Below, one piece after another: positions 1 through 64,000 of a stretch of DNA of 64,000 nt. Each line of letters begins with the position of its first letter. Position 1 is the first letter of the stretch. A program made the position numbers and the translations under genes. This DNA is from Priestia megaterium (GTDB lineage Bacteria; Bacillota; Bacilli; Bacillales; Bacillaceae_H), in the NCBI RefSeq assembly GCF_009497655.1, contig NZ_CP023317.1, positions 1,021,501 through 1,085,500 of the forward strand, given 5' to 3'. Below the pieces are notes generated by a model that saw only the letters and a list, made by a program, of their open reading frames with translations, did no database searches and was not told the DNA's origin.

Positions 1-642
1 GGAACAATATGGCTGATAAACGAAACACGCTACCCCAACGTGCCAGCTTTTGATGATCACTTCACGCGTAAGTTCTTGAACAAAGATAAAAAAGTGGACG
101 GCGGGTTTTATGAGTTTAAGTCGAAGACAGGACAGTATACGATGTGGTTTCCGGAAGAATTTATAATAGCGAATAACGATGGTCAAGGCTATTCAAAGAA
201 CGGACAAAATTATGAAGATTGGAGAGCCTTATCGACTAAAAAATACAAAGGGGAGAATCTAATTGGTCAACTGAACTTGAAATTTTTTGAGCGGAGTACC
301 AATGATGAAGCTGTGTTTGTAGAGGCTACTTTTAAAAGAAGATTTCATGCTAATAAACCAAAGGTAATAGAAATGAAAGATAAAAAAATCTACTATGATA
401 ATGCCTATACTTACTTCAAGGGTACGGAGGAGAAAGTAATTGAAGATAAAAGTAGTTACATACCCAATACGTATGTTGCCTACGTAGTTGATGAACATTC
501 AAATAAGACAATTGAAATATCTTATGACTCTATAGGTAATAACTTATCAAGAAATGAAGGTAACAAAACAAATAAGCAATTTTTAAAAATATTAAAAAGT
601 ATTCATTTTAGACCAGAAAACAACGGAGATGTCAGAGGATGA
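1..642 (+). CDS. Tandem-paralog membrane protein, copy A (5' end outside window)
   Basis: The frame is open from base 1 and continues upstream, so the gene is 5'-truncated by the window; 213 residues are visible. It opens with the end of a membrane segment (GTIWLINETRYPNV), then the family block PAFDDHFTRKFLNKDKKV..GFYEFKSKTGQYTMWFP, a variable middle, and the conserved C-terminal motifs IYYDNAYTYFKGT and YVAYVVDEHSNKTIE. Complete copies show the layout: basic N-terminus, one membrane helix (about residues 7-26), about 195 residues probably outside the cell, no lipobox cysteine. The tail NNGDVRG* contains the ribosome-binding site of copy B, whose ATG overlaps this stop by 4 bases. I recognise no named family and propose no function. 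Confidence 0.85.
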   Translation, partial: GTIWLINETRYPNVPAFDDHFTRKFLNKDKKVDGGFYEFKSKTGQYTMWFPEEFIIANNDGQGYSKNGQNYEDWRALSTKKYKGENLIGQLNLKFFERSTNDEAVFVEATFKRRFHANKPKVIEMKDKKIYYDNAYTYFKGTEEKVIEDKSSYIPNTYVAYVVDEHSNKTIEISYDSIGNNLSRNEGNKTNKQFLKILKSIHFRPENNGDVRG

Positions 643-1325
643 AGAAACGTACGAAGATTATTATTGCAACTATTGCAGGAACGGTTATTTTAACAGGAGC
701 AATATGGCTAATAAACCAAAGCCGCTATCCAAATGTCCCAGCTTTTAATGATCACTTCACGCGTAAGTTCTTGAACAAAGATAAAAAAGTGGATGATGGT
801 TTTTATGAGTTTAAGTCAAAAACTGAGCAGTATACGATGTGGTTTCCTAAAGGCTATCAGCTTATAAAGGAGAACGGAGAAGATTACGTAATAAACGGTA
901 ATTCTTATGAAAGGTGGATAGCGAAAGAGGTAAATAACAAAGCTGAAAATGCTGGGGGAAGTTATATCGAAATGACATTTTCAAACGCAAGAAAGGCTGA
1001 AAATGAATCCTTTACTGTAGACAATATGTTTAAAGAACAGCTAAATGTTACTAAGCCTAATAAGTTTGAAACTTCTAGTACAAGAATCTACTATGATTCA
1101 GCTTATACATATTTTAAAGGAACACAAGAAGTAATTATGCATCCTAATAAAGAACATGCTCCAAATACATATATAGCATATGTAGCGGATAAACATTCTA
1201 ATAATGCAATTGAACTGTGGTTTGATAAAAGTGAAAAAAGCAGAAAGAATGATGAAGTAGCAGAGAAAAAATGGTTCCTAACAATATTAAAAAATATTAA
1301 GTTCCGTGAGGGAAATGAAGCTTAA
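639..1325 (+). CDS. Tandem-paralog membrane protein, copy B
   Basis: A 228-residue protein starting inside the end of copy A (ATGA overlap), so probably translationally coupled. The N-terminus MKKRTKIIIATIAG..AIWLINQSRYP is a cationic start plus a single membrane helix, followed by the family block with the variant AFNDHF (Asn for Asp) and EQYTMWFPKGYQ. Residues about 70-125 diverge strongly from the other copies; RIYYDSAYTYFKGT and YIAYVADKHSNNAIE close the domain. Across about 165 bases (roughly 683-848) the DNA is nearly identical to copy C (1461-1623), while the second halves differ, which suggests local gene conversion. Function unknown. Confidence 0.85.
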   Translation: MKKRTKIIIATIAGTVILTGAIWLINQSRYPNVPAFNDHFTRKFLNKDKKVDDGFYEFKSKTEQYTMWFPKGYQLIKENGEDYVINGNSYERWIAKEVNNKAENAGGSYIEMTFSNARKAENESFTVDNMFKEQLNVTKPNKFETSSTRIYYDSAYTYFKGTQEVIMHPNKEHAPNTYIAYVADKHSNNAIELWFDKSEKSRKNDEVAEKKWFLTILKNIKFREGNEA

Positions 1326-1416
1326 TAAAGCTCATGTTGAACGATAATTTAAGAAATAAATCAATTTAACTTAAATACCAAAACCTATCTAGTAAAAATA
1401 AAGAGGATGTGCAGAT

Positions 1417-2115
1417 ATGAAAAAAAGGATGAAGACCATTATTGCAGTCCTTGCAGGAACGGTTATTTTAACAGGAGCAATATGGCTAATAAACGAAAGC
1501 CGCTATCCAAATGTCCCAGCTTTTAATGATCACTTCACGCGTAAGTTCTTGAACAAAGATAAAAAAGTGGATGATGGTTTTTATGAGTTTAAGTCAAAAA
1601 CTGGGCAGTATACGATGTGGTTTCCAAAGGAGTATCAATTAATACATGAAAATGATGAAGATTATGTCGTAAGTGGAAAAATGTACGAAAGATGGGTAGC
1701 AGCTTATACCAAAGAGCATAAAAAGGAACATCAAATTAATTCTATCAGTTTAAAATTTTCAGAAGGAAGAGATCCAGGAGATGAATCTTTTAGCGTAGAA
1801 AGTCTTATGAAGAATCGTTTTAATGTAAGTGAACCAAAGGTAATAGAAACTTCTAATACTAGAATTTACTATCAATCTGCTTACATTTATTTTAAAGGGC
1901 CCGAGAAGCATGTGATAAATGACAGTAAAGAACATGTCCCAAATACATACGTAGCCTATGTGGCTGATAAGGAATCGACAAAGGTCATTCAATTATCAAT
2001 GGATCAGGTTGGAGATTTTATAGAAGATAGTAGCTTGGAAAAGAATACGTGGGTTTTAAATATGTTAAAGAGTATCCATTTTAAAGCAGAAAATAATGGA
2101 GATGCCAGAAGATGA
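1417..2115 (+). CDS. Tandem-paralog membrane protein, copy C
   Basis: A 232-residue member of the array, preceded by an AGAGGA ribosome-binding site nine bases upstream. N-terminal helix VLAGTVILTGAIWLI, then AFNDHFTRKFLNKDKKVDD and GQYTMWFPKEYQ. The C-terminal half (FSVESLMKNRFNVSEP, RIYYQSAYIYFKG, VIQLSMDQVG) resembles copy F more than its neighbour B, although its 5' third is almost the same DNA as B, so different segments have different closest relatives. It ends in NNGDARR*, a tail that carries the ribosome-binding site of copy D, and overlaps D by ATGA. Function unknown. Confidence 0.85.
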   Translation: MKKRMKTIIAVLAGTVILTGAIWLINESRYPNVPAFNDHFTRKFLNKDKKVDDGFYEFKSKTGQYTMWFPKEYQLIHENDEDYVVSGKMYERWVAAYTKEHKKEHQINSISLKFSEGRDPGDESFSVESLMKNRFNVSEPKVIETSNTRIYYQSAYIYFKGPEKHVINDSKEHVPNTYVAYVADKESTKVIQLSMDQVGDFIEDSSLEKNTWVLNMLKSIHFKAENNGDARR

Positions 2116-2777
2116 AAAAGCATACTAAAACTATTATTGCAGTCATTATAGGAATAACTATTTTAATAGGCGGGGTATGGATGATAAACGAAAGCCGCTA
2201 TCCAAATGTCCCAGCTTTTAATGATCACTTCACCCGTAAGTTCTTGAACAAAGATAAAAAAGTGGACGATGGGTTTTATGAGTTTAAGTCGAAGACAGGT
2301 CAGTATACGATGTGGTTTCCAGAAGAGTATCAAATTATACATAAGGATGCTTCGGATTATGTTAAAGACGATACATATTATGAATTCTTGAAAGCTTCTA
2401 ACAATAGCCACGATGGATATAAAGGATATATTGATATTGAGCTGTCTGAGAAAAAAACTAATAAAGAAAAGATATATGTAGAGGGCTTATTTAAAAACCG
2501 TTTTTATATTAATGATCCTCAAAAATTACAGACAGATACAACAAGAATTTATTACGATAGCGCGTATATCTATTTTAAAGGCACAGATAAAAGAGTAATT
2601 ATGGATTTTAATAAACGTACGCCAAGTACATATGCTGGCTATATTGCGGACAAAAACTCTGAGCGGGTAATTGAATTTTATTTTGATAGTACAGAACACC
2701 TTTCTGAAAAATCAGCAGAAAAACGTGAGGAATGGATTATAAAGATATTAAAAAGTATTACTTTTAAAACAGAATAA
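2112..2777 (+). CDS. Tandem-paralog membrane protein, copy D
   Basis: 221 residues, the shortest complete copy, coupled to C by a 4-base ATGA overlap. Single N-terminal membrane helix, family block with AFNDHFTRKFLNKDKKVDD and GQYTMWFPEEYQ, then a distinctive middle (SHDGYKGYIDIELSEKK) and the conserved RIYYDSAYIYFKGT. It ends ITFKTE* without the NNGD-R tail, in line with the next gene having its own leader and ribosome-binding site 100 bases downstream. Function unknown. Confidence 0.84.
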   Translation: MKKHTKTIIAVIIGITILIGGVWMINESRYPNVPAFNDHFTRKFLNKDKKVDDGFYEFKSKTGQYTMWFPEEYQIIHKDASDYVKDDTYYEFLKASNNSHDGYKGYIDIELSEKKTNKEKIYVEGLFKNRFYINDPQKLQTDTTRIYYDSAYIYFKGTDKRVIMDFNKRTPSTYAGYIADKNSERVIEFYFDSTEHLSEKSAEKREEWIIKILKSITFKTE

Positions 2778-2874
2778 AAACAAGGTCTACTCATTCTGTT
2801 TTAAACAATAGCTGAAGAAAATTTCTTAATTTTAAAGTTTGTACTAGCAATGGCAATAAAGGATGTGCGGAGTG

Positions 2875-3552
2875 ATGAAAAAACGTAAAAAGACTGTTAT
2901 TGCAGCAATTGTAGGGTCATCTATTCTAATAGGTGGAATATGGCTGATAAACGAAGAACGCTACCCCAACGCCCCAGCTTTTGATGACCACTTTACACGT
3001 AAGTTCTTGAACAAAGATAAAAAAGTGGACGATGGTTTTTATGAGTTTAAGTCAAAGACAGGTCAGTGTACGATGTGGTTTCCAGAGGAGTATCAAATGT
3101 TGCATGAAAATGAACAGCAGTATGTTAAAGAAGGAAAGTTATATGAGCGTTATAGAGCTGTATCTAATAGCAATGAATTAGAATATATGACAGTTGAATT
3201 TTCAAACAAAATAAAAAAAAATGAATCTATTTACGTTGAAAGACTGTTTCAAGAGCAATTTAATTCAAATAAACCTTATAAAATAGAAACTAGAAATGTA
3301 AGTATTTATTATGATAAGGCCTATACTTATTTTAAAGGTACTCATAAGCAAGTAAATAGAGAAAAAGAGGGCTACGTACCTAATGAATATGTAGCCTATA
3401 TAGCGGATAAACATTCTAATTCAGTTATTAAATTTTATTTTGATAACGTAAAAGCAGAATTAAATGAGAGGCAAGGAAGAGAGCAAGATAAGAGGATTAT
3501 GAAAATCTTAAAAAGTGTTCAATTTAATGATTTTAAAGATACTAGAAATTAA
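2875..3552 (+). CDS. Tandem-paralog membrane protein, copy E
   Basis: 225 residues from ATG 2875. An in-frame ATG at 2863 would add MCGV, but all siblings begin MKK, and the AAAGGA..CGGAG region before 2875 matches the leader of copy C. The protein has the usual helix and AFDDHFTRKFLNKDKKVDD block, but its otherwise invariant GQYTMWFP reads GQCTMWFP, giving the only cysteine in the conserved block among the nine copies. The middle is divergent; SIYYDKAYTYFKGT and YVAYIADKHSNSVIKF are retained. Preceded by about 97 bases of AT-rich leader. Function unknown. Confidence 0.83.
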   Translation: MKKRKKTVIAAIVGSSILIGGIWLINEERYPNAPAFDDHFTRKFLNKDKKVDDGFYEFKSKTGQCTMWFPEEYQMLHENEQQYVKEGKLYERYRAVSNSNELEYMTVEFSNKIKKNESIYVERLFQEQFNSNKPYKIETRNVSIYYDKAYTYFKGTHKQVNREKEGYVPNEYVAYIADKHSNSVIKFYFDNVKAELNERQGREQDKRIMKILKSVQFNDFKDTRN

Positions 3553-3651
3553 AATCTTTTGTTGTGGAATAAGATTGAATTAAAAAACTACATGTTATCC
3601 AATTTATAATAAGTCCCGTTTATTTCAAAAGAATGAAGGGAGGGTATGACG

Positions 3652-4350
3652 ATGAAAAAGCGTATAAAACTCATTACTGCAGTTATTGCAGGAACAGCTA
3701 TTTTACTAGGAGCCGTATGGCTAATAAACGAAAGCCGCTACCCCAACGTTCAAGCTTTTGATGATCACTTTACACGTAAGTTCTTGAACAAAGATAAAAA
3801 AGTGAACGACGGGTTTTATGAGTTTAAGTCAAAGGCAGGGCAGTATACGATGTGGTTTCCCGAGGAGTACCAGCTGTTGCATGAAAATGAACAGCAGTAT
3901 GTAAGAGACGGTAATTTCTATGAAAGATGGAGAGCTTCATCTATTAAAAAGTATAAAGGTGAAAACCAAATAAATAATATACAAGCTACATTTTCAGAAG
4001 CAAGAAAACAAGAAAACGAAGAATTTAGTGCAGAAAGTTTATTAAGGAGACGCTTCAATGTCAGTAAACTGGAAAAGCTAGAAACAGATGAAGTTCGAAT
4101 CTACTATCAATCAGCTTATATCTACTTTAGAGGGGCAGAAAAATACGTTATAAATGATAAAAATAAGCATGCCCCTAATACATATGTGGCATATGTAGCT
4201 GATAAAAACTCTAAAAAAGTTATTCAGCTGTCTTTTAATAGTATTGGTAAGCGTTCAGATAACTCTGAGCCTATAAAAGAAGAGTGGTTTATAAAACTTT
4301 GTAAAAGTATCAATTTTAATAAGCCAAACAACGGAGATGTAAGAGGATGA
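3652..4350 (+). CDS. Tandem-paralog membrane protein, copy F
   Basis: 232 residues from ATG 3652. ATG 3646 is also in frame but lies only two bases from the GGGAGGG ribosome-binding site, whereas 3652 is eight bases away and gives the family start MKKRIK. Family block PNVQAFDDHFTRKFLNKDKKVND, with a C-terminal half (FSAESLLRRRFNVSKL, RIYYQSAYIYFRG, VIQLSFNSIG) closest to copy C. The leader shares GTTTATTTCAA..AATGAAGGGAG with copy H. It ends NNGDVRG* and overlaps copy G by ATGA, making the third overlapping pair in the array. Function unknown. Confidence 0.84.
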   Translation: MKKRIKLITAVIAGTAILLGAVWLINESRYPNVQAFDDHFTRKFLNKDKKVNDGFYEFKSKAGQYTMWFPEEYQLLHENEQQYVRDGNFYERWRASSIKKYKGENQINNIQATFSEARKQENEEFSAESLLRRRFNVSKLEKLETDEVRIYYQSAYIYFRGAEKYVINDKNKHAPNTYVAYVADKNSKKVIQLSFNSIGKRSDNSEPIKEEWFIKLCKSINFNKPNNGDVRG

Positions 4351-5033
4351 AAAAACATACGAAGACTATTATTCTAGTCATTGTAGGAGCCGCTATTTTA
4401 ATAGGCGGCATATGGGGCGTAAACGAAAGTCGCTATCCTAACGCCCCAGCTTTTGATGACCACTTTACACGTAAGTTCTTGAACAAAGATAAAAAAGTGG
4501 ACGACGGGTTTTATGAGTTTAAGTCGAAGACAGGTCAGTATACGATGTGGTTTCCAGAGGAGTATCAAATTCTGCATGATGCTTCAGAGTATTACTCTGT
4601 AAATGGAAAATCATATGAAAATTGGTCTGCTTCATATAGGAAGATGGCTGGAAAAAACAAGTCAATATACTATATAAAAGCTGAATTTTTAAAGAATGAT
4701 AAGAAATTTGAGCCTATTTATGTGAAGGAATTGTTCCAAGAGCAATTAAAAGATAGTAATCCTAAAGAAATAGAAACTTCACGTACTCGCATATATTATG
4801 ACTACGCTTATGCATATTTCAAGGGAACTGAAAGGCATGTAGTACATAACAGTAAAGTCCATTTACCTAATACCTATACAGCATATGTAGCAGATAAAAG
4901 TTCTAATAAGGTTATAGAATTTTCATACGACAGTATAGGTAAAGGTACAGAAACTAGCCAAGAAAAAAGGAAGTTATGGTTTTTGACAATATTAAAAAGT
5001 ATTAATTTTAGCGAGGGTAAAAGTCGTGAGTGA
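4347..5033 (+). CDS. Tandem-paralog membrane protein, copy G
   Basis: 228 residues, overlapping copy F by four bases (ATGA). Helix VIVGAAILIGGIWGV, then the family block. The middle section (YENWSASYRKM, YVKELFQEQL) and RIYYDYAYAYFKGTERHVVHNSK are closest to copy H, so G and H appear to be sisters in their second halves. The sequence after the stop (TTTATTAAGTAACGATATAAG) resembles that after copy B, which suggests that the array grew by duplicating two-gene modules. Function unknown. Confidence 0.84.
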   Translation: MKKHTKTIILVIVGAAILIGGIWGVNESRYPNAPAFDDHFTRKFLNKDKKVDDGFYEFKSKTGQYTMWFPEEYQILHDASEYYSVNGKSYENWSASYRKMAGKNKSIYYIKAEFLKNDKKFEPIYVKELFQEQLKDSNPKEIETSRTRIYYDYAYAYFKGTERHVVHNSKVHLPNTYTAYVADKSSNKVIEFSYDSIGKGTETSQEKRKLWFLTILKSINFSEGKSRE

Positions 5034-5108
5034 ATACCTTTATTAAGTAACGATATAAGAAACAAAATAACTCTGCTTTAGTACAGTGGATTATAGGGAT
5101 GAAAGTGA

Positions 5109-5244
5109 ATGAATATAAAACTGCTATTGCTCAGACAATGATTTGAGCAATTTTTATATGTTTAATAACTACAAATAGATGAGTAAGCAGTATGTAGCAT
5201 ACATAGCAATAGATTTAAATAAAACTATTCAAATTACATTAAAT
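5109..5244 (+). pseudogene. Decayed remnant of a further array copy
   Basis: Between copies G and H, an ATG at 5109 starts a short ATGAATATAAAACTGCTATT stretch resembling the family 5' end. Farther on, 5188-5244 translates as QYVAYIAIDLNKTIQITLN, matching the family's conserved TYVAYVADK-SNKVIQL segment. Everything between is missing or scrambled. I read this as a copy that lost its middle, leaving the two ends. The 3' match is clear; the 5' match is weak. Confidence 0.5.
5126..5155 (+). terminator. Rho-independent terminator after copy G
   Basis: Perfect 8-bp stem ATTGCTCA / TGAGCAAT with a 10-base loop, followed by TTTTTATA. It separates the F-G transcription unit from copy H. Confidence 0.6.
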
Positions 5245-5280
5245 GTGGTTTATTTCAACCAATGAAGGGAGTGTGTAACA

Positions 5281-5958
5281 ATGAAAAAATGTACCAAGGC
5301 CATTATTGCAGTTATTGCAGGAGCCGTTATTTTAATAGGAGCCATATGGCTGATAAACGAAAGCAGCTACCCAAACGCCCCAGCTTTTGATGACCACTTT
5401 ACACGTAAGTTCTTGAACAAAGATAAAAAAGTGGACGATGGTTTTTATGAGTTTAAGTCAAAGACCGGGCAGTATACGATGTGGTTTCCCGAGGAGTATC
5501 AAGTTTTACATAAATATCGCGAAGATTACACTAGAAATGGCGAATCATATGAAAATTGGTCAGCCTCTTATATTAAACCCTACGAAAATGATCAACAAAC
5601 GTACGCTATCAAGGCTGAATTTTCCGAGAACGACACGAAATCAGAATTAATTTATGTAGAGAGTTTATTTAAAGAACAATTAGACAGTAAAAAACCTAAA
5701 CAGTTAGAAACCTCTAATACAAGAATTTATTATGATTATGCCTATACATATTTTCGTGGTACTAACCAACATATAGTACATGACAGTAAAGAAAATCATC
5801 CCAACCTTTATGTGGCATATGTAGCAGATAAAAGCTCTGATAAAGTAATCGAATTAATATACGATAGTGTAGGGGAAAATACAGAAACAAATAAAATGGA
5901 TAGAAAGAAATGGTTTTTAAAAATGTTGCAAAGTATTAAATTTGTTAAGGGAAATTAA
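5281..5958 (+). CDS. Tandem-paralog membrane protein, copy H
   Basis: 225 residues with its own leader and an AAGGGAG ribosome-binding site. Start MKKCTKAIIAVIAG gives the cationic end and membrane helix; the block reads PNAPAFDDHFTRKFLNKDKK and GQYTMWFPEEYQ. The following YENWSASY and YDYAYTYF segments group it with copy G. It ends FVKGN* without the coupling tail, and copy I follows after 110 bases. Function unknown. Confidence 0.84.
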   Translation: MKKCTKAIIAVIAGAVILIGAIWLINESSYPNAPAFDDHFTRKFLNKDKKVDDGFYEFKSKTGQYTMWFPEEYQVLHKYREDYTRNGESYENWSASYIKPYENDQQTYAIKAEFSENDTKSELIYVESLFKEQLDSKKPKQLETSNTRIYYDYAYTYFRGTNQHIVHDSKENHPNLYVAYVADKSSDKVIELIYDSVGENTETNKMDRKKWFLKMLQSIKFVKGN

Positions 5959-6068
5959 TTATAAGCAAAAGGTTTTTTTAGCATAAGGGCAACAAATCAA
6001 AATGCTAAAGATTATTCAATATATAAGGATTAAAGTTTGTTCCAAACGATAAAGTAGAGGGGACGCCG

Positions 6069-6746
6069 ATGAAAAAACGTTCGAAAGTTATCATGATAGT
6101 TATCACAGGAGCCGCTATTTTAATAGGATCAATATGGCTGATAAACGAAAGCAGCTACCCAAACGTCCCAGCTTTTGATGACCACTTTACAAGTAAGTTC
6201 TTAAACAAAGATGAAAAAGCGGATGATGGGTTTTATGAGTTTAAGTCAAAGACAGGGCAGTATACGATGTGGTTTCCAGAAGAGTATCAAGTTTTACATA
6301 AAAAGAGAGAGGATTATGCTATCAATAATGATTCTTACGAGAGCTGGTGGGCTGTCTACAATGAAGAAGTTGAAGGTAAAACACAAGCGAATTATATAAA
6401 AACTGAGTTTTTAACCAGTAATCCTGCAGATGAGAGTATTCACGTTGAGGCTTTATTTAAAAGAAGATTTGGATTAAGTGTTCCTAATAAGATTGAAAAC
6501 TCACAGACGAGGATTTACTACCAATCAGCTTATATTTATTTCAAAGGAACAGAAAAGCGTGTAATAGTAGATAAGAAGAAACATATTCCTAATACATACT
6601 TGGCATATGTAGCAGATAAGCATTCTAATAAAATAGTACAGATTTCCTTCGATAGCAGCGATAAATATAAAAGCGGTGATGAAGACAAAAGACAAGAATG
6701 GTTTTTAAAAATGCTGAAAAATATTCGTTTTAATGAAGGGAAATAG
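6069..6746 (+). CDS. Tandem-paralog membrane protein, copy I (last of array)
   Basis: 225 residues, ribosome-binding site AGAGGGG. It is the most divergent copy in the otherwise fixed N-terminal block: FTSKFLNKDEKADDG instead of FTRKFLNKDKKVDDG, as expected for an end copy that takes part less often in sequence exchange. It keeps GQYTMWFPEEYQ, RIYYQSAYIYFKGTEK and YLAYVADKHSNKIVQ. Single N-terminal membrane helix. Function unknown. Confidence 0.84.
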   Translation: MKKRSKVIMIVITGAAILIGSIWLINESSYPNVPAFDDHFTSKFLNKDEKADDGFYEFKSKTGQYTMWFPEEYQVLHKKREDYAINNDSYESWWAVYNEEVEGKTQANYIKTEFLTSNPADESIHVEALFKRRFGLSVPNKIENSQTRIYYQSAYIYFKGTEKRVIVDKKKHIPNTYLAYVADKHSNKIVQISFDSSDKYKSGDEDKRQEWFLKMLKNIRFNEGK

Positions 6747-6967
6747 TAGAGAATTTATAGAGAAGAAGAGGTAACAAGTTAGATGAAGAAAGTTATAGGA
6801 TTTGCTTAGCTGTAGGTGCAATATTTTTTGTAATTTCTTGAATGGGCTGTTATCCTTGGTTTTCCAACTAGCATCTATTTATCAACATGAGCAACTTGTC
6901 TATGATTACAAACTAACGATAAGAGGTTATTGCGCTAAGTATATAGTAAACGTAAACTTCACATATT
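6747..6967. other. Non-coding stretch with a possible gene remnant
   Basis: An ATG at 6783 reads MKKVIGFA then stops; one frame over, the text continues LAVGAIFFVIS. This looks like the signal-sequence start of a small secreted or membrane protein broken by a frameshift. Nothing further is recognisable before the repeat at 6968. Confidence 0.3.
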
Positions 6968-7196
6968 AGGTGTTTCTAGCGGTTGATTGGAGGGCAATGC
7001 GAAGACTCCTGCGGGAAAAGCGGAGCAGGTGGGACCCCGCAGGAGCGCAAGCGACGAGGAGGCTCAGCGGCCGCCCGCGGAAAGCGAAGCCATGCACGGA
7101 AATCAAACGCGGTGTCCCAAGCAATCTATACTAGTCCCTTTATTTAATTTGCTCATCTTTAGATGGGGTTGAGTTGCTTATGTCTCAATCTCTTGT
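6968..7196 (+). repeat. Structured intergenic repeat, copy 1
   Basis: Core GAAGACTCCTGCGGGAAAAG .. CCGCAGGAGCGCAAGCGACG .. GGAAAGCGAAGCC, bracketed by the stem GGTTGATT / AATCAAACGC. The same core recurs, in either orientation, at 15735, 20631, 27728 and 30650. It is GC-rich against an AT-rich genome and packed with complementary arms (CTCCTGCGGG / CCCGCAGGAG). This copy lacks the terminator hairpin on its left side but keeps the right-hand TTATGTCTCAATCTCTTG end. Such repeats are common in Bacillaceae and give rise to spurious proteins with a PAGKAEQ..RRSASDEEA signature. Confidence 0.8.
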
Positions 7197-7413
7197 TTGA
7201 AACATCCTTTACAGCCTATCTATCAAAAGCATAAAAGCCTCTAAAACACTTCTTTGTTGCTATCATAAGCCTCCAGCAAGTCCCAAAATACTAAATCGCC
7301 TAATGGAATATCTTACTTTTAATGGACAATTATCTGTTTTTAGGATATATTTTTATAAGTTTAGGTTATGGAAGAAATAGTATATTGAAAACGAAAGGTG
7401 ATTAAACGAAAGA

Positions 7414-8187
7414 ATGGATGCTCATGTTTTAAAGGAACTGACGTATGAAGACTTTCAGTTTGTATATCAGCCTATTTATGCGCTGGATTCGTGGGAGACG
7501 CTAGGTTTTGAGGCTTTGCTGCGCACAGCTTTCGCAAAAGGGCAAATTGAAGAGTTGTTTTCACTGGCAAGACGCCATAATTATTTGTACAAGCTTGATA
7601 CGATGGCAATTGAAGGGGCTATAAAGAACTTTCCGTTTGAGGTATTGAAATCTGAGGATTTATTTATCAATGTGTTTCCCTCTACTCTTCTCCACCCGCA
7701 TTTCCAACGGTTTTTAACATTTCTGTTGAACACCTATGAAAATGCGAAACATCGTATTGTATGGGAGTTAAATGAAACGCTTCATGAAAAGGTTTTATGG
7801 GAATCACCTGCTCTTTTTGCCCGAGTAATGAGTTTGAAAGAGGCCGGTTTCAAAATTGCGATTGATGATTTTGGAGCAGGAGCCGCGGCGATGAGACAGG
7901 TAAGCATGTATGAGCCTCACTATATGAAATTGGACCGAAGCTATGCGGAAGGACTAGCCGACTGCAAGCAAAAGAAAGATCTGATTGATTTGCTTGTTAA
8001 CTATTATCCGCATACGAATCTTATTTTAGAAGGCGTTGAACGAGATAAAGATTTAGCCGCAGCGATTTCGTTAAATCTACATGCTGCTCAGGGCTATTTG
8101 CTGGGCATGCCGCAGTCGATCTCTTTCTACTTAACTTATAATAAGTACCGCAGTTTATTCAGACGAGAAAGGCTGCTGAACTCTTAA
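7414..8187 (+). CDS. Stand-alone EAL-domain c-di-GMP phosphodiesterase
   Basis: A 257-residue protein that is essentially one EAL domain with no sensor region or membrane segment, expected to hydrolyse cyclic di-GMP to pGpG in the cytoplasm. The catalytic signature looks intact: FEALLR (EAL, near residue 33), INVFPS, WELNE, the metal-binding IDDFGAG, MKLDR, LEGVE and AQGYLLG. The domain differs from the usual DDFGTG at one residue. The next gene encodes a diguanylate cyclase on the same strand 224 bases on, so the pair may make opposing activities. Start ATG 7414 has only a distant GAAAGGTG upstream, so initiation may be weak. Confidence 0.85.
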   Translation: MDAHVLKELTYEDFQFVYQPIYALDSWETLGFEALLRTAFAKGQIEELFSLARRHNYLYKLDTMAIEGAIKNFPFEVLKSEDLFINVFPSTLLHPHFQRFLTFLLNTYENAKHRIVWELNETLHEKVLWESPALFARVMSLKEAGFKIAIDDFGAGAAAMRQVSMYEPHYMKLDRSYAEGLADCKQKKDLIDLLVNYYPHTNLILEGVERDKDLAAAISLNLHAAQGYLLGMPQSISFYLTYNKYRSLFRRERLLNS

Positions 8188-8352
8188 ACCATACACTTCA
8201 CGGAATAGATAATTTATCGTAATATAAAAGCGAGTAATTAGACCTATATGAAACGTAGATGCCTTGAATTTTTATAAAATTATGTGATTTTGTGCGATTG
8301 TTAAAATATTTTAAGAGGTAAAGAAGACGTGCTGGTTTGGGAGAATGAGTGA

Positions 8353-8448
8353 ATGGCATATCAAAACAAGACGTTTAGTGAAATTCCAAAGGCAGATGGA
8401 GGATATTTAGTATGTATAGTGAAGGGGTATTCCAATTTTATTTTATGA
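8353..8448 (+). CDS. Possible 31-residue upstream ORF overlapping the cyclase start
   Basis: ATG 8353 follows GGGAGAATGAGTGA and opens a frame (MAYQNKTFSEIPKADGGYLV..) that runs past the cyclase ATG at 8412 in another frame. The cyclase ribosome-binding site GGAGG lies inside it. It could couple or dampen cyclase translation; without comparative data it may be chance. Confidence 0.25.
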   Translation: MAYQNKTFSEIPKADGGYLVCIVKGYSNFIL

Positions 8449-10385
8449 ATATGCTGCAGCCTGTTATTTTAATTCAGCAAGAAAAACATCAGCTGTATTA
8501 TAAAGAATGTAACAAAGCAGCTCAGCAATTCTTTGACAAAATGGAAGACAAGATAATCAATAAAGAAGAAAATCTGCTTTTTTACACACTTTGTGAAAAA
8601 GCCATTGCCACGAAAGAACCGATTCAATATCAATACATACAGCTTTTTCAGCCCGACCGGCATGCATATGAAGTAACTTTTACTCCTCTTTTTAATCAAG
8701 CGACAGCCCCTTCACATGTCCTTGTCATGGCTCAAGAAATTCATTATAAAAAAACACAGGAAGAGAGCACGCGTTTACTCGATGCGTTTCTAGAAAATAC
8801 GGTAGACGCCATTCTAATTGCTGATTGTGATGAGAAGGTCTTAACAGTCAATGGAGCATTCGAAAAGCTATTTCAGTGGAGAAAAGAAGAAGTTATCGGA
8901 AAAAGCCGTCAAGAGATGAACATCGTGTCAAAGAAAGAGGAACAAGAAAACCTTAAATTAATCGAAGAATTAAAAAATGGTAAGACGCTGTCTCCTTATG
9001 AAACAGTCAGGTACACAAAAAGCGGCGAAGGCGTGTGTGTATCTGTCAGCTGTTCACCGATTTATGACTATCAAAATCAACTGGTCGCCTATTCAGTGAT
9101 TTACCGAGATATCACAGCTATTAAAAAATTAGAATTAGAGCTCATAAAAAGCAAACAGTGGTACAAATCGCTATTTACAAACCACCACCACGCAGTTTGT
9201 ATGCTGAATTTGGACGGTGCGATTTTAAATATTAACAGCGCATTCTTAGAAACGCTGCAGCTTTCTGCAAGCGATGTGCTGCATAAAAATTACCGAGACA
9301 TTGCTAAAAGACTGGGAGCCTGTAATTACAAACGTTGGAATGTATATGAAGAAATTAGTTATAGTACAGAGATAACATTCCGAAGAAGCCAACATTCTAT
9401 ACAACATGTTTATATTACAACGATTCCTGTCAAAGTAAATAATCAAACGGTTGGCGCCTATGCAATCTTACACGATATTACGCCTCAAAAAGAAGCAGCA
9501 GAACAGCTGGCGTATACGCTGAAAGAACTTGAAAATATAAAATATGCGCTTGATGAATCAGCTAGCGTTATGATTATAAATGCAAGTGGAACTATTACCT
9601 ATGTAAATGATATGTATGTACAGTATTCAGGTTACGAAAAAGAAGATTTAGTAGGGAAGTATTATCGAGATGCAGGGCTTAATCATGATCATCATGAGCT
9701 GCTTGAAACAATAAAAAGCGGAAAAGTATGGCGAGGACAGCTTGAAATGGGGACGAAGCATCATCAGTCATACTGGGTATCGAAAACAATTGTGCCGTTA
9801 AAAGATATAGACGGAAATATTACTCATTATGTATCCATTCATAATGATATTACTGAACAAAAAGCGCTAGAAAATAAACTTCATTTTGAAGCCACTCACG
9901 ATAGTTTAACAGGTCTTCCCAACCGGGCAATGTTATTAAAAGAGTTAAATAAAGTAATTGAAAAAGGGCAGCAAAAAAGCGATGAGTTTTTTGCGCTTTT
10001 GTTTCTTGACTGTGATAATTTTAAGCAGATTAACGATGAATATGGCCATCATATAGGCGACGAATTTCTAAAAGCATACACGAAGAGATTAAAGAGCTGT
10101 GTGAGGAAAGGCGATCGTATTTATCGTTTGGGCGGAGACGAGTTTATCATTATTTTAAACGTAACAAATGGACGAGAAATTGAACAAATTGCTAGGCGAA
10201 TTCACGTATCTCTTCAGCAAAGCTGGAATGTACGGGGCTATTGTTTGCGCACCACAACTACCATCGGCGTCTCTATTTATCCAGAAGACGGGGAATCGGC
10301 TGCTTCATTATTAAAAAATGCAGATGATGCGTTATATAAAGGAAAAAGAGAAGGGAAAAATAATTATATCCTCTATCAAACGTAA
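8412..10385 (+). CDS. Multi-PAS diguanylate cyclase
   Basis: 657 residues, cytoplasmic. Four PAS-type sensor modules appear to be stacked: about 10-105, 112-235 (DAILIADCDEKVLTVNGAFE), 245-360 and 370-485 (ASVMIINASGTITYVNDMYV), followed by one GGDEF domain from about 490. The cyclase signature RLGGDEF is intact near residue 574, and five residues before it is RKGD, the classical RxxD product-inhibition site, so this should be an active, feedback-inhibited enzyme converting two GTP to c-di-GMP. No EAL domain is present. ATG 8412 is preceded by GGAGG at eight bases. It follows the EAL gene and ends in a terminator shared with the convergent regulator. Confidence 0.9.
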   Translation: MYSEGVFQFYFMNMLQPVILIQQEKHQLYYKECNKAAQQFFDKMEDKIINKEENLLFYTLCEKAIATKEPIQYQYIQLFQPDRHAYEVTFTPLFNQATAPSHVLVMAQEIHYKKTQEESTRLLDAFLENTVDAILIADCDEKVLTVNGAFEKLFQWRKEEVIGKSRQEMNIVSKKEEQENLKLIEELKNGKTLSPYETVRYTKSGEGVCVSVSCSPIYDYQNQLVAYSVIYRDITAIKKLELELIKSKQWYKSLFTNHHHAVCMLNLDGAILNINSAFLETLQLSASDVLHKNYRDIAKRLGACNYKRWNVYEEISYSTEITFRRSQHSIQHVYITTIPVKVNNQTVGAYAILHDITPQKEAAEQLAYTLKELENIKYALDESASVMIINASGTITYVNDMYVQYSGYEKEDLVGKYYRDAGLNHDHHELLETIKSGKVWRGQLEMGTKHHQSYWVSKTIVPLKDIDGNITHYVSIHNDITEQKALENKLHFEATHDSLTGLPNRAMLLKELNKVIEKGQQKSDEFFALLFLDCDNFKQINDEYGHHIGDEFLKAYTKRLKSCVRKGDRIYRLGGDEFIIILNVTNGREIEQIARRIHVSLQQSWNVRGYCLRTTTTIGVSIYPEDGESAASLLKNADDALYKGKREGKNNYILYQT

Positions 10386-10410
10386 AAAAAGCCTCCAAAG
10401 AGGCTTTTTT
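10385..10410. terminator. Bidirectional terminator
   Basis: AAAAAAGCCTC, loop CAAA, GAGGCTTTTTT. It serves the cyclase on the plus strand and the convergent HxlR gene, whose stop codon it overlaps. Confidence 0.85.
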
Positions 10411-10723
10411 ATTTTATCCATGTTTTTGCCCACTTGCTGACGGGTCCTAAGATCATACCAAGCTCTGATCCTTTTTTAGTTAAGATATATTCAATACGAA
10501 CCGGACGTTCAGGAATAACGTGCCGGATTACAATTCCTTCTTCTTCTAACTCTTTCATTCGTTCGGTTAACATTCGTTTACTTAAAGAGGGAATGCTGCT
10601 GTGAATTTCACTAAAGCGTTTAGGACCGCTCATCAGGACATAAATAATTAACCCGTTCCATCTTTTTCCTATTATATCAAACGTTTTCCACACTTTTGGA
10701 CATAACTCATCAAATTCATTCAT
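10409..10723 (-). CDS. HxlR-family transcriptional regulator, one-cysteine YodB/CatR type
   Basis: A 104-residue winged-helix repressor. The sequence CPKVWKTFDIIGKRWNGLII, with cysteine 8, matches the start of the B. subtilis quinone/diamide sensors YodB and CatR, and SGPKRFSEI plus SKRMLTERMKELEEEGIV form the DNA-binding wing region. YodB also uses two C-terminal cysteines; this protein ends at WAKTWIK and has only the N-terminal one, so it would have to sense electrophiles by thiol alkylation or an intermolecular disulfide. It is divergent from glcU-gdh, with 289 bases between. Whether it controls those genes is unknown; family members usually control a neighbouring oxidoreductase. Confidence 0.88.
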   Translation of the reverse strand: MNEFDELCPKVWKTFDIIGKRWNGLIIYVLMSGPKRFSEIHSSIPSLSKRMLTERMKELEEEGIVIRHVIPERPVRIEYILTKKGSELGMILGPVSKWAKTWIK

Positions 10724-11012
10724 TCATGCCACCTACTTTATTGTATATAGGATATTAAAAGTAACCCTTATAATGTTATTATATACTAGCATTTGGATAA
10801 TGAAAAGGCTATCTTTTTTTATTTTCAAAACTTTCAGTAGCTTGGAAACGCTGTATTGTAAAGTTTTAAAAAAAAGTCACAGAATCGACATATTATTATT
10901 GACGTATCAAGAAAAAAGGTCTAAGATTGGTTACATAAAGTTACCTAGTTAAATAAAAGGTACTTTAAATTTACAATTACATCAAGAGTTTGAGAAAGAA
11001 GGTTAGTATCAA

Positions 11013-11864
11013 ATGGATATCCTTTTGGCTATTCTTCCTGCGATTTTCTGGGGAAGTATTGTCCTGTTCAACGTTAAATTGGGCGGAGGTCCTTACAGTC
11101 AAACGCTTGGGACTACAATTGGTGCGCTGATCTTTTCAGCCGTTATTTATTTCGTAGTTCATCCAGTGTTGACGCCGCTTATTTTTATTGTCGGAATCGT
11201 TTCAGGATTATTTTGGGCAGTTGGGCAAAGTAATCAGTTGAAAACGATTGATTATATTGGTGTTTCAAAAACCATGCCAATTTCAACTGGTATGCAGCTT
11301 GTGACAACATCACTATTTGGTGTTATCGTGTTTCACGAGTGGTCAACAACAACAACCGTTATTTTAGGCGTGTTAGCTCTTATTTTCATTGTTATTGGTA
11401 TCGTGCTAACATCACTAGAAAGCGAAAAAAATGCAGAGCAATCTGGACAATTCAAAAAAGGGATTATTACCCTTATTGTTTCAACAATTGGATACTTAGT
11501 GTATGTAGTTGTCGCTCGTTTATTTAATGTAGACGGCTGGTCGGCACTATTCCCACAAGCTATTGGTATGTTAATTGGTGGACTTATACTTACTTATAAA
11601 CACAAACCGTTTAATAAATACGCAATTCGCAACATTATTCCAGGCCTTATTTGGGCAGCTGGTAACATGTTCTTATTTATCTCTCAACCTAAAGTAGGGG
11701 TTGCAACAAGCTTCTCATTATCACAAATGGGAATCGTTATTTCAACGCTTGGCGGTATCTTCTTACTTGGAGAAAAGAAAACAAAGCGTCAGCTTATTTC
11801 AATTACGATTGGTATTGTGCTCATCATTTTAGGTGGCGTATTCCTCGGAATGGCTAAAAGTTAA
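11013..11864 (+). CDS. glcU: Glucose uptake protein GlcU
   Basis: 283 residues with about ten hydrophobic segments, a member of the GRP/drug-metabolite transporter superfamily (glucose/ribose porter). It starts MDILLAILPAIFWGSIVLFN and carries the internal duplication typical of the family (GLFWAVGQ..QLKTIDYIGVSKTMPIS and GLIWAAGNMFLFISQPKVGV). It is thought to bring in unphosphorylated glucose by proton symport, supplying the dehydrogenase encoded 62 bases downstream. This arrangement is the known B. megaterium / B. subtilis glcU-gdh operon, expressed during sporulation and used at germination; I could not identify a convincing SigG promoter in the 289-base upstream region. Confidence 0.93.
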   Translation: MDILLAILPAIFWGSIVLFNVKLGGGPYSQTLGTTIGALIFSAVIYFVVHPVLTPLIFIVGIVSGLFWAVGQSNQLKTIDYIGVSKTMPISTGMQLVTTSLFGVIVFHEWSTTTTVILGVLALIFIVIGIVLTSLESEKNAEQSGQFKKGIITLIVSTIGYLVYVVVARLFNVDGWSALFPQAIGMLIGGLILTYKHKPFNKYAIRNIIPGLIWAAGNMFLFISQPKVGVATSFSLSQMGIVISTLGGIFLLGEKKTKRQLISITIGIVLIILGGVFLGMAKS

Positions 11865-11914
11865 CGTTTACGTAAAAGTTAATGATAGTATGTATGAATA
11901 AATGAAAACACTAG

Positions 11915-12712
<798 letters not shown>

Positions 12713-12734
12713 TATAGTTTAGAATCGATGTAGA

Positions 12735-12772
12735 AAAAAGAGACATGGCAAAAAGCGCCATGTCTTTTTTTT
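12735..12772 (+). terminator. Terminator of glcU-gdh
   Basis: Stem AGACATGGC / GCCATGTCT with a run of eight T residues. Confidence 0.85.
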
Positions 12773-12776
12773 CTAT

Positions 12777-12826
12777 ACCTAAGAGAACTTCACCCCCCTT
12801 TCGGGGTTGGTGAAATTCTCCTAGGT
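12777..12826. repeat. Long imperfect hairpin between convergent genes
   Basis: A 50-base inverted repeat: ACCTAAGAGAACTTCACC pairs with GGTGAAATTCTCCTAGGT apart from a few mismatches, with an inner CCCC TTT CGGGG. It sits just past the gdh terminator. It has no T run, so it is not an ordinary terminator. A further weak hairpin, AAGGGAGC / GCTTCCCTT, follows at about 12869-12892 near the end of the convergent transporter gene. Confidence 0.6.
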
Positions 12827-12906
12827 AAAAGCTTTTAAGAACTTTTTAAAACCTTTTTGGGAAGGTTCAAGGGAGCTTTTTGTGCTTCCCTTATAAGTTT
12901 ATTGTA

Positions 12907-13869
12907 TTAGCCAGCCATTTTTTTGTTAGACGATGGCTGGTTTTTGTCTTTTAGTTTGCTGAAGATAAAGGCTAGCACTGAGCCTGAGATGTTGTGCCAG
13001 ACGCTGAAGATGGCGCTTGGGACAGCGGCTAGCGGCGAAAAGTGAGTGGAAGCAATGGTAACGCCGAGCCCTGAGTTTTGCATGCCAACTTCCATTGCGA
13101 CCGCTTTTTGTTTGGCTAAATCCATTCCGCATAAGCGGGCAAAGAAGAAGCCGATTGTGAAACCAAGAATGTTGTGAAGCACGACTACGGCAAAAATGAT
13201 ACCACCCGTTTTAGCAAGCTGCGCTTGGCTTCCTGCCACAACGGCAGATACAATCAAAACAATTGCGACTACTGAAACAAGGGGAAGAGCTTTGGAACTC
13301 GCTTCTGCAGCTTTTCCAAAAAACTTTTTGATCGTAAATCCAAGAGCAAGCGGAATGATGACAACTTGTATAATGGAAATAATAAGAGACATGATATCAA
13401 TATCGACCCACTTGCTTGCAAATAATAAAATAAGAAGCGGTGTAACAATCGGTGCTAAAATGGTTGAAACAGAAGCGATAGCGACTGCGAGCGCAACGTT
13501 TCCTCGAGCCAAAAAGACCATTACGTTTGATGATGTGCCGCTTGGACAGCAGCCTACTAAAATAACGCCCACTGCTATTTCTTTTGGTAAATCTAAGCCA
13601 ATCGCCAAACCGAATGCGAGAAGCGGCATAATGATAAAATGCCCCACCACGCCTAGTGCTACTTCTTTCGGTCTTCGAAATACTTCGCTGAAATCAGACG
13701 CTGACAGCGTTAATCCCATTCCAAACATGACAATTCCTAAAAGCGGAACGATATACTTTCCAATCCATACAAAGTGCTCTGGGAATGAATAGGCAATAAC
13801 GGAAATTAAAATAACCCAAAGCGTAAATGTTTTTCCTGCAAAAGTACTGATTTTCTCTATTGTTTTCAT
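12907..13869 (-). CDS. BASS-family sodium-coupled transporter (YocS/PanS-like)
   Basis: 320 residues with about ten membrane segments, belonging to the bile acid:sodium symporter family. The sodium-site signatures are visible: GCCPSGTSSNVMVFLARGN in the first half and EVGMQNSGLGVTIASTHFSP in the second. Bacterial members include PanS, a pantoate/ketopantoate importer, and B. subtilis YocS of unknown substrate; here the substrate cannot be read from sequence or neighbours. The ribosome-binding site is GGAGG before ATG 13869. It is monocistronic, convergent with gdh. Confidence 0.88.
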   Translation of the reverse strand: MKTIEKISTFAGKTFTLWVILISVIAYSFPEHFVWIGKYIVPLLGIVMFGMGLTLSASDFSEVFRRPKEVALGVVGHFIIMPLLAFGLAIGLDLPKEIAVGVILVGCCPSGTSSNVMVFLARGNVALAVAIASVSTILAPIVTPLLILLFASKWVDIDIMSLIISIIQVVIIPLALGFTIKKFFGKAAEASSKALPLVSVVAIVLIVSAVVAGSQAQLAKTGGIIFAVVVLHNILGFTIGFFFARLCGMDLAKQKAVAMEVGMQNSGLGVTIASTHFSPLAAVPSAIFSVWHNISGSVLAFIFSKLKDKNQPSSNKKMAG

Positions 13870-14070
13870 CTGTACGATACCTCCTGCGAACTATAAGAAG
13901 AAATTATACTATTTATTCAGAAAAATGAAAACAGTATTTTTGTAAAATAGTACAGAATATTTTATCTTTTGGAGATTATTTCAGTTTAAATGCAAGCATT
14001 CCTTCATTGAATGGACAGAATATGTGGTAATATAAAGAAGTTAGTTTTAGAAAGTCGGAGGAGTTTAGTC

Positions 14071-14271
14071 ATGAAATTTATCTATATTTTGTCTGTCCTT
14101 CCGTTCGTAGGCATATTAGGGTTTCTTCCTTTTGTTAATCGAGTGACTCCGTTTGTTCTCGGTATGCCGTTCAATATGTTTTGGATGGTGATATGGGTGG
14201 TGCTTACGTCCATTATTTTAGGGGTTATGTATAAGCTTGATCCCAGAAATCGGGAAGGGGAAGAAGAATGA
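14071..14271 (+). CDS. yhjC: DUF3311 small membrane subunit (YhjC-like)
   Basis: 66 residues with two hydrophobic segments (FIYILSVLPFVGILGFLPFV and MFWMVIWVVLTSIILGVMY) and the typical ending YKLDPRNREGEEE. The start is ATG 14071 behind GGAGG; an upstream in-frame start at 14011 has no ribosome-binding site. The stop overlaps the start of the symporter gene (ATGA), matching the B. subtilis yhjC-yhjB pair and the analogous YhdT-PanF pair, in which a small membrane protein accompanies a sodium:solute symporter. Its biochemical role is not known. Confidence 0.85.
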   Translation: MKFIYILSVLPFVGILGFLPFVNRVTPFVLGMPFNMFWMVIWVVLTSIILGVMYKLDPRNREGEEE

Positions 14272-15731
14272 ATAGTGCACTTATTATTATTTTACTATTT
14301 TTAGTGGCAGCTATTTTTCTTGGCATACGATCAACCAAAGGCAAGGATATGAACTTGGAGCAGTGGACGGTAGGCGGACGCGGTTTCGGGGCTATTTTAG
14401 TGTTTGTGCTGATGGCCGGAGAAATCTATACAACGTTTTCGTTTCTAGGCGGAAGCGGATGGGCTTATGGAAAAGGAGCTCCTGCACTTTATGTCTTAAT
14501 TTATATTAGCTTATCATATGTCTTATCATACTGGCTTCTTCCTGTTATTTGGAAGTATGCAAGAGATCATAAGCTCGTCTCGCAGCCTGATTTTTTTGTA
14601 AGCAAATATAAAAGCCCTTACCTTGGTGTGCTTGTAGCTGCTGTAGGAGTGATTGCGGTCATTCCTGTTATTGTTGTGCAGTTAAAAGGATTGGGAATTA
14701 TTGTATCACAAGCATCATACGGCGCCATTTCAATGCCGGCAGCCATTTGGATGGGAGCTATCAGTTTAACGCTGTATGTGATGATATCCGGTATCCACGG
14801 TTCTGCATGGACGGCCGTTATTAAAGACATTATGATGCTTGCTGTGATTGGATTTTTAGGTATTTATTTACCTTTTCATTATTACGGAGGATACGGTCCA
14901 ATGTTTGAAGCTGTGAATACAGCGAAGCCAGGATTTTTAAAGTTTCCTGAGCAAGGATTAAGCGTCTCGTGGTTTATTTCGACCGTTATTTTACTAGTAC
15001 TTGGTTTTTATATGTGGCCGCAGGTGTTTAGCTCAAGCTATACAGCGAAAAATGCAAAGGTATTTCGCAAGAATGCAATCATTAGTCCTCTTTATACCTT
15101 AATGCTGCTCTTTGTGTTTTTTGTTGGGTTTGCAGCTATTTTAAAAGTTCCTGGTTTAAGCGGAGGAGACGTGGATCTTGCGCTATTACGTATCTCAATC
15201 CAAACTTTTGATCCTTGGTTTATTGGAATTATAGGAGGAGCGGGTTTGCTGACAGCGCTTGTGCCGGGATCGATGCTGTTAATGAGTGCGTCAACGCTGC
15301 TGGCTAAAAACATATACAAACCGTTTGCGCCTCAAGCAAGCGAAGAGCGTATTGCTCGTTTAGCGAAAAGCTTTGTACCGGTTGTGGCACTCATTTCCGT
15401 TTACTTTACGCTAAACGGGGGAACGACGCTATCAACAATTATTTTGATGGGCTATAGTCTAATGACACAGCTGTTTCCATCTCTGCTTTTCAGTTTGAAG
15501 AAAAATAACTTTGTAACGAAACAAGGAGCAGCTTGGGGGATTGTTGCTGGAATTATTGTAGTGGCCTATATTACAATCAGCGGCTCTACGATTGGTACGT
15601 TGTTCCCGTCACTGCCTCAGCAAATGAAAGATATCAACGTCGGATTTATTGCGCTGCTTATCAACTTTATCGTAATGTGGGCAGTCAGTATGCTCACAAA
15701 GCAAAACGAGGCTGAGACAAAAGTATATTAG
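14268..15731 (+). CDS. yhjB: Sodium:solute symporter family protein (YhjB-like)
   Basis: 487 residues with about 13 membrane segments, a member of the SSS family. Visible family features include WTVGGRGFGAILVFVLMAGE.. near residue 35, GGSGWAYGKGAPALY, a sodium-binding region around HGSAWTAVIKDIMMLAVIG and LVPGSMLLMSASTLLAKNIYK. Four-base overlap with yhjC implies coupled translation. B. subtilis YhjB has no assigned substrate; pantothenate or a similar organic anion would fit by analogy with PanF, but this is inference. Confidence 0.87.
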   Translation: MNSALIIILLFLVAAIFLGIRSTKGKDMNLEQWTVGGRGFGAILVFVLMAGEIYTTFSFLGGSGWAYGKGAPALYVLIYISLSYVLSYWLLPVIWKYARDHKLVSQPDFFVSKYKSPYLGVLVAAVGVIAVIPVIVVQLKGLGIIVSQASYGAISMPAAIWMGAISLTLYVMISGIHGSAWTAVIKDIMMLAVIGFLGIYLPFHYYGGYGPMFEAVNTAKPGFLKFPEQGLSVSWFISTVILLVLGFYMWPQVFSSSYTAKNAKVFRKNAIISPLYTLMLLFVFFVGFAAILKVPGLSGGDVDLALLRISIQTFDPWFIGIIGGAGLLTALVPGSMLLMSASTLLAKNIYKPFAPQASEERIARLAKSFVPVVALISVYFTLNGGTTLSTIILMGYSLMTQLFPSLLFSLKKNNFVTKQGAAWGIVAGIIVVAYITISGSTIGTLFPSLPQQMKDINVGFIALLINFIVMWAVSMLTKQNEAETKVY

Positions 15732-15734
15732 ACG

Positions 15735-16027
15735 AAGTGAAAAACGAACCATTGATCAACACGTTTGATTAGTGGTTCGTTTTTTTGTTAGGGTCAACGG
15801 TAGACCCTTCTAGCAGTTGATTGGAGGGCAAGACGAAGACTCCTGCGGGAAAAGCGGAACAGGTGAGACCCCACAGGAGCGCAAGCGACGAGGAGGCTCA
15901 GCGGCCGCCCGCGGAAAGCGACGTCTTGCACGGAAATCAACTGCGGTGTCACAAGCGGTTCAGCTCATGTCTACCGTTTGTTCGTCTTTAGATTAGATTC
16001 ATCTCATTATGTCTCAGCCTTGTTTTT
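15735..16027 (+). repeat. Structured intergenic repeat, copy 2
   Basis: Left arm is a terminator hairpin (AACGAACCA..TGATCAA / TTGATTAGTGGTTCGTT, then T7) at 15742-15786 that also ends yhjB. The core then runs from GCAGTTGATTGGAGGGC at about 15812 to GGAAATCAACTGC, and the right end is CTCATTATGTCTCAGCCTTG with a T run. Full-length example of the repeat. Confidence 0.85.
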
Positions 16028-16040
16028 TCTAATCAAACAG

Positions 16041-16080
16041 CAAAGAGCCAAAGGAATAGGATCATCCTTTGGCTCTTTAC
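16041..16080. terminator. Bidirectional terminator hairpin
   Basis: AAAGAGCCAAAGGA pairs with TCCTTTGGCTCTTT around a 10-base loop, with A and T runs on the two sides. It lies downstream of the convergent small gene at 16126. Confidence 0.7.
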
Positions 16081-16125
16081 GTGGCTTTTAACCGATAATT
16101 TGTAAAATTTCCTACATCAACTGAT

Positions 16126-16281
16126 TTACGCTAAAGCGGGAACTCGGTCGTTATAGTAAATAACTTCCGATAGGATCTTACACCCTTTAATCTCCTGAAA
16201 TGTCTTTTTCGCCTCTACCTCTGATTCAAATTCAAACATAGTCGGACTTTGGTTTTTCGAGTAAACGGTAATGATCCACAT
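16126..16281 (-). CDS. Small conserved Bacillus protein, 51 residues
   Basis: Reads MWIITVYSKNQ..MFEFESEVEAKKTFQEIKG, CKILSEVIYYND. The start at 16281 is chosen because it follows GGGGGAG and because I recall short Bacillus proteins beginning MWxITVYS; the frame is open 32 codons further upstream, with ATG 16377, without better support. It looks like a compact soluble alpha/beta domain. I know of no function. Monocistronic, between the repeat and glnK. Confidence 0.65.
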   Translation of the reverse strand: MWIITVYSKNQSPTMFEFESEVEAKKTFQEIKGCKILSEVIYYNDRVPALA

Positions 16282-16590
16282 TGTAAAATAAGCTCCCCCT
16301 GTAAAATAATAGTTTTCCTTTTTAGTGTAGCTATCAGGTGATGTAATAATAATTGAATAGTTGTGATACAGCCTCACATTTTAAAAGGTACTTCTACTAT
16401 ACAACAAAAATTACAAAATAAAACAAGAAAATCTAAAAAACTACAAAGAATAATGAAAGAGAATAAATAACCGTTTATATATGGGCTATATTTATAAATG
16501 GAAGTGGGAGTGTAAAAAATATAGGAAGAGCGATTGTCTTTTAGATTGCTAAACTATATACTTATGTTCAAAAAGTGCAGGACGTGAACG

Positions 16591-17898
16591 ATGAAAGTTG
16601 ATACGGTAGTAAAAAAAGATGTTTTCCTCATTTTGGTGATGATAGTTGTTGTGCCGCTAGCAGGAGAGCTTAAATATTATCCTTTTCATGATACGTATAG
16701 AGTCAGCTTTGCTGTGCCCATTTTTTTCTTTTCACTGCTGCTTTTAAGAAAGGTATCTCCTGTAATACCAGGTATTTTAGTTGCGAGTGCTATAGTGGGC
16801 TTTCGAATGTACCTTGATTGGTATAATTACGAATCATTTGATTTTCTGCATTCTTTGCAGATTCGATGCTCAGCAGGGATTTATTATCTTGTTTATGCCA
16901 TTGCTTTTTCTTGGTTTAAGATTAACGATTTTCATTCAAAGCCGTGGATTATTGGCATATGGAGCATCATCATCGAAACGGTTTCAGGTGGCATGGAACT
17001 GCTTTGTATGTATGTGATGGTTCACCATCATATTGTGTTTCCGGAGTTCATGCAAATTTTTATTGTAGGCGTCTTTCGAAGTTTCTTTGTTTTATGTCTG
17101 TTTAGCATGATCAAGCTTTACGAAGGGCAGCTGAGAGAACGGCAAATCTCTCAAAAAAATGATCAGCTGCTTGTTGTGCTTTCAAATTTGTATGAAGAAT
17201 CCATTCATTTGAAAAAAACGCTGCAAGACGCTGAGAGAATTACGAAAAAGTCGTATGATTTATATGAAGAACTACACGAAGCAGATATCCACCAGCTTAC
17301 TTCGCTGCACGAATTTAGCCAAAAAGCATTACAAATTGCAGGAGAAGTACATGATATTAAAAAAGACAACCAGCGGATATCAGCAGGACTGTCCAAGGTC
17401 ATTACAAAAGAGGAATTTTCTGAGTATATGGAAATCGAAAGTCTGCTTCAAATCGTCATGCGCAGCAATGAAAAGTATGCGGCGATGTTAGCAAAAGATA
17501 TTCATTTTTCATATTCGGTTCTAGGAGAGCATCCTCGCTATCACGTGTACTTGTTTTTGTCATTAATTAATAACTTAGTAACGAATGCAGTCGAAGCGAT
17601 TGAAAAAGAAGGCGCGATTATTATCGACGTCTGCCGAGAAGAAGACCGCATTTTACTATATGTAAGAGACAGTGGTCCCGGTGTAAAAAAAAGGCATGAA
17701 CGTCTCATTTTTAAAGCGGGATTTACATCCAAATACGCAAAGGACGGGACGCCTTCTACAGGTCTTGGACTTGTCTACGTTAAGCAAATGACCGAGCAGC
17801 TGGGCGGGAGTATTCAATTTATTAATCTGTCTCCAAGCCCCGGTGTTCAATTTACTATAGATTTACCTATTTCTACGTTAATGGGGGATAAGGACTAA
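16591..17898 (+). CDS. glnK: Sensor histidine kinase GlnK (YcbA)
   Basis: 435 residues. The first 175 carry six or so membrane segments; a coiled-coil linker (about 176-250) leads to a dimerisation helix with the likely phospho-acceptor His254 in EVHDIKKDNQRI, typical of the class whose histidine precedes D-I-K. The ATPase domain shows LINNLVTNAVEAI, RDSGPGV and TGLGLVYVKQM. In B. subtilis GlnK responds to extracellular glutamine and phosphorylates GlnL. The response-regulator gene begins two bases after this stop, and a glutamate transporter follows, supporting the assignment. Confidence 0.85.
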   Translation: MKVDTVVKKDVFLILVMIVVVPLAGELKYYPFHDTYRVSFAVPIFFFSLLLLRKVSPVIPGILVASAIVGFRMYLDWYNYESFDFLHSLQIRCSAGIYYLVYAIAFSWFKINDFHSKPWIIGIWSIIIETVSGGMELLCMYVMVHHHIVFPEFMQIFIVGVFRSFFVLCLFSMIKLYEGQLRERQISQKNDQLLVVLSNLYEESIHLKKTLQDAERITKKSYDLYEELHEADIHQLTSLHEFSQKALQIAGEVHDIKKDNQRISAGLSKVITKEEFSEYMEIESLLQIVMRSNEKYAAMLAKDIHFSYSVLGEHPRYHVYLFLSLINNLVTNAVEAIEKEGAIIIDVCREEDRILLYVRDSGPGVKKRHERLIFKAGFTSKYAKDGTPSTGLGLVYVKQMTEQLGGSIQFINLSPSPGVQFTIDLPISTLMGDKD

Positions 17899-17899
17899 T

Positions 17900-18823
17900 A
17901 TGCGATTTTATATCATAGATGATGACGAAGTCTTTCGTTCAATGTTAGCTGAAATTATTGAAGATAATGATTTAGGAGAGGTTATAGGGGAGGCAGAAGA
18001 CGGAATTGTCTTAAATGATCAATCTTCTCTATTGCAGCAGATCGATATTTTATTTATTGATTTGTTGATGCCCATTCAAGACGGAATCGAAACCGTGCGC
18101 AAAATAAAAGATACTTTTAAAGGCAAAATTATTATGATGTCACAGGTAGAAACAAAAGATTTGATTGGAAAAGCCTACTCGCTTGGCATTGAATACTATA
18201 TCACGAAGCCGCTTAATCGTATGGAAGTGCTCATGGTCATTCAAAAAGTAATTGAACGAATTCATGTTCAACAATCAATGGAGAAAATTCAAGAATCGTT
18301 AAATACCGTACTTAATATAGGAAACCAGCAAAAAACGCCTGCTTCTGGTAAAAAAGAAAGCGATCCGTCAGAAGCGTGCAGGTTTCTTTTAAGAGAACTT
18401 GGGATTTTAGGAGAAAGCGGAAGTAAAGATTTAATCGAAATCATCAATTACCTGCATCAAACGGAAAAAAGCACGATGTATGAACAGCATTTTCCGTCTC
18501 TCAAAGAAATTTTTGAGAAAATTACCGTGAGAAAGCTTGGTTCACCTTTTTCAGAAGACGTGCTGCAAAAAGAAATGAAAGCAGCCGAACAGCGAGTCAG
18601 AAGAGCCATTTATCAGTCTTTAAATCATTTGACTTCCCTTGGAATGGTTGATTTCTTTAATCCTAAATTTGAAAATTACGCTTCTAAGTTTTTCGATTTT
18701 TCAATGGTGCATCAGCGCATGAGAGATATAGAAAAAGGAACGGGCAAAAGCAGTACGCCAAGTCGTATAAATGTAAAGAAATTTATTCAAATGCTCTATT
18801 ATGAAGTCAAACAAACGCTGTAG
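17900..18823 (+). CDS. glnL: Response regulator GlnL (YcbB)
   Basis: 307 residues: an N-terminal receiver domain with acidic DDD at 7-9, phospho-acceptor Asp54 in LFIDLLMP and the conserved lysine in YITKPLN, followed by a YcbB-type DNA-binding domain (about 165-300, with EMKAAEQRVRRAIYQSLNHL). In B. subtilis GlnL activates glutamine-utilisation genes by binding tandem TTTTGT boxes. The same boxes stand directly upstream of gltT here. Its stop codon sits inside the stem of the terminator that follows, so the final codons are constrained by RNA structure. Confidence 0.88.
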   Translation: MRFYIIDDDEVFRSMLAEIIEDNDLGEVIGEAEDGIVLNDQSSLLQQIDILFIDLLMPIQDGIETVRKIKDTFKGKIIMMSQVETKDLIGKAYSLGIEYYITKPLNRMEVLMVIQKVIERIHVQQSMEKIQESLNTVLNIGNQQKTPASGKKESDPSEACRFLLRELGILGESGSKDLIEIINYLHQTEKSTMYEQHFPSLKEIFEKITVRKLGSPFSEDVLQKEMKAAEQRVRRAIYQSLNHLTSLGMVDFFNPKFENYASKFFDFSMVHQRMRDIEKGTGKSSTPSRINVKKFIQMLYYEVKQTL

Positions 18824-18848
18824 TAAAAAAACTACAGCGTTTTCATTT
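18813..18848 (+). terminator. Terminator of glnKL overlapping the glnL stop
   Basis: AAACGCTGTAG / CTACAGCGTTTT around an A-rich loop, then TTTCATTTT. The first arm is the last three codons and the stop of glnL. Confidence 0.8.
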
Positions 18849-18917
18849 TGTAATTTTCTAAAAAATTTTTGTTAGTTTCAGTAGGTTTTTGTTAGATTTT
18901 GTGATGCCTATGATAAT
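18846..18917 (+). promoter_or_regulatory. gltT promoter with phased GlnL-like boxes
   Basis: TTTTGT occurs at 18846, 18867 and 18887, spaced 21 and 20 bases, so all lie on one face of the helix. The last is a perfect TTTTGT-N4-TTTTGT (18887-18902), the tandem site I recall for B. subtilis GlnL. It overlaps a plausible SigA -35 TTGTTA (18889-18894), 17 bases before -10 GATAAT (18912-18917), a geometry suited to activation by GlnL. Confidence 0.65.
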
Positions 18918-19039
18918 GTAATCTTATGAATAAAAGAACTACTTAATAAACAGTTCTTAATGGAATTGTATCTGTTGAATACATTAAGTGCAAATAAACA
19001 GCTTCGAGCTGTTAGAAAAAAGAAGGAAGGTGCAAAGAT

Positions 19040-20311
19040 ATGTTCAAAAAGCTTGGATTAGCAGGACAAATTCTAATTGGTTTGATTGCAGGTATTATTG
19101 TAGGGGCCATTTTTTACGGAAATCCTAAAGCAGTTGAAGTACTGCAGCCAATTGGAGACGTATTCATTCATTTAATTAAAATGATCGTGGTGCCGATTGT
19201 TATATCTAGTATCATTGTGGGCGTTGCGGGTGTTGGTGATATTAAGAAGCTTGGTAAATTAGGCGGAAAAACAATTCTTTACTTTGAAATCATTACAACG
19301 GTTGCCATTGTTGTAGGCTTATTGGCAGCTAACTTGCTTCACCCTGGTACTGGTGTGGACCGCAGCGGTCTTGAAAAATCAGATATCAGCAGCTACACAT
19401 CAACGGCAGAAGCTACAGAGCAAAAAGGATTTGTAGAAACATTTGTTCACATCGTTCCAACGAATGTATTTGAATCAATTGCTGCAGGCGACATGCTGCC
19501 AATTATTTTCTTCTCGGTCCTATTTGGACTTGGAATTGCATCAATCGGTGAAAAAGGAAAGCCGGTTCTAAGATTTTTTGAAGGCACGGCAGAAGCGATG
19601 TTTTGGGTAACGAATTTAGTTATGAAGTTTGCACCGTTTGGCGTATTTGCATTAATCGGTGTAACCGTATCAAAATTTGGACTAGCGTCTCTGATTCCGC
19701 TTAGTAAGCTTGTAATTGTTGCTTACGGCACAATGATTTTCTTTGTATTAGTGGTACTAGGACTTGTAGCTAAATGGGCAGGCGTTAACATCTTCCATTT
19801 ATTAAAAGTGCTAAAAGATGAACTGCTGCTAGCATTTTCAACTGCAAGTTCAGAAACAGTATTACCGCGTATTATTGCGAAAATGGAAAAGTTCGGATGT
19901 CCTAAAGCAATTACATCTTTTGTTATTCCGACGGGGTATTCGTTTAACTTAGATGGATCTACTCTTTATCAAGCGCTTGCTGCGATATTTATTGCGCAAA
20001 TGTACGGTATTGATATGAGCATCACACAGCAAATTTCACTGATATTAATTTTAATGGTTACATCTAAAGGAATTGCAGGAGTTCCGGGCGTATCGTTTGT
20101 TGTACTGCTTGCAACGCTTGGATCTGTAGGACTTCCAGTAGAAGGCCTTGCTTTTATCGCTGGAATTGACCGTTTGTTAGATATGGGACGTACAGCGGTA
20201 AACGTAATTGGAAACTCACTTGGTGCAATCGTCATTTCAAAGTGGGAAGGTCAATTTAACGACAAAGACAAGGAAGCTTATATTAACGAAGTAACGAAAA
20301 AAGTATCGTAA
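19040..20311 (+). CDS. gltT: Sodium/proton-coupled glutamate/aspartate symporter GltT
   Basis: 423 residues of the DAACS family (eight helices plus two re-entrant loops). Diagnostic segments are the serine-rich AFSTASSETVLPRI, the ion-binding FVIPTGYSFNLDGSTLY, the re-entrant SKGIAGVPGVSFVVL, and the substrate-binding DRLLDMGRTAVNVIGNS. The N-terminus LAGQILIGLIAGIIVGAIFYG is close to B. subtilis GltT as I remember it. It imports glutamate/aspartate. It directly follows glnKL, from which it is separated by a terminator and a promoter with GlnL-type sites, suggesting glutamine-responsive control of amino-acid uptake. Confidence 0.88.
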   Translation: MFKKLGLAGQILIGLIAGIIVGAIFYGNPKAVEVLQPIGDVFIHLIKMIVVPIVISSIIVGVAGVGDIKKLGKLGGKTILYFEIITTVAIVVGLLAANLLHPGTGVDRSGLEKSDISSYTSTAEATEQKGFVETFVHIVPTNVFESIAAGDMLPIIFFSVLFGLGIASIGEKGKPVLRFFEGTAEAMFWVTNLVMKFAPFGVFALIGVTVSKFGLASLIPLSKLVIVAYGTMIFFVLVVLGLVAKWAGVNIFHLLKVLKDELLLAFSTASSETVLPRIIAKMEKFGCPKAITSFVIPTGYSFNLDGSTLYQALAAIFIAQMYGIDMSITQQISLILILMVTSKGIAGVPGVSFVVLLATLGSVGLPVEGLAFIAGIDRLLDMGRTAVNVIGNSLGAIVISKWEGQFNDKDKEAYINEVTKKVS

Positions 20312-20338
20312 TTACAAACGTATTTTAGTTGAAGGAAG

Positions 20339-20367
20339 ATCCGAACGAGTAATCGTTCGGATTTTTT
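20339..20367 (+). terminator. gltT terminator
   Basis: ATCCGAACGA, loop GTAA, TCGTTCGGAT followed by T residues. The same ATCCGAACGA hairpin forms the terminator arm of repeat copies at 30650 and 42990. Confidence 0.85.
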
Positions 20368-20444
20368 CGTTTGAATTTGCTTTGAAAAGTTGGGAATAGT
20401 AACTAAAGATGAAAAACAAATGATTGATACAAGGAGGTCACAAC

Positions 20445-20624
20445 ATGGGAAGAGCAAATAATCACAAATCATCACGTAACAACAAAGGGTCACTGCCTCA
20501 AACACCAAAAGAGTTAAAAATTGCTCCGGATCAAGCAAATGAAGAATTTTCACGCGAGTTAGCGCAGCATCATGATGCTAAAGCGAAACAGGACTTAATT
20601 TTGAAACAGCAAAAAGAAAAGTAA
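20445..20624 (+). CDS. YfhD-like small hydrophilic protein
   Basis: 59 residues, MGRANNHKSSRNNKGSLPQT.., preceded by an excellent AAGGAGG; an in-frame ATG 21 bases upstream lacks one. SLPQTPKELK and EEFSRELAQHHDAKA resemble the YfhD family of Bacillus, small charged proteins of unknown role. No membrane segment or cysteine. Monocistronic. Confidence 0.65.
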   Translation: MGRANNHKSSRNNKGSLPQTPKELKIAPDQANEEFSRELAQHHDAKAKQDLILKQQKEK

Positions 20625-20630
20625 AAGAAA

Positions 20631-20928
20631 AAAAACTGAGACATAATGAAATGAATCCAGCCTAAAGACGAATAAATGAGATACATGACCTGGACTGCTT
20701 GTGACACCGCAGTTGATTTCCGTACAAGGCTTCGCTTTCTGCGGGCGGGCGCTGAGCCTCCTCGTCGCTTGCTCTCCTGCGGGGTCTCACCTGCTCCGCT
20801 TTTCCCGCAGGAGTCTTCACCTTATCCTCCAATCAACTGCTAGAAGGAACGAAACAAATAATACTATGTTCACAATCACAAAAAAACGAACCACTAATCA
20901 GACATGCTGATTAGTGGTTCGTTTTTCC
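20631..20928 (-). repeat. Structured intergenic repeat, copy 3 (reverse orientation)
   Basis: Starts AAAAAACTGAGACATAATGA, the complement of the right end of copy 2. The core lies in reverse at about 20708-20842, and a terminator hairpin (AACGAACCACTAATCA / TGATTAGTGGTTCGTT) closes it at 20886-20925. Near full length. Confidence 0.85.
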
Positions 20929-21123
20929 CTAAGTGAAAAATGCTTTTGTCCCATCCTCTTTTTGATAAACAACTAAAGATAAAAATTCCTAAGTAACCAT
21001 TTTGTAACATTATTTAATCATAGCGTAATAGTTTTTGAGGCTTTTTTCATTATAATTAAACCGAACACATTGAAAAATAGGTTCATAGAAACGTAACGTT
21101 CGGTTACATAATGGAGGAAAAAA

Positions 21124-21588
21124 ATGAAAAAAGCCATCATTGGGTCTATAACGGCAGCTGCAGTTTTATTTAGCGGAGCCAGTCCGTTTATTGCACCTGC
21201 TCAAACAGTGGAAGCAGCGTCATATTCATACAAAGACACGGCTATTGCTACTGGTAAAAAATTAATAGGTGTTCCTTATAAATGGGGAGGCACAACAACA
21301 AAAGGTTTTGACTGCTCTGGATTTATTCAATACATTTTCAAAAAAGCTGGAAAAACACTTCCGCGCACAACGGAACAAATGTATCGAGTAGGGACAAGCG
21401 TTTCAAAAGCAAAGCTTCAAAAAGGAGATTTAGTTTTCTTTCAAACGTATAAAAAAGGTCCTTCACATGTAGGCGTGTACTTAGGGAACAATCAGTTTCT
21501 TCAAGCTTCTACGTCTAAAGGCGTGACGATTACATCTCTTAGCAACAGCTACTGGAAAGCACGTTATATTGGTGCAAAACGGATTTAA
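21124..21588 (+). CDS. Secreted NlpC/P60 peptidoglycan endopeptidase
   Basis: 154 residues: a signal peptide of about 31 residues (MKKAIIGSITAAAVLFSG.., likely cleaved after VEA) and then a bare NlpC/P60 domain without LysM or SH3 anchors. Catalytic Cys64 is in GFDCSGF and His115 in PSHVGVYLG; the third position is Gln127 in FLQAST, an accepted alternative to His. It should cleave the D-Glu-meso-DAP bond of wall peptides, as in LytE/LytF/CwlS. First of three consecutive wall-acting genes, each with its own terminator. Ribosome-binding site GGAGG. Confidence 0.88.
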   Translation: MKKAIIGSITAAAVLFSGASPFIAPAQTVEAASYSYKDTAIATGKKLIGVPYKWGGTTTKGFDCSGFIQYIFKKAGKTLPRTTEQMYRVGTSVSKAKLQKGDLVFFQTYKKGPSHVGVYLGNNQFLQASTSKGVTITSLSNSYWKARYIGAKRI

Positions 21589-21611
21589 TCATCCGTCATT
21601 TTTTTGGAAAA

Positions 21612-21640
21612 CAACACTACATTGTGTAGTGTTGTTTTTG
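21612..21640 (+). terminator. Terminator
   Basis: AACACTACA / TGTAGTGTT with a short loop, then GTTTTTG. Confidence 0.75.
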
Positions 21641-21783
21641 TTTGCATATACATAACGTATTGCCGATATTATTTTTAACGTTTTATACAAAAAAAACCAT
21701 ATTCTGTGAGATAATAACGTTAACACATTTTGTACTTTAACATAAGGAATATCCCACTCTATTCGAAAGTTTGGTGAGCGAAG

Positions 21784-22659
21784 ATGAAGCGCTTAGTATG
21801 GAGTTATGGAATAGGTATTGTTGCAATAGTAGCAGTACTCTCATTTTTCTTTATGATGAAAGGTCAAACAGAGAAAGCCGTCGTTAGCGGAGATGTACCA
21901 AAAGCTCATGCGCAGGGAGAAAGAGTGAAGCAGCCCATCTCACAGTTCCAAGCAGTACAGCCTCATGAAGCAGGTAATGAAGTAAAAAATGTAAAAAACA
22001 ACATGCCTGCAAAAGCCGATCCGCCTCCTTTTTTAGTCTACATTGACCCTGGTCATCAAGCTCAGGCTAACCTAGAGAAAGAGCCAATCGGGCCGGGAGC
22101 AGCAGAAACAAAAATAAAAGTTTCCGGAGGTACATCAGGTGTGGTGACCAAGAAGCCGGAATACAAGCTGACGTTGGAAGCCTCTATGATATTAAAACAG
22201 CTTCTCGAAGAAAAAGGCATAACCGTAAAGCTTACTCGCAGTTCTCACGATGTGAATATCAGCAACCGGGAACGAGCGGAGCTTGCGAATAATTCAAAAG
22301 CTGACTTACACGTACGTATCCATGCAGATGGTTCTGAAAATACTTCTGTAAAAGGATTTTCTGTGCTCACTACTGCAGAAGATAATTCCTATACAAAGTC
22401 TATTTATCAAAGCAGTTTACAAGCATCTCAAGCTATTCTGACAGAGGTGGAAAAAGATCAGTTTGTCGAAGTGGACGGCATTCGCTATCGCAGTGATCTT
22501 TCAGGATTTAACTGGTCGACTGTACCCGTAACGCTAGTTGAACTGGGGTATATGACGAATTCAGAAGAAGACCGGAACCTGTCTGATCAGGCTTACCTTA
22601 CAAAGCTGATGAATCATGTTGCAGACGGTATCATGGCATATGAAGGAATGACAAAATAA
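21784..22659 (+). CDS. Membrane-anchored N-acetylmuramoyl-L-alanine amidase
   Basis: 291 residues: an uncleaved-looking N-terminal helix (about 5-25), a linker to residue 80, then an Amidase_3 domain. Zinc ligands are His91 (YIDPGHQ), Glu132 (LTLEAS) and His180 (RIHADG), with catalytic Glu253 in VELGYMTN. It cleaves the bond between MurNAc and L-alanine outside the membrane. In Bacillus such amidases (LytC, CwlD) work with a SpoIID-type partner such as LytB; a SpoIID-domain protein is encoded next. The start is preceded by GGTGAGCGAAG, a modest ribosome-binding site. Confidence 0.87.
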   Translation: MKRLVWSYGIGIVAIVAVLSFFFMMKGQTEKAVVSGDVPKAHAQGERVKQPISQFQAVQPHEAGNEVKNVKNNMPAKADPPPFLVYIDPGHQAQANLEKEPIGPGAAETKIKVSGGTSGVVTKKPEYKLTLEASMILKQLLEEKGITVKLTRSSHDVNISNRERAELANNSKADLHVRIHADGSENTSVKGFSVLTTAEDNSYTKSIYQSSLQASQAILTEVEKDQFVEVDGIRYRSDLSGFNWSTVPVTLVELGYMTNSEEDRNLSDQAYLTKLMNHVADGIMAYEGMTK

Positions 22660-22680
22660 AAGGTGGAAAGACCTATAAAA

Positions 22681-22720
22681 GCGTGTGACTAAATCAATTG
22701 ATTTATGTCACACGTTTTTT
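22681..22720 (+). terminator. Terminator
   Basis: CGTGTGAC / GTCACACG around AAATCAATTGATTTA, which is itself palindromic, ending in eight T residues. Confidence 0.85.
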
Positions 22721-22876
22721 TTGTCGTTCATATGATATAAAAAAGCGTTTTTTCGACAAAAAAATGGACGAGCAGAAAAGAAAACTAGGTAAAATGCTTT
22801 AATTTTTATAGAACTGTGTCGATATAACGAGAGATATTAAAAAGCGTTAGACAGTACATGAAAATGGGGGAACAAG

Positions 22877-25800
22877 ATGAGAAAGTTAACGGCATTAGCT
22901 TTAGTACTAAGCGTACTGCTGTTTCAATTCACGCCGCTTGCTAGCGTGAAAGCTGAAACGGTAGAACCAGTTGTGTCTGTAAAATTAGTAAACTATTTAG
23001 GAGATCAGCATGCAATTACAATTAAGCCGTCTTATTTATACACTATTAAAAACTCGGATTTGGTCTTAAATGCAAATACAGAGTATACGGTAACCGCAAC
23101 AACTCAAGGTGTCACTTTAAAACAAGGAAGCACTGTCTTAGGTGAATTTACAAGCTTTGAAATTACACCGTCTCTTTATAAAAATCCCGTATCTATTAAC
23201 GGCAGACAGTATTTAGGGGACGTGGCGTTTACAAATGAAAAGGGAACGTATGTCAGACCTGTTAATACGCTCCCGATTGAAGACTATTTAAAAGGCGTTG
23301 TGCCAAATGAAGTCTATACATCTTGGAATCTGCAAGCTTTAAAAACTCAGGCGGTAGCAGCAAGAACATACGCAATGAGCTATGCAGGAAAAGTAATCAA
23401 TGACACGGTAAGCTATCAAGTATACGGTGGCTATACGTGGTATGACAGTACAAACCAAGCAGTAGATCAGACATTCGGACAAGTAGTTACCTACAACAAT
23501 AAATTAATCAACGCCGTTTTCTCATCAAGCAACGGGGGAAGAACCGAATCAAACAGCAACGCTTGGGGAGGGACTCAGCTTTCTTATTTCCCGGTGAAAG
23601 AAGATCCATACGATAAGCAGACGCCGTGGACGTTAGCTATTCAAAAAACGCAAATTGATTTAACAGGAAAAGATTTAGCTAACCATAGCGCTTGGTGGAA
23701 TACGGTTTCTGAAAAAGATAAAACCGTTACAGATAATTTGAAGTCATGGTTAGTAGCCAATAAGCATCCTGGTAAAACGATTAAAATTACGTCTATTCCA
23801 AAGGTGAGTTTTTATGCTCCTTCATCAGGAGGCCGTGTGACTAAAGGTGCGATTACAGTGGACTACCTCGTTAAAGGAGATGTAGACAGTTCGCAAAAAC
23901 TAGTGGTTCATCATTTGGAATTAAAAGATTTAACATCGACGAAGCTAAAATCAATGTTAAACAGCCGTGCGATGCTTAGTCTGCTTGTAACGGAAACAAA
24001 TGAAACAAGCACATCAACAACTTTTAATGGGAAAGGAAATGGACACGGTGTTGGAATGAGTCAATACGGTGCTCAAAAAATGGCAAGTCTAGGAAAAGAC
24101 TATCGTGAAATTTTAGATTTTTACTATCCAACAACTACTCTTTTAAGTTTTTATACAACAAAATATCCGCGAAAAGAGCAGGAGCAAGAACCACCGAAAG
24201 ATACGGTTGCACCTGATGCACCTTCAGTTAATGCATTAGGAGATAACCAAACATCGCTTACGGGCGTGACAGAACCAAATGCTTCTGTTATTGCAAAAGT
24301 GGAAAATGAAGTAATTGGAACGGGTCTTGCTGATGAAACTGGAAAATTTGCAATTACGATTGCCAAGCAGCCAGCAGATACAAAAGTGTCTGTAACGTCT
24401 AAAGATGCAGCTGAAAATGCAAGCACGGCTACAGTAGTGAGCGTAACGGATCAAACGCCGCCTTCTGTTCCAATTGTAAATGAAGTAAGTGACCAAGATA
24501 CGACCGTAACAGGCGTAACAGAAGCAAACGCCGTCGTGACGGTAAAAGCAGGCGATGCAACGTTCTCTGCAGTAGCGGATGGTAACGGTACATTTACTGT
24601 TTCAATTCCAGTACAAATAGGCGGAACAACAATAGCGGTAAGTGCAAAAGATAAAGCAGGAAACGAAAGCCAAGCGCCTTCTTTTGCGGTTAAATCTATG
24701 TTAAAAGCACCGCTTGCACCCAAAGTAAATGAAGTAAGTGATCAAGACACAATGATCAAAGGAACGGCTGAAGCAAATGCAACGGTTATCATTAAAAACG
24801 AAAGTCTTCAGCTTGCAGCAGGAAACGCGGATGCTAAAGGAAATTACAGCATTTCGATTGCAAAACAAAAAGCAGGAAGCACGCTGTACGTGACGGTTCA
24901 AAATGCAGGTGGAACAAGTTCAGCCGCTGCGGTGACCGTACAGGATAAAACGGCACCAGCTGCGCCAAAAGTAAATGCAGTAAGTGATCAAGATACAAAA
25001 GTTACAGGTGCAGCAGAAGCAAATTCTACAGTTACGGTAAAAGTAGGAACTACAACTGTAGGAACGGCTAAAGCAGGTGCAAATGGAGCGTTTTCTGTTT
25101 CCATTTCTCATCAAAAAGCGAATACAAAGCTAAGCGTACAAGCCAAAGATGCAGCAGGAAATAGCAGTACTGTATCGACTGTAACTGTTACGGCAAAGCA
25201 AAAAGCTCCGGTAAAACCAACAGTGAATGAAGTGAGTGATCGAAGTACAGCCGTTACGGGTACCGCAGAAGCAAATGCAACGGTTGTCATTAAAAACGGA
25301 AGTCTTCAGCTTGCAGCTGGTAAAGCAGATGCTAAAGGAAATTACAGCATTTCGATTGCGAAACAAAAAGCAGGAAGCAACCTGTCTGTAACGGCTGGAA
25401 ACACAGCGGGCGTGAGTCCAGCTGTAACTGTAACCGTGCAGGATAAAACAGCACCCGTTACACCAAAAGTGAACGCTGTAAGCAATCAAGATACAGTCGT
25501 AACGGGAAGCACAGAAGCGGGCGCGGAAGTGCATGTGAAAATTGATAAAAAAGTAATTGGCAAAGGAAATGCGAAATCGGATGGAACGTTCAGCATCACC
25601 ATTCCAAAGCAGCCTGCTGCTACAAAATTAGCTGTTATTGCAAAAGATGCAGCTAATAACTATAGCTCCAATGCGTTTGTAACGGTTAGTGCCGTACAGA
25701 CAAAACCAGCGCTTCCAACCGTTAATACGCTTACTGAAAAAAGTACAGCAGTAACGGGAACAGGAGAAAAAAATGCGTCCATTTATATTAAAGTAGGCGG

Positions 25801-26689
25801 AAAGATTATTGCAAGTGGGAAAATTGATGGAAACGGCAAGTTCAGCGTGAAAATTCCTGCTCAAAAAGCAGGAACAGAAGTGACGGCGGTACTGCAAAAT
25901 AAAGTAGGATACAGTCCGTATAAAATTGTAAAAGTGCAAGACACAACCCCGCCGGCACCTCCGGCGGTTGATGCCGTTACGTCTTTGTCCACGTTTCTCT
26001 CTGGAAAAACGGAAGCAAATGCCCTGATTACGATTAAAAGCGGTACAAAGCTAATCGCGTCAGGCAAAGCAGATACTAAAGGGCAATTTAAAGTAACGAT
26101 TCCAAAACAAACAGCAGGCGTAAAGCTGGCTGTTACAGCAAAAGATGCAGCTAATAACTACAGCTCCGATGCGTTTGTAACAGTTAGCGCTGCGCAGACA
26201 AAACCAGCGCTTCCAACCGTTAATACGCTTACTGAAAAAAGTACAGCAGTAACGGGAACAGGAGAAAAAAATGCGTCTATTTATATTAAAGTAGGCGGAA
26301 AGATTATTGCGAGTGGGAAAATTGATGGAAACGGCAAGTTCAGCGTAAAAATTCCTGCTCAAAAAGCAGGAACGGAAGTGACGGCAGTTCTGCAAAATAA
26401 AGTAGGATACAGTCCGTATAAAATTGTAAAAGTACAAGACACAACCCCGCCGGCACCTCCGGCAGTGAATGCCGTTACGTCTTTGTCCACGTTTCTCTCT
26501 GGAAAAACGGAAGCAAATGCTGTGATTACGATTAAAAGCGGTACAAAAGTAATCGGATCAGGCAAAGCAGATAGCAAAGGACAGTTTAAAGTAACGATCC
26601 CAAAACAAAAAGCAGGCGTAAAACTGGCTGTGACGGCAAAAGATGCCGCTGGAAATACAAGTTCAGCAGTCAATATAAATGTTAAATAA
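22877..26689 (+). CDS. Secreted SpoIID/LytB-domain protein with ten Ig-like repeats
   Basis: 1270 residues. A signal peptide (to about 26, ..SVKAET) is followed by a SpoIID domain (about 100-430) with LPIEDYLKGVVPNEV, LKTQAVAARTYA, SSNGGRTES and GNGHGVGMSQYGAQ. SpoIID has glycan-strand lytic activity, and LytB stimulates the amidase LytC, so this is likely a partner or modifier of the adjacent amidase. From about residue 440 there are ten tandem repeats of 82-83 residues of Big type (..APxxPxVNxVSDQDTxVTG.., ..AKDAAGNxS..). Repeats 7-8 and 9-10 are almost identical at the DNA level, a recent 498-base duplication. The repeats probably form a stalk or wall-binding rod. Confidence 0.88.
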   Translation: MRKLTALALVLSVLLFQFTPLASVKAETVEPVVSVKLVNYLGDQHAITIKPSYLYTIKNSDLVLNANTEYTVTATTQGVTLKQGSTVLGEFTSFEITPSLYKNPVSINGRQYLGDVAFTNEKGTYVRPVNTLPIEDYLKGVVPNEVYTSWNLQALKTQAVAARTYAMSYAGKVINDTVSYQVYGGYTWYDSTNQAVDQTFGQVVTYNNKLINAVFSSSNGGRTESNSNAWGGTQLSYFPVKEDPYDKQTPWTLAIQKTQIDLTGKDLANHSAWWNTVSEKDKTVTDNLKSWLVANKHPGKTIKITSIPKVSFYAPSSGGRVTKGAITVDYLVKGDVDSSQKLVVHHLELKDLTSTKLKSMLNSRAMLSLLVTETNETSTSTTFNGKGNGHGVGMSQYGAQKMASLGKDYREILDFYYPTTTLLSFYTTKYPRKEQEQEPPKDTVAPDAPSVNALGDNQTSLTGVTEPNASVIAKVENEVIGTGLADETGKFAITIAKQPADTKVSVTSKDAAENASTATVVSVTDQTPPSVPIVNEVSDQDTTVTGVTEANAVVTVKAGDATFSAVADGNGTFTVSIPVQIGGTTIAVSAKDKAGNESQAPSFAVKSMLKAPLAPKVNEVSDQDTMIKGTAEANATVIIKNESLQLAAGNADAKGNYSISIAKQKAGSTLYVTVQNAGGTSSAAAVTVQDKTAPAAPKVNAVSDQDTKVTGAAEANSTVTVKVGTTTVGTAKAGANGAFSVSISHQKANTKLSVQAKDAAGNSSTVSTVTVTAKQKAPVKPTVNEVSDRSTAVTGTAEANATVVIKNGSLQLAAGKADAKGNYSISIAKQKAGSNLSVTAGNTAGVSPAVTVTVQDKTAPVTPKVNAVSNQDTVVTGSTEAGAEVHVKIDKKVIGKGNAKSDGTFSITIPKQPAATKLAVIAKDAANNYSSNAFVTVSAVQTKPALPTVNTLTEKSTAVTGTGEKNASIYIKVGGKIIASGKIDGNGKFSVKIPAQKAGTEVTAVLQNKVGYSPYKIVKVQDTTPPAPPAVDAVTSLSTFLSGKTEANALITIKSGTKLIASGKADTKGQFKVTIPKQTAGVKLAVTAKDAANNYSSDAFVTVSAAQTKPALPTVNTLTEKSTAVTGTGEKNASIYIKVGGKIIASGKIDGNGKFSVKIPAQKAGTEVTAVLQNKVGYSPYKIVKVQDTTPPAPPAVNAVTSLSTFLSGKTEANAVITIKSGTKVIGSGKADSKGQFKVTIPKQKAGVKLAVTAKDAAGNTSSAVNINVK
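25650..26645 (+). repeat. Recent 498-bp tandem duplication inside the Ig-repeat region
   Basis: The phrase starting GCGCTTCCAACCGTTAATAC occurs at 25709 and again at 26207, exactly 498 bases (166 codons, two Ig repeats) apart, and the surrounding units differ at only scattered positions. In-frame unit size implies the repeat number can change without breaking the protein. Confidence 0.9.
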
Positions 26690-26693
26690 AAAC

Positions 26694-26727
26694 AAAAAAG
26701 AATTCTCTGCGGAGGATTCTTTTTTAG
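26694..26727 (+). terminator. Terminator
   Basis: AAAAAGAATTCTC / GAGGATTCTTTTT with a short loop and T run. Confidence 0.75.
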
Positions 26728-26871
26728 TGATTTTTAAGAGGGATAGAAGGTTACTAAAAGGTTACCTTAGAACTTTGAAGTGCCTAACTTACTTTAAAGT
26801 GGGTTCTATCTTTTTCTTTTTTTCTGTTTCATAATAACAAATGTAAAGAAATTAGCAGGGGGTTTTTTATA

Positions 26872-27714
26872 ATGAGTAATCATTTGCAAGATACAGTAAC
26901 ACTTCACAACGGAGTCAAAATGCCTTGGCTTGGATTAGGTGTATTTAAAGTAGAAGAAGGGCCTGAATTAGTGAACGCCGTGAAAACAGCTATCGTCAAA
27001 GGCTATCGCAGCATCGATACGGCAGCTATTTATGAAAATGAAGAAGGTGTAGGAGAAGGAATTCGCCAAGGTCTGAAAGAAGCAGGTCTTTCACGCGAAG
27101 ACATTTTTGTTACATCAAAAGTTTGGAACGCAGATTTAGGCTATGAAGAGACGCTAGCTGCTTACGAAACAAGCTTACAAAAGCTTGGCTTAGAATATTT
27201 AGATCTATACTTAATTCACTGGCCGGTAGAAGGCAAGTATAAAGAAGCGTGGAAAGCATTAGAAACTCTGTATAAAGAAGAAAAAGTAAGAGCTGTGGGC
27301 GTAAGTAATTTTCAAATTCATCATTTAGAAGACTTAATGAAAGATGGAGAGGTTAAGCCTGTTATTAACCAAGTGGAATATCATCCTCGTTTGACGCAAA
27401 AAGAGCTGCATGCTTTTTGTCAAAAGCACGATATTCAGCTAGAAGCATGGTCTCCGCTTATGCAAGGAGAATTGCTAGATAACGATGTGTTAAAAGAAAT
27501 TGCTGAAAAACACGGCAAATCAGTTGCTCAAATTATTCTGCGATGGGATCTGCAAAACGGAGTTGTAACGATTCCAAAATCAACAAAAGAGCATCGTATT
27601 GTTGAAAATTCATCGCTATTCGATTTTGAATTGGATACTGAAGACGTAAGTAAAATTAATGAATTAAACCAAAATCACCGAGTAGGTCCAGATCCGGACA
27701 ACTTTGATTTTTAA
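26872..27714 (+). CDS. yvgN: Aldo-keto reductase (glyoxal/methylglyoxal reductase, YvgN-like)
   Basis: 280 residues, a TIM-barrel NADPH-dependent reductase. The catalytic tetrad is Asp49 (SIDTAAIY), Tyr54, Lys83 (VTSKVW) and His116 (LIHWPVE). The phosphate-binding IPKST near residue 236 and the C-terminal DPDNFDF are family-typical. It closely resembles B. subtilis YvgN, which reduces methylglyoxal and glyoxal; the true substrate could be another aldehyde. Ribosome-binding site AGGGGG. Monocistronic, followed by repeat copy 4. Confidence 0.88.
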   Translation: MSNHLQDTVTLHNGVKMPWLGLGVFKVEEGPELVNAVKTAIVKGYRSIDTAAIYENEEGVGEGIRQGLKEAGLSREDIFVTSKVWNADLGYEETLAAYETSLQKLGLEYLDLYLIHWPVEGKYKEAWKALETLYKEEKVRAVGVSNFQIHHLEDLMKDGEVKPVINQVEYHPRLTQKELHAFCQKHDIQLEAWSPLMQGELLDNDVLKEIAEKHGKSVAQIILRWDLQNGVVTIPKSTKEHRIVENSSLFDFELDTEDVSKINELNQNHRVGPDPDNFDF

Positions 27715-27727
27715 TAGAAGAACTAAG

Positions 27728-28058
27728 AGGCTGGGAGAAACGTATTTTAGCCCAAGTGAAAAACGAACTATTGATCAACAAGTTTGATTAGTGGTTCGTT
27801 TTTTTTTATGGTGAATACAGCTTCATCTGTTTCGTCCTTCCAGCGGTTGATTGAAGGGCAAGGCGAAGACTCCTGCGGGAAAAGCGGGACAGATGAGACC
27901 CCGCAGGAGCGTAAGCGACGAGGAGGCTCAGCGCCCGCCCCCGGAAAGCGAAGCCTTGCATGGAAATCAACGGCGGTGTCAAAAGCGGTTCAGCTCATGT
28001 ATCTCATTTGTTCGTCTTTAGGTTGGATTCAGTTAGTTCTGTCCCGGCCTCTTTTTAT
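27728..28058 (+). repeat. Structured intergenic repeat, copy 4
   Basis: The most complete copy. It opens AGAGGCTGGGAGAAACG, then a terminator hairpin (AACGAACTATTGATCAA / TTGATTAGTGGTTCGTT, T9), the core between GCGGTTGATTGAAGGGC (about 27842) and GGAAATCAACGGC, and ends GTTCTGTCCCGGCCTCTTTT. Its two extreme ends, AGGCTGGGA and TCCCGGCCT, are complementary. Confidence 0.88.
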
Positions 28059-28181
28059 GCATTATTACATAAATTTAACATTTTCTTCACAGTAAGCTAA
28101 AGGACGAGCCGTATCATAAAGAAAGGTCGTGAAAGATAGAGAAATCATTTCATTTTTAAGCGTAAAATAGGCGGTGTAACG

Positions 28182-28349
28182 ATGACGAAACAAGCTTACT
28201 CTCACATACAATGTAAAAAAACATCAATGATTGATTTATTGCTGGATGCAGGAGTTTATAAAAAAGGAAACAAGCAGCTATACGAGCTTACGCTTCAAGA
28301 ACTAGAATCAGAATACGAAGCTGTTTCACAGCAGCGCATATCTCAATGA
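28182..28349 (+). CDS. FbpA-like small basic protein
   Basis: 55 residues, MTKQAYSHIQCKKTSMIDLL, LDAGVYKKGNKQLYELTLQE.. The motif LLDAGVYKKGNKQLYELTLQELE is that of the Fur-regulated basic protein A family of Bacillus (iron-sparing response). ATG 28182 follows GGCGGTG. I looked for a Fur box upstream and found only a weak dyad (TGAAA..TTTCA), so iron control is inferred from the family only. Confidence 0.6.
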   Translation: MTKQAYSHIQCKKTSMIDLLLDAGVYKKGNKQLYELTLQELESEYEAVSQQRISQ

Positions 28350-28398
28350 AATTTTGATACATTGCTAGAATTTGTTATAATAGAGGAAAGGATAGGAG

Positions 28399-28602
28399 TT
28401 GATTTATATCGAAAAGCACCCGACAGACTCGCAGCCCATCCGTATGGATATCCTCGATTCTATATTTGCTAAAATGGTATTAAATAAGGCTATCCGAGAT
28501 TTTAGAAGAGATCAAATTTTACGTGAAGTCGATCAAACATTAGAAGAAAGAAACAAAGAAAAATTTTTTCAATTAATTGAAGAATTAAAATCAATTTCGT
28601 AA
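28399..28602 (+). CDS. IDEAL-domain-like small protein
   Basis: 67 residues from TTG 28399, chosen because AGGAAAGGATAGGA stands just upstream; the alternative ATG 28444 has no ribosome-binding site. The C-terminal half, ILREVDQTLEERNKEKFFQL, fits the short helical IDEAL motif (I-D-x-A-L...D..-F) found at the C-terminus of Bacillus adaptor-type proteins such as YpiB. No function can be given. It follows the FbpA-like gene by 49 bases, possibly in one transcript. Confidence 0.55.
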   Translation: MIYIEKHPTDSQPIRMDILDSIFAKMVLNKAIRDFRRDQILREVDQTLEERNKEKFFQLIEELKSIS

Positions 28603-28648
28603 AGGGCGTTCGCGCGATAGAATTTGATTTTATCATTTTAGCATATAA

Positions 28649-28689
28649 AAACAGGTAAGAAGCGGCATGCTTAGTTACCTGTTTTTTTG
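28649..28689 (+). terminator. Terminator
   Basis: AACAGGTAA / TTACCTGTT with a loop of about 16 bases and seven T residues. Confidence 0.75.
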
Positions 28690-29080
28690 TCGTTTTATTG
28701 TAAAACAAGGCCTGATATAAGAAGTGCACCTTGCTAGTAAACAGACAAAAAGAGCAAGTCTAATGTACTCACTCTTTTCAGAAAGGTATGGGTGTTACTG
28801 AGAAAATGAATGTCACTCTCTAAATGTTGCGTGTGGGGTTTAGAAAGTTCTATGCATCTGCATATTTTCTACTTCATTCGCTCTATGTATTGTTAAAGTA
28901 ACAATATAACCATATCTTATCACATGAAGGAAATTCGATTCAATATATTTATTGATTTTCTTTTTAAATTGTTCTAAATAATTAGTGAATGTAAAAAATT
29001 GTTTTTATTGGGTGAATGTGTATCTATGAAAAAACAATAGAAAAATCTAGTGGGTTTTTATGGGAGACATTTGTTTATTT
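28690..29080. other. Gene-poor AT-rich region
   Basis: About 390 bases with no supported gene on either strand. The only structure I see is the perfect dyad TATTGTTA-AAG-TAACAATA at 28888-28906, operator-like but with no start codon in range, and a loose AAAAGAG / CTCTTTT pair near 28750-28780. Confidence 0.5.
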
Positions 29081-29084
29081 CTGA

Positions 29085-29125
29085 CGGACTGTAAGCTTCA
29101 AAAGAGTACAATCCGTCCTGTAAAT
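29085..29125 (-). terminator. Probable terminator of the ArsB-like gene
   Basis: On the minus strand GACGGATTGTA pairs with TACAGTCCGTC (one mismatch) downstream of the stop; only a short T-rich tail follows. Confidence 0.5.
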
Positions 29126-29130
29126 CAGTA

Positions 29131-30486
29131 TTAAGAAAAAATGAGCTGAACCCAGTAGAATAGGAGGAAAAGAGTAACGATCGTGGTAAGCGGGATAACA
29201 ATAAGTGATACTTTTAAATAATCTTTCCATTTTACCTTGATATGATTTTCTTTTAAAATATGCATCCAAATAAGAGAAGCCAGTGTTCCAATCGGCAATA
29301 AAAGCGAGCCCATATCACTTCCAATAATATTAGCAAGATAAATGGTTTTAAGAGTAATAGGATCGAGCCCCATTTCAGTCAAGGTAATGGTTCCGACCAT
29401 TAAAGCAGGGTGATTGTTAAACAAGTTAGAGAGAATAGAAACAAGTCCTCCCATGATAAAGCTTGCTTCAAAAAGTCCTCGATTTACGATTGGTTCGCAA
29501 ACTTTTACAAGCAGCTCCGTTAATCCTACGTTATGCAGTCCGTAAATAATAACGTACATCGAAAAGGCAAAAACGAAAATGTGCCACGGCGTTTTCTTTA
29601 AAATATCAATCGGGTTTGTACGTAAGTGATACCATCTCCAAACAAGCAAGATCAGTGAGCCCAGTACAGCAACCAATTCGATTGGTATGCCGAAATAAGA
29701 GGCGACAAATAGGAGACAGCGCATAACAAACACAAATAATAAAACTTTCAGCATAAATTGTGTGCGTTTACGTTTTGTTTCAACAGAAATGCTTCCTTTT
29801 AAGGGGTGAAACTGTTTCGTAAAGAAACTTTCTTCTATATCTTTTGAAGCATGCGGCAGTTTTTTTGGCAAATGGCGTTTTACGACCGTATACATGAGCC
29901 AAGACATAAATAATAAACCAAGTGTCGCCGGTACAAACATCATCGCCGTGTGCATATAAAGCGACATATGAACAATTTTTAAGGCAATCAAATTGACAAT
30001 ATTACTTACACCTATAGGCGCGCTGGAAGCGGTAGCAATAAGCGCTCCACTTAAAAGGTAGGGGATCTGCTGGTGGGGTTTTAGCTGAAGGTTTTTCAAA
30101 AGTAGAATTAAAATTGGAGTGGTAATTAAAATACTGCCGTCATTATTAAATAGTAAAGTCATTAAAAAGCAAAGCAGTTGAATGTACCAATATAATCGGT
30201 ACCCTGAGCCTTTGGATAAACTCACTAGTCGTGCAGCTGCCCAGTGGAAGAATCCAAAACTTTCTAATATGACGGCCATGACAATGGTGGCAATAATGGT
30301 GATAGAAGCGCCGCTTATCTTTGCAAAAATATCAACAATGTCTGATTTGGATACAATCCCTGTAAGCAGGATAATGGCTGCTCCTATGGCTGCCGGCCAT
30401 GCTTCGTTGATGCCGTTTGGCCTCCAAAAAATGACGAGCATTGTCATTGTAAACACGAAAATGGCAATTCCAATTTCAATATTCAT
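29131..30486 (-). CDS. ArsB/NhaD-type ion transporter (YdfA-like)
   Basis: 451 residues with about eleven membrane segments, a member of the ion-transporter superfamily containing ArsB. Recognisable segments are FNNDGSILITTPILILLL, the substrate-loop ASSAPIGVSNIVNLIAL and, in the second half, SNLFNNHPALMVGTITL and LANIIGSDMGSLLLPIG. Arsenite export is possible, but neither arsR nor arsC lies nearby, so another anion or sodium/proton exchange is equally open. A cytoplasmic loop of about 50 residues (PKKLPHASKDIEES..) splits the halves. Confidence 0.82.
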   Translation of the reverse strand: MNIEIGIAIFVFTMTMLVIFWRPNGINEAWPAAIGAAIILLTGIVSKSDIVDIFAKISGASITIIATIVMAVILESFGFFHWAAARLVSLSKGSGYRLYWYIQLLCFLMTLLFNNDGSILITTPILILLLKNLQLKPHQQIPYLLSGALIATASSAPIGVSNIVNLIALKIVHMSLYMHTAMMFVPATLGLLFMSWLMYTVVKRHLPKKLPHASKDIEESFFTKQFHPLKGSISVETKRKRTQFMLKVLLFVFVMRCLLFVASYFGIPIELVAVLGSLILLVWRWYHLRTNPIDILKKTPWHIFVFAFSMYVIIYGLHNVGLTELLVKVCEPIVNRGLFEASFIMGGLVSILSNLFNNHPALMVGTITLTEMGLDPITLKTIYLANIIGSDMGSLLLPIGTLASLIWMHILKENHIKVKWKDYLKVSLIVIPLTTIVTLFLLFYWVQLIFS

Positions 30487-30649
30487 CAGTATGCTCCTTT
30501 CTTCTAAAATTTGTAATGAATATACCCTTGCATGTCCCTTACACTCTATTTATATTCATTTATTACTAGAAGGATTGTGCATAAGACCATTTTTGCTAAT
30601 ATGTTTGTTTATCTTGCCAAGGCACGTATCATCTCGGGAGAGGAGCCTA

Positions 30650-30960
30650 TAAAAAAGAGGCTGGGACATAACTAAATCCATCCAATCTAAAAAGAAATCA
30701 ATTGAATAAAGGAGCTAGTATGCGTTGCTTTTTACACCGCTGTTGATTTCCGTGCAAGACTCCGCTTTCCGCGGGCGGTCGATGAGCCTCCTCGTCGCAT
30801 ACGCTCCTGCGGGGTCTCATCTGTTCCGCTTTTCCCGCAGGAGTCTTCGTCTTGCCCTCCAATCCACAGCTAGAAGCCACTACATACATGAAACCTACGT
30901 TCACGTTTATCATCACAATAAAAAGATCCGAACGATTCATCGTTCGGATCTTTCTTCAAC
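30650..30960 (-). repeat. Structured intergenic repeat, copy 5 (reverse orientation)
   Basis: Opens AAAAAGAGGCTGGGACATAA, runs through the inverted core (about 30742-30874) and ends in a hairpin ATCCGAACGA / TCGTTCGGAT with a following T-rich run at 30927-30955. It lies between two minus-strand transcription units and may terminate the racemase operon. Confidence 0.85.
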
Positions 30961-30990
30961 TAACATACTTTTGGTCCAGGATCTTCAAGG

Positions 30991-32100
30991 TCAGCAAGTA
31001 TAGGTTTTTTCGTGTAAAGTTAGCGCTTGTATCTGGTCACGGTCAGGTTCATAGCCAATGCCTGGTGTATCAGGAACGGAAATAATACCGTTGTCGACCG
31101 TGATTTCCGGGTGAACGATATCACGCGGCCAGTATTTAGATGATGCAGCCGTATCTCCGGGAAGCGTAAAATTAGCTAGTGTGGTAATGGCAATATTATG
31201 TGCTCGTCCTACACCTGATTCGAGCATGCCGCCGCACCATACGGGTACACCGTGAGTTTGACAAAGGTCATGAATTTTTTTGGCTTCGGTTAGTCCGCCT
31301 ACCCGGCCAATTTTAATGTTAATAATTTGCGTGCTTCCAAGTTTAATAGCTTTTCGAACGTCTTCAGCTGAATGAATGCTTTCATCCAAGCAAATAGGCG
31401 TGCGCATGCGGGCCTGCAGTTCAGCGTGATCAATTAAATCATCATGAGCTAACGGCTGTTCAATCATCATTAAATCAAACTCGTCAAGCTGAGCAAGGTG
31501 ATCAGTATCTGCAAGCGTATAAGCAGAGTTCGCATCAACCATCAGCGGAATAGAAGGGAACGCGTTTCGAACCGCGCGCGTCAAGTTAAGATCCCAGCCC
31601 GGCTTAATTTTAATTTTGATTCGCTTATATCCTTCATTCAAGCCGGCTTCAATTTTTCGAAGCGTTTCGTCAATCGTAGGCTGAATGCCAACGCTGAGAC
31701 CAACTTCAATTTGACTTTTACTGCCTCCTAGCGCTTTAGATAGAGAGAGGTTTTGCCTGCGCGCATACAAATCCCAAACAGCGCCTTCTAACGCCGCTTT
31801 TGCCATGTAATTGCCGCGAATATGAGCAAAGCGTTGAGATACTTCATCAGGATGCTGAATGTCTCTCTGTTGAAGCAAAGGAATTAAAAAATCCTCCATG
31901 ATGTGCCAGTTTGTTTTGAGCGTTTCTTCTTTATAAAAAGGATCTGCGCACGCTACGGATTCAGCCCAGCCCGATCGTCCGTCTTCGTCTTGAATTTCTA
32001 CTAAAATAAAATCTCGATCCACTTCTTTTCCAAGACTTGTCGTAAATGGATGAAGTAAATCCATTTTTAAATGGCGTAAAATGACGCGTTTGATCTTCAT
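30991..32100 (-). CDS. N-succinylamino acid racemase / o-succinylbenzoate synthase-family enzyme
   Basis: 369 residues of the enolase superfamily, muconate-lactonising subgroup. The catalytic lysines lie in [11 protein letters not shown] (K164/K166 region) with second base Lys263 in [10 protein letters not shown]; metal ligands are Asp189 (VDANSAY), Glu214 (MIEQPL) and Asp239 (CLDESIH). Enzymes of this type can do menaquinone synthesis (OSBS) or racemise N-succinylamino acids. The overlapping neighbour is a GNAT acyltransferase and the regulator is RpiR-type, as in the Geobacillus kaustophilus pathway that succinylates D-amino acids, racemises them and desuccinylates them. No men genes are adjacent, which favours the racemase role. 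The desuccinylase is not in this window. Confidence 0.85.
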
Positions 32101-32924
32101 TTTTGCACCTCTTTTTTCGTTAAAATGTAAAAATGAACGGGCGCGCTGCTTTCTGGATGCTTCATAAAATCTGTTACTTCAAATCCTTTTGCAAAACACG
32201 TTTGAAATACGTATCTTGTACGCATCCGCCAGTCCAATGCGAGAGAAGGAGAGACTTCTTTCATTTGCTGAAAAGCAGACGGAATAGCTACAGACACGAC
32301 GTCACGACCCAACCATTTTTCATCAATACCTGTAACAGAAGGAAACCCTTTATCCGTTAATGTCCATTGAATGAGCGATGCGTCCATTATTTGATCTGGC
32401 GTATAGAGAGGCTGAGCTCGCTTTGTATCCTCTAAAGATGCCCATTCTACAACGAATCGATCAGAAGGCAAGTCAGCATTTAACGGATCATTCATGTCTC
32501 CGTAGCAGTTTTCAATATATGTAGAACAAACGGCTCCAAGCTTTCCAATATTTAAATACCCGTTGGCGCTTTCTAAAGGATCATACGTCCAGCTGATATA
32601 TGAATAGCCCTTTTTTTTACTTTCCTGGCGCTGCGCATGCTTAAGTTTGGCACCGATACCCATGCTGCGATAGGCAGGGTCAACTGCTAGTATATGAGAA
32701 CATAAATACACGCAATCTCCGTCAAACCCTGGAAAGCTATATTGAAAGCCAATCAGCTTTTCATCTAGAAACGCACCGAGAACAAGACCTCCGTTTTTAA
32801 CAGCGGTCAAAGTTTGATGAACGGGCGTTGCTTCTTCTTCTCCCCAGACGCGGCTTTCTAATGCGCGTACTTCTTCTAGTTCATTGGTTGTTATAAGTGA
32901 ACGAATCGTTAAAGCTTCAGTCAT
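32097..32924 (-). CDS. GNAT acyltransferase, probable D-amino acid N-succinyltransferase
   Basis: 275 residues. The acyl-CoA-binding fold is in the first half: [20 protein letters not shown], with the R/Q-x-x-G-x-G/A loop at [11 protein letters not shown], then [20 protein letters not shown]. The C-terminal half (about 150-275) is extra to a minimal GNAT domain. It overlaps the racemase gene by four bases. By analogy with the Geobacillus pathway it would transfer succinyl from succinyl-CoA to a D-amino acid; this is inference from gene order. Confidence 0.75.
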
Positions 32925-32950
32925 TTGTTTCCTTCCTTTCTTTTAATCAT

Positions 32951-33745
32951 TTATTCTAAAAAGATGCCTTGCTCGGCATAGAGCTTTTCTAAGCTTTCTT
33001 GCCGTTTTCCAGCCGTTTTTTCATCTCTTTTTTGCATGCTGCTAATGACAATTTGAGATAGGGCAAGAAGCGATAAAATATGTTCGGTTGTACCGGCTAA
33101 AAGCGTGATATCAGCGATTTGACCTACCGGAGACAGACGGCGGTCTGTAATGGCAATGACTTTTGCTCCTTGTTTTTTAGCCTGCTGAGCTACTTCGAGC
33201 GCTTCTTTTGTATAGCGCGGCAGTGAAAATACAACAACGGCTGATGCGCTCGTGAGATTGCATAGCGTTTCAAGCAAAAATCCAGTTGGAAAAGATAAAA
33301 GAACATGATTGCGAAGCTGATTCATTTTATAATACAGCCAGTAGGCTGCCGTATGAGATTCACGGAAACCTGCAATATACACTTGATCACTTTTGATAAG
33401 CGCATCTACAGCTTGAGATAATTCCTTTTCGTCAACAGGGGAAAGCCATTCACTAAAAGGTTTCTTTTCTTCCGCTTCAGGCTTGCTAGCTGCTTCTTTT
33501 GATTCTGCAGAAGAAAGCCATTCTTTTCGCATTAGCTCCTGCAAATCGGAAAAACCATTTAACCCAAGTGCGTAAGCTAGACGAATAACGGTTGTTTCAC
33601 TGACACCTGCTTCTTTGCCAATTTGCCCGGCCGTGTACAGCGAGCCTTTTTCCATAAAATTGACGAGAAACTCCGCCACTTTTTTCTGACCGCGAGAAAG
33701 GTCAGGGAATTTATGTTTAATTAATTCTTGAAATGATTGATTCAT
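32951..33745 (-). CDS. RpiR/MurR-family transcriptional regulator
   Basis: 264 residues: N-terminal helix-turn-helix (SRGQKKVAEFLVNF, GKEAGVSETTVIRLAYALG) and C-terminal SIS sugar-phosphate-isomerase fold (about 110-245, with VYIAGFRESHTAAYWLYYKM and VVVFSLPRYTKEALEVAQQA). First gene of the minus-strand operon with the acyltransferase (26-base gap) and racemase. Family members usually repress or activate their own operon and sense a phosphosugar or amino-sugar ligand; here an amino-acid derivative seems as likely. A perfect GAAGTTATAACTTC dyad lies 20 bases before its start. Confidence 0.85.
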   Translation of the reverse strand: MNQSFQELIKHKFPDLSRGQKKVAEFLVNFMEKGSLYTAGQIGKEAGVSETTVIRLAYALGLNGFSDLQELMRKEWLSSAESKEAASKPEAEEKKPFSEWLSPVDEKELSQAVDALIKSDQVYIAGFRESHTAAYWLYYKMNQLRNHVLLSFPTGFLLETLCNLTSASAVVVFSLPRYTKEALEVAQQAKKQGAKVIAITDRRLSPVGQIADITLLAGTTEHILSLLALSQIVISSMQKRDEKTAGKRQESLEKLYAEQGIFLE

Positions 33746-33764
33746 ATAGCCTCCTAAAAAAAAA

Positions 33765-33810
33765 GAAGTTATAACTTCATAAAAATATATTAATGCATTT
33801 TTAACTTCAT
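33765..33810 (-). promoter_or_regulatory. Candidate operator of the RpiR operon
   Basis: Perfect 14-base palindrome GAAGTTATAACTTC at 33765-33778, and a second related half, TTTTAACTTCAT, at 33799-33810 (first copy TTATAACTTCAT). The pair sits directly in the leader of the RpiR gene. Confidence 0.5.
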
Positions 33811-33862
33811 TTCAATTACTGTTTCAAAATAAAAAGAAGCCTTCGTGATATAATAAATTGAT

Positions 33863-33920
33863 TATTCAAAAATAAATGCCGTTATTCAAAAACGAATTGT
33901 ATTTTATTCAAAAGTGAATA
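33863..33920 (+). promoter_or_regulatory. Three phased TATTCA dyads before the sigma-54 activator gene
   Basis: TATTCA occurs at 33863, 33883 and 33905, each followed by an imperfect mirror half; the last is the perfect TATTCA-AAAG-TGAATA. Spacings of 20 and 22 bases put them on nearly one helical face, ending just before the GGGGAG ribosome-binding site. Autoregulation by the encoded activator is the simplest reading. Confidence 0.5.
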
Positions 33921-33937
33921 GAAAGCGGGGAGCATAC

Positions 33938-35308
33938 ATGAATTCAGAATGGAATGAAAATCAGTGGATCCTTCATTCATTAAAAGATGATTTGCTTGTG
34001 ACGGATGAAAAAGGCATCATTGTCCGAATACATGAAGGAACGGGAAACATTTACGATGTAAAAGCTGAAAAACTGCTCGGAAAGTCTGTGTATGAACTTG
34101 AAAAACAAGGACTGTTTACCCCAATCGTTACCCCAATTGTGCTTGAAACAAAGAAGAAAATTACGCTTGTACAAACAACTAAACAAGGCAAGCAGGTGCT
34201 CGTTACGGGCATTCCGGTCAAAGATGAAAAAGGCGAGATTAAAAGAATCGTCAGCTATTCTCACGATGTGACGGAGCTGATGGAAATGAAAACATATCTT
34301 GATGCGATGGAAGGCGAAATGCAGCGCGTAAAGAGCGAGCTTATGCTGCTGCGGAACCAAAATCTATCAACAGAAGGAATTGTGTGCAACAGCGATAAAA
34401 TGCAGCACGTTCTTCGTACGGCCGTTCACGTTTCGAACGTAGACGTAAATATTTTGCTTTTAGGGCAGTCCGGAGTAGGAAAAACGCATTTAGCCAAGCT
34501 GATACATAACAAAAGTACAAGAAGCAAAGGGCCGTTTATTGAAGTGAACTGCGGGGCGATTCCAGACCATTTATTTGAGGCTGAACTGTTTGGATATGAG
34601 GCAGGGGCTTTTACCGGTGCATCTAAAAATGGAAAGGTGGGGCTGGTCGAATTAGCAGACGGGGGCACGCTTTTTTTAGATGAAGTGGGAGAGCTGTCAC
34701 CGGCGCATCAAGTGAAAATTTTAAAGCTCATTCAAGAAAAACAGTTTTATTCCGTTGGAGGAAGAAAGCCTAAAACCGTGGACTTTCGCTTAATTGCAGC
34801 GACGAACAAAGATTTAGAAAAAGCCGTTGCCGAAAAAGAATTTCGAGAAGATTTATATTTTCGTTTAAGCGTCGTACCGATTACCATTCCATCTTTGAAC
34901 GAGCGCCCTGAAGATATTTTTCCGCTGCTCACACATTTTGCCGAGCAGTTTGAAAAGAAATACAACCGAAAAAGAACGTTTGATAATGCGGTTATTCACG
35001 CACTGCTTGCACATGAGTGGAAAGGAAACGTACGAGAGTTAATCAATGTGATTGAACACGCGGTGGTTGTGTCTTCACAAACGCTGATTACAATGGAGCA
35101 TTTGCCGCATTCTCTGCATAGGAAAAAACGGATTCAACACGTTGAAGAACATGGGGAAATGAAGCTTAATGACGCGTTAAACGAGCTGGAAAAAGAGATA
35201 TTAGTAAAAGCAAAAAAACAGTATAAAACGACAACAGAAATAGGCGAAGCACTCGGAATCAGTCAGCCTTCAGTTGTTAGAAAATTAAAAAAACATTCTG
35301 TTTTTTAA
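33938..35308 (+). CDS. Sigma-54-dependent activator (PAS-AAA-Fis), GabR/RocR type
   Basis: 456 residues from ATG 33938, which follows GGGGAGC; the upstream in-frame ATG lacks a ribosome-binding site. A PAS sensor domain (about 12-115), then the AAA+ domain with Walker A GQSGVGKT (176-183), the sigma-54-contacting GAFTGA (223-228), [11 protein letters not shown] and the arginine-rich [14 protein letters not shown], and a Fis-type HTH at the end ([20 protein letters not shown]). All parts needed to activate SigL RNA polymerase are present. Its target is evident: a consensus -24/-12 promoter begins six bases after its stop, in front of an aminotransferase gene. Confidence 0.92.
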
Positions 35309-35313
35309 CGTCT

Positions 35314-35330
35314 TTGGCACGCTCTTTGCA
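35314..35330 (+). promoter_or_regulatory. Sigma-54 (SigL) -24/-12 promoter
   Basis: TTGGCACGCTCTTTGCA: the GG and GC elements TGGCAC and TTGCA with the canonical five-base spacing, about 50 bases before the aminotransferase ATG. Confidence 0.92.
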
Positions 35331-35381
35331 TGTAAAACAAGTACAAACACATTACTTGATAGATTGCGAGGAGGAAGTCAG

Positions 35382-36698
35382 ATGACACAGGCATCACTTA
35401 CACAGTTAATGAACAGTTTACCGGATTTACTAGCACCAAGCATGGCGAAAGATCACCCTAATTTACCCGTGGTAAAAGCAGAGGGCTGCTACTACTACGG
35501 AGCGGACGGAAAAACGTATTTAGATTTTACATCAGGTATTGCAACAGCGAATACAGGTCATCGTCACCCTAAAGTTGTACAAGCGATTAAAGATAGCGTT
35601 GATCATCTTATGCACGGCCCGTCAGGTGTGATTATGTACGAATCTATTTTACAGCTTGCTGAAGAATTAAAAACAGTATTGCCAAGAGGCCTGGACTGCT
35701 TTTTCTTTGCTAACAGCGGAACTGAAGCAATAGAAGGAGCGTTAAAGCTAGCAAAATACGTGACGCAAAGGCCTTATACGGTTTCGTTTATGGGCTGCTT
35801 TCACGGCCGTTCTCTCGGAGCGCTTAGCGTGACAACATCAAAAAGCAAATACCGGAAATTTCTTCAGCCATCGGGCTTAACGTATCAAGTGCCTTATGCA
35901 GACGTGACTCAGTGTCCAAAAGGAGAAGATCCGGAAATCTACTGCGTGGAAAAGTTAGAAAAAGATTTTGACACGTTGTTTAAGCATCAAGTAACGCCGG
36001 AAGAAGTGGCGTGCATGATTGTAGAGCCGGTTCTTGGAGAAGGCGGCTACGTAATCCCTCCGAAAGCATGGCTGCAAAAAATAAGAGAAGTATGTGATAG
36101 ACACGGCATTCTGCTTATTTTTGACGAAGTGCAAACAGGGTTTGGACGTACCGGCGAGTGGTTTGCAGCTCAAACGTTTGACGTGACGCCTGACATTATG
36201 GCAATCGCAAAAGGCATAGCATCAGGACTTCCGTTAAGTGCTACTGTAGCTTCCAAACAGCTCATGGAAAAGTGGCCGATTGGTACACACGGAACAACTT
36301 TTGGAGGCAATCCCATTGCTTGTTCAGCAGCACTTGCGACGCTGGACGTATTAAAAGAAGAAAAGCTGATTGAGAACTCAAAAGCAATGGGGAAATATGC
36401 AGCGGATCAGCTTCAGCATTTAAAAGCGAAGCATGAAGTGATCGGAAGCATTCGTTCAGTAGGACTAATGATTGGAATTGAAATTATTAATCCAAAAACA
36501 AAGCAAGGCGACGGAAATCTTCTTCTTGAGATTTTAGACAAATGTTTGGAAAAAGGGGTGCTGTTTTACCTTTGCGGAAATAGCGGAGAAGTGATTCGAA
36601 TGATTCCTCCTTTAACGATTACAAAGGAAGAAATTGATGCCGGGCTTCGCGTGTTAGACGAAGCATTAACAGAAATCACAAGCCTTCACGTGATCTAA
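35382..36698 (+). CDS. gabT: Class III aminotransferase, 4-aminobutyrate aminotransferase-like
   Basis: 438 residues from ATG 35382 behind GAGGAGG. PLP-dependent fold type [29 protein letters not shown] (Asp248) and the Schiff-base Lys277 in [11 protein letters not shown]. It probably moves the omega-amino group of GABA or a related compound (beta-alanine, 5-aminovalerate) to 2-oxoglutarate. It is transcribed from the sigma-54 promoter just upstream and followed by a symporter in the same direction. Sigma-54 control of gab genes by a PAS-AAA activator is known in the B. cereus group. The exact substrate is not fixed by the sequence. Confidence 0.85.
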
Positions 36699-36761
36699 AG
36701 CTTTAGGAAGCTCTTTGTTTCAATGAAAGATAGATTGACCCATAATAAGGAGGAATCTGTT

Positions 36762-38168
36762 ATGAACGGACTGGATATGACGGTTATGTTTGTCTATTTT
36801 GGCGTATTGGTTGTAGCGGGTATTATTGGCTCGTTAAAAGCAAAGTCATCAGAAGATTTTATTTTAGCCGGAAGAAACTTAGGGATGTTTATGTATTTAG
36901 GATGTTTATCAGCCGTTATTTTAGGCGGAGCGTCAACGATTGGAACGGCTCAGCTTGGCTACGAGCACGGGCTGTCTGGCATTTGGTTTGTGACGATGAT
37001 TGGACTTGGAATCATTACGCTTGGCACGATTTTCATTAAGCGGATTTCGTCGTTGAAAGTGACCACTATCAGTGAGCTGCTAGGAAAAAGATATAACGCT
37101 CAAGCGCAAATTATCAGCGCGGTTGTTGCCGCTATTTATACACTCATGGTATCAGTCACTCAAGTGATTGGAATGGGAACAATCATTCATGCGTTGCTTG
37201 GATGGAACATGACGGCATCGATGTTAATTGGCGGTTCGATTGTTTTGTTCTATACGATTTTAGGCGGAATGTGGAGCGTAACGGTTACTGATATTATTCA
37301 ATTTGTTGTGATGACGGTAGCGATTTTTGGATTTATGCTTCCAATGAGCGTATCAGAAGCAGGAGGTTTCAAAGCCCTTACCGGAGATTTGCCATCATCT
37401 TATTTTGATTTTTCATCGATTGGATACGGTCAAATCTTTCAGTATTTCCTTCTATATACGCTTGGTATGGCAGTATCTCAAGATATTTGGCAGCGAGTAT
37501 TTACGGCGCGAACAGAAAAAATTGCGCGAAACGGCTCCATTTTTGCAGGGGTGTACAGCATTGCCTACGCGATTGCGGGAAGTGTAATTGGAATGTGTGC
37601 ATATTTGCTGCTGCCAAACGCAGAAAGCAGTCAAAGCATTTTTGCGACGCTTGCGATTCAAATTCTGCCTCAAGGGTTATTAGGTCTCGTACTAGCGGGC
37701 GTTTGTTCGGCGCTGATGTCAACTGCTTCAGGAACGCTGCTTGCGTCTTCTACGCTGATTAGTAACGATATCATTAAAAAAGTGTGGCTTAAAAATATTT
37801 CAGAGAAAAACTATTTAGTTTTAACCCGTGTGAATACACTTATTGTCGGCGTACTTGCTATTATTTTTGCTCTTTGGATTCAAGACGTGCTTGTTGCTTT
37901 AGACGTGGCGTATGCGATTTTATCAGGAGCGATTTTTGTTCCGTTTGTTGTGTCCCTGTTTTGGAAAGACATTCATCCAAAAGCAGGAGTTTCAGCGATT
38001 GTTGTTAGTACGCTAGTAGTACTTGGAGGTCTATTGATTGAAGGACTTTCTTCTACCACTCCAATTCTATACGGTATTTCAAGCAGCATCATCGTGATGG
38101 CTGGATTTGCGGTTATGGCTCGAAACAAAGAACTGTCTGATCAAGAAAAGGTTCAAGAAGATATGTGA
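36762..38168 (+). CDS. Sodium:solute symporter of the aminotransferase operon
   Basis: 468 residues from ATG 36762 behind AAGGAGG. An SSS-family transporter with about 13 membrane segments; SSEDFILAGRNLGMFMYLGC and GGASTIGTAQLGYEHGLSGI are typical of the first helices, and LVLAGVCSALMSTASGTLLA lines the second sodium site. It follows the aminotransferase after a 63-base gap without a terminator, so it likely imports the amino compound that the enzyme degrades. Ends before a clear terminator. Confidence 0.85.
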   Translation: MNGLDMTVMFVYFGVLVVAGIIGSLKAKSSEDFILAGRNLGMFMYLGCLSAVILGGASTIGTAQLGYEHGLSGIWFVTMIGLGIITLGTIFIKRISSLKVTTISELLGKRYNAQAQIISAVVAAIYTLMVSVTQVIGMGTIIHALLGWNMTASMLIGGSIVLFYTILGGMWSVTVTDIIQFVVMTVAIFGFMLPMSVSEAGGFKALTGDLPSSYFDFSSIGYGQIFQYFLLYTLGMAVSQDIWQRVFTARTEKIARNGSIFAGVYSIAYAIAGSVIGMCAYLLLPNAESSQSIFATLAIQILPQGLLGLVLAGVCSALMSTASGTLLASSTLISNDIIKKVWLKNISEKNYLVLTRVNTLIVGVLAIIFALWIQDVLVALDVAYAILSGAIFVPFVVSLFWKDIHPKAGVSAIVVSTLVVLGGLLIEGLSSTTPILYGISSSIIVMAGFAVMARNKELSDQEKVQEDM

Positions 38169-38177
38169 ATAAGGGGG

Positions 38178-38213
38178 TAAAAAGCTTCTCATAGTAAAGT
38201 GAGAAGCTTTTTA
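38178..38213 (+). terminator. Terminator of the sigma-54 operon
   Basis: AAAAAGCTTCTCA / TGAGAAGCTTTTT, perfect 13-base arms. Confidence 0.85.
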
Positions 38214-38298
38214 GCATTTTGTGTGCATAAGTATAGACAACAAACGGCAGAGAGGAGTACACTAGACGCTCAGATTATAGAGATAAGGAGATTGTCAA

Positions 38299-39636
38299 AT
38301 GAAAAGCAGAACGTCCGTAATGGTTAGTATTGTACTGGCAATGCTAGTGGCTTCGCTTGATTCAACGATTATGAATACGACGATGCCCGTTATTGCAAAA
38401 GAGCTTGGAAGATTCGATTTGTACGCGTGGTCGTTTGCTTCGTACATGATTGCAAGTACGATTTTATCTCCGGTAGCGGGAAGATTATCGGATTTATTTG
38501 GCCGCAAAAAAGTATTTGGGTTTGGAATTATTGCTTTTTTAATTGGTTCGATGCTTTGCGGCGTGGCAAATACGATGATTCAGCTTGTTCTTTTCCGTGC
38601 GGTTCAAGGAATAGGAGCCGGGTTTATGGTGGCCTTTCCCGCTATTATTGCCGGAGACTTATTTCCAGTTGAGAAGCGAGGGAAAATTCAGGCGCTCTTT
38701 ACAACGATGTGGGGATTATCAGCTGTGTTGGCTCCGCTTTTAGGCGCTTTTTTTGTGGATTATTTAACGTGGAGATGGATTTTCTTTATTAATTTACCGG
38801 TATGTATCGTTTCATTTCTTACGTTAATGCCGTATCAAGAAAGCTATGAGCCGAAAAGAGCAAAAGTCGATTACATCGGTGCTATATTGTTTGGAGCTGG
38901 CGTTACGTTACTGCTGCTTGTGACGGTAGTGGAACAAAACCGAGTTGTGTATGCAGTAGCGGGACTTATTTTATTGGTCATTTTTTATCTCCATGAACGA
39001 AAACATGCTTCTCCGATTGTACCGCTGTCCATGTTCCAAAACAAAACGCTGTCATGGATTAATATCAATGCGTTTATTGGAACGGTGGCTTTATTCGGAA
39101 CGTCAAGCTACATTCCGTTATTTTTACAGCGAGTGGCGCATTTGTCACTGTTTATGAGCGGAGTGGCGCTGTTAGGAACAGCGGTCGGATGGATGTCTGT
39201 GTCCGTGCCTGCGGGTAAATGGATTTTAAAACATGGCTACAGAAAGCTGTTGTTAATCGGGAATGTGCTGCTGGTTGGTTCGGGAACACTTCTAATGATG
39301 TTAAATGAAAGTCACGGCTTCTTTTATGTGTTTTGCGTCATGATTGTACAAGGACTGTCGTTTGGTCTGCTTTCTACGGTTGGAGTCATTGGTGTACAGC
39401 AATTAGTAGGAGGACATGAAAGAGGTATTTCAACGTCATTTTTTATGTTTTGCCGAAACATGGGAACAGCAATCGGCGTTACGATTATGGGTGCGTTGCT
39501 GACTTCAGGCGGAAGCTTTATGGCAGGCATTCATCACTTGTTTTTATTTGGCTTTGCCGGAAGCATCGTGGCGTTATTAACGTCGTTAAAGATTCAAAAC
39601 GATACGGAAACAAAGCACAATCGAGCTGCTAGTTGA
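38299..39636 (+). CDS. MFS multidrug-type exporter (DHA family)
   Basis: 445 residues with about twelve or more membrane segments. Drug:proton antiporter motifs are visible: LDSTIMNTTMPVIAKEL in helix 1, AGRLSDLFGRKKVF (motif A), LFRAVQGIGAGFMVAFPAI (motif B) and GLSAVLAPLLGAFFVD (motif C-like). Closest in style to Bmr3/EmrB-type exporters; the substrate is unknown. The start is preceded by AAGGAG at ten bases. Monocistronic. Confidence 0.85.
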   Translation: MKSRTSVMVSIVLAMLVASLDSTIMNTTMPVIAKELGRFDLYAWSFASYMIASTILSPVAGRLSDLFGRKKVFGFGIIAFLIGSMLCGVANTMIQLVLFRAVQGIGAGFMVAFPAIIAGDLFPVEKRGKIQALFTTMWGLSAVLAPLLGAFFVDYLTWRWIFFINLPVCIVSFLTLMPYQESYEPKRAKVDYIGAILFGAGVTLLLLVTVVEQNRVVYAVAGLILLVIFYLHERKHASPIVPLSMFQNKTLSWININAFIGTVALFGTSSYIPLFLQRVAHLSLFMSGVALLGTAVGWMSVSVPAGKWILKHGYRKLLLIGNVLLVGSGTLLMMLNESHGFFYVFCVMIVQGLSFGLLSTVGVIGVQQLVGGHERGISTSFFMFCRNMGTAIGVTIMGALLTSGGSFMAGIHHLFLFGFAGSIVALLTSLKIQNDTETKHNRAAS

Positions 39637-39955
39637 GGGAATTTATGCTAAATATGTTTATTTCATAAAAAAACGGGAAGAGACACAATAAGGTCATAGA
39701 ATTGCCTGAGAAATCGTAGGCATATTCTTCTTCTTCTTTCACTTACTACATGTGGGACGCCGGGTATCGGCGTCTTTTTTTGTGCTGTAAAGAAGCTGCT
39801 TATATTATCCATAAGTAATCTCGTTCAAATAATGGGACTTTCTACAAAAATAAGTCTTTAAATGGTAAGAAACATTAGGTATAATTTAGTGGTTATTTAG
39901 CATATTTTAGAAATGTTTGACTGAGTTTGTACGAAAAAGTGAAAGGGGATATTTC
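39637..39955 (+). other. Intergenic region with terminator and promoter-like elements
   Basis: A small stem TGCCT / AGGCA at about 39700-39723, then a strong terminator GACGCCG / CGGCGTC with seven T residues (39756-39782). Downstream, a TATAAT at about 39880 could be the -10 of the RND gene; its -35 is unclear. I see no recognised riboswitch. Confidence 0.5.
39756..39782 (+). terminator. Terminator
   Basis: GACGCCG, loop GGTAT, CGGCGTC, then T7. Confidence 0.85.
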
Positions 39956-42900
39956 ATGTCATGGCTCACCAAATGGTCGTTTAAAAACAAAGCGGCTATT
40001 ACCATTATGTCTATTTTAATTTTAGCTTTAGGAGTTATTAGTTATTTTACACTTCCGATGGAGTTCCTGCCGACCGCTGATCAGCCTCAAGTGTCAGTAG
40101 TAGTTATGGGGCAAGGAACGGATGCGGATTCTATGGAAAAACAAGTTACGTCACCAATTGAAGAAGCGGTAGCCGGTGTTAAAGGAAAAAGCAACGTGTA
40201 TTCGACAACGGGAGACGGCTATTCCAAAATCGATATTTCATTTGAATCCAAAACGGATATGAAAGAAGCAAAAACAAACGTTCAAGAAGCGCTGTCTTCG
40301 GTGCAGCTTCCAGCCAGCGTATCAAAGCCTAATGTTATTCAATTAAACACCTCTATGATTCCCATCGCAGATATTTCACTCACATTTAAAGAAGGATTAA
40401 CAAGAGACAATCTGGATCTTGCAGAGAAAAAACTGATCCCTAAATATAAAGACATTAAAGGCATTGCGAGTGTCCAAACATATGGAACAGCGGATTCCTA
40501 CGTGTCTATTAAAGTGGACAATAAAAAATTGTCACAAAAGAACGTAACGATTGATAAAGTCATCAGCGTGTTAGAAGGAAAAAACACGTCGCTTGCAGTT
40601 GGAGAAAAAGTCATTAATAACAAGTCGAGCAATATCAACGTAACTGGTAAAATTGATAGCTTGGACAAAGTGAAAAAGCTGCCGGTTGCACAGGGTGTAA
40701 CGCTAGGCGACCTTGCAAAAGTAGAGGTGAAAAAGCCTGAAGGCGTCGTGACGCATATTAACGGAAAAGATGCACTTTTACTTATTGTGACAAAAGACAG
40801 TCACTCAAACGCCGTTAGCATTACAAAAGAAGTAAAAAAACTGTCTCAGCAAATTAGCAAAGACTATAACAATGTGGACGCTTCTGTATTTTTTGCAACG
40901 GGAGACAGCGTACAAAACTCTGTTCATTCAATGATGAAAGAAGTGTTGCTCGGTGCACTTTTTGCGACTATTGTCATCATGCTGTTTTTACGCAGCGTTC
41001 GCTCTACGTTTATCACAATTGTATCCATTCCTTTATCGCTTTGCTTTACGCTTTTCTTATTATCCAAATCAGGCGTCACGCTTAATATTTTAACGCTTGG
41101 AGGAGTAGCGGTAGCGATTGGTAGGTTGGTAGATGATAGTATCGTTGTCATTGAAAACATCTTTCGGAAAATGCAAAAAGAAGAGTTTTCGCTTGGACTG
41201 ATTATTGATGCGACAAAAGAAGTAGGCTCTGCTATTACTGCTTCTACGCTAACGACAGTAGCTGTCTTTTTACCAATCGGCCTTGTAAACGGAGGACTTC
41301 AGGACTTTATGCTTCCGTTTGCTCTAACGCTGACGTATTCGCTGCTGTCTTCATTAATTGTGGCGCTTACCGTTGTACCGTTAATGGGCGCGGGATTATT
41401 AAAAAATGAAAAACTTCGCAAGCACAAGCAGCCGGTTCGTTTTACAAAAGTCATTACATGGTCGCTTAATCATAAATGGGTTGTACTGCTGCTTTCGCTG
41501 CTTTTATTTGTCGGATCTATTGGCGCGTACACAATGATGCCTAAAGGAGCGGTTGATAACTCTTCGTCTGACTTTGTAGGCACAACGTTAAGCTATCCAA
41601 ATAACACGCCAATTAAAACCGTAGAAGAAAAATCACTGCAGCTTGAACGCTATATTTTAGCTCAAAAAGAAGTAAAAGAGGTATACATGCAGCTAGGTAA
41701 TACGGACGAAGGAGCCAAGTGGGGAGACGTTGGTTCACCTACTGAAGCTACGTATACGATTATCGTAAAAGACAGTGGAAACACGGATTCGCTAATGAAA
41801 CGAATCCAAAATCAAAAGAAACTCTATGATGGAGGGGATCTTAGCGTAAGTGCTGCTTCACTAATGGGAGCTTCCACTACTTCCATTACCGTTGATGTAA
41901 TTGGAAACGACATGAACAAGTTAGAAAAGACGGCAAGCAGCATTAAGAAAGAAATCAGCGATATAAAAGGAGTAGATAAAGTTTCTACGAACCAAGACGA
42001 AAAGAAAACCATTTACTCTTTAGACGTAGATCCAACAAAAGCAAACACGCAGCAAGTAGCGCAGCAGCTTGGCGTTATGCTGAATAAAACGCCGATTGGA
42101 GCGGTAGATTTAGAAGGCAAGCAAGCAAACGTATTTCTTGAATCTGTCTTAAATCCAACGTCACCAAAAGAGTTAAAAGATATTTCTATTATGACAGAGA
42201 CAGGACCGTCACCTGTTTCAAAAGTGGCTTCGCTAACGCAAGCTGAAAAGCCAACAAATCAGTTTCATAAAAATGGAGACCCGTATATTCAAATAACAGC
42301 AGATGTCAATCCAGAAAAGCTTTCAGAGATTAATAAAAACATCCAAACAACAATTTTTGGAGACGGTAATAATAAAGGACTCTCCATTTCAAAAGATGTT
42401 GACGTTGTAATTGGAGGAGCAAGCACTCAGCAAGGAGAAGATTTCTCTGACTTGTTCATTACGATGCTCGTTTCGATTGGTATTGTGTTCTTAATTATGG
42501 TCATCACGTTTAAAACAATCCGTACGCCGTTTGCAATTTTATTTTCACTTCCGCTTGCTGCCATCGGTGCCGTTTTAGGATTATTAATCAGCCGTATTCC
42601 AGTAGACGTAACGGCTTTACTTGGAGCACTGATGCTGATTGGTATTGTTGTAACCAACGCCATTGTACTATTAGACCGCGTGAAGCAAAATGAAAAGAAA
42701 ATGATTATGCGCGATGCCATTGTAGAAGCAGCCGCTACGCGTATGCGTCCAATTGTCATGACGTCTGCTGCTACGATTTGTGCAATGCTGCCGCTGTTAT
42801 TTAAACAAAGCGAAAGCGGAAGCCTCGTTTCTCAAAGTCTTGCAGTCGTTGTAATTGGAGGATTGGCCGTTGCGACTCTTCTTACGCTTGTAGTCATTCC

Positions 42901-42985
42901 AGTTGTATATGAACTGCTTCACTTCAGAAAATCGAAAAAACAAAGAATACAGCAAAAACAGCAGGAAGACGTAACGCCGCTATAA
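39956..42985 (+). CDS. swrC: RND-family efflux transporter (SwrC/YerP-like)
   Basis: 1009 residues from ATG 39956 behind AAAGGGG. Two-fold AcrB-like architecture: one helix, a large extracellular loop, a six-helix bundle, and the same again. The proton-relay aspartates are in helix 4, VAIGRLVDDSIVVIENIF. The second half repeats the layout (LLGALMLIGIVVTNAIVLLD). Gram-positive bacteria usually have one or few such proteins; B. subtilis SwrC exports surfactin and affects swarming. No membrane-fusion or outer-membrane partner is adjacent, as expected here. The lipopeptide role is inferred from the homologue. Confidence 0.85.
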   Translation: MSWLTKWSFKNKAAITIMSILILALGVISYFTLPMEFLPTADQPQVSVVVMGQGTDADSMEKQVTSPIEEAVAGVKGKSNVYSTTGDGYSKIDISFESKTDMKEAKTNVQEALSSVQLPASVSKPNVIQLNTSMIPIADISLTFKEGLTRDNLDLAEKKLIPKYKDIKGIASVQTYGTADSYVSIKVDNKKLSQKNVTIDKVISVLEGKNTSLAVGEKVINNKSSNINVTGKIDSLDKVKKLPVAQGVTLGDLAKVEVKKPEGVVTHINGKDALLLIVTKDSHSNAVSITKEVKKLSQQISKDYNNVDASVFFATGDSVQNSVHSMMKEVLLGALFATIVIMLFLRSVRSTFITIVSIPLSLCFTLFLLSKSGVTLNILTLGGVAVAIGRLVDDSIVVIENIFRKMQKEEFSLGLIIDATKEVGSAITASTLTTVAVFLPIGLVNGGLQDFMLPFALTLTYSLLSSLIVALTVVPLMGAGLLKNEKLRKHKQPVRFTKVITWSLNHKWVVLLLSLLLFVGSIGAYTMMPKGAVDNSSSDFVGTTLSYPNNTPIKTVEEKSLQLERYILAQKEVKEVYMQLGNTDEGAKWGDVGSPTEATYTIIVKDSGNTDSLMKRIQNQKKLYDGGDLSVSAASLMGASTTSITVDVIGNDMNKLEKTASSIKKEISDIKGVDKVSTNQDEKKTIYSLDVDPTKANTQQVAQQLGVMLNKTPIGAVDLEGKQANVFLESVLNPTSPKELKDISIMTETGPSPVSKVASLTQAEKPTNQFHKNGDPYIQITADVNPEKLSEINKNIQTTIFGDGNNKGLSISKDVDVVIGGASTQQGEDFSDLFITMLVSIGIVFLIMVITFKTIRTPFAILFSLPLAAIGAVLGLLISRIPVDVTALLGALMLIGIVVTNAIVLLDRVKQNEKKMIMRDAIVEAAATRMRPIVMTSAATICAMLPLLFKQSESGSLVSQSLAVVVIGGLAVATLLTLVVIPVVYELLHFRKSKKQRIQQKQQEDVTPL

Positions 42986-42989
42986 TGTT

Positions 42990-43136
42990 TAAAAGGGGCT
43001 AGGCCACAAGTATGTTAGGTGAAAAAAATCCGAACGATAAATCGTTCGGATTCTTTTATTGGTAGAATGAACGTAGGTTTCATGTCTGTAGTTGCTTCTA
43101 GCTAGGGTTGATTTGGTTACGCCCCAGCCTCTTTTT
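42990..43136 (+). repeat. Structured intergenic repeat, copy 6 (core deleted)
   Basis: Has the outer parts only: AAGGGGCTAGGCCACAAG at the left, the hairpin ATCCGAACGA / TCGTTCGGAT with a T-rich run at 43028-43058, the TTGCTTCTAGC junction, a bit of GTTGATT, then directly TTACGCCCCAGCCTCTTTTT. The GC-rich core is missing, so this is a deletion derivative that still works as a terminator for the RND gene. Confidence 0.75.
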
Positions 43137-43193
43137 TATGAAACCTTTTGTCTAGTCAAACGTATAGTTAGATAAAGAAATGGAGGGCATAAT

Positions 43194-43367
43194 ATGTTTG
43201 AAATAAAAGGGCGATGTTACGTTTGTCAGAAAGAAATTCAGCCGAATGAAGAAGTGTGGATGCGAATGAAGTATCCGAGTAGAAGAGGAATGACCGAAAT
43301 CAAAGCTTTTTTACATCAAGAAGCGCAGTTTGTATGCATGGACTGCTTTGAAAAAACAAAAAAATGA
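43194..43367 (+). CDS. Small two-CxxC (zinc-finger-like) protein
   Basis: 57 residues, MFEIKGRCYVCQKEIQPNEE.. It has CYVC near the start and CMDC near the end, a spacing fit for one zinc-binding treble-clef or ribbon fold. GGAGG lies seven bases before the ATG. The protein is too short for the usual length cut-offs but has a clear ribosome-binding site and coding character. Function unknown. Confidence 0.65.
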   Translation: MFEIKGRCYVCQKEIQPNEEVWMRMKYPSRRGMTEIKAFLHQEAQFVCMDCFEKTKK

Positions 43368-43393
43368 GTCAAAGCCGTACTCTTTTCAACATA

Positions 43394-43440
43394 TTGACAT
43401 AGTATACTTTATAGTTTAATATTTAGATAATTATCTAAAT
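43394..43440 (+). promoter_or_regulatory. sdpRI promoter and operator
   Basis: -35 TTGACA (43394-43399), 17-base spacer, -10 TAATAT (43417-43422). Overlapping the -10 is a perfect 20-base palindrome, ATTTAGATAATTATCTAAAT (43421-43440), a strong candidate site for autorepression by the ArsR-type SdpR encoded next. Confidence 0.8.
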
Positions 43441-43468
43441 ACTTAAATGTGATGGAGATGAACTTTAA

Positions 43469-43732
43469 TTGAATGAAACGTTTAAAGCTTTAGCGGATCC
43501 TACTCGCAGGAAGATTTTAGAGCTGCTAAAAGAGAGGGACTTAACCGCAGGAGAAATTTCCGAGTATTTTAATATGACCAAACCAAGCATCTCAAATCAT
43601 TTAAAAATCTTGAAGCAAGCGGACCTCGTTCAAGATGAAAAAAGAGGGCAGTTTGTGATTTATTCATTAAATACAACCGTTTTTCAAGATTTAATCGGCT
43701 GGTTTTTCAGCTTTCAGAAAGGAGAGAGTTAA
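43469..43732 (+). CDS. sdpR: ArsR-family autorepressor SdpR
   Basis: 87 residues from TTG 43469, after GGAGATG; an overlapping ATG at 43473 is out of frame. Winged-helix protein: ALADPTRRKILELLKERDLT, recognition helix MTKPSISNHLKILKQADLV, then GQFVIYSLNTTVFQDLIGW. This matches B. subtilis SdpR, which represses sdpRI until SdpI captures it at the membrane on toxin binding. No metal-binding cysteines are present, consistent with a non-metal ArsR protein. The sdpI gene starts immediately after the stop. Confidence 0.9.
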   Translation: MNETFKALADPTRRKILELLKERDLTAGEISEYFNMTKPSISNHLKILKQADLVQDEKRGQFVIYSLNTTVFQDLIGWFFSFQKGES

Positions 43733-44371
43733 ATGAAAAAACACGTATTTCCTTTAAGTATTACTCTTTTAACACTGGTTGCATGGATAATTGCACTGCC
43801 GCATCTTCCAGCTACGATGCCCATTCACTGGGGAGCAAATGGAGAAGCAGACGGATTTGCAACGAAGATAAACGCAATGATCTTAACAGTAGGCATCATG
43901 GTACTTATTTATTTTGTCATCGCCTTTGTTCCGCGAATTGACCCGCGTAAAGAAAATTATAAGTACTTTTCAAAAACGTATAATATCCTGTTAAACGCTG
44001 TACTGCTATTATTCTTTTTTGTAAATATGAGCACTATTTTACAGGGGCTTGGCTATAACGTGCCGATGTCGTACATTGCTCCGATTATGGCTGGACTCGT
44101 TTTTATCATTATCGGAAACTACTTGCAGCGCGTACGCTCTAACTATTTTATGGGGATTCGTACACCGTGGACATTGAGCAATGAAAACGTATGGAAAAAG
44201 ACGCATCGTTTATCTGGAAAGATCTTTTTTATCGGCGGACTGCTGATTCTTATTAGCGCTTTTTTACCTGATGGATACAAGTCCGTTATCATGTGGGGGA
44301 GTATCGTTCTGTGCGTGGCGATTCCTTATCTGTATTCGTACTTGGCGTATAAAAAAGAAATGAATATGTAA
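43733..44371 (+). CDS. sdpI: SdpI-family membrane immunity/signalling protein
   Basis: 212 residues with six membrane segments. The family marks are LPATMPIHWGANGEADGFA after the first helix and YFMGIRTPWTLSNENVWKKT in the second half. In B. subtilis SdpI protects against the SDP killing peptide and sequesters SdpR. The toxin operon sdpABC is absent from this window, so this may be orphan immunity or a more general stress-response pair. Directly abuts sdpR. Confidence 0.9.
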   Translation: MKKHVFPLSITLLTLVAWIIALPHLPATMPIHWGANGEADGFATKINAMILTVGIMVLIYFVIAFVPRIDPRKENYKYFSKTYNILLNAVLLLFFFVNMSTILQGLGYNVPMSYIAPIMAGLVFIIIGNYLQRVRSNYFMGIRTPWTLSNENVWKKTHRLSGKIFFIGGLLILISAFLPDGYKSVIMWGSIVLCVAIPYLYSYLAYKKEMNM

Positions 44372-44382
44372 GCATACCAAAA

Positions 44383-44409
44383 AATCCGGTGAACACACCG
44401 GATTTTTTT
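44383..44409 (+). terminator. sdpRI terminator
   Basis: AATCCGGTG, loop AACA, CACCGGATT, then T7. Confidence 0.85.
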
Positions 44410-44520
44410 ATGGATAACATATCAGCCGTAACGCCACCGTTCGTGTCACGCCGGCTGATGAGAATAAATACAGCATAAAGTATGAAACGCGTTTCAGGTC
44501 AAGAGCTGCTATGAAAAAAC

Positions 44521-45513
44521 TTACATTTGCTTACGATCGCTTGCTTGAGGCGGCTTTTCAATCCAGCCGTTTTTAATCATCACTTCGCTGCATCGCCCCG
44601 CTACTTTTAAGTCCCGTAAAATACACGCTTCACAGTGCCCGACAATATCAAGCCTCATGCTGGTAGTCATTGCCGTTGCGTAATAGGTAATGGCTACTTT
44701 AAACATCGCTCCTGCGTGAAACGTCATCAGCTTTTCTGAAAATGGCGCGTGCGTAGACGTTGTGATTTCATTATCCAAAAGCGGAGGTGTATGAAGGTTT
44801 TCCTCGTGCATGATGGAAGAATAAAGCTCGATATGCTTATGCGCCACATCAAGCCCCGTCTCCATGACTTTCCGCACGTCTTTTCGTTTGCTCACTTGTT
44901 TAAAGGCAATTAAAAGCGCTTTGGTTGCCATGCTTTTTCGTAAATTAAAATAAATATTTCCGGCTTCCGTTGCGTTTAAAAGGCGCTGCTTTCCTACAAA
45001 ATCAAGAGCGTAAGTCAAATCTGTGATCGGCTCTTGTTGTTTCGGATTTAAAAAATAAGGAGCCGGCACATAAAGATTTTTTGCTAAAAGCAGGTCGAGA
45101 GACCGATTATATACTTCCATCACGTCCAAATTACACTGATGATAATAATCTCGAAGATCTCGGCGAACGGACACGCTAAATGAAATGCCGTATCCTGCCA
45201 AGCCGTGAATCGTCATGTCATGAAGATATTTCAGCCAAAACGAGTCTGTAAAAAGCGGAGGTGCGTGCAAGTCCACATCTTCATCTGTAAATCCTTTTGG
45301 CAACGGAAAATGCTCGGCATGAAAAATGGCAGTCAGCAGCTCAATATGCTTTTTTGATAGCTCTAGCGAAAAGGCAAACAGCGCCCGAATCTCTGCATCC
45401 GTGACCGTTGCAAGAACGTGTTTTGCTACACAAACCGCCAGCGTATCCTGCTGATACTGCGCGCATAGACTCGTTATCTCCGGCGAAGTCAAACGCTTGC
45501 TTTCTGCGTTCAA
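44521..45513 (-). CDS. DUF3231 protein (tandem helical-bundle domains)
   Basis: 330 residues made of two similar halves of about 165 residues: each has a KKHIELLTAIFHAEHFPLP- or HKHIELYSSIMHEENLHTPP-like motif followed by PLF or PLL and a segment of hydrophobic helices. This duplicated pattern is the DUF3231 family of Bacillales, predicted ferritin-like or coat-protein-like bundles, often sporulation-linked. No biochemical function is established. Ribosome-binding site AGGAGG. Monocistronic, convergent with sdpRI. Confidence 0.78.
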   Translation of the reverse strand: MNAESKRLTSPEITSLCAQYQQDTLAVCVAKHVLATVTDAEIRALFAFSLELSKKHIELLTAIFHAEHFPLPKGFTDEDVDLHAPPLFTDSFWLKYLHDMTIHGLAGYGISFSVSVRRDLRDYYHQCNLDVMEVYNRSLDLLLAKNLYVPAPYFLNPKQQEPITDLTYALDFVGKQRLLNATEAGNIYFNLRKSMATKALLIAFKQVSKRKDVRKVMETGLDVAHKHIELYSSIMHEENLHTPPLLDNEITTSTHAPFSEKLMTFHAGAMFKVAITYYATAMTTSMRLDIVGHCEACILRDLKVAGRCSEVMIKNGWIEKPPQASDRKQM

Positions 45514-45627
45514 TAGGCTTTCCTCCTATCTATAAAAATGGTACGTATTTATAAAAAACAGATAAGCATAGTGTGGACAAGGGTGTGTTAAATTATTCCA
45601 TGAGTAAAGAAGGATAAAAATAGAAAA

Positions 45628-45660
45628 AAGACCTGCCCGGCAAAAAGCAGATCTTTATGT
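45628..45660 (-). terminator. Terminator of the cupin gene
   Basis: On the minus strand AAAGATCTGC pairs with GCAGGTCTTT and is followed by TTTCTATTTTT. Confidence 0.65.
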
Positions 45661-45667
45661 AAAGCGT

Positions 45668-46183
45668 TTATTTTTTATTGAATGCTTTTTCAATTTCAGG
45701 GTAGGTAATGCCGTATTTTTTAGAGACGGTAACTAAACTCATAATTTCTTCTTCAGCAGGCGGTCCCACTTGCGGCAGAGGAGCATTTTCAGGAACGGAA
45801 GTACCGAGTTCTTTAACGAATGAATCAAAGCCTGCTGGAGAAGCAGTAAGGATAAATTCTGTTTCTTCTGGTCCGGTCACAAAGCGATGCTGAATACCTC
45901 GAGGAGCAAAAACATAATCGCCCGCTGTTGCTTCAATTATTTCTTCTCCTATGTAGAAAATCATGGAGCCGCGCTTTACGTAAAACGTTTCGTCCTCATG
46001 TTCGTGAAGGTGAAGCGGGGGACCTTGGTTTGCTGGTTTCACTACGTGTGCTACGGCGTAAGCTCCGTTTGTGTCTTCACCTGATACAAGAAGCGTTACT
46101 TTTTCATCAAGAAAATGAAATGTGTTTTGATCGTGCGGCGTACGGTGAAAAGCATTTGTTAGCTGATTATGAGTTGTTGTCAT
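45668..46183 (-). CDS. Cupin-domain protein
   Basis: 171 residues with one conserved cupin barrel. Metal-binding motif 1 is GPPLHLHEHEDETFYVKRG (two His plus Glu), motif 2 is PRGIQHRFVTG. The layout resembles quercetin-dioxygenase-like cupins of Bacillus, but such proteins have varied activities and the substrate cannot be called. The start has AAGGAG just upstream. Monocistronic. Confidence 0.8.
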   Translation of the reverse strand: MTTTHNQLTNAFHRTPHDQNTFHFLDEKVTLLVSGEDTNGAYAVAHVVKPANQGPPLHLHEHEDETFYVKRGSMIFYIGEEIIEATAGDYVFAPRGIQHRFVTGPEETEFILTASPAGFDSFVKELGTSVPENAPLPQVGPPAEEEIMSLVTVSKKYGITYPEIEKAFNKK

Positions 46184-46430
46184 CCTTTTATCTCCTTAAA
46201 AAACATATTTTGAGATTATTGTATACTAATATGGACGTTTTGTGTGCAAAATAATAGTTAAAAAGAATTATTTATTTACATTTATTATCTTTTTATAGTT
46301 CTATTGTTATTGATTATGGATTTTCCATATAATTTCCTTTATCTATTTTCCAAAACTACCCAGTATGCTAACATAAAGATAGAACCCTTAAATGGATAAG
46401 TGATGTATGAGATGTAAAAGGAGAGTTTCG

Positions 46431-46649
46431 ATGAAGTTGTTTAAAGATGTGTCTAAACGAGAGCATCAAAATTGGAATAAAGCTGTGTCGGCAGGTTTTT
46501 ATATACTTTTATTGCTGCTGTTTGTGAACGTAATAATGTATACCTATAATGGCGCCGAGTTAGTGTCGTCATTTTCGATGTTTTGGACAGGGATCATTGT
46601 GACGTTTGGCTATCAGTTCATTTTAAATAGAAAAAGTGAGGAAAAATGA
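46431..46649 (+). CDS. Small membrane protein, 72 residues
   Basis: From ATG 46431 behind AAAAGGAGAG; the upstream ATG at 46407 has no ribosome-binding site. A charged start (MKLFKDVSKREHQNWNKAVS) is followed by two hydrophobic segments (FYILLLLLFVNVIMYTY and FSMFWTGIIVTFGYQFIL). It overlaps the next gene by four bases. No family recognised. Confidence 0.65.
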   Translation: MKLFKDVSKREHQNWNKAVSAGFYILLLLLFVNVIMYTYNGAELVSSFSMFWTGIIVTFGYQFILNRKSEEK

Positions 46650-46906
46650 ATAAACAGCCTTGGCACCGTTCAGAAAAATTTCTGCTGCTGCTTTGCTTTT
46701 TTGCACCACCCATCGGTTATATAGCGTTGGTAGTAAATAAGAAAAAGCTCAGCCGAGAGCAGTGGCTGAGTAACTTAACGGTAGCGACTATTATCATGTC
46801 CATATGGATGCTGAAGTTTTTACCTCATCAGTGGGGAACGATTATTTTATTCACGGGCGTGGGAATCTATTGGTATCACCGAATGTTGAAGAAGTTTAAG
46901 AAGTAG
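46646..46906 (+). CDS. Small membrane protein, 86 residues
   Basis: ATGA overlap with the previous gene. Three hydrophobic segments (FLLLLCFFAPPIGYIALVV, NLTVATIIMSIWMLKFL, TIILFTGVGIYWY) and a basic tail KKFKK. Together with its partner it may form a two-subunit membrane complex; function unknown. Confidence 0.65.
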   Translation: MNKQPWHRSEKFLLLLCFFAPPIGYIALVVNKKKLSREQWLSNLTVATIIMSIWMLKFLPHQWGTIILFTGVGIYWYHRMLKKFKK

Positions 46907-47044
46907 CGGCAGGGATAAAGAAAGTTAAATTTTCCCCCTTTGATATTTTGAAAAAAGAAGTTAAAATATTATAGTAATACAAATTTGTTCTACCCATGTA
47001 AATAAAAGTATGTATTTAATATATTTGATGATTAGTTAAGAATA

Positions 47045-47075
47045 GAGCCAACCAAAGCGGTTGGTTTTTTGTATG
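47045..47075 (+). terminator. Terminator
   Basis: CCAACC, loop AAAGC, GGTTGG, then T6. Confidence 0.7.
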
Positions 47076-47186
47076 AGTTCATTCTTTTTTTGTGGAAATT
47101 GAAGAATAGTATCCGATGTAAAGCTAGAGCATACAGGCAGGTTTTAAAACTGTCGGATCAGTTCTTTAAACAGGAGGCCATCACTA

Positions 47187-49718
47187 GTGTCGATAAAGAA
47201 AAAGTTGTCCGTATTCTTTACTTTGCTGGTATTGTGTATTCTACTAGCGAATAACACCTTGCACTACATTCGATCAAAAAATAGATTAACAGAGTTTAAT
47301 CAAAGGGAAATCACGCTGGTCACAGAAGAAATTGCGTACGAAGTCGAAAATTCTAAAAATAGTGCTTCCTATATGGAAGATCGGATGGCACAGGAATTAC
47401 GAACGGCTTCAATTGCAATTCAACAGTCTTTGCCTGCTGATTACCGAGACGTCACCAATGACGAGTTAAAACAGTTGGCTAAAAAACTGATGGTATCTCA
47501 TATTACGTTATTAGCACCCGTAGAAGGTGATATTATAGGCGTAAAATCTTCTGATCCTAAGGAAATCAATATGTCTACAAAAGAGTGGGGCTATTGGTAT
47601 ACATCTTTTCAGCAGCTTCTTTCTCAGCAGCCGGTCACGACAACAAAAGGATTGACTTTACCTCACTATTGGAGCGGACCGATTGAAGTAGCTTCTAGCA
47701 ACCCTAATCACATTGACAAATGGGGTTATTATTACGACGGGTCTACTAATTACATTATTGATCCTTATTTCCGGGATCAGCACGTCCTCGATTTTGAAAA
47801 AAGGTTTGGCCCTACGAACGTGATGAACCGCTTTACGGAAAATCTTGAAGGCGTTCTTGAACTAACGGCTTTTAACCCGAAAAACTTCGGAAAAAGAAAT
47901 CAAAACGTATATTTAAACGGCAATAAATATATTAGAATAAAAGATCAGCCGATTTGGTACGGTACATACACGTATCGAAATACCGAACGTGATAAAAAGT
48001 CCATTCAAAAGGCCTTAAAAACGGGAAAATCACAAAGCTATACTGCTGAAATTAACGATAAAAAAGTATTAAAAACATTGGTACCGATTAAAGAAAAAAA
48101 CTCTCCAGCTTACGTGATAGGTGTAGTGTATGACTATGGACTTATTAAAAAAGAGCTGCAGCAAGAATTAATCAAACATTTACTGCTGTCTCTTCCGTTT
48201 ATCTTTATTGTCCTTATTATCAGCTTTGTTTTCTCTACATCCATTACGCGGCCGATTAAACATATTATGGAGCACGTAAATCAAATCGCCAAAGGCAATT
48301 TTGGCAAGGTGCTGAATGTAAGAAGAAAAGATGAGCTGGGAGGACTTGTAGCAAATATCAACCACCTTTCTCATTTTTTAAAAACATATGTGGCCGATTT
48401 AAAGAAAAGTCAGGAAGAAAGTGAGTACCATGCGTACCACGACTTTTTGACAGGATTGCCGAACAGAAGATATTTTAAAGAAGAATTAAACAGGCGCTTA
48501 GTTGAGTCGAAGGAAAAGTCCATTCGTCACGTAGCCGTGTTATTTATGGATATAGACCGGTTTAAAGATATTAATGATACGCTAGGGCATTCAAAAGGCG
48601 ATCAGCTTATACAGCTGATCGCCAACCGTATTAAAGAATGTCTGCCTCCTGCTAACAGCTTTCTTACAAGGCAAGGAGGAGACGAGTTTGTCATTTTATT
48701 CAGTGATTTTACACCGGAAGAAGTTAAAGGTATCACCGAGAAGATCATTGCATATGTTCAACAGCCCTGCTACATTGACAATGATGAAGTTTTCGTCAGT
48801 ATCAGCAGCGGGTTAAGCTTTTATCCGGAGCACTCTACGAATTTGGACACGCTTATTACGTATGCAGATGTCGCCATGTATGCTTCAAAAAGACAGGGCG
48901 GCAATAAAGTAAGTATTTATCATGATTCGTTAAATCAAAAACAAGCTGAAAAAGTTCACATCGAAACGCGCTTGCGAAAAGCAATTCAAAAAGGTGACAT
49001 TGACGTTTACTATCAGCCTAAAATAGAAGCAAAGCGCAATGTAATCACCGGCGTAGAAGCATTAGTTCGCTGGAATGACGCAGAACTTGGATTTGTTTCT
49101 CCGGAAGTATTTATCCCTATCGCAGAAGAAACTGGTTTGATTCAGTCTCTATGGGAAGTTGTCATGAAAAAAGCTTGTTCTCAAGTCAGCAAATGGAACA
49201 AGGATCGAAACGAAAAAATGACGCTAGCGGTTAACTTTTCTCCGCGGCAGTTTCAAGATCCGATTGTGTTAGTTAATGAAATACAGCAATTTCTTTCGCT
49301 TCATAGATTTGATCCCGCATGGTTTGAAATTGAAATTACGGAAAGTACATTGCTGATGAACGCGGAAGAAACGATTAAAGCTTTACATCTGTTAAAGAAA
49401 TATGGTATATCAATTTCTATCGATGATTTTGGAACCGGATATTCTTCATTGAGCTATTTAAAAAAATTACCAATCGATTGTTTGAAAATCGACCGGTCTT
49501 TTATCCAGGATATTCAAGAAGATTACAGCAACAGTGAAATTGCGCAGGCGATTATTAGCTTATCTCAAAGCTTAAAGCTTGAAGTAATCGCAGAAGGTGT
49601 AGAAGAAGAATATCAAAAAGCGTTTTTAATGGAAAACGGCTGTGATCATATGCAGGGGTACTTGTTTAGCAAGCCTCTTGCTGCAAAAGATTTTGAAGCA
49701 GCGTTTTTAAATAGCTGA
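47187..49718 (+). CDS. Membrane GGDEF-EAL c-di-GMP enzyme with extracellular sensor
   Basis: 843 residues from GTG 47187, nine bases after AGGAGG. Helix 1 (about 8-25), an extracellular sensor of about 280 residues, helix 2 (about 330-350), a HAMP linker (TRPIKHIMEHVNQIAKGNFG), then GGDEF and EAL domains. The cyclase motif RQGGDEF is intact. The phosphodiesterase motifs are also intact: VEALVRW, VNFSPRQF, IEITEST, IDDFGTGYSSL, KIDRSF, AEGVE and QGYLFSKP. The protein may be bifunctional, with direction set by the external signal. The upstream region ends with a terminator and its promoter is unclear. It is followed by folE. Confidence 0.9.
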   Translation: MSIKKKLSVFFTLLVLCILLANNTLHYIRSKNRLTEFNQREITLVTEEIAYEVENSKNSASYMEDRMAQELRTASIAIQQSLPADYRDVTNDELKQLAKKLMVSHITLLAPVEGDIIGVKSSDPKEINMSTKEWGYWYTSFQQLLSQQPVTTTKGLTLPHYWSGPIEVASSNPNHIDKWGYYYDGSTNYIIDPYFRDQHVLDFEKRFGPTNVMNRFTENLEGVLELTAFNPKNFGKRNQNVYLNGNKYIRIKDQPIWYGTYTYRNTERDKKSIQKALKTGKSQSYTAEINDKKVLKTLVPIKEKNSPAYVIGVVYDYGLIKKELQQELIKHLLLSLPFIFIVLIISFVFSTSITRPIKHIMEHVNQIAKGNFGKVLNVRRKDELGGLVANINHLSHFLKTYVADLKKSQEESEYHAYHDFLTGLPNRRYFKEELNRRLVESKEKSIRHVAVLFMDIDRFKDINDTLGHSKGDQLIQLIANRIKECLPPANSFLTRQGGDEFVILFSDFTPEEVKGITEKIIAYVQQPCYIDNDEVFVSISSGLSFYPEHSTNLDTLITYADVAMYASKRQGGNKVSIYHDSLNQKQAEKVHIETRLRKAIQKGDIDVYYQPKIEAKRNVITGVEALVRWNDAELGFVSPEVFIPIAEETGLIQSLWEVVMKKACSQVSKWNKDRNEKMTLAVNFSPRQFQDPIVLVNEIQQFLSLHRFDPAWFEIEITESTLLMNAEETIKALHLLKKYGISISIDDFGTGYSSLSYLKKLPIDCLKIDRSFIQDIQEDYSNSEIAQAIISLSQSLKLEVIAEGVEEEYQKAFLMENGCDHMQGYLFSKPLAAKDFEAAFLNS

Positions 49719-49775
49719 AGCAAAACCATCATTTGAAAATAAACTTACTAAGAAAAGGGAAGAGGACATAAAAAG

Positions 49776-50420
49776 ATGGCACTTAGTACACAAAATTTAA
49801 TTGCTCAAAAATTTTTAGAAACAGTAGGCACAAATTCAACTGAAATAGATAAAAAAATAGGTCAAGCTGACACATTTATGAATGCGGTGAAAGAACTGAT
49901 TGATTTATGCGGAGATAATCCGGAAAGAGACGGCCTTGAAGAGACGCCGTACCGCGTGTTAAAGGCATTTTTAGAATACACGGAAGGCTACCGAGAAGAT
50001 CCGAAAGCCCATTTGGAAAAAACATTTGACGTGAATCACAATGAATTAGTGTTAATACGAGATATTGAATTTCACTCAATGTGTGAACATCACTTTGCGC
50101 CGTTCTTTGGCGTTGCCCACGTTGGGTATATACCGGATAAAAAAATCACAGGTTTATCTAAAATCGCTCGTACGGTAGAAGGGTACGCAAAGAGATTTCA
50201 AGTTCAAGAACGTCTAACAAATGAAATTGCAGATGCAATTGAAGAAGTGTTAGAGCCAAAAGGAGTTATGGTAATTATTGAAGCGAAGCATATGTGCATG
50301 TGCGGAAGAGGAATTAAAAAATCTTCAGCTTCTACAGCCACTTCATCCGTTCGGGGAACGTTTATGGAAAAACCAGAGGTTCGCGGAGAATTTTTATCTC
50401 TTTTACAGCGACAAATGTAA
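49776..50420 (+). CDS. folE: GTP cyclohydrolase I (type IA)
   Basis: 214 residues, somewhat longer than B. subtilis FolE owing to about 25 extra N-terminal residues. It converts GTP to 7,8-dihydroneopterin triphosphate at the start of folate synthesis. Zinc ligands are Cys103 and His106 (HSMCEHHF) and Cys174 (KHMCMCGRG); GLSKIARTVEGYAKRFQVQE carries substrate-binding residues. The usual HMCMTMRG reads HMCMCGRG, an unusual extra cysteine beside the ligand. The only folate gene here; it precedes a flavoprotein gene by 48 bases, so the pair may be one transcript. Confidence 0.88.
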   Translation: MALSTQNLIAQKFLETVGTNSTEIDKKIGQADTFMNAVKELIDLCGDNPERDGLEETPYRVLKAFLEYTEGYREDPKAHLEKTFDVNHNELVLIRDIEFHSMCEHHFAPFFGVAHVGYIPDKKITGLSKIARTVEGYAKRFQVQERLTNEIADAIEEVLEPKGVMVIIEAKHMCMCGRGIKKSSASTATSSVRGTFMEKPEVRGEFLSLLQRQM

Positions 50421-50468
50421 AGAAACAAAAAGCCATATAAGCTGAGAAGCAGAAGCGAGGTGAGCTGT

Positions 50469-51398
50469 ATGCAACATGTTGACGTACTGATTATTGGCGG
50501 AGGGCCCGCTGGCATCTCTGCTGCCGTGTGGTGTAAAAGGCTAGGCGTTGAGTGCTTGCTTCTTGAAGAGCAGGCACAGTTAGGCGGACAGCTGTTTACG
50601 ATTTACAATGAGATTATTGATTATCCCGGAATACAAGCGGAAAATGGAATTGAAATGCAGCGTAAAATGGTTCAGCATTTTATCGATATGGACTGCTTAT
50701 ATGAAGCGAATACAAAAGTAATTTCCATTGACGAACGTTTTAAAACAGTAAAAGTAAAGCAGCAAGAAACAGAAAAAGAAATTGGTTATACGTATCTTAT
50801 TTTAGCAACGGGCTCTAGCCAGCGAAAGCTCGGAGTGCCGGGTGAACAGCAAATGATTGACCGAGGAGAAGTATACTCTGCTTCAGCAGACGGAGAACGG
50901 TTAACAGGTAAAAGGGTTGCTCTCATTGGCGGAGGAGACCGGGCGTTTGAAGGAGCACATCTTTTAGCATCAAAAGCAAAACAAGTATATTTGATTCATC
51001 GTTCTACGCATTTTAAAGCAAGAGAGCAATACGTTGAAAAAGTTCTTTCCGACCCCGGTGTTAAAGTGATGACAGACACCGAAGTGACCGCTATCCACGG
51101 AAAGCATCGCGTCACATCAATTGATTTAAAAAGTAAAAACGGTGAGTCCAAGAATTTATTGGTAGACGCAGTGCTAATCAGACTAGGCGTAGCGCCCAAT
51201 GTTGAACTTATTAAAGAAAAAGTCACCACTACACAAAGCGGGCTCATCGTCATTAATGAAGTGCATCAAAGCAGCAATCCATCTATTTATGCCATTGGAG
51301 ACGCCTGCACGACTCCCTTGTTTTCTAGTATCAGCTCTTCAGCCGGTCAAGGAGCGATTGTAGCCAAGCATGTATCGAGCCTTTTGAAAAAGTCATAA
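50469..51398 (+). CDS. Thioredoxin-reductase-like flavoprotein lacking the CxxC
   Basis: 309 residues from ATG 50469 (AGGTGAG just upstream; GTG 50460 is a poorer alternative). FAD-binding VLIIGGGPAGISAA (about 6-19), GG-QLFTIYNEIIDYPG, ATGSSQRKLGVPGE, NADPH-binding VALIGGGDRAFEGAHL and IYAIGDACT are those of TrxB. Where TrxB has the redox-active CxxC, this protein has S-A-S-A (137-140), followed by DG as in TrxB. It therefore cannot reduce thioredoxin in the normal way; a ferredoxin/flavodoxin-type or other NADPH oxidoreductase role is likelier. Placed after folE and ended by a strong terminator. Confidence 0.83.
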   Translation: MQHVDVLIIGGGPAGISAAVWCKRLGVECLLLEEQAQLGGQLFTIYNEIIDYPGIQAENGIEMQRKMVQHFIDMDCLYEANTKVISIDERFKTVKVKQQETEKEIGYTYLILATGSSQRKLGVPGEQQMIDRGEVYSASADGERLTGKRVALIGGGDRAFEGAHLLASKAKQVYLIHRSTHFKAREQYVEKVLSDPGVKVMTDTEVTAIHGKHRVTSIDLKSKNGESKNLLVDAVLIRLGVAPNVELIKEKVTTTQSGLIVINEVHQSSNPSIYAIGDACTTPLFSSISSSAGQGAIVAKHVSSLLKKS

Positions 51399-51403
51399 TA
51401 TCA

Positions 51404-51437
51404 AAAAGCATCTATCAAATCGATAGATGCTTTTTTA
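51404..51437. terminator. Bidirectional terminator
   Basis: AAAAGCATCTATC / GATAGATGCTTTT with flanking A and T runs, shared by the flavoprotein and the convergent small gene. Confidence 0.85.
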
Positions 51438-51713
51438 CGTAACATAATAAAAGAAACATAGAAGAAGTACGTTCACAGGCAGACAAATCGTTTGGAAAAA
51501 AGCAATGTAGTTTTTAGGCGCAGCGCTGATTCTTTTTACTAGAATATACTCGGTGATGAAATTAAAAAGAACGATGATGCAAGACACCAGTATATACGCC
51601 CAGACGTTCTGCTGAAACAAACGAGTAAAAAGAGGCGAGAAAAGAAGTAGAAAAGCAGCGGTTTGAAAAGAACCTCTAGAAAATAAATTATGTTTTTTAG
51701 CACTGTAAGTCAA
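51435..51713 (-). CDS. Small membrane protein, 92 residues
   Basis: TTG start at 51713 preceded by AAAGGAGGG. Three hydrophobic stretches (AAFLLLFSPLFTRLF, YILVSCIIVLFNFITEYIL, ICLPVNVLLLCFFYYV) suggest an integral membrane protein. No family recognised. Confidence 0.6.
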   Translation of the reverse strand: MTYSAKKHNLFSRGSFQTAAFLLLFSPLFTRLFQQNVWAYILVSCIIVLFNFITEYILVKRISAAPKNYIAFFQTICLPVNVLLLCFFYYVT

Positions 51714-51875
51714 ATAATCCCTCCTTTACATGTTTTATTTTACCAAACAAAAAAGCCTTAAAAAATACCTTTGGCTATATTTTCCTGATATGTTCCTCAT
51801 TTCGGGAAAATAAAGTAAAATATATATCAAATATAGCTTATAATAGTATAAAAGAAATAGATAAAAGGAGGCGCC

Positions 51876-51923
51876 ATGAGATCTTGCCAGATAAAAACAC
51901 GGAGAAGGAGCAGTCGATCATGA
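51876..51923 (+). CDS. Arginine-rich 15-codon leader peptide overlapping the next start
   Basis: ATG 51876 stands four bases after AAAAGGAGG, the best ribosome-binding site in the region. It encodes MRSCQIKTRRRSSRS and its stop TGA overlaps ATG 51920 of the c-di-GMP enzyme. Arg codons used are AGA, CGG, AGA, AGG and CGA. The arrangement suggests translational coupling or attenuation. It is too short to prove by sequence alone. Confidence 0.4.
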   Translation: MRSCQIKTRRRSSRS

Positions 51924-54364
51924 TCATGAAACATCTTGATCGTTTGAATACGCAGCTTTTAAAAGAATACAGTGAAGGTATTTTTTTTATCAACTGTGAA
52001 GGCGATATCATGTTTAGCAACGAAGCAGCCTTCAAGCTAACAGGAAACGAGCACAAACAAAAAAGCCAGCAGCTGACGGCTCTTATACATAAGTCGAAAC
52101 AACAGCAGGCACAAGAACTTTTTCAACGTGCTTTAAAAGGAGAAAAAGTTCATTTTTCAACGACAATCAATCATAAAACAAAAAAAGAACTTCATTTATA
52201 TATTACGCTCATTCCTATTATCGTAAATGAGCAAGTAGCGGGTGTTTATGCCGTATGCAGAGATGATTCAAAAGAGCAAGAGCGCTCCAATCACATTTCT
52301 CAGTTAGAAACGCATTTGAAAATGGAGCAAAAGCTTGCGAATGTGGGAAGCTGGTATTACGACGTGACGGAAGATAAAAGCTATTGGTCACCTCAGCTGT
52401 ATAATATTTACGGATTAAACCCCAACCAGCTCTTTACCCCTTCTTTTAAAGATGTTCTTCAATTTATTAAAGAATGTGACCAAAAAAGATTACAAAAAGC
52501 AGTTACAGAGGCACTTTCAACGGGAGAAAGTTATAAAATTGAATACGCGCTGATGCGGCCAAACGGTGAAGAACGTACGGTGTTTGAGCAAGCGGATGCA
52601 CTAGTAGATGAGCATGGAAACGTCATACAGCTAATTGGAGTCGTTCATGATATTACCGAATCGAAAGTGATTACGAATGAATTAAAGCAAAAAGAACAGC
52701 AGTTTCAAACGATTTATAACAATTTGGATGCCGGAATATGGTCCGTTGATGTGCAAAGCAATAAAGTGATTGTATGCTCCAGTGGTGTTAGCAACATTTA
52801 CGGGGAAAATGCGATTAAATTTTTAGAAGATAGAGATCTGTGGGAAAGCTTTATTCACCCGGAAGATAAACCAGCTGTGGCCAAATCGCAGCATCAGCTG
52901 CAAAAAGGAAAAACGATTCGTCAGCAGTATCGAATTTCCACAAAAACAGGAGAAATAAAATGGGTAAAAGATCGATGCATTCCAACGCTTGATCAAAACG
53001 GCAAGCTGGTGCGTATAGACGGCATCATTGAAGATATCACCGCAGAAAAAAAATACGTGGATCAAGTTGAATATCTTGCGACTCATGATCATGTAACAAA
53101 CTTGCCGAATCGAAGAAAGTTTGAAAGAGAATTAAAAAATTTCATTCGGCAAATGAAAAAAGAAAGAGATTCATTAGCGGTCTTTTATCTAGGGCTAAAT
53201 CGTTTCAAACATATTAATGACACATTAGGCCACGATGTAGGCGATCGCCTGCTGCAGCGTATCGCCAATCGGTTAAAAAAGTTCGTAACGCCAGATGTGA
53301 TGCTAGCTAGAGTAGGAGAAGACGAGCTTGCGATTTGTTTTTTATCTCTTGCACATATAAATGAATGTCAAAAACTAGCCGCAGCTCTTTTTCAAGAAAT
53401 CGAAAAAGAAATTACGATTGACGACTTTTCTCTGTACGTCACAGCCAGTATAGGAATCAGTATCTACCCGTATGACGGTGAAGATGTGAAAACCTTATTG
53501 ACGAATGCCAACCTTGCTATGCGCCGTGCAAAAGAAATTGGGCGAAGCGACTGGCAGCTGTATTCTCCGTTAATGGACAGCGAGACGTATAAAAGCTATC
53601 ATCTGGAAAAAGGACTGCGCAACGCACTTCTGCAAGATGAGTTTTTTATTGAATATCAGCCAAAGGTTCATACAAACAGCAGAGAGATTGATAGTATCGA
53701 AGCGTTAATTCGCTGGAATCACCCGGAATGGGGGCGCGTATCACCAGAAGACTTTATTCCTTTAGCAGAAGAAACTCATTTAATTATTGAACTCGGCGAC
53801 TGGGTAATCGAGCGTGTCTGCAAGCAGCTGCAGCAGTGGAAAAATCAAGGATTACAAACCGTGCCCGTTTCGATTAACGTTTCGTCTAAACATTTGCTGA
53901 AACGAGGATTTGTAGAGCACATTCAACAAACGTTAGCCCGTTACAGCATCGACCCTTCATTCATTGAATTTGAAGTGACGGAAAGCTCTATTATTCAGTA
54001 TGAAGAACACGTAAAAAAAGTCATGGACGAATTAAAGAAAATCGGCGTAACGTTTGCTTTAGATGATTTTGGCACCGGCTTTTCTTCGCTATCACATTTA
54101 AAAGACTTCGAATTTAACACGTTAAAAATCGATAAAACGTTTATTCAACATGCGACCGATAAAGGAAAGCAGCAGGCGATTACAAAAAGCATTTTGTATT
54201 TAGCTCATGCTCTTAACATGAAAGTAATTGCAGAAGGCGTTGAAACAAAAGAGCAGCTCGCCTTTTTACAAAAGCATGAATGTTCCTTTATTCAAGGCTA
54301 TATCGTTAGTCAGCCGGCTGCTCCTCAAAAAATCGCTGAATATTTAAAGAGGCGATTTCTATAA
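51920..54364 (+). CDS. PAS-GGDEF(degenerate)-EAL phosphodiesterase
   Basis: 814 residues from ATG 51920 (GGAGAAGGAG nine bases upstream, ATGA overlap with the leader peptide); a TTG at 51884 would add 12 residues but is 14 bases from its ribosome-binding site. PAS-like regions occupy about 10-120, 140-255 and 260-385. In the GGDEF domain the catalytic signature is changed to RVGEDEL, so cyclase activity is unlikely; such domains often bind GTP to tune a linked EAL. The EAL domain is intact: IEALIRW, INVSSKH, FEVTESS, LDDFGTGFSSL, KIDKTF, AEGVETK, QGYIVSQP. It converges on the c-di-GMP-controlled glycosyltransferase gene. Confidence 0.88.
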   Translation: MIMKHLDRLNTQLLKEYSEGIFFINCEGDIMFSNEAAFKLTGNEHKQKSQQLTALIHKSKQQQAQELFQRALKGEKVHFSTTINHKTKKELHLYITLIPIIVNEQVAGVYAVCRDDSKEQERSNHISQLETHLKMEQKLANVGSWYYDVTEDKSYWSPQLYNIYGLNPNQLFTPSFKDVLQFIKECDQKRLQKAVTEALSTGESYKIEYALMRPNGEERTVFEQADALVDEHGNVIQLIGVVHDITESKVITNELKQKEQQFQTIYNNLDAGIWSVDVQSNKVIVCSSGVSNIYGENAIKFLEDRDLWESFIHPEDKPAVAKSQHQLQKGKTIRQQYRISTKTGEIKWVKDRCIPTLDQNGKLVRIDGIIEDITAEKKYVDQVEYLATHDHVTNLPNRRKFERELKNFIRQMKKERDSLAVFYLGLNRFKHINDTLGHDVGDRLLQRIANRLKKFVTPDVMLARVGEDELAICFLSLAHINECQKLAAALFQEIEKEITIDDFSLYVTASIGISIYPYDGEDVKTLLTNANLAMRRAKEIGRSDWQLYSPLMDSETYKSYHLEKGLRNALLQDEFFIEYQPKVHTNSREIDSIEALIRWNHPEWGRVSPEDFIPLAEETHLIIELGDWVIERVCKQLQQWKNQGLQTVPVSINVSSKHLLKRGFVEHIQQTLARYSIDPSFIEFEVTESSIIQYEEHVKKVMDELKKIGVTFALDDFGTGFSSLSHLKDFEFNTLKIDKTFIQHATDKGKQQAITKSILYLAHALNMKVIAEGVETKEQLAFLQKHECSFIQGYIVSQPAAPQKIAEYLKRRFL

Positions 54365-54401
54365 AAAAGTGATGTCTCAACAGAGACATCACTTTTTTTA
54401 C
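54363..54401. terminator. Bidirectional terminator
   Basis: AAAAAAGTGATGTCTC / GAGACATCACTTTTTT, about 16-base arms, shared by two convergent genes. Confidence 0.9.
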
Positions 54402-55900
54402 GCTTGAATAGGTTTTCGAAGCGTCCAAATTTGGTAAAACATATAAAGAGACTGATAGATTGTCAAATACGTCAGTAAGATCCAGCCGTTCATTAAGTAC
54501 GGATAAATGGCTTGCTGAACAGAAGGGCTCGTTAAATAATCACGGAAATAAATGCATAGTACAACAATCATTCCTGTAAATGCAAAGCCCGTTAAAATAC
54601 CTTGCCCTAATTTACTGCGCGTTTTCCCGTTTTCCGCGTTGTATTGATTCGCCCAGCCGTCTTTTTTATTAGCGGCAAGCCTCTCGAGCCACACTTGACC
54701 AAACGTAATTAAATTCACCCACAGATAAATCTCCGGACTAATCAAAAGACCGGCCAGTATCACATCAATCGGCCTGTGCATCGGAGTTTTGACAGCGAGC
54801 ATAATATTTAAGACAGAAGCTAAAGCAATTGGAATGATCCAAAGCCACGACCAGTAAAATTGATCGGTCGCAAGCGCAGCCGATAACAATACAATAAACA
54901 GCAGGCGAATAAGTAAATCACACAGCGTTTTGATCTGTGAACGCCACAGCTTTCCTTTATGCTTGGTTCTGACGTCCAAGTTTCCGTTTGTTAGTAAATC
55001 AACGGTTCCCGACTTCCATTTATTACGCTGTTCACGGTACGTATGATAGCTTCTCATCGAATCCACAAAGCAGCGAGCGCCTGGACTGATTAACGTTTTC
55101 CAGTTGGATTTTTGCAGCTGCCACGTCAGAAGCATATCTTCAACGTCGCTGTCATTTTGCCAAGGACCGTCAAGCTTATTTTCTTCCACTATATTTTGAA
55201 GCGCTTCAGGACGAAACAGCGTAGCCTGACCGCCAAGTACATATGTGCTTCCTCCGTGATACTGAAGATCCAACAGCCAGCTCGCCATATCCTGCTTTTG
55301 CTGATGTGTCCACCACCGGGCTATCGGTCCGCCGTACTCGCCGCTTGCAAGCTTTTCCTCGTAGTGCACATCATCTTTTGAAAGCGAGCTTTTCTTTTTA
55401 GGCATTCTCATCGTATATTTTGCCATCACGCCGCCGATGTTTCGCGACGTCATTAAATCTTCCCATAAATTAATGAGTGCTTTTGGAGCCAAGCGGCTGT
55501 CTGCATCCATCCCTAAAATCGCTTTAATTGACTCTTTATACAGCTGCTGATATTTCGTCAGCGTCGTATTATATAAATCCAGTGTATCTCCATATATCTT
55601 TTTCCAAGCCGTATTTAACGCGCCGACTTTTCGTTGTTTATTGCCCTCAGTGACAAGTACTTTTACATTTAAATCAAATTCATCTCCGGCCAGCTCCGCT
55701 TTTTCTTTTGTGCGGTCCGTACAGTTATCTGCAATCACAAATACATCGAGCTCCACATTATTCGGAAGAAGCTGATCGCCTAAACCCGCCAAGCAGTCGC
55801 GAATTGATTTTTCTTCATTGTGCGCCGGAATGAATGCCACAATGCGCGGCCTCATATACGAAGCTCCAATACTTCCAGTAACGACACGCTGATTGTTCAT
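54398..55900 (-). CDS. Membrane glycosyltransferase family 2, exopolysaccharide synthase-like
   Basis: 500 residues. A cytosolic GT-2 domain (about 18-300) with FIPAHNEEKSIRDCL, ADNCTDRT, DADSR (Asp132/Asp134, nucleotide-sugar and metal binding), a DVEDM catalytic-base region and REQRNKWKSGT in place of the Q-x-x-R-W motif of processive synthases, followed by four or five membrane helices. This is the layout of cellulose or poly-N-acetylglucosamine synthases, so it probably makes and exports a surface polysaccharide. A c-di-GMP-I riboswitch occupies its leader. It has no PilZ domain, so control is on expression. Confidence 0.85.
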   Translation of the reverse strand: MNNQRVVTGSIGASYMRPRIVAFIPAHNEEKSIRDCLAGLGDQLLPNNVELDVFVIADNCTDRTKEKAELAGDEFDLNVKVLVTEGNKQRKVGALNTAWKKIYGDTLDLYNTTLTKYQQLYKESIKAILGMDADSRLAPKALINLWEDLMTSRNIGGVMAKYTMRMPKKKSSLSKDDVHYEEKLASGEYGGPIARWWTHQQKQDMASWLLDLQYHGGSTYVLGGQATLFRPEALQNIVEENKLDGPWQNDSDVEDMLLTWQLQKSNWKTLISPGARCFVDSMRSYHTYREQRNKWKSGTVDLLTNGNLDVRTKHKGKLWRSQIKTLCDLLIRLLFIVLLSAALATDQFYWSWLWIIPIALASVLNIMLAVKTPMHRPIDVILAGLLISPEIYLWVNLITFGQVWLERLAANKKDGWANQYNAENGKTRSKLGQGILTGFAFTGMIVVLCIYFRDYLTSPSVQQAIYPYLMNGWILLTYLTIYQSLYMFYQIWTLRKPIQA

Positions 55901-55914
55901 GTTTTCCTTTACCC

Positions 55915-56012
55915 CCTGATATATCAGGAAACCCAGCTATCCTAGTCCTAAAGACCTTAGACCTGAGGTTTTGCGTCCCAGCCTTTCGACTGGTTTGCCT
56001 TTAACTGAACAA
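55915..56012 (-). promoter_or_regulatory. Cyclic di-GMP-I (GEMM) riboswitch
   Basis: Read on the minus strand: AAAGGCAAACC, a CCAGTC-GAAA-GGCTGG hairpin with GNRA-type tetraloop, GGGACGCAAAACCTC, AGGTCTAAGG, then TAGGATAGCTGGGTTTCC. These are the conserved blocks of the GEMM-I aptamer in order. After it, CCTGATATATCAGG (55915-55928) can form its own hairpin that competes with the P1 arm TCAG / CTGA and lies beside GGGGGTAAAGG, the ribosome-binding region. No T-run terminator follows, which favours translational control. Confidence 0.93.
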
Positions 56013-56314
56013 GTTAAGTTCACTACTTTTGTTTTCTTTAAAGAACGAAATGTCTAAAATAATACTATATAACGAATATCTTTTTTTAGATTTTACCATA
56101 AAAATAGGTTTAATTACCCTAAAAAAGATTCGACAAATTTCGATGGTGGTTTATAGGTTGAGTGAAAATGTTAATAAATTATCGTATTAAGTTGATAAGA
56201 ATTTTGGTTGTCAGTTTACAAAAAAATAAAATGGTAAAAATATAGGTTTTTATATCCATATTTATATAAATATTGTAATATTAATAGGTATTTAATAATA
56301 AAAGGAGGAATAGT

Positions 56315-58639
56315 ATGATTTTATCCATACGAAAAACAATTTTGCTATTAGTTATCGTGAGTTTTGGTTTTTTTGGAGTAAAACCAATTTTCACACATGC
56401 TGCGATTTCAAATGCTGTACAAGTAGAATTAAATAAAGCTTATAATGGTAAATTACAACAAGGGAAAAACGAAGATGATTTTTATAAATTTTCTTTGCCG
56501 AGCGACGGAAATGTGACGTTGTCAGTCAAGCAAAGGGATGGAGTTACTTGGGAAGCAAAGATTTTGAACAGCAAGGGGCAGGTATTTCAATCATTCCAAA
56601 CAGATGATAGTGAGTTAATTGAAGGTAATGCTTCAGCAGAAGTAGGACTTCCAAAAGGAACATACTACATAGAAATTAGTTCATATGACTATTCATCTTA
56701 TGACGAACGCTATGAATTTAAAGTTGGCTTTGCATCAAGCAATAATTATGAAAAAGAGTTTAATAATAGCTTAGCTACTGCAAACATAATGAACGTAAAC
56801 CAAACATATAAAGGAAATTTAAGCGACAGTGAGGATGTAGATGTCTATAAAATAACAGTTCCTAGTGACGGAAACATTACTTTATCTATGAAACAACAAC
56901 CGGGGGTCCGTTGGCAGGCAGCTATTCAAACTAGCAGTGGCAAAGTTATCGAAGATTTGACTACAGATGATAGCGAATTGATTGATGGTTATGAAACAAG
57001 GCAAGTAGGTTTACCGAAAGGGTTGTACTATATTACAGTAGAATATTATAGCTACGGAGTAGATGAACCTTATGAGATAAAAGCAGGTTTTGAAAAAAGT
57101 GATAACTATGAAAAAGAATTTAATAACAGCTTGACAACGGCCAATTCAATGAAGCTAAATCAAAGTTATAAAGGAACATTAAATAACGACGATGATAAAG
57201 ATGTCTATAAAGTTGATATTCCTAGCAACGGAAATGTTACTGTTTCTTTGAAACAAAAAGCTGGATTGAAGTGGCAAGTTAGTATTTTAAATTCAAAATC
57301 TCAAGAGTTTGATAGTTTTGTTACAGATGATAGCGAACTTATTGAAGGATACGAAACTATGCAAGTAGGTTTGCCAAAAGGGTCATACTATATTACGGTA
57401 GAACGTTATAGCTATGCAACAGATGAACCCTATGAAATAAAAACATCATTTTCATCAAGTAATAACTATGAAAAAGAATTTAACAATAGCTTAACTACAG
57501 CTAATTCTATTAGTCTTAACCAGGTATACAAAGGTACAATCAGTTCTGACGGGGATACTGATGTTTATAAAGTAGTAGTACCCAACGATGGAAATGTGAC
57601 ATTAGCAATGAAACAGCAAGAGGGGGCAAGCTGGCAAGCTAAAATTCAAAACAGTGGTGGGTATGTATATAAAGAGCTTGTAACAAATAATGACGAATTA
57701 GTTTCAGGAAATGCCTCAGTTCAAACCTGGTTGAAAAAAGGAACTTACTTTGTTGTTATTAAAGATTATTATGGCAATGCAGAACATAAGTCTTATCAAT
57801 TTATTACATCTATGAAATCCTCTGCTTTAAAATCATCTCAAATTAAAGTCACAAACAATAAAGGAAAAGATGACGTAATTGCAGTTTCGGGCATTGCCAA
57901 AGGTGATGTCGTTAGAGTGTACAATGAGAACTCAAAAGGAACGGTTCTTGCATCTAAAACATCAATAGGAACATCAGTTACGCTTACAGCGAAGCAAATC
58001 GGTCAAAAAGCAGGAAAAGTGTATGTAACAGTTATGAGCCCAGGAATGGGTGAAAGTGATCGCGTAGCGACCTCATTCTCAGGGGAGCAGTCTAATTCAT
58101 TACAGTCATCACAAGTGAAAGTAACGAACAATAAAGGAAAAGATGATGTGATTGCAGTGAGTGGAATTACTAAAGGTGACATGATCAAAGTATATAGTTT
58201 AAGCTCAAAAGGAACAGTTCTTGCATCTAAAACATCAACAGGAACATCGCTTACGCTTACAACGAAGCAAGTTGGTCAAAAGGCAGGGAAAGTGTATGTG
58301 AGCATTACACGTTCAGGTATGACGGAAAGCGCACGCACAACGGTGTCATTCGCTGGGGAACAATCCAATGCGTTGCAATCATCACAAGTGAAAGTCATTA
58401 ACAATAAAGGAAAAGCAGATAGTGTAACTGTAAGTAAAATTGCTAAAGGTGATGTTATCAAAGTATATAATGCGAGTTCAAAAGGAACGCTCTTTGCAAG
58501 CAAGCAATCAGAGGGATCATCAACAGTATTATCAATTAAGCAGCTTGGCTCAAAAGCGGGAAAAGTATACGTGACAATCACCAATCCAGGTATGAGTGAA
58601 AGCATACGAACAGCGGTTAGCTATAGTGCTGAAAGATAA
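56315..58639 (+). CDS. Secreted repeat protein (PPC-like beta domains)
   Basis: 774 residues. A signal peptide (to about 29, ..FTHAA) is followed by four similar domains of about 110-115 residues, each with DxDVYK or DDFYKF, (S/N)DGNVTLS.KQ, TDDSELI-G and LPKGxYYI.(V/I)..Y, as in the bacterial pre-peptidase C-terminal (PPC) fold. Then come three repeats of about 85 residues (SSQVKVTNNKGKDDVIAVSG..GQKAGKVYV). No enzyme domain is present, so it is likely an adhesin or matrix protein. It is divergent from the riboswitch-controlled synthase and convergent with a polysaccharide lyase. AAAGGAGG precedes the ATG. Confidence 0.8.
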   Translation: MILSIRKTILLLVIVSFGFFGVKPIFTHAAISNAVQVELNKAYNGKLQQGKNEDDFYKFSLPSDGNVTLSVKQRDGVTWEAKILNSKGQVFQSFQTDDSELIEGNASAEVGLPKGTYYIEISSYDYSSYDERYEFKVGFASSNNYEKEFNNSLATANIMNVNQTYKGNLSDSEDVDVYKITVPSDGNITLSMKQQPGVRWQAAIQTSSGKVIEDLTTDDSELIDGYETRQVGLPKGLYYITVEYYSYGVDEPYEIKAGFEKSDNYEKEFNNSLTTANSMKLNQSYKGTLNNDDDKDVYKVDIPSNGNVTVSLKQKAGLKWQVSILNSKSQEFDSFVTDDSELIEGYETMQVGLPKGSYYITVERYSYATDEPYEIKTSFSSSNNYEKEFNNSLTTANSISLNQVYKGTISSDGDTDVYKVVVPNDGNVTLAMKQQEGASWQAKIQNSGGYVYKELVTNNDELVSGNASVQTWLKKGTYFVVIKDYYGNAEHKSYQFITSMKSSALKSSQIKVTNNKGKDDVIAVSGIAKGDVVRVYNENSKGTVLASKTSIGTSVTLTAKQIGQKAGKVYVTVMSPGMGESDRVATSFSGEQSNSLQSSQVKVTNNKGKDDVIAVSGITKGDMIKVYSLSSKGTVLASKTSTGTSLTLTTKQVGQKAGKVYVSITRSGMTESARTTVSFAGEQSNALQSSQVKVINNKGKADSVTVSKIAKGDVIKVYNASSKGTLFASKQSEGSSTVLSIKQLGSKAGKVYVTITNPGMSESIRTAVSYSAER

Positions 58640-58646
58640 CTAAGCA

Positions 58647-58681
58647 AAAAAGCGAAATGCTTCGGCATTTCGCTTTTTTTT
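58647..58681. terminator. Bidirectional terminator with TTCG tetraloop
   Basis: AAAAAAGCGAAATGC, TTCG, GCATTTCGCTTTTTT: a perfect stem shared by two convergent genes. Confidence 0.95.
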
Positions 58682-58706
58682 GTTTAAGTTTAGTAAAAAA
58701 GCTTGA

Positions 58707-60563
58707 TTATTTTTTAACTTGTACGTTCGTTCGCTTTCCGTTTTTTAAAACAATCGTATAAATGTCAGCTGAAGGAGTACTCTTAACGGTATAATTTTGA
58801 ACCCCATTGGTAGTATTAGTGTTAATAATGAACTTATATTCAGCATTTTTTTGATTGCTATTCGTAAACTGAAGCTGAGTAATTGGCATTTTTTTATTAA
58901 ATTCTAATGATTGCCATCCAGCAATAGGAGAAGCAGAACCTTTATAATTTTTGATGGTGCTCATTTTTGTAAGCTGAATTAGTTCAATTTGCTGTTGATC
59001 AAGTTTGCTGGTAAGAGTAAACACTCTGCTTGCAGATTTTTTTACATCTACGTCTTTTCCGATATTAAATATATCCGTGTATGTATGATTTTTGTTTGAT
59101 TCCATTACATCACGCACAAGAATGCTGTTTGTGTTTTTTAGATAAACAAGCGTTCTGCTTACTTTTACTCCTTTATAGAGCTCATGGCTACCAGTTACAT
59201 AACTGTACGTTTTATTTATTTCAGAAGAACTAATTTTAGATTTGTTGACTTGATCCTTCGTTATAGGAAAGGATTTTTTATCTACGGTTACGGTATTATG
59301 AGCTAAGGTACCTTTAAAGTATTCTCTGTAAGGATCTGTGTAACTATAATTATATTTCCCTGAGTCTACAAAAAAGTCAGTTTTTCCATAGTTTAAGATA
59401 AAGGACAAATCATCCCCATGTTTATGAGTAGTGGAGTGGAAGGCAGATGTGAATAAAAGGTATAAAGGTCTTTCATTATTCAAATCATTTTTAAAAACAG
59501 CCGTACCACCGTCTGCGTATACCATTTCTTGACCAGGTTTTTTTCCTTGTTTTCCTTTTGTGACAACATATAAAAGCTTTTGACTTGTTATAGATTTAGG
59601 ATTTAAGGAATAAAGGCTTTCAGGCTGTGAATCACCTAACATCGGTAAGTCACCAGATTGGTTACCAATAAAAGCTAGATAATCCTCCATTTTTGAAATG
59701 CCATCTTTTAGCTTAGGCTCGTTCACGTTAAATTGTTTGATAAAGCCATTGATGCTTTTAAATAAGTTAAGAACAAGCAGGTGATAAGAAGGACTGTGCT
59801 CTTTATGAACACCGCTTTTTGTAACGTCACCTTCTACATGTGTAATTAAACGACCCATTCCTTTTTTATACCATTGCTCACTGTGAGACATATCTGGAAA
59901 GATTAGTGCTAATTCAATTAAAGAACGATCTTGGAAAATTCCATGATTACTCCCGGCAGAGTAATTTTTATCATCCATTAAAAAATCACCGTGTTTTTCT
60001 AACATTTCAATTAATTTGTTTTCAAAATCTTTATCATAAATAGCTGAATTCTTGTATTGTTCCCAAAATTGAATCATGGTCACGACTCTGTTTGCTGTAC
60101 TGTGATCTTTCCAAGCAAAGCGGCTTGCTTGTTTTGTAGGAGATGGATTAGCATTCATCCAGCTTTCTATGTACCACTTAGCTTTTTCTAAATATTTTTG
60201 AGAATGAGTTTGCTCGTAGGCATTTGTCAAATAACCTACCATATCTAAGCTTTGGAAATAAAAAGACCAGCTGTCATCTTTATAAGGGTTTTCTTTCCAT
60301 GTTAGCTTACCATTGAATTTATACGTAGGCCAAATAGTGTTAACGTAAAGTTCGTCCCTCATTAGTTTATCTGCTATACCGACAGTTTGAGAGTTGGAAC
60401 TAACCCGCTTAAAGATACTAATTTTTTTTGCAGCCGCTACCTGGACAGATGAACTTTTAGCGTTTGCCGCTGCATAAGCAGGGCTCACTGAAGCTGACAT
60501 AGATACAAGTAATGAGGAAGCAACAGAACATGTTATCACAAAACTTTTCCAATTTCTTTTCAT
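58707..60563 (-). CDS. Secreted heparinase II/III-like polysaccharide lyase
   Basis: 618 residues. Signal peptide to about 32 (..SPAYAAA), an alpha-helical toroid (about 60-350) with LTWKENPYKDDSWSFYFQSL, FAWKDHSTANRVV and GSNHGIFQDRSLIELAL, then a beta-sandwich with FHSTTHKHGDDLSFIL, YFKGTLAHNTVTVD and a C-terminal tail. The Asn/His/Tyr/His-type catalytic residues are likely in GSNHG, HSPSYH and THKHGD. It cleaves a uronic-acid or similar acidic polysaccharide by beta-elimination; the substrate is unknown. The neighbouring synthase suggests a role in trimming or dispersing its product. Confidence 0.82.
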   Translation of the reverse strand: MKRNWKSFVITCSVASSLLVSMSASVSPAYAAANAKSSSVQVAAAKKISIFKRVSSNSQTVGIADKLMRDELYVNTIWPTYKFNGKLTWKENPYKDDSWSFYFQSLDMVGYLTNAYEQTHSQKYLEKAKWYIESWMNANPSPTKQASRFAWKDHSTANRVVTMIQFWEQYKNSAIYDKDFENKLIEMLEKHGDFLMDDKNYSAGSNHGIFQDRSLIELALIFPDMSHSEQWYKKGMGRLITHVEGDVTKSGVHKEHSPSYHLLVLNLFKSINGFIKQFNVNEPKLKDGISKMEDYLAFIGNQSGDLPMLGDSQPESLYSLNPKSITSQKLLYVVTKGKQGKKPGQEMVYADGGTAVFKNDLNNERPLYLLFTSAFHSTTHKHGDDLSFILNYGKTDFFVDSGKYNYSYTDPYREYFKGTLAHNTVTVDKKSFPITKDQVNKSKISSSEINKTYSYVTGSHELYKGVKVSRTLVYLKNTNSILVRDVMESNKNHTYTDIFNIGKDVDVKKSASRVFTLTSKLDQQQIELIQLTKMSTIKNYKGSASPIAGWQSLEFNKKMPITQLQFTNSNQKNAEYKFIINTNTTNGVQNYTVKSTPSADIYTIVLKNGKRTNVQVKK

Positions 60564-60874
60564 ATAATACTCCTTTTAATTATAGTTAATAGACTAAATA
60601 AAATAACAGTGATTCATAGGGTTATTTCTAATTTTTACAGCAAAATCTCCTGTTTATAAAAAGTTACAACATAATTAATATAGTACCTTATAATTAGTAT
60701 AAAAGTAACTTTTATTTTCCTTTTTATTCAATTTTAATTAACCAAAGAGTGATTAATGGATTGAACGAATTTTAAAATTTGTTCAGCAATGTACATAATT
60801 TCTAAAAAAAGTTAACGGTGTTTAAATGTTTGGCTAGTAAATAGAAAAAATTAAATGAAAATGAATTCATAATA

Positions 60875-60901
60875 TAAACAACTTAGTAGCTCTGTCGATA
60901 T
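60875..60901 (+). promoter_or_regulatory. SigD promoter of flagellin
   Basis: TAAA (60875-60878), 15-base spacer, GTCGATAT (60894-60901), against the SigD consensus TAAA-N15-GCCGATAT: one mismatch. Confidence 0.88.
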
Positions 60902-60951
60902 ATAGTATGAACATATTTCCTAGAGGTATATGTTTGATTACTGTCAGATCC

Positions 60952-61008
60952 TGCTTAACTATAAATTAAGCAGGAAACTTCTTAAATACAAGGATGTAAC
61001 CAAGAAGT
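60952..61008 (+). promoter_or_regulatory. Structured flagellin leader with consensus CsrA site
   Basis: Two hairpins precede hag. The first is TCCTGCTTAA / TTAAGCAGGA. The second, ACTTCTT (60977-60983) / AAGAAGT (61002-61008), displays ATACAAGGATGT (60986-60997) in its loop, a full match to the CsrA consensus RUACARGGAUGU. The ribosome-binding site TGGAGGTAAAGG could be a second GGA site, as in B. subtilis hag. Confidence 0.8.
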
Positions 61009-61036
61009 AAAACTAATTATATGGAGGTAAAGGAAA

Positions 61037-63188
61037 ATGAGAATTAATCACAATATTGCAGCGTTGAACACGTATCGTCAGTTTAACAATGCAAACAATG
61101 CACAAAGTAAATCAATGGAGAAGTTGTCTTCGGGGCTGCGTATTAATAGTGCCGCTGATGATGCTGCAGGGCTTGCTATATCCGAAAAAATGCGTGGGCA
61201 AATTCGTGGATTAGACCAAGCTGGACAGAATGCTCAAGATGGTATCTCACTAATTCAAACTGCTGAGGGTGCTCTAAACGAAACGCACGATATTTTACAG
61301 CGTATGCGTGAACTATCAGTTCAATCTTCAAATGACACTGCTACTGACTCTGATCGTAAAGAGATTCAGAAAGAAGTTTCTCAGCTTAAAGATGAAGTTG
61401 ACCGTATTTCTAATACAACTGAGTTCAATCAAAAGAAATTATTAAATGGTAGTGTTGGTAACAACGCAGTTATATCTGATGATAACTTAAGCCTTGGGGG
61501 AGCTAAAGTCGTTGATGGAAATCTTAAAGCTGATACGTACACAGCAACAGCAACAAATGCAGCTACTGTAGGTGCTGATGTAAAAACAAACACAACTGGC
61601 TTAGATGCATCGTCTGATTTCACATTAACTTCTACTAATGTAGTAGGTTTAGAACTTGGAGACTATACATTAGAGTTGAAATCTACAGGCGTAGCAGATA
61701 CGTTCGATGTCTCATTAAAGAATAGCGATGGGGTAGAAGTAGCTAGTGCAGCGGGATTTGATACAACAGCGGGTGGCTCATTAACAGGTACAACTCCTGA
61801 TGGAACAGCTACTAAGTTCACAATTGGGGGGGTAGCAACAGGTGTAGCTAAAGAAGGTTCTATGGACTTCAATTTAAACGCAACGTATGCGAGCGCTGGT
61901 GACCTTGCTATCGAAGGAACTTCAGGTAACACTGAATTCAGTAGTGGTGCGGGCTTAAAAATCACTGATAATGAGTTTAAGGCAGGTAGCTTTGAACTAA
62001 ACATGACTGTTGATTCAGCATTAATTGGGGGTGGTGAAACTTCAACTATTACAACTACTAACAACGCTTTAACAATGCACATTGGTGCTAATGCAAACCA
62101 AACCATGAAAGTCGATATCAACAAAATAGACACTAATAGTTTAAGTCTTAATAATATCGATTTGACAACACAAAAAGGTGCGGAAGCAGCGATCACTAAG
62201 ATAAGTAAAGCAATTGAAAATGTATCAGGTGAGCGTTCTAAACTTGGGGCATATCAAAATCGTCTAGATCACACAATTAACAATTTAAACACATCTTCTG
62301 AAAACATCACTGCTGCGGAATCTCGTATCCGTGACGTAGATTATGCTTTAGCTGCATAAGCAGTTACAAGCACAGTCGTCCTAGCTGGTAACGGCTAGTG
62401 ATTATTATTGGGTGAATTGCTGGAAACCCCTTAGACCTTTTCTTGCCACAACGTAGTTAGAAATGACAAGCGTGATGGCGCGAAAAAAGAAAAGATTGGG
62501 CAATCAGCAGCCAAGCTCCTGTCTTGAAAAAGTGGAGAAGGTTCAACGACTAGGATAGACCATCTAAGGCAAATGCTATGATGATGAAATCCATAGGTGA
62601 AACAATAACCATCAGTATTGTGAATCCGAAGTGCCCGGCCCCTACTGATATAAGAGGGTGAAGATATAGTCTAGTCATTTATGAAAATAAATGTTCGCAC
62701 GATGGCGAAAGAAATGATGGAACAAACAAAGAATTCAATTCTTTCTCAAGCATCACAAGCAATGTTGGCTCAATCTAACCAGATGCCTCAAGGAGTTCTA
62801 CAACTCTTGAGGTAATTGATTAAAGGGCGTCTAGCTTGGTAACGAGCTAGAGTATAACTGGGTGAATTGCTGGGACTTCCTAAAGTTTTATCAACCACAA
62901 CGTAACTGCAAACGGTAAGCGTAACGGTTTGAAAATGATGAAGATAACATAATGGATAATCAGCAGCCAAGCTCCTGTGAGGAAACTCTGGAGAAGGTTC
63001 AACGACTAGAGAATACGGTCTAAGGTGAAAACTATGATTATGAATCTCGTAGGGCAGTGAAAACTGTTCGAAGTGCCCAGCTCCATGAAAAAACATGGAT
63101 GAAGATATAGTCTATTCTGTAACTGAAAGGTACAGTCGCAAAGCAAGCGAATCAACAACCACAAGGAGTGTTACAACTTCTTCGTTAA
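61037..63188 (+). CDS. hag: Flagellin (Hag), interrupted by two group I introns
   Basis: The coding sequence is join(61037-62341, 62702-62770, 63144-63188), giving 472 residues. Exon 1 (435 codons) holds the conserved N-terminus [16 protein letters not shown].., a variable surface domain (about 140-375), and the start of the C-terminal helix up to ESRIRDVD. Exon 2 (23 codons) supplies [20 protein letters not shown].., exon 3 (14 codons plus stop) [14 protein letters not shown]. The joined sequence restores the universally conserved RDVD-MAKEMM and MLA-QANQQ junctions. Both splice sites follow the group I rule (U before, G at the intron end). Without splicing, exon 1 runs on to YALAA* at 62359. 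Regulated by SigD and probably CsrA. Flagellin introns are known in thermophilic Bacillaceae. Confidence 0.9.
62342..62701 (+). ncRNA. Group I intron 1 in hag (360 nt, no ORF for an endonuclease)
   Basis: Core elements in order: P (AATTGCTGGAAA, 62415), Q (AATCAGCAGCCAAG, 62502), R (GTTCAACGACTAG, 62541) and S (AAGATATAGTC, 62661). P1 pairs exon GAU with guide GUC (62375-62377), with U62341 on G62375, extended by TATGCTT / AAGCACA and a CTGC-ATAA-GCAG hairpin. It ends in G62701. The guanosine-dependent ribozyme appears complete; sequence style is IA2-like as in Gram-positive phages. Confidence 0.92.
62771..63143 (+). ncRNA. Group I intron 2 in hag (373 nt, no endonuclease ORF)
   Basis: Core elements: P (AATTGCTGGGAC, 62865), Q (AATCAGCAGCCAAG, 62958), R (GTTCAACGACTAG, 62997) and S (AAGATATAGTC, 63102). 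Guide GGC (in GGGCGTC, about 62825-62828) pairs exon GCU with U62770 on G. The P1 extension is a hairpin CCTCAA(G)GAGTT-CTAC-AACTCTTGAGG (62786-62812). Its first 45 bases are also an in-frame flagellin C-terminus with a stop. Strongly similar to intron 1 throughout the core, so the two are related copies. Confidence 0.9.
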
Positions 63189-63198
63189 TTTTAAATAT

Positions 63199-63236
63199 AA
63201 AAGAGGCTCTAGGTTTTCTAGGGTCTCTTTTTATCT
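63199..63236 (+). terminator. hag terminator
   Basis: AAAAGAGGCTCTAG / CTAGGGTCTCTTTTT with a GTTTT loop. Confidence 0.8.
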
Positions 63237-63333
63237 ATTTGAGACAAGTAAATTAATTAGGGCATTATATTAATTTTTAGAGGAGAGGAATTACAAACAT
63301 TCTCATTTTAAAACAGTCTGGTTGGAGGAACCG

Positions 63334-63573
63334 ATGGAAAAAGGTGAGCTAGAACGTAAGAAGTTTCTTGAACAACAGCTTGAGTGGTGCAAAGAACAAG
63401 ATTATATTTTAGAAGAGATAGAAATGAAGCTTTATGAAATGAAAAGGATAGCAGAATATGCTTTTAGCCATGAACTTACTCCCCTAGAAATTCATCAGAT
63501 GAATGATCAGTTGAAAGAACTGAAAAGTGAAGTTCATTTGCTAGAAAAACAGCTATCCTCTGTTGTTCATTAG
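63334..63573 (+). CDS. Small coiled-coil protein downstream of hag
   Basis: 79 residues from ATG 63334 behind TTGGAGG. Highly charged and helical throughout (FLEQQLEWCKEQDYILEEIE.., LKELKSEVHLLEKQL), with heptad-like spacing and no membrane segment. Its size and position between flagellin and a YjfB-family gene suggest a motility accessory or chaperone-like protein, but I recognise no family. An in-frame TTG at 63322 is part of the ribosome-binding site itself. Confidence 0.65.
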   Translation: MEKGELERKKFLEQQLEWCKEQDYILEEIEMKLYEMKRIAEYAFSHELTPLEIHQMNDQLKELKSEVHLLEKQLSSVVH

Positions 63574-63590
63574 AAGAAAGGTGGTTTTTT

Positions 63591-63791
63591 ATGGATATCG
63601 CACTCATGTCAATGTCACTAAGCCAAGGAAAAGTCCAACAGCAAGCTTCTCTATCAGTCATGAAAATAGCAATGGGAAACGCCGAACAGCAAGGAGAAGC
63701 TGTTAAGGAATTAATCAGCACTTCCAATGTAAAAGCACTTCAACAGGCCGCACAACCGCATCTAGGCGGAAATATTGATTTGAAATTATAG
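63591..63791 (+). CDS. yjfB: YjfB-family putative motility protein
   Basis: 66 residues, MDIALMSMSLSQGKVQQQAS.. , with LSVMKIAMGNAEQQG and AAQPHLGGNIDLKL at the end, the signature of the YjfB family annotated as putative motility protein. The B. subtilis gene is SigD-dependent. It follows the coiled-coil gene by 17 bases (ribosome-binding site GAAAGGTGG), so the two are one unit. Confidence 0.85.
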   Translation: MDIALMSMSLSQGKVQQQASLSVMKIAMGNAEQQGEAVKELISTSNVKALQQAAQPHLGGNIDLKL

Positions 63792-63853
63792 TTTCATTAC
63801 TGCTAGATAAATGAAATATAAGGGCATCGAATATAATGTCTTACTATGCAAAA

Positions 63854-63887
63854 TGACCTTACCAATTAGAGTAAGGTCATTTTTTTA
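63854..63887. terminator. Terminator between convergent genes
   Basis: ATGACCTTAC, loop, GTAAGGTCAT followed by T7. Confidence 0.85.
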
Positions 63888-63917
63888 TAATATAATGGTA
63901 TCGTTTAAATATTATTT

Positions 63918-64000
63918 TTAATGCGTAGTCCCACCCGAAACCACAACATCCTCCTCAACTAAAATCGTCGTCTTCACCACACTCAGCAATCCCTCTACAA
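63918..64000 (-). CDS. 3' end of a minus-strand gene (unidentified)
   Basis: On the minus strand the last 27 codons in the window read VEGLLSVVKTTILVEEDVVV.. then SGGTTH and TAA. The frame is open to the window edge and convergent with yjfB across a terminator. Too short to name. Confidence 0.45.
   Translation of the reverse strand, partial: VEGLLSVVKTTILVEEDVVVSGGTTH

Follow-up and report, generated by a model that had tools for sequence, protein, structure and literature searches.

A flagellin gene with two group I introns

The window, that is the whole 64-kb stretch of DNA that was analysed, holds one flagellin gene, which is interrupted by two group I introns (Table 1), both scoring above the 50-bit gathering cut-off of the Rfam model RF00028. 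Intronless relatives read RDVDMAKEMM at the join of exons 1 and 2 and continue from MAKEMM through the C-terminal sequence uninterrupted, so that the 5′ splice site of intron 2 is placed after GCT and its 3′ splice site before CAAGCG; of the 106 rows compared, 105 have GCT at this 5′ splice site and one has TCT. Intron 1, located 37 codons ahead of the gene end, is present in 51 of the 106 rows, while the full intron pair occurs in 4 of 10 genomes of the genus. A search of the genome with the Flagellin_C model recovered the window gene, split into two pieces, together with a single weaker match, a 305-residue frame elsewhere, presumably a hook-associated protein. By this search the genome has one typical flagellin gene, so that truncation of flagellin would matter. 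The second Flagellin_C piece extends from exon 2 into the beginning of intron 2, up to the last position of the model (Pfam).

Table 1. Features of the flagellin gene and its introns (positions within the window)
Feature	Position	Strand	Evidence or remark
Exon 1 of flagellin	61037..62341	+	435 codons, ends ...AESRIRDVD; ORF list and translation
Intron 1, group I, 360 nt	62342..62701	+	Rfam RF00028, 87.9 bits; boundaries by comparison with intronless genes
Retained frame of intron 1, ending YALAA and stop	62342-62359	+	Survey of tails
Exon 2 of flagellin	62702..62770	+	23 codons, the last being GCT
Intron 2, group I, 373 nt	62771..63143	+	Rfam RF00028, 76.4 bits; P9.0 adjoining final G 63143
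Surrogate flagellin C-terminus, 14 codons and TAA	62771..62815	+	In frame with exon 2; intact in 138/141 homologous introns
Exon 3 of flagellin, 14 codons and TAA	63144..63188	+	Sequence
Hairpin of the surrogate codons (CCTCAA...TTGAGG with GAGTT...AACTC), putative P1 extension	62786..62812	+	Sequence, synonymous-codon shuffles
Guide GGGC, presumed partner of the 5′ splice site GCU-C (dash, splice site; U.G at the splice site)	62825..62828	+	
P2 stem with GUAA tetraloop	62831..62850	+	Sequence; stem covariation between homologues by eye
P9.0 5′ strand (UU), partner AA 63141-63142 beside terminal G 63143	63115..63116	+	

The first-pass annotation had claimed that intron 2 begins with a complete surrogate of the flagellin C-terminus, and the coordinates which it gave for this surrogate, like the peptides for surrogate and exon 3, are exact. 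Each comprises 14 residues and a stop, 12 of the 14 residues are identical, 9 of the 15 base differences fall, by reading, at third codon positions, and both the retained and the spliced form give a full-length flagellin of 472 aa.

The 3′ splice site of intron 2 is backed by P9.0, formed between the dinucleotide that follows P7 and the one that precedes the terminal G, a residue imposed by the search pattern in pattern-found homologues. The pairing, UU/AA in the window, takes the form UU/AA, CA/UG, AC/GU and others among the homologues, and of 141 introns 123 can form both pairs, 15 one pair and 3 none. At the other end, the guide GGGC just 5′ of P2 is able to pair with GCU-C across the splice site, by few pairs and as judged by eye; intron 1, again compared by eye, carries GUC facing GAU at the position that corresponds with respect to P2. 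Of the 141 homologous introns, 129 contain GGGCG, and the motif is missing in 12 rows of the first sample, 11 of them clostridial by the class assigned from record names. A 5′ splice site within the surrogate, with AUGCCU, splice site at its end, opposite GGGCGU in a six-pair P1, was considered and rejected, since the two copies of one genome (G010) have CUGCCG and CUUCCA at this place and intronless genes read GCTCAAGC without a break.

Inverted repeats, found by eye, lie across both 3′ splice sites, at 62694-62709 (UUCGC..GCGAA) and at 63136-63150 (UCGC..GCGA), and could form a small hairpin linking the end of the intron to the start of the following exon. No homing endonuclease was found in intron 2: on the plus strand, 62771-63143 contains no ORF that reaches 60 aa, and a 102-aa minus-strand ORF at 62788-63096 is without a Pfam match (E up to 1). 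A plasmid search in near mode with 62342-63190 gave no match. A phage search with intron 2 matched 136 records, and none of the 20 of these that were listed reaches the surrogate, all starting at base 82 or later. Elsewhere in the window, a c-di-GMP-I riboswitch is found at 55924-56009 on the minus strand (83.8 bits).

Distribution of the spare tail

Homologous introns were collected from public genomes by the 3′ junction of intron 2, with a pattern lying in P7 and exon 3 only and hence without the surrogate, which imposed the start of exon 3 and the preceding G; the finder of exon 2 accepted a candidate only if Q or a stop came directly after it, so that the invariance of surrogate residue 1 is partly by construction. 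This first scan gave at least 119 matches in at least 117 loci, and among the 119 matches listed a group I signature is present in 114 and a candidate for exon 2 in 101; 98 were kept. Excluded were three chance-like (L072, L135, L144) and two degenerate-looking matches (L147, L163) for want of a group I signature, 13 matches without exon 2, of which 11 had at most 353 bases of upstream DNA available, with L085 and L098 lacking exon 2 in spite of long upstream DNA, and L057, L162 and the second copy of L076, in which a native gene end stands apart from intron and exon 3. Of 8 copies found in the family to which the window belongs, 2 are identical to scan matches, and the other six brought this sample to 104 introns, the surrogate being intact in 102 of these listed matches and family copies. 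In a second sample, of 397 genomes of the order, the junction was found in 68 genomes at 80 places, of which 78 were read and the remaining two (G009, G010) were already in the first sample; after exclusion of 37 duplicates and of L211, L212 and L243, which lack exon 2, 38 introns were non-identical to earlier ones, and exclusion of one, L189 (native end and remnant), left 37, with an intact surrogate in 36, exact duplicates removed.

In both samples together, the 14-codon in-frame tail with its stop is far beyond chance, as 138 of 141 introns at this flagellin site, from Bacilli and Clostridia, with exon 2 joined, carry it intact (matches listed, exact duplicates removed). An RF00028 match was found in 6 of 7 relatives' loci scanned, the seventh (L075), with the tail present, being without a match above the cut-off. 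In the family of genome G134, which appears to include Anoxybacillus- and Geobacillus-like genomes and whose genes partly overlap the 141 introns, a partial set of loci has an intron at site 2 in 22 rows (about 19 genes), with the surrogate in all of them, and 7 rows with an intron at site 1 only end natively; Geobacillus-like genomes have introns at site 1, at site 2 or at both. A tree of 103 ribozyme cores, one of the 104 rows being omitted for length, splits 13 clostridial from 90 bacillar rows, with classes assigned from record names, by one branch with a support of 100/100, and as the spare tail is present on both sides of this branch, it is either ancient or has two or more separate origins.

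Five introns of the family reside outside flagellin, in a gene which we take to be nrdE (L011/L030, L015/L037, L020/L039, L021/L031, L046), and are without a spare tail: the retained frame meets an immediate stop after the exon in four (GGSRR, stop) and continues into a short unrelated extension in one. Introns or remnants followed by exon 3, apart from a joined flagellin exon 2, are seen in L057, L162, the second copy of L076, L189 and L211; three of them still score as group I introns (L057 80.0, L211 73.3 and L162 65.7 bits), without the spare tail. These detached introns might be remains of flagellin genes once arranged in tandem, or stages in the gain or loss of an intron.

Homologues with a broken surrogate and an intact intron, which the first-pass annotation had named as the case against its reading, do exist in L074 and L232, and they limit the rule without overturning it (3 of 141). 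L074 (Oceanobacillus luteolus) has QFEQIAA and a stop in place of the tail in an intron about 20 bases shorter there, with a distance of 70 nt from the 5′ splice site to J3/4, as against 89-99 nt in 103 of 104 rows, while L232 has 23 unrelated residues instead; exons 2 and 3 are readable in both. The third, L068 (O. arenosus), is a broken gene: its surrogate is interrupted by two stops, and no exon 1 can be read ahead of exon 2. All three introns score above the Rfam cut-off (L074 67.5, L232 73.7, L068 70.7 bits), and exon 3 ends in QLLQ in all three genes. As L074 and L232 look otherwise intact, the tail can be dispensed with; the three cases document loss of the tail and not an absence of selection on it.

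Selection on the spare tail

The first-pass view that the protein sequence of the surrogate had been kept is borne out across two bacterial classes, with a pN/pS (mean pairwise, 102 rows) of 0.232 over its 14 codons in frame as against 0.861 and 3.82 in the other frames, and of 0.097 over codons 9-14. For comparison, exon 2 gives 0.235 (101 rows) and exon 3 0.134 (102 rows), the latter lowered by residues fixed through the search pattern. The pN/pS and shuffle tests ignore kinship, which inflates the test of matching to the own exon 3, and the 106-row and 102-row pN/pS, codon and matching figures include two rows with a native end (L057, L162). At the DNA level, 130 distinct surrogate sequences encode 54 peptides; residues 10-13 are LQLL in 138 of 138 introns and residue 9 is V in 137, with leucine spelled by all six codons. 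The sequence findings and the evidence of selection on the peptide are firm, and use of the retained form can be strongly inferred: purifying selection on the peptide implies that the unspliced mRNA would be translated and that its product would matter. As exon 3 is the more constrained (0.134 versus 0.232), the spliced form probably predominates and splicing is unlikely to be fully neutral.

The tails differ at residues 2-6, so that the retained and the spliced product may not be equal. This difference is consistent, as positions 2-4 of exon 3 are A, N and Q in all 102 rows (imposed for pattern-found rows) and the surrogate has S at position 2, which the pattern does not impose, in 96 of 138 introns, where exon 3 has A. 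Group I introns have been described in flagellin genes of thermophilic Bacillus and Geobacillus (Hayakawa and Ishizuka, 2009, 2012, as cited in PMC3984707 and PMC4853749), whose ribozyme activity is, according to the accessible part of PMC4853749 (citing Hayakawa and Ishizuka, 2012), temperature-dependent, splicing promoting motility at high temperature. Both observations would suit a regulated gene of two isoforms, in which the splicing ratio responds to growth conditions, for instance temperature, and filaments of the QSNQ.. and QANQ.. type are usefully different. Surrogate residues 2-6 vary widely, however, as reflected in the 54 peptides, which looks more like tolerance than like a second function, and no Rfam regulatory element was found in intron 2, so that we regard such regulation as rather unlikely. 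The temperature effect on motility described in that accessible part, if exerted at site 2, would argue against a fully working retained form. Equally doubtful, in our estimate from sequence, is the proposal that the ribozyme acts as a C-terminal isoform switch, the unspliced message being a major source of flagellin in many Bacillota and splicing setting the ratio.

Surrogate residues mostly track the gene's own exon 3: the two share residue 14 in 98 of 102 rows, with a maximum of 88 among 10,000 shuffles, and residue 8 in 94 of 102 (maximum 85), and a Q or G ending in exon 3 accompanies Q or G in the surrogate. Together with the 12 of 14 residues common to the two in the window, this might recall a duplication, produced as a by-product of intron insertion and kept similar through gene conversion with exon 3. 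Third positions are, however, no closer to the own exon 3 (identity 0.484) than to others' exon 3 (0.477), so that recent copying does not explain the match, and most synonymous sites distinguish the surrogate from the exon 3 of its gene (pS 0.781); such an origin of the likeness is therefore very improbable.

We give hardly any credence to a surrogate that is the real gene end, with intron and exon 3 as a decaying leftover. The surrogate alone does complete the flagellin ORF where intron 1 is absent, and an intact gene end with a separate downstream intron and exon 3 is what L057, L162, the second copy of L076 and L189 possess, but the constraint on exon 3, partly pattern-fixed as it is, exceeds that on the surrogate, the guide sequence, P9.0 and the Rfam score are all kept, and 51 of 106 rows also contain intron 1, whose splicing flagellin requires.

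The claim that the surrogate codons form the P1 hairpin stands in part: the codons do fold, but not into the exon-guide helix P1, the presumed guide being located downstream of them. Shuffling of synonymous codons weakens the local fold of the surrogate (mean z -1.61, 96% below 0, n=134), which fits an extension of P1 selected along with the peptide; exon 3 gives a mean z of -0.80 and exon 2 of 0.11 in the same test, and the excess is modest, as half of the effect recurs in exon 3. That RNA structure alone conserves the stretch, the peptide being a by-product of the hairpin, is scarcely credible although synonymous choices favour the fold, as exon 3 with nearly the same peptide also has a negative z, the CTCAA..TTGAG hairpin is present in 35 of 102 intact homologues, both G010 copies keep the peptide without it, and a frame-specific pN/pS is unexpected from pairing.

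Two introns, two proposed solutions

Group I introns in bacterial protein genes are thought to be limited by the coupling of transcription and translation, in which ribosomes precede folding, and bacterial ribosomes can arrive at a junction before the intron has been made. On the balance of the sequence evidence, we consider it likely that intron 2 insulates the only flagellin gene against delay or failure of the intron's own splicing. A ribosome arriving at the junction ahead of splicing, or where none takes place, would translate 14 further codons and then stop, yielding a full-length flagellin, and after removal of intron 2 the normal tail would be provided by exon 3. A bare stop at the junction would leave a flagellin lacking its last 14 residues; a subunit without the end of the C-terminal region should be defective or poisonous, an outcome which the spare tail would prevent. 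The early stop within intron 2 would keep the ribozyme core free of ribosomes and thereby allow folding, and the surrogate codons might have a second job in folding as the extension of P1. We infer that the intron splices, that ribosomes translate the unspliced message into a product which assembles, and that this confers an advantage; the spare tail need not be a regulated switch. The known view of an intronic stop, which stalls ribosomes so that the intron folds, is shared by this insulation, with the distinction that the stop comes here after 14 codons that rebuild the host protein.

The first-pass contrast with a degron-like tail of intron 1 holds, 43 of the 46 located intron-1 tails ending in Ala-Ala and 28 of the 46 in YALAA and a stop. 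Tags of tmRNA end in Ala-Ala in 17 of the 17 genomes with a tag read by ARAGORN, among 24 author-chosen genomes scanned, the tag of the window's own genome being GKSNNNFALAA. In Anoxybacillus vitaminiphilus the tag GKENYALAA accompanies the intron-1 tail YALAA and stop; three Planococcus-type genomes have a tag ending in LAFAA and an intron-1 tail YAEAA, and as these differ, the match of tag and tail covers the last two residues and is not exact. By analogy, the intron-1 tail may be a working degron that marks the product for ClpXP. The replacement QFEQIAA in L074 also ends in Ala-Ala, like the intron-1 tails, and this gene has possibly swapped a spare-part for a destruction-tag solution.

No recognisable report of a spare C-terminal tail was found in the literature searched, whose coverage mostly leaves out subscription papers, and the accessible parts of PMC8987985 and PMC12007492 hold nothing on it. 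The flagellin introns of thermophiles are like those of the window in host gene, group I type and order, and genomes of this thermophilic Bacillus and Geobacillus sort have surrogate tails at site 2 in the present sample; as far as the accessible parts of PMC3984707 and PMC4853749 extend, splicing and its temperature dependence are described and a spare C-terminus is not mentioned. The surface-layer gene of Clostridium tetani harbours, according to the portion available of PMC3919590, a likewise self-splicing intron whose unspliced transcript encodes an isoform; that intron is of group II, with four alternative splicing reactions and distinct isoforms, whereas here one group I intron in many species encodes a near-copy of the same tail. 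Mobile ORFs of fungal mitochondria likewise bring a new 3′ end to their host genes (atp6, atp9, cox2, nad3) with the native end downstream, the element being an endonuclease ORF and the native end of atp6 and cox2 being absent from the mRNA (accessible part of PMC3630166), whereas in flagellin a ribozyme would be able to bring back the native end, and this end is under the stronger constraint. That exon 3 is the more constrained copy argues against a displacement of the native end of the fungal type.

In the likely case of insulation, an intron that brings its own working end of the host protein would be a simple remedy kept by selection, and introns 1 and 2 would be two solutions to one problem, a destruction tag and a spare part. 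If true, this would show how a highly expressed gene can retain introns, the flagellin C-termini annotated in such genomes could be those of the intron, and the role of unspliced bacterial messages would become directly testable by peptide mass spectrometry.
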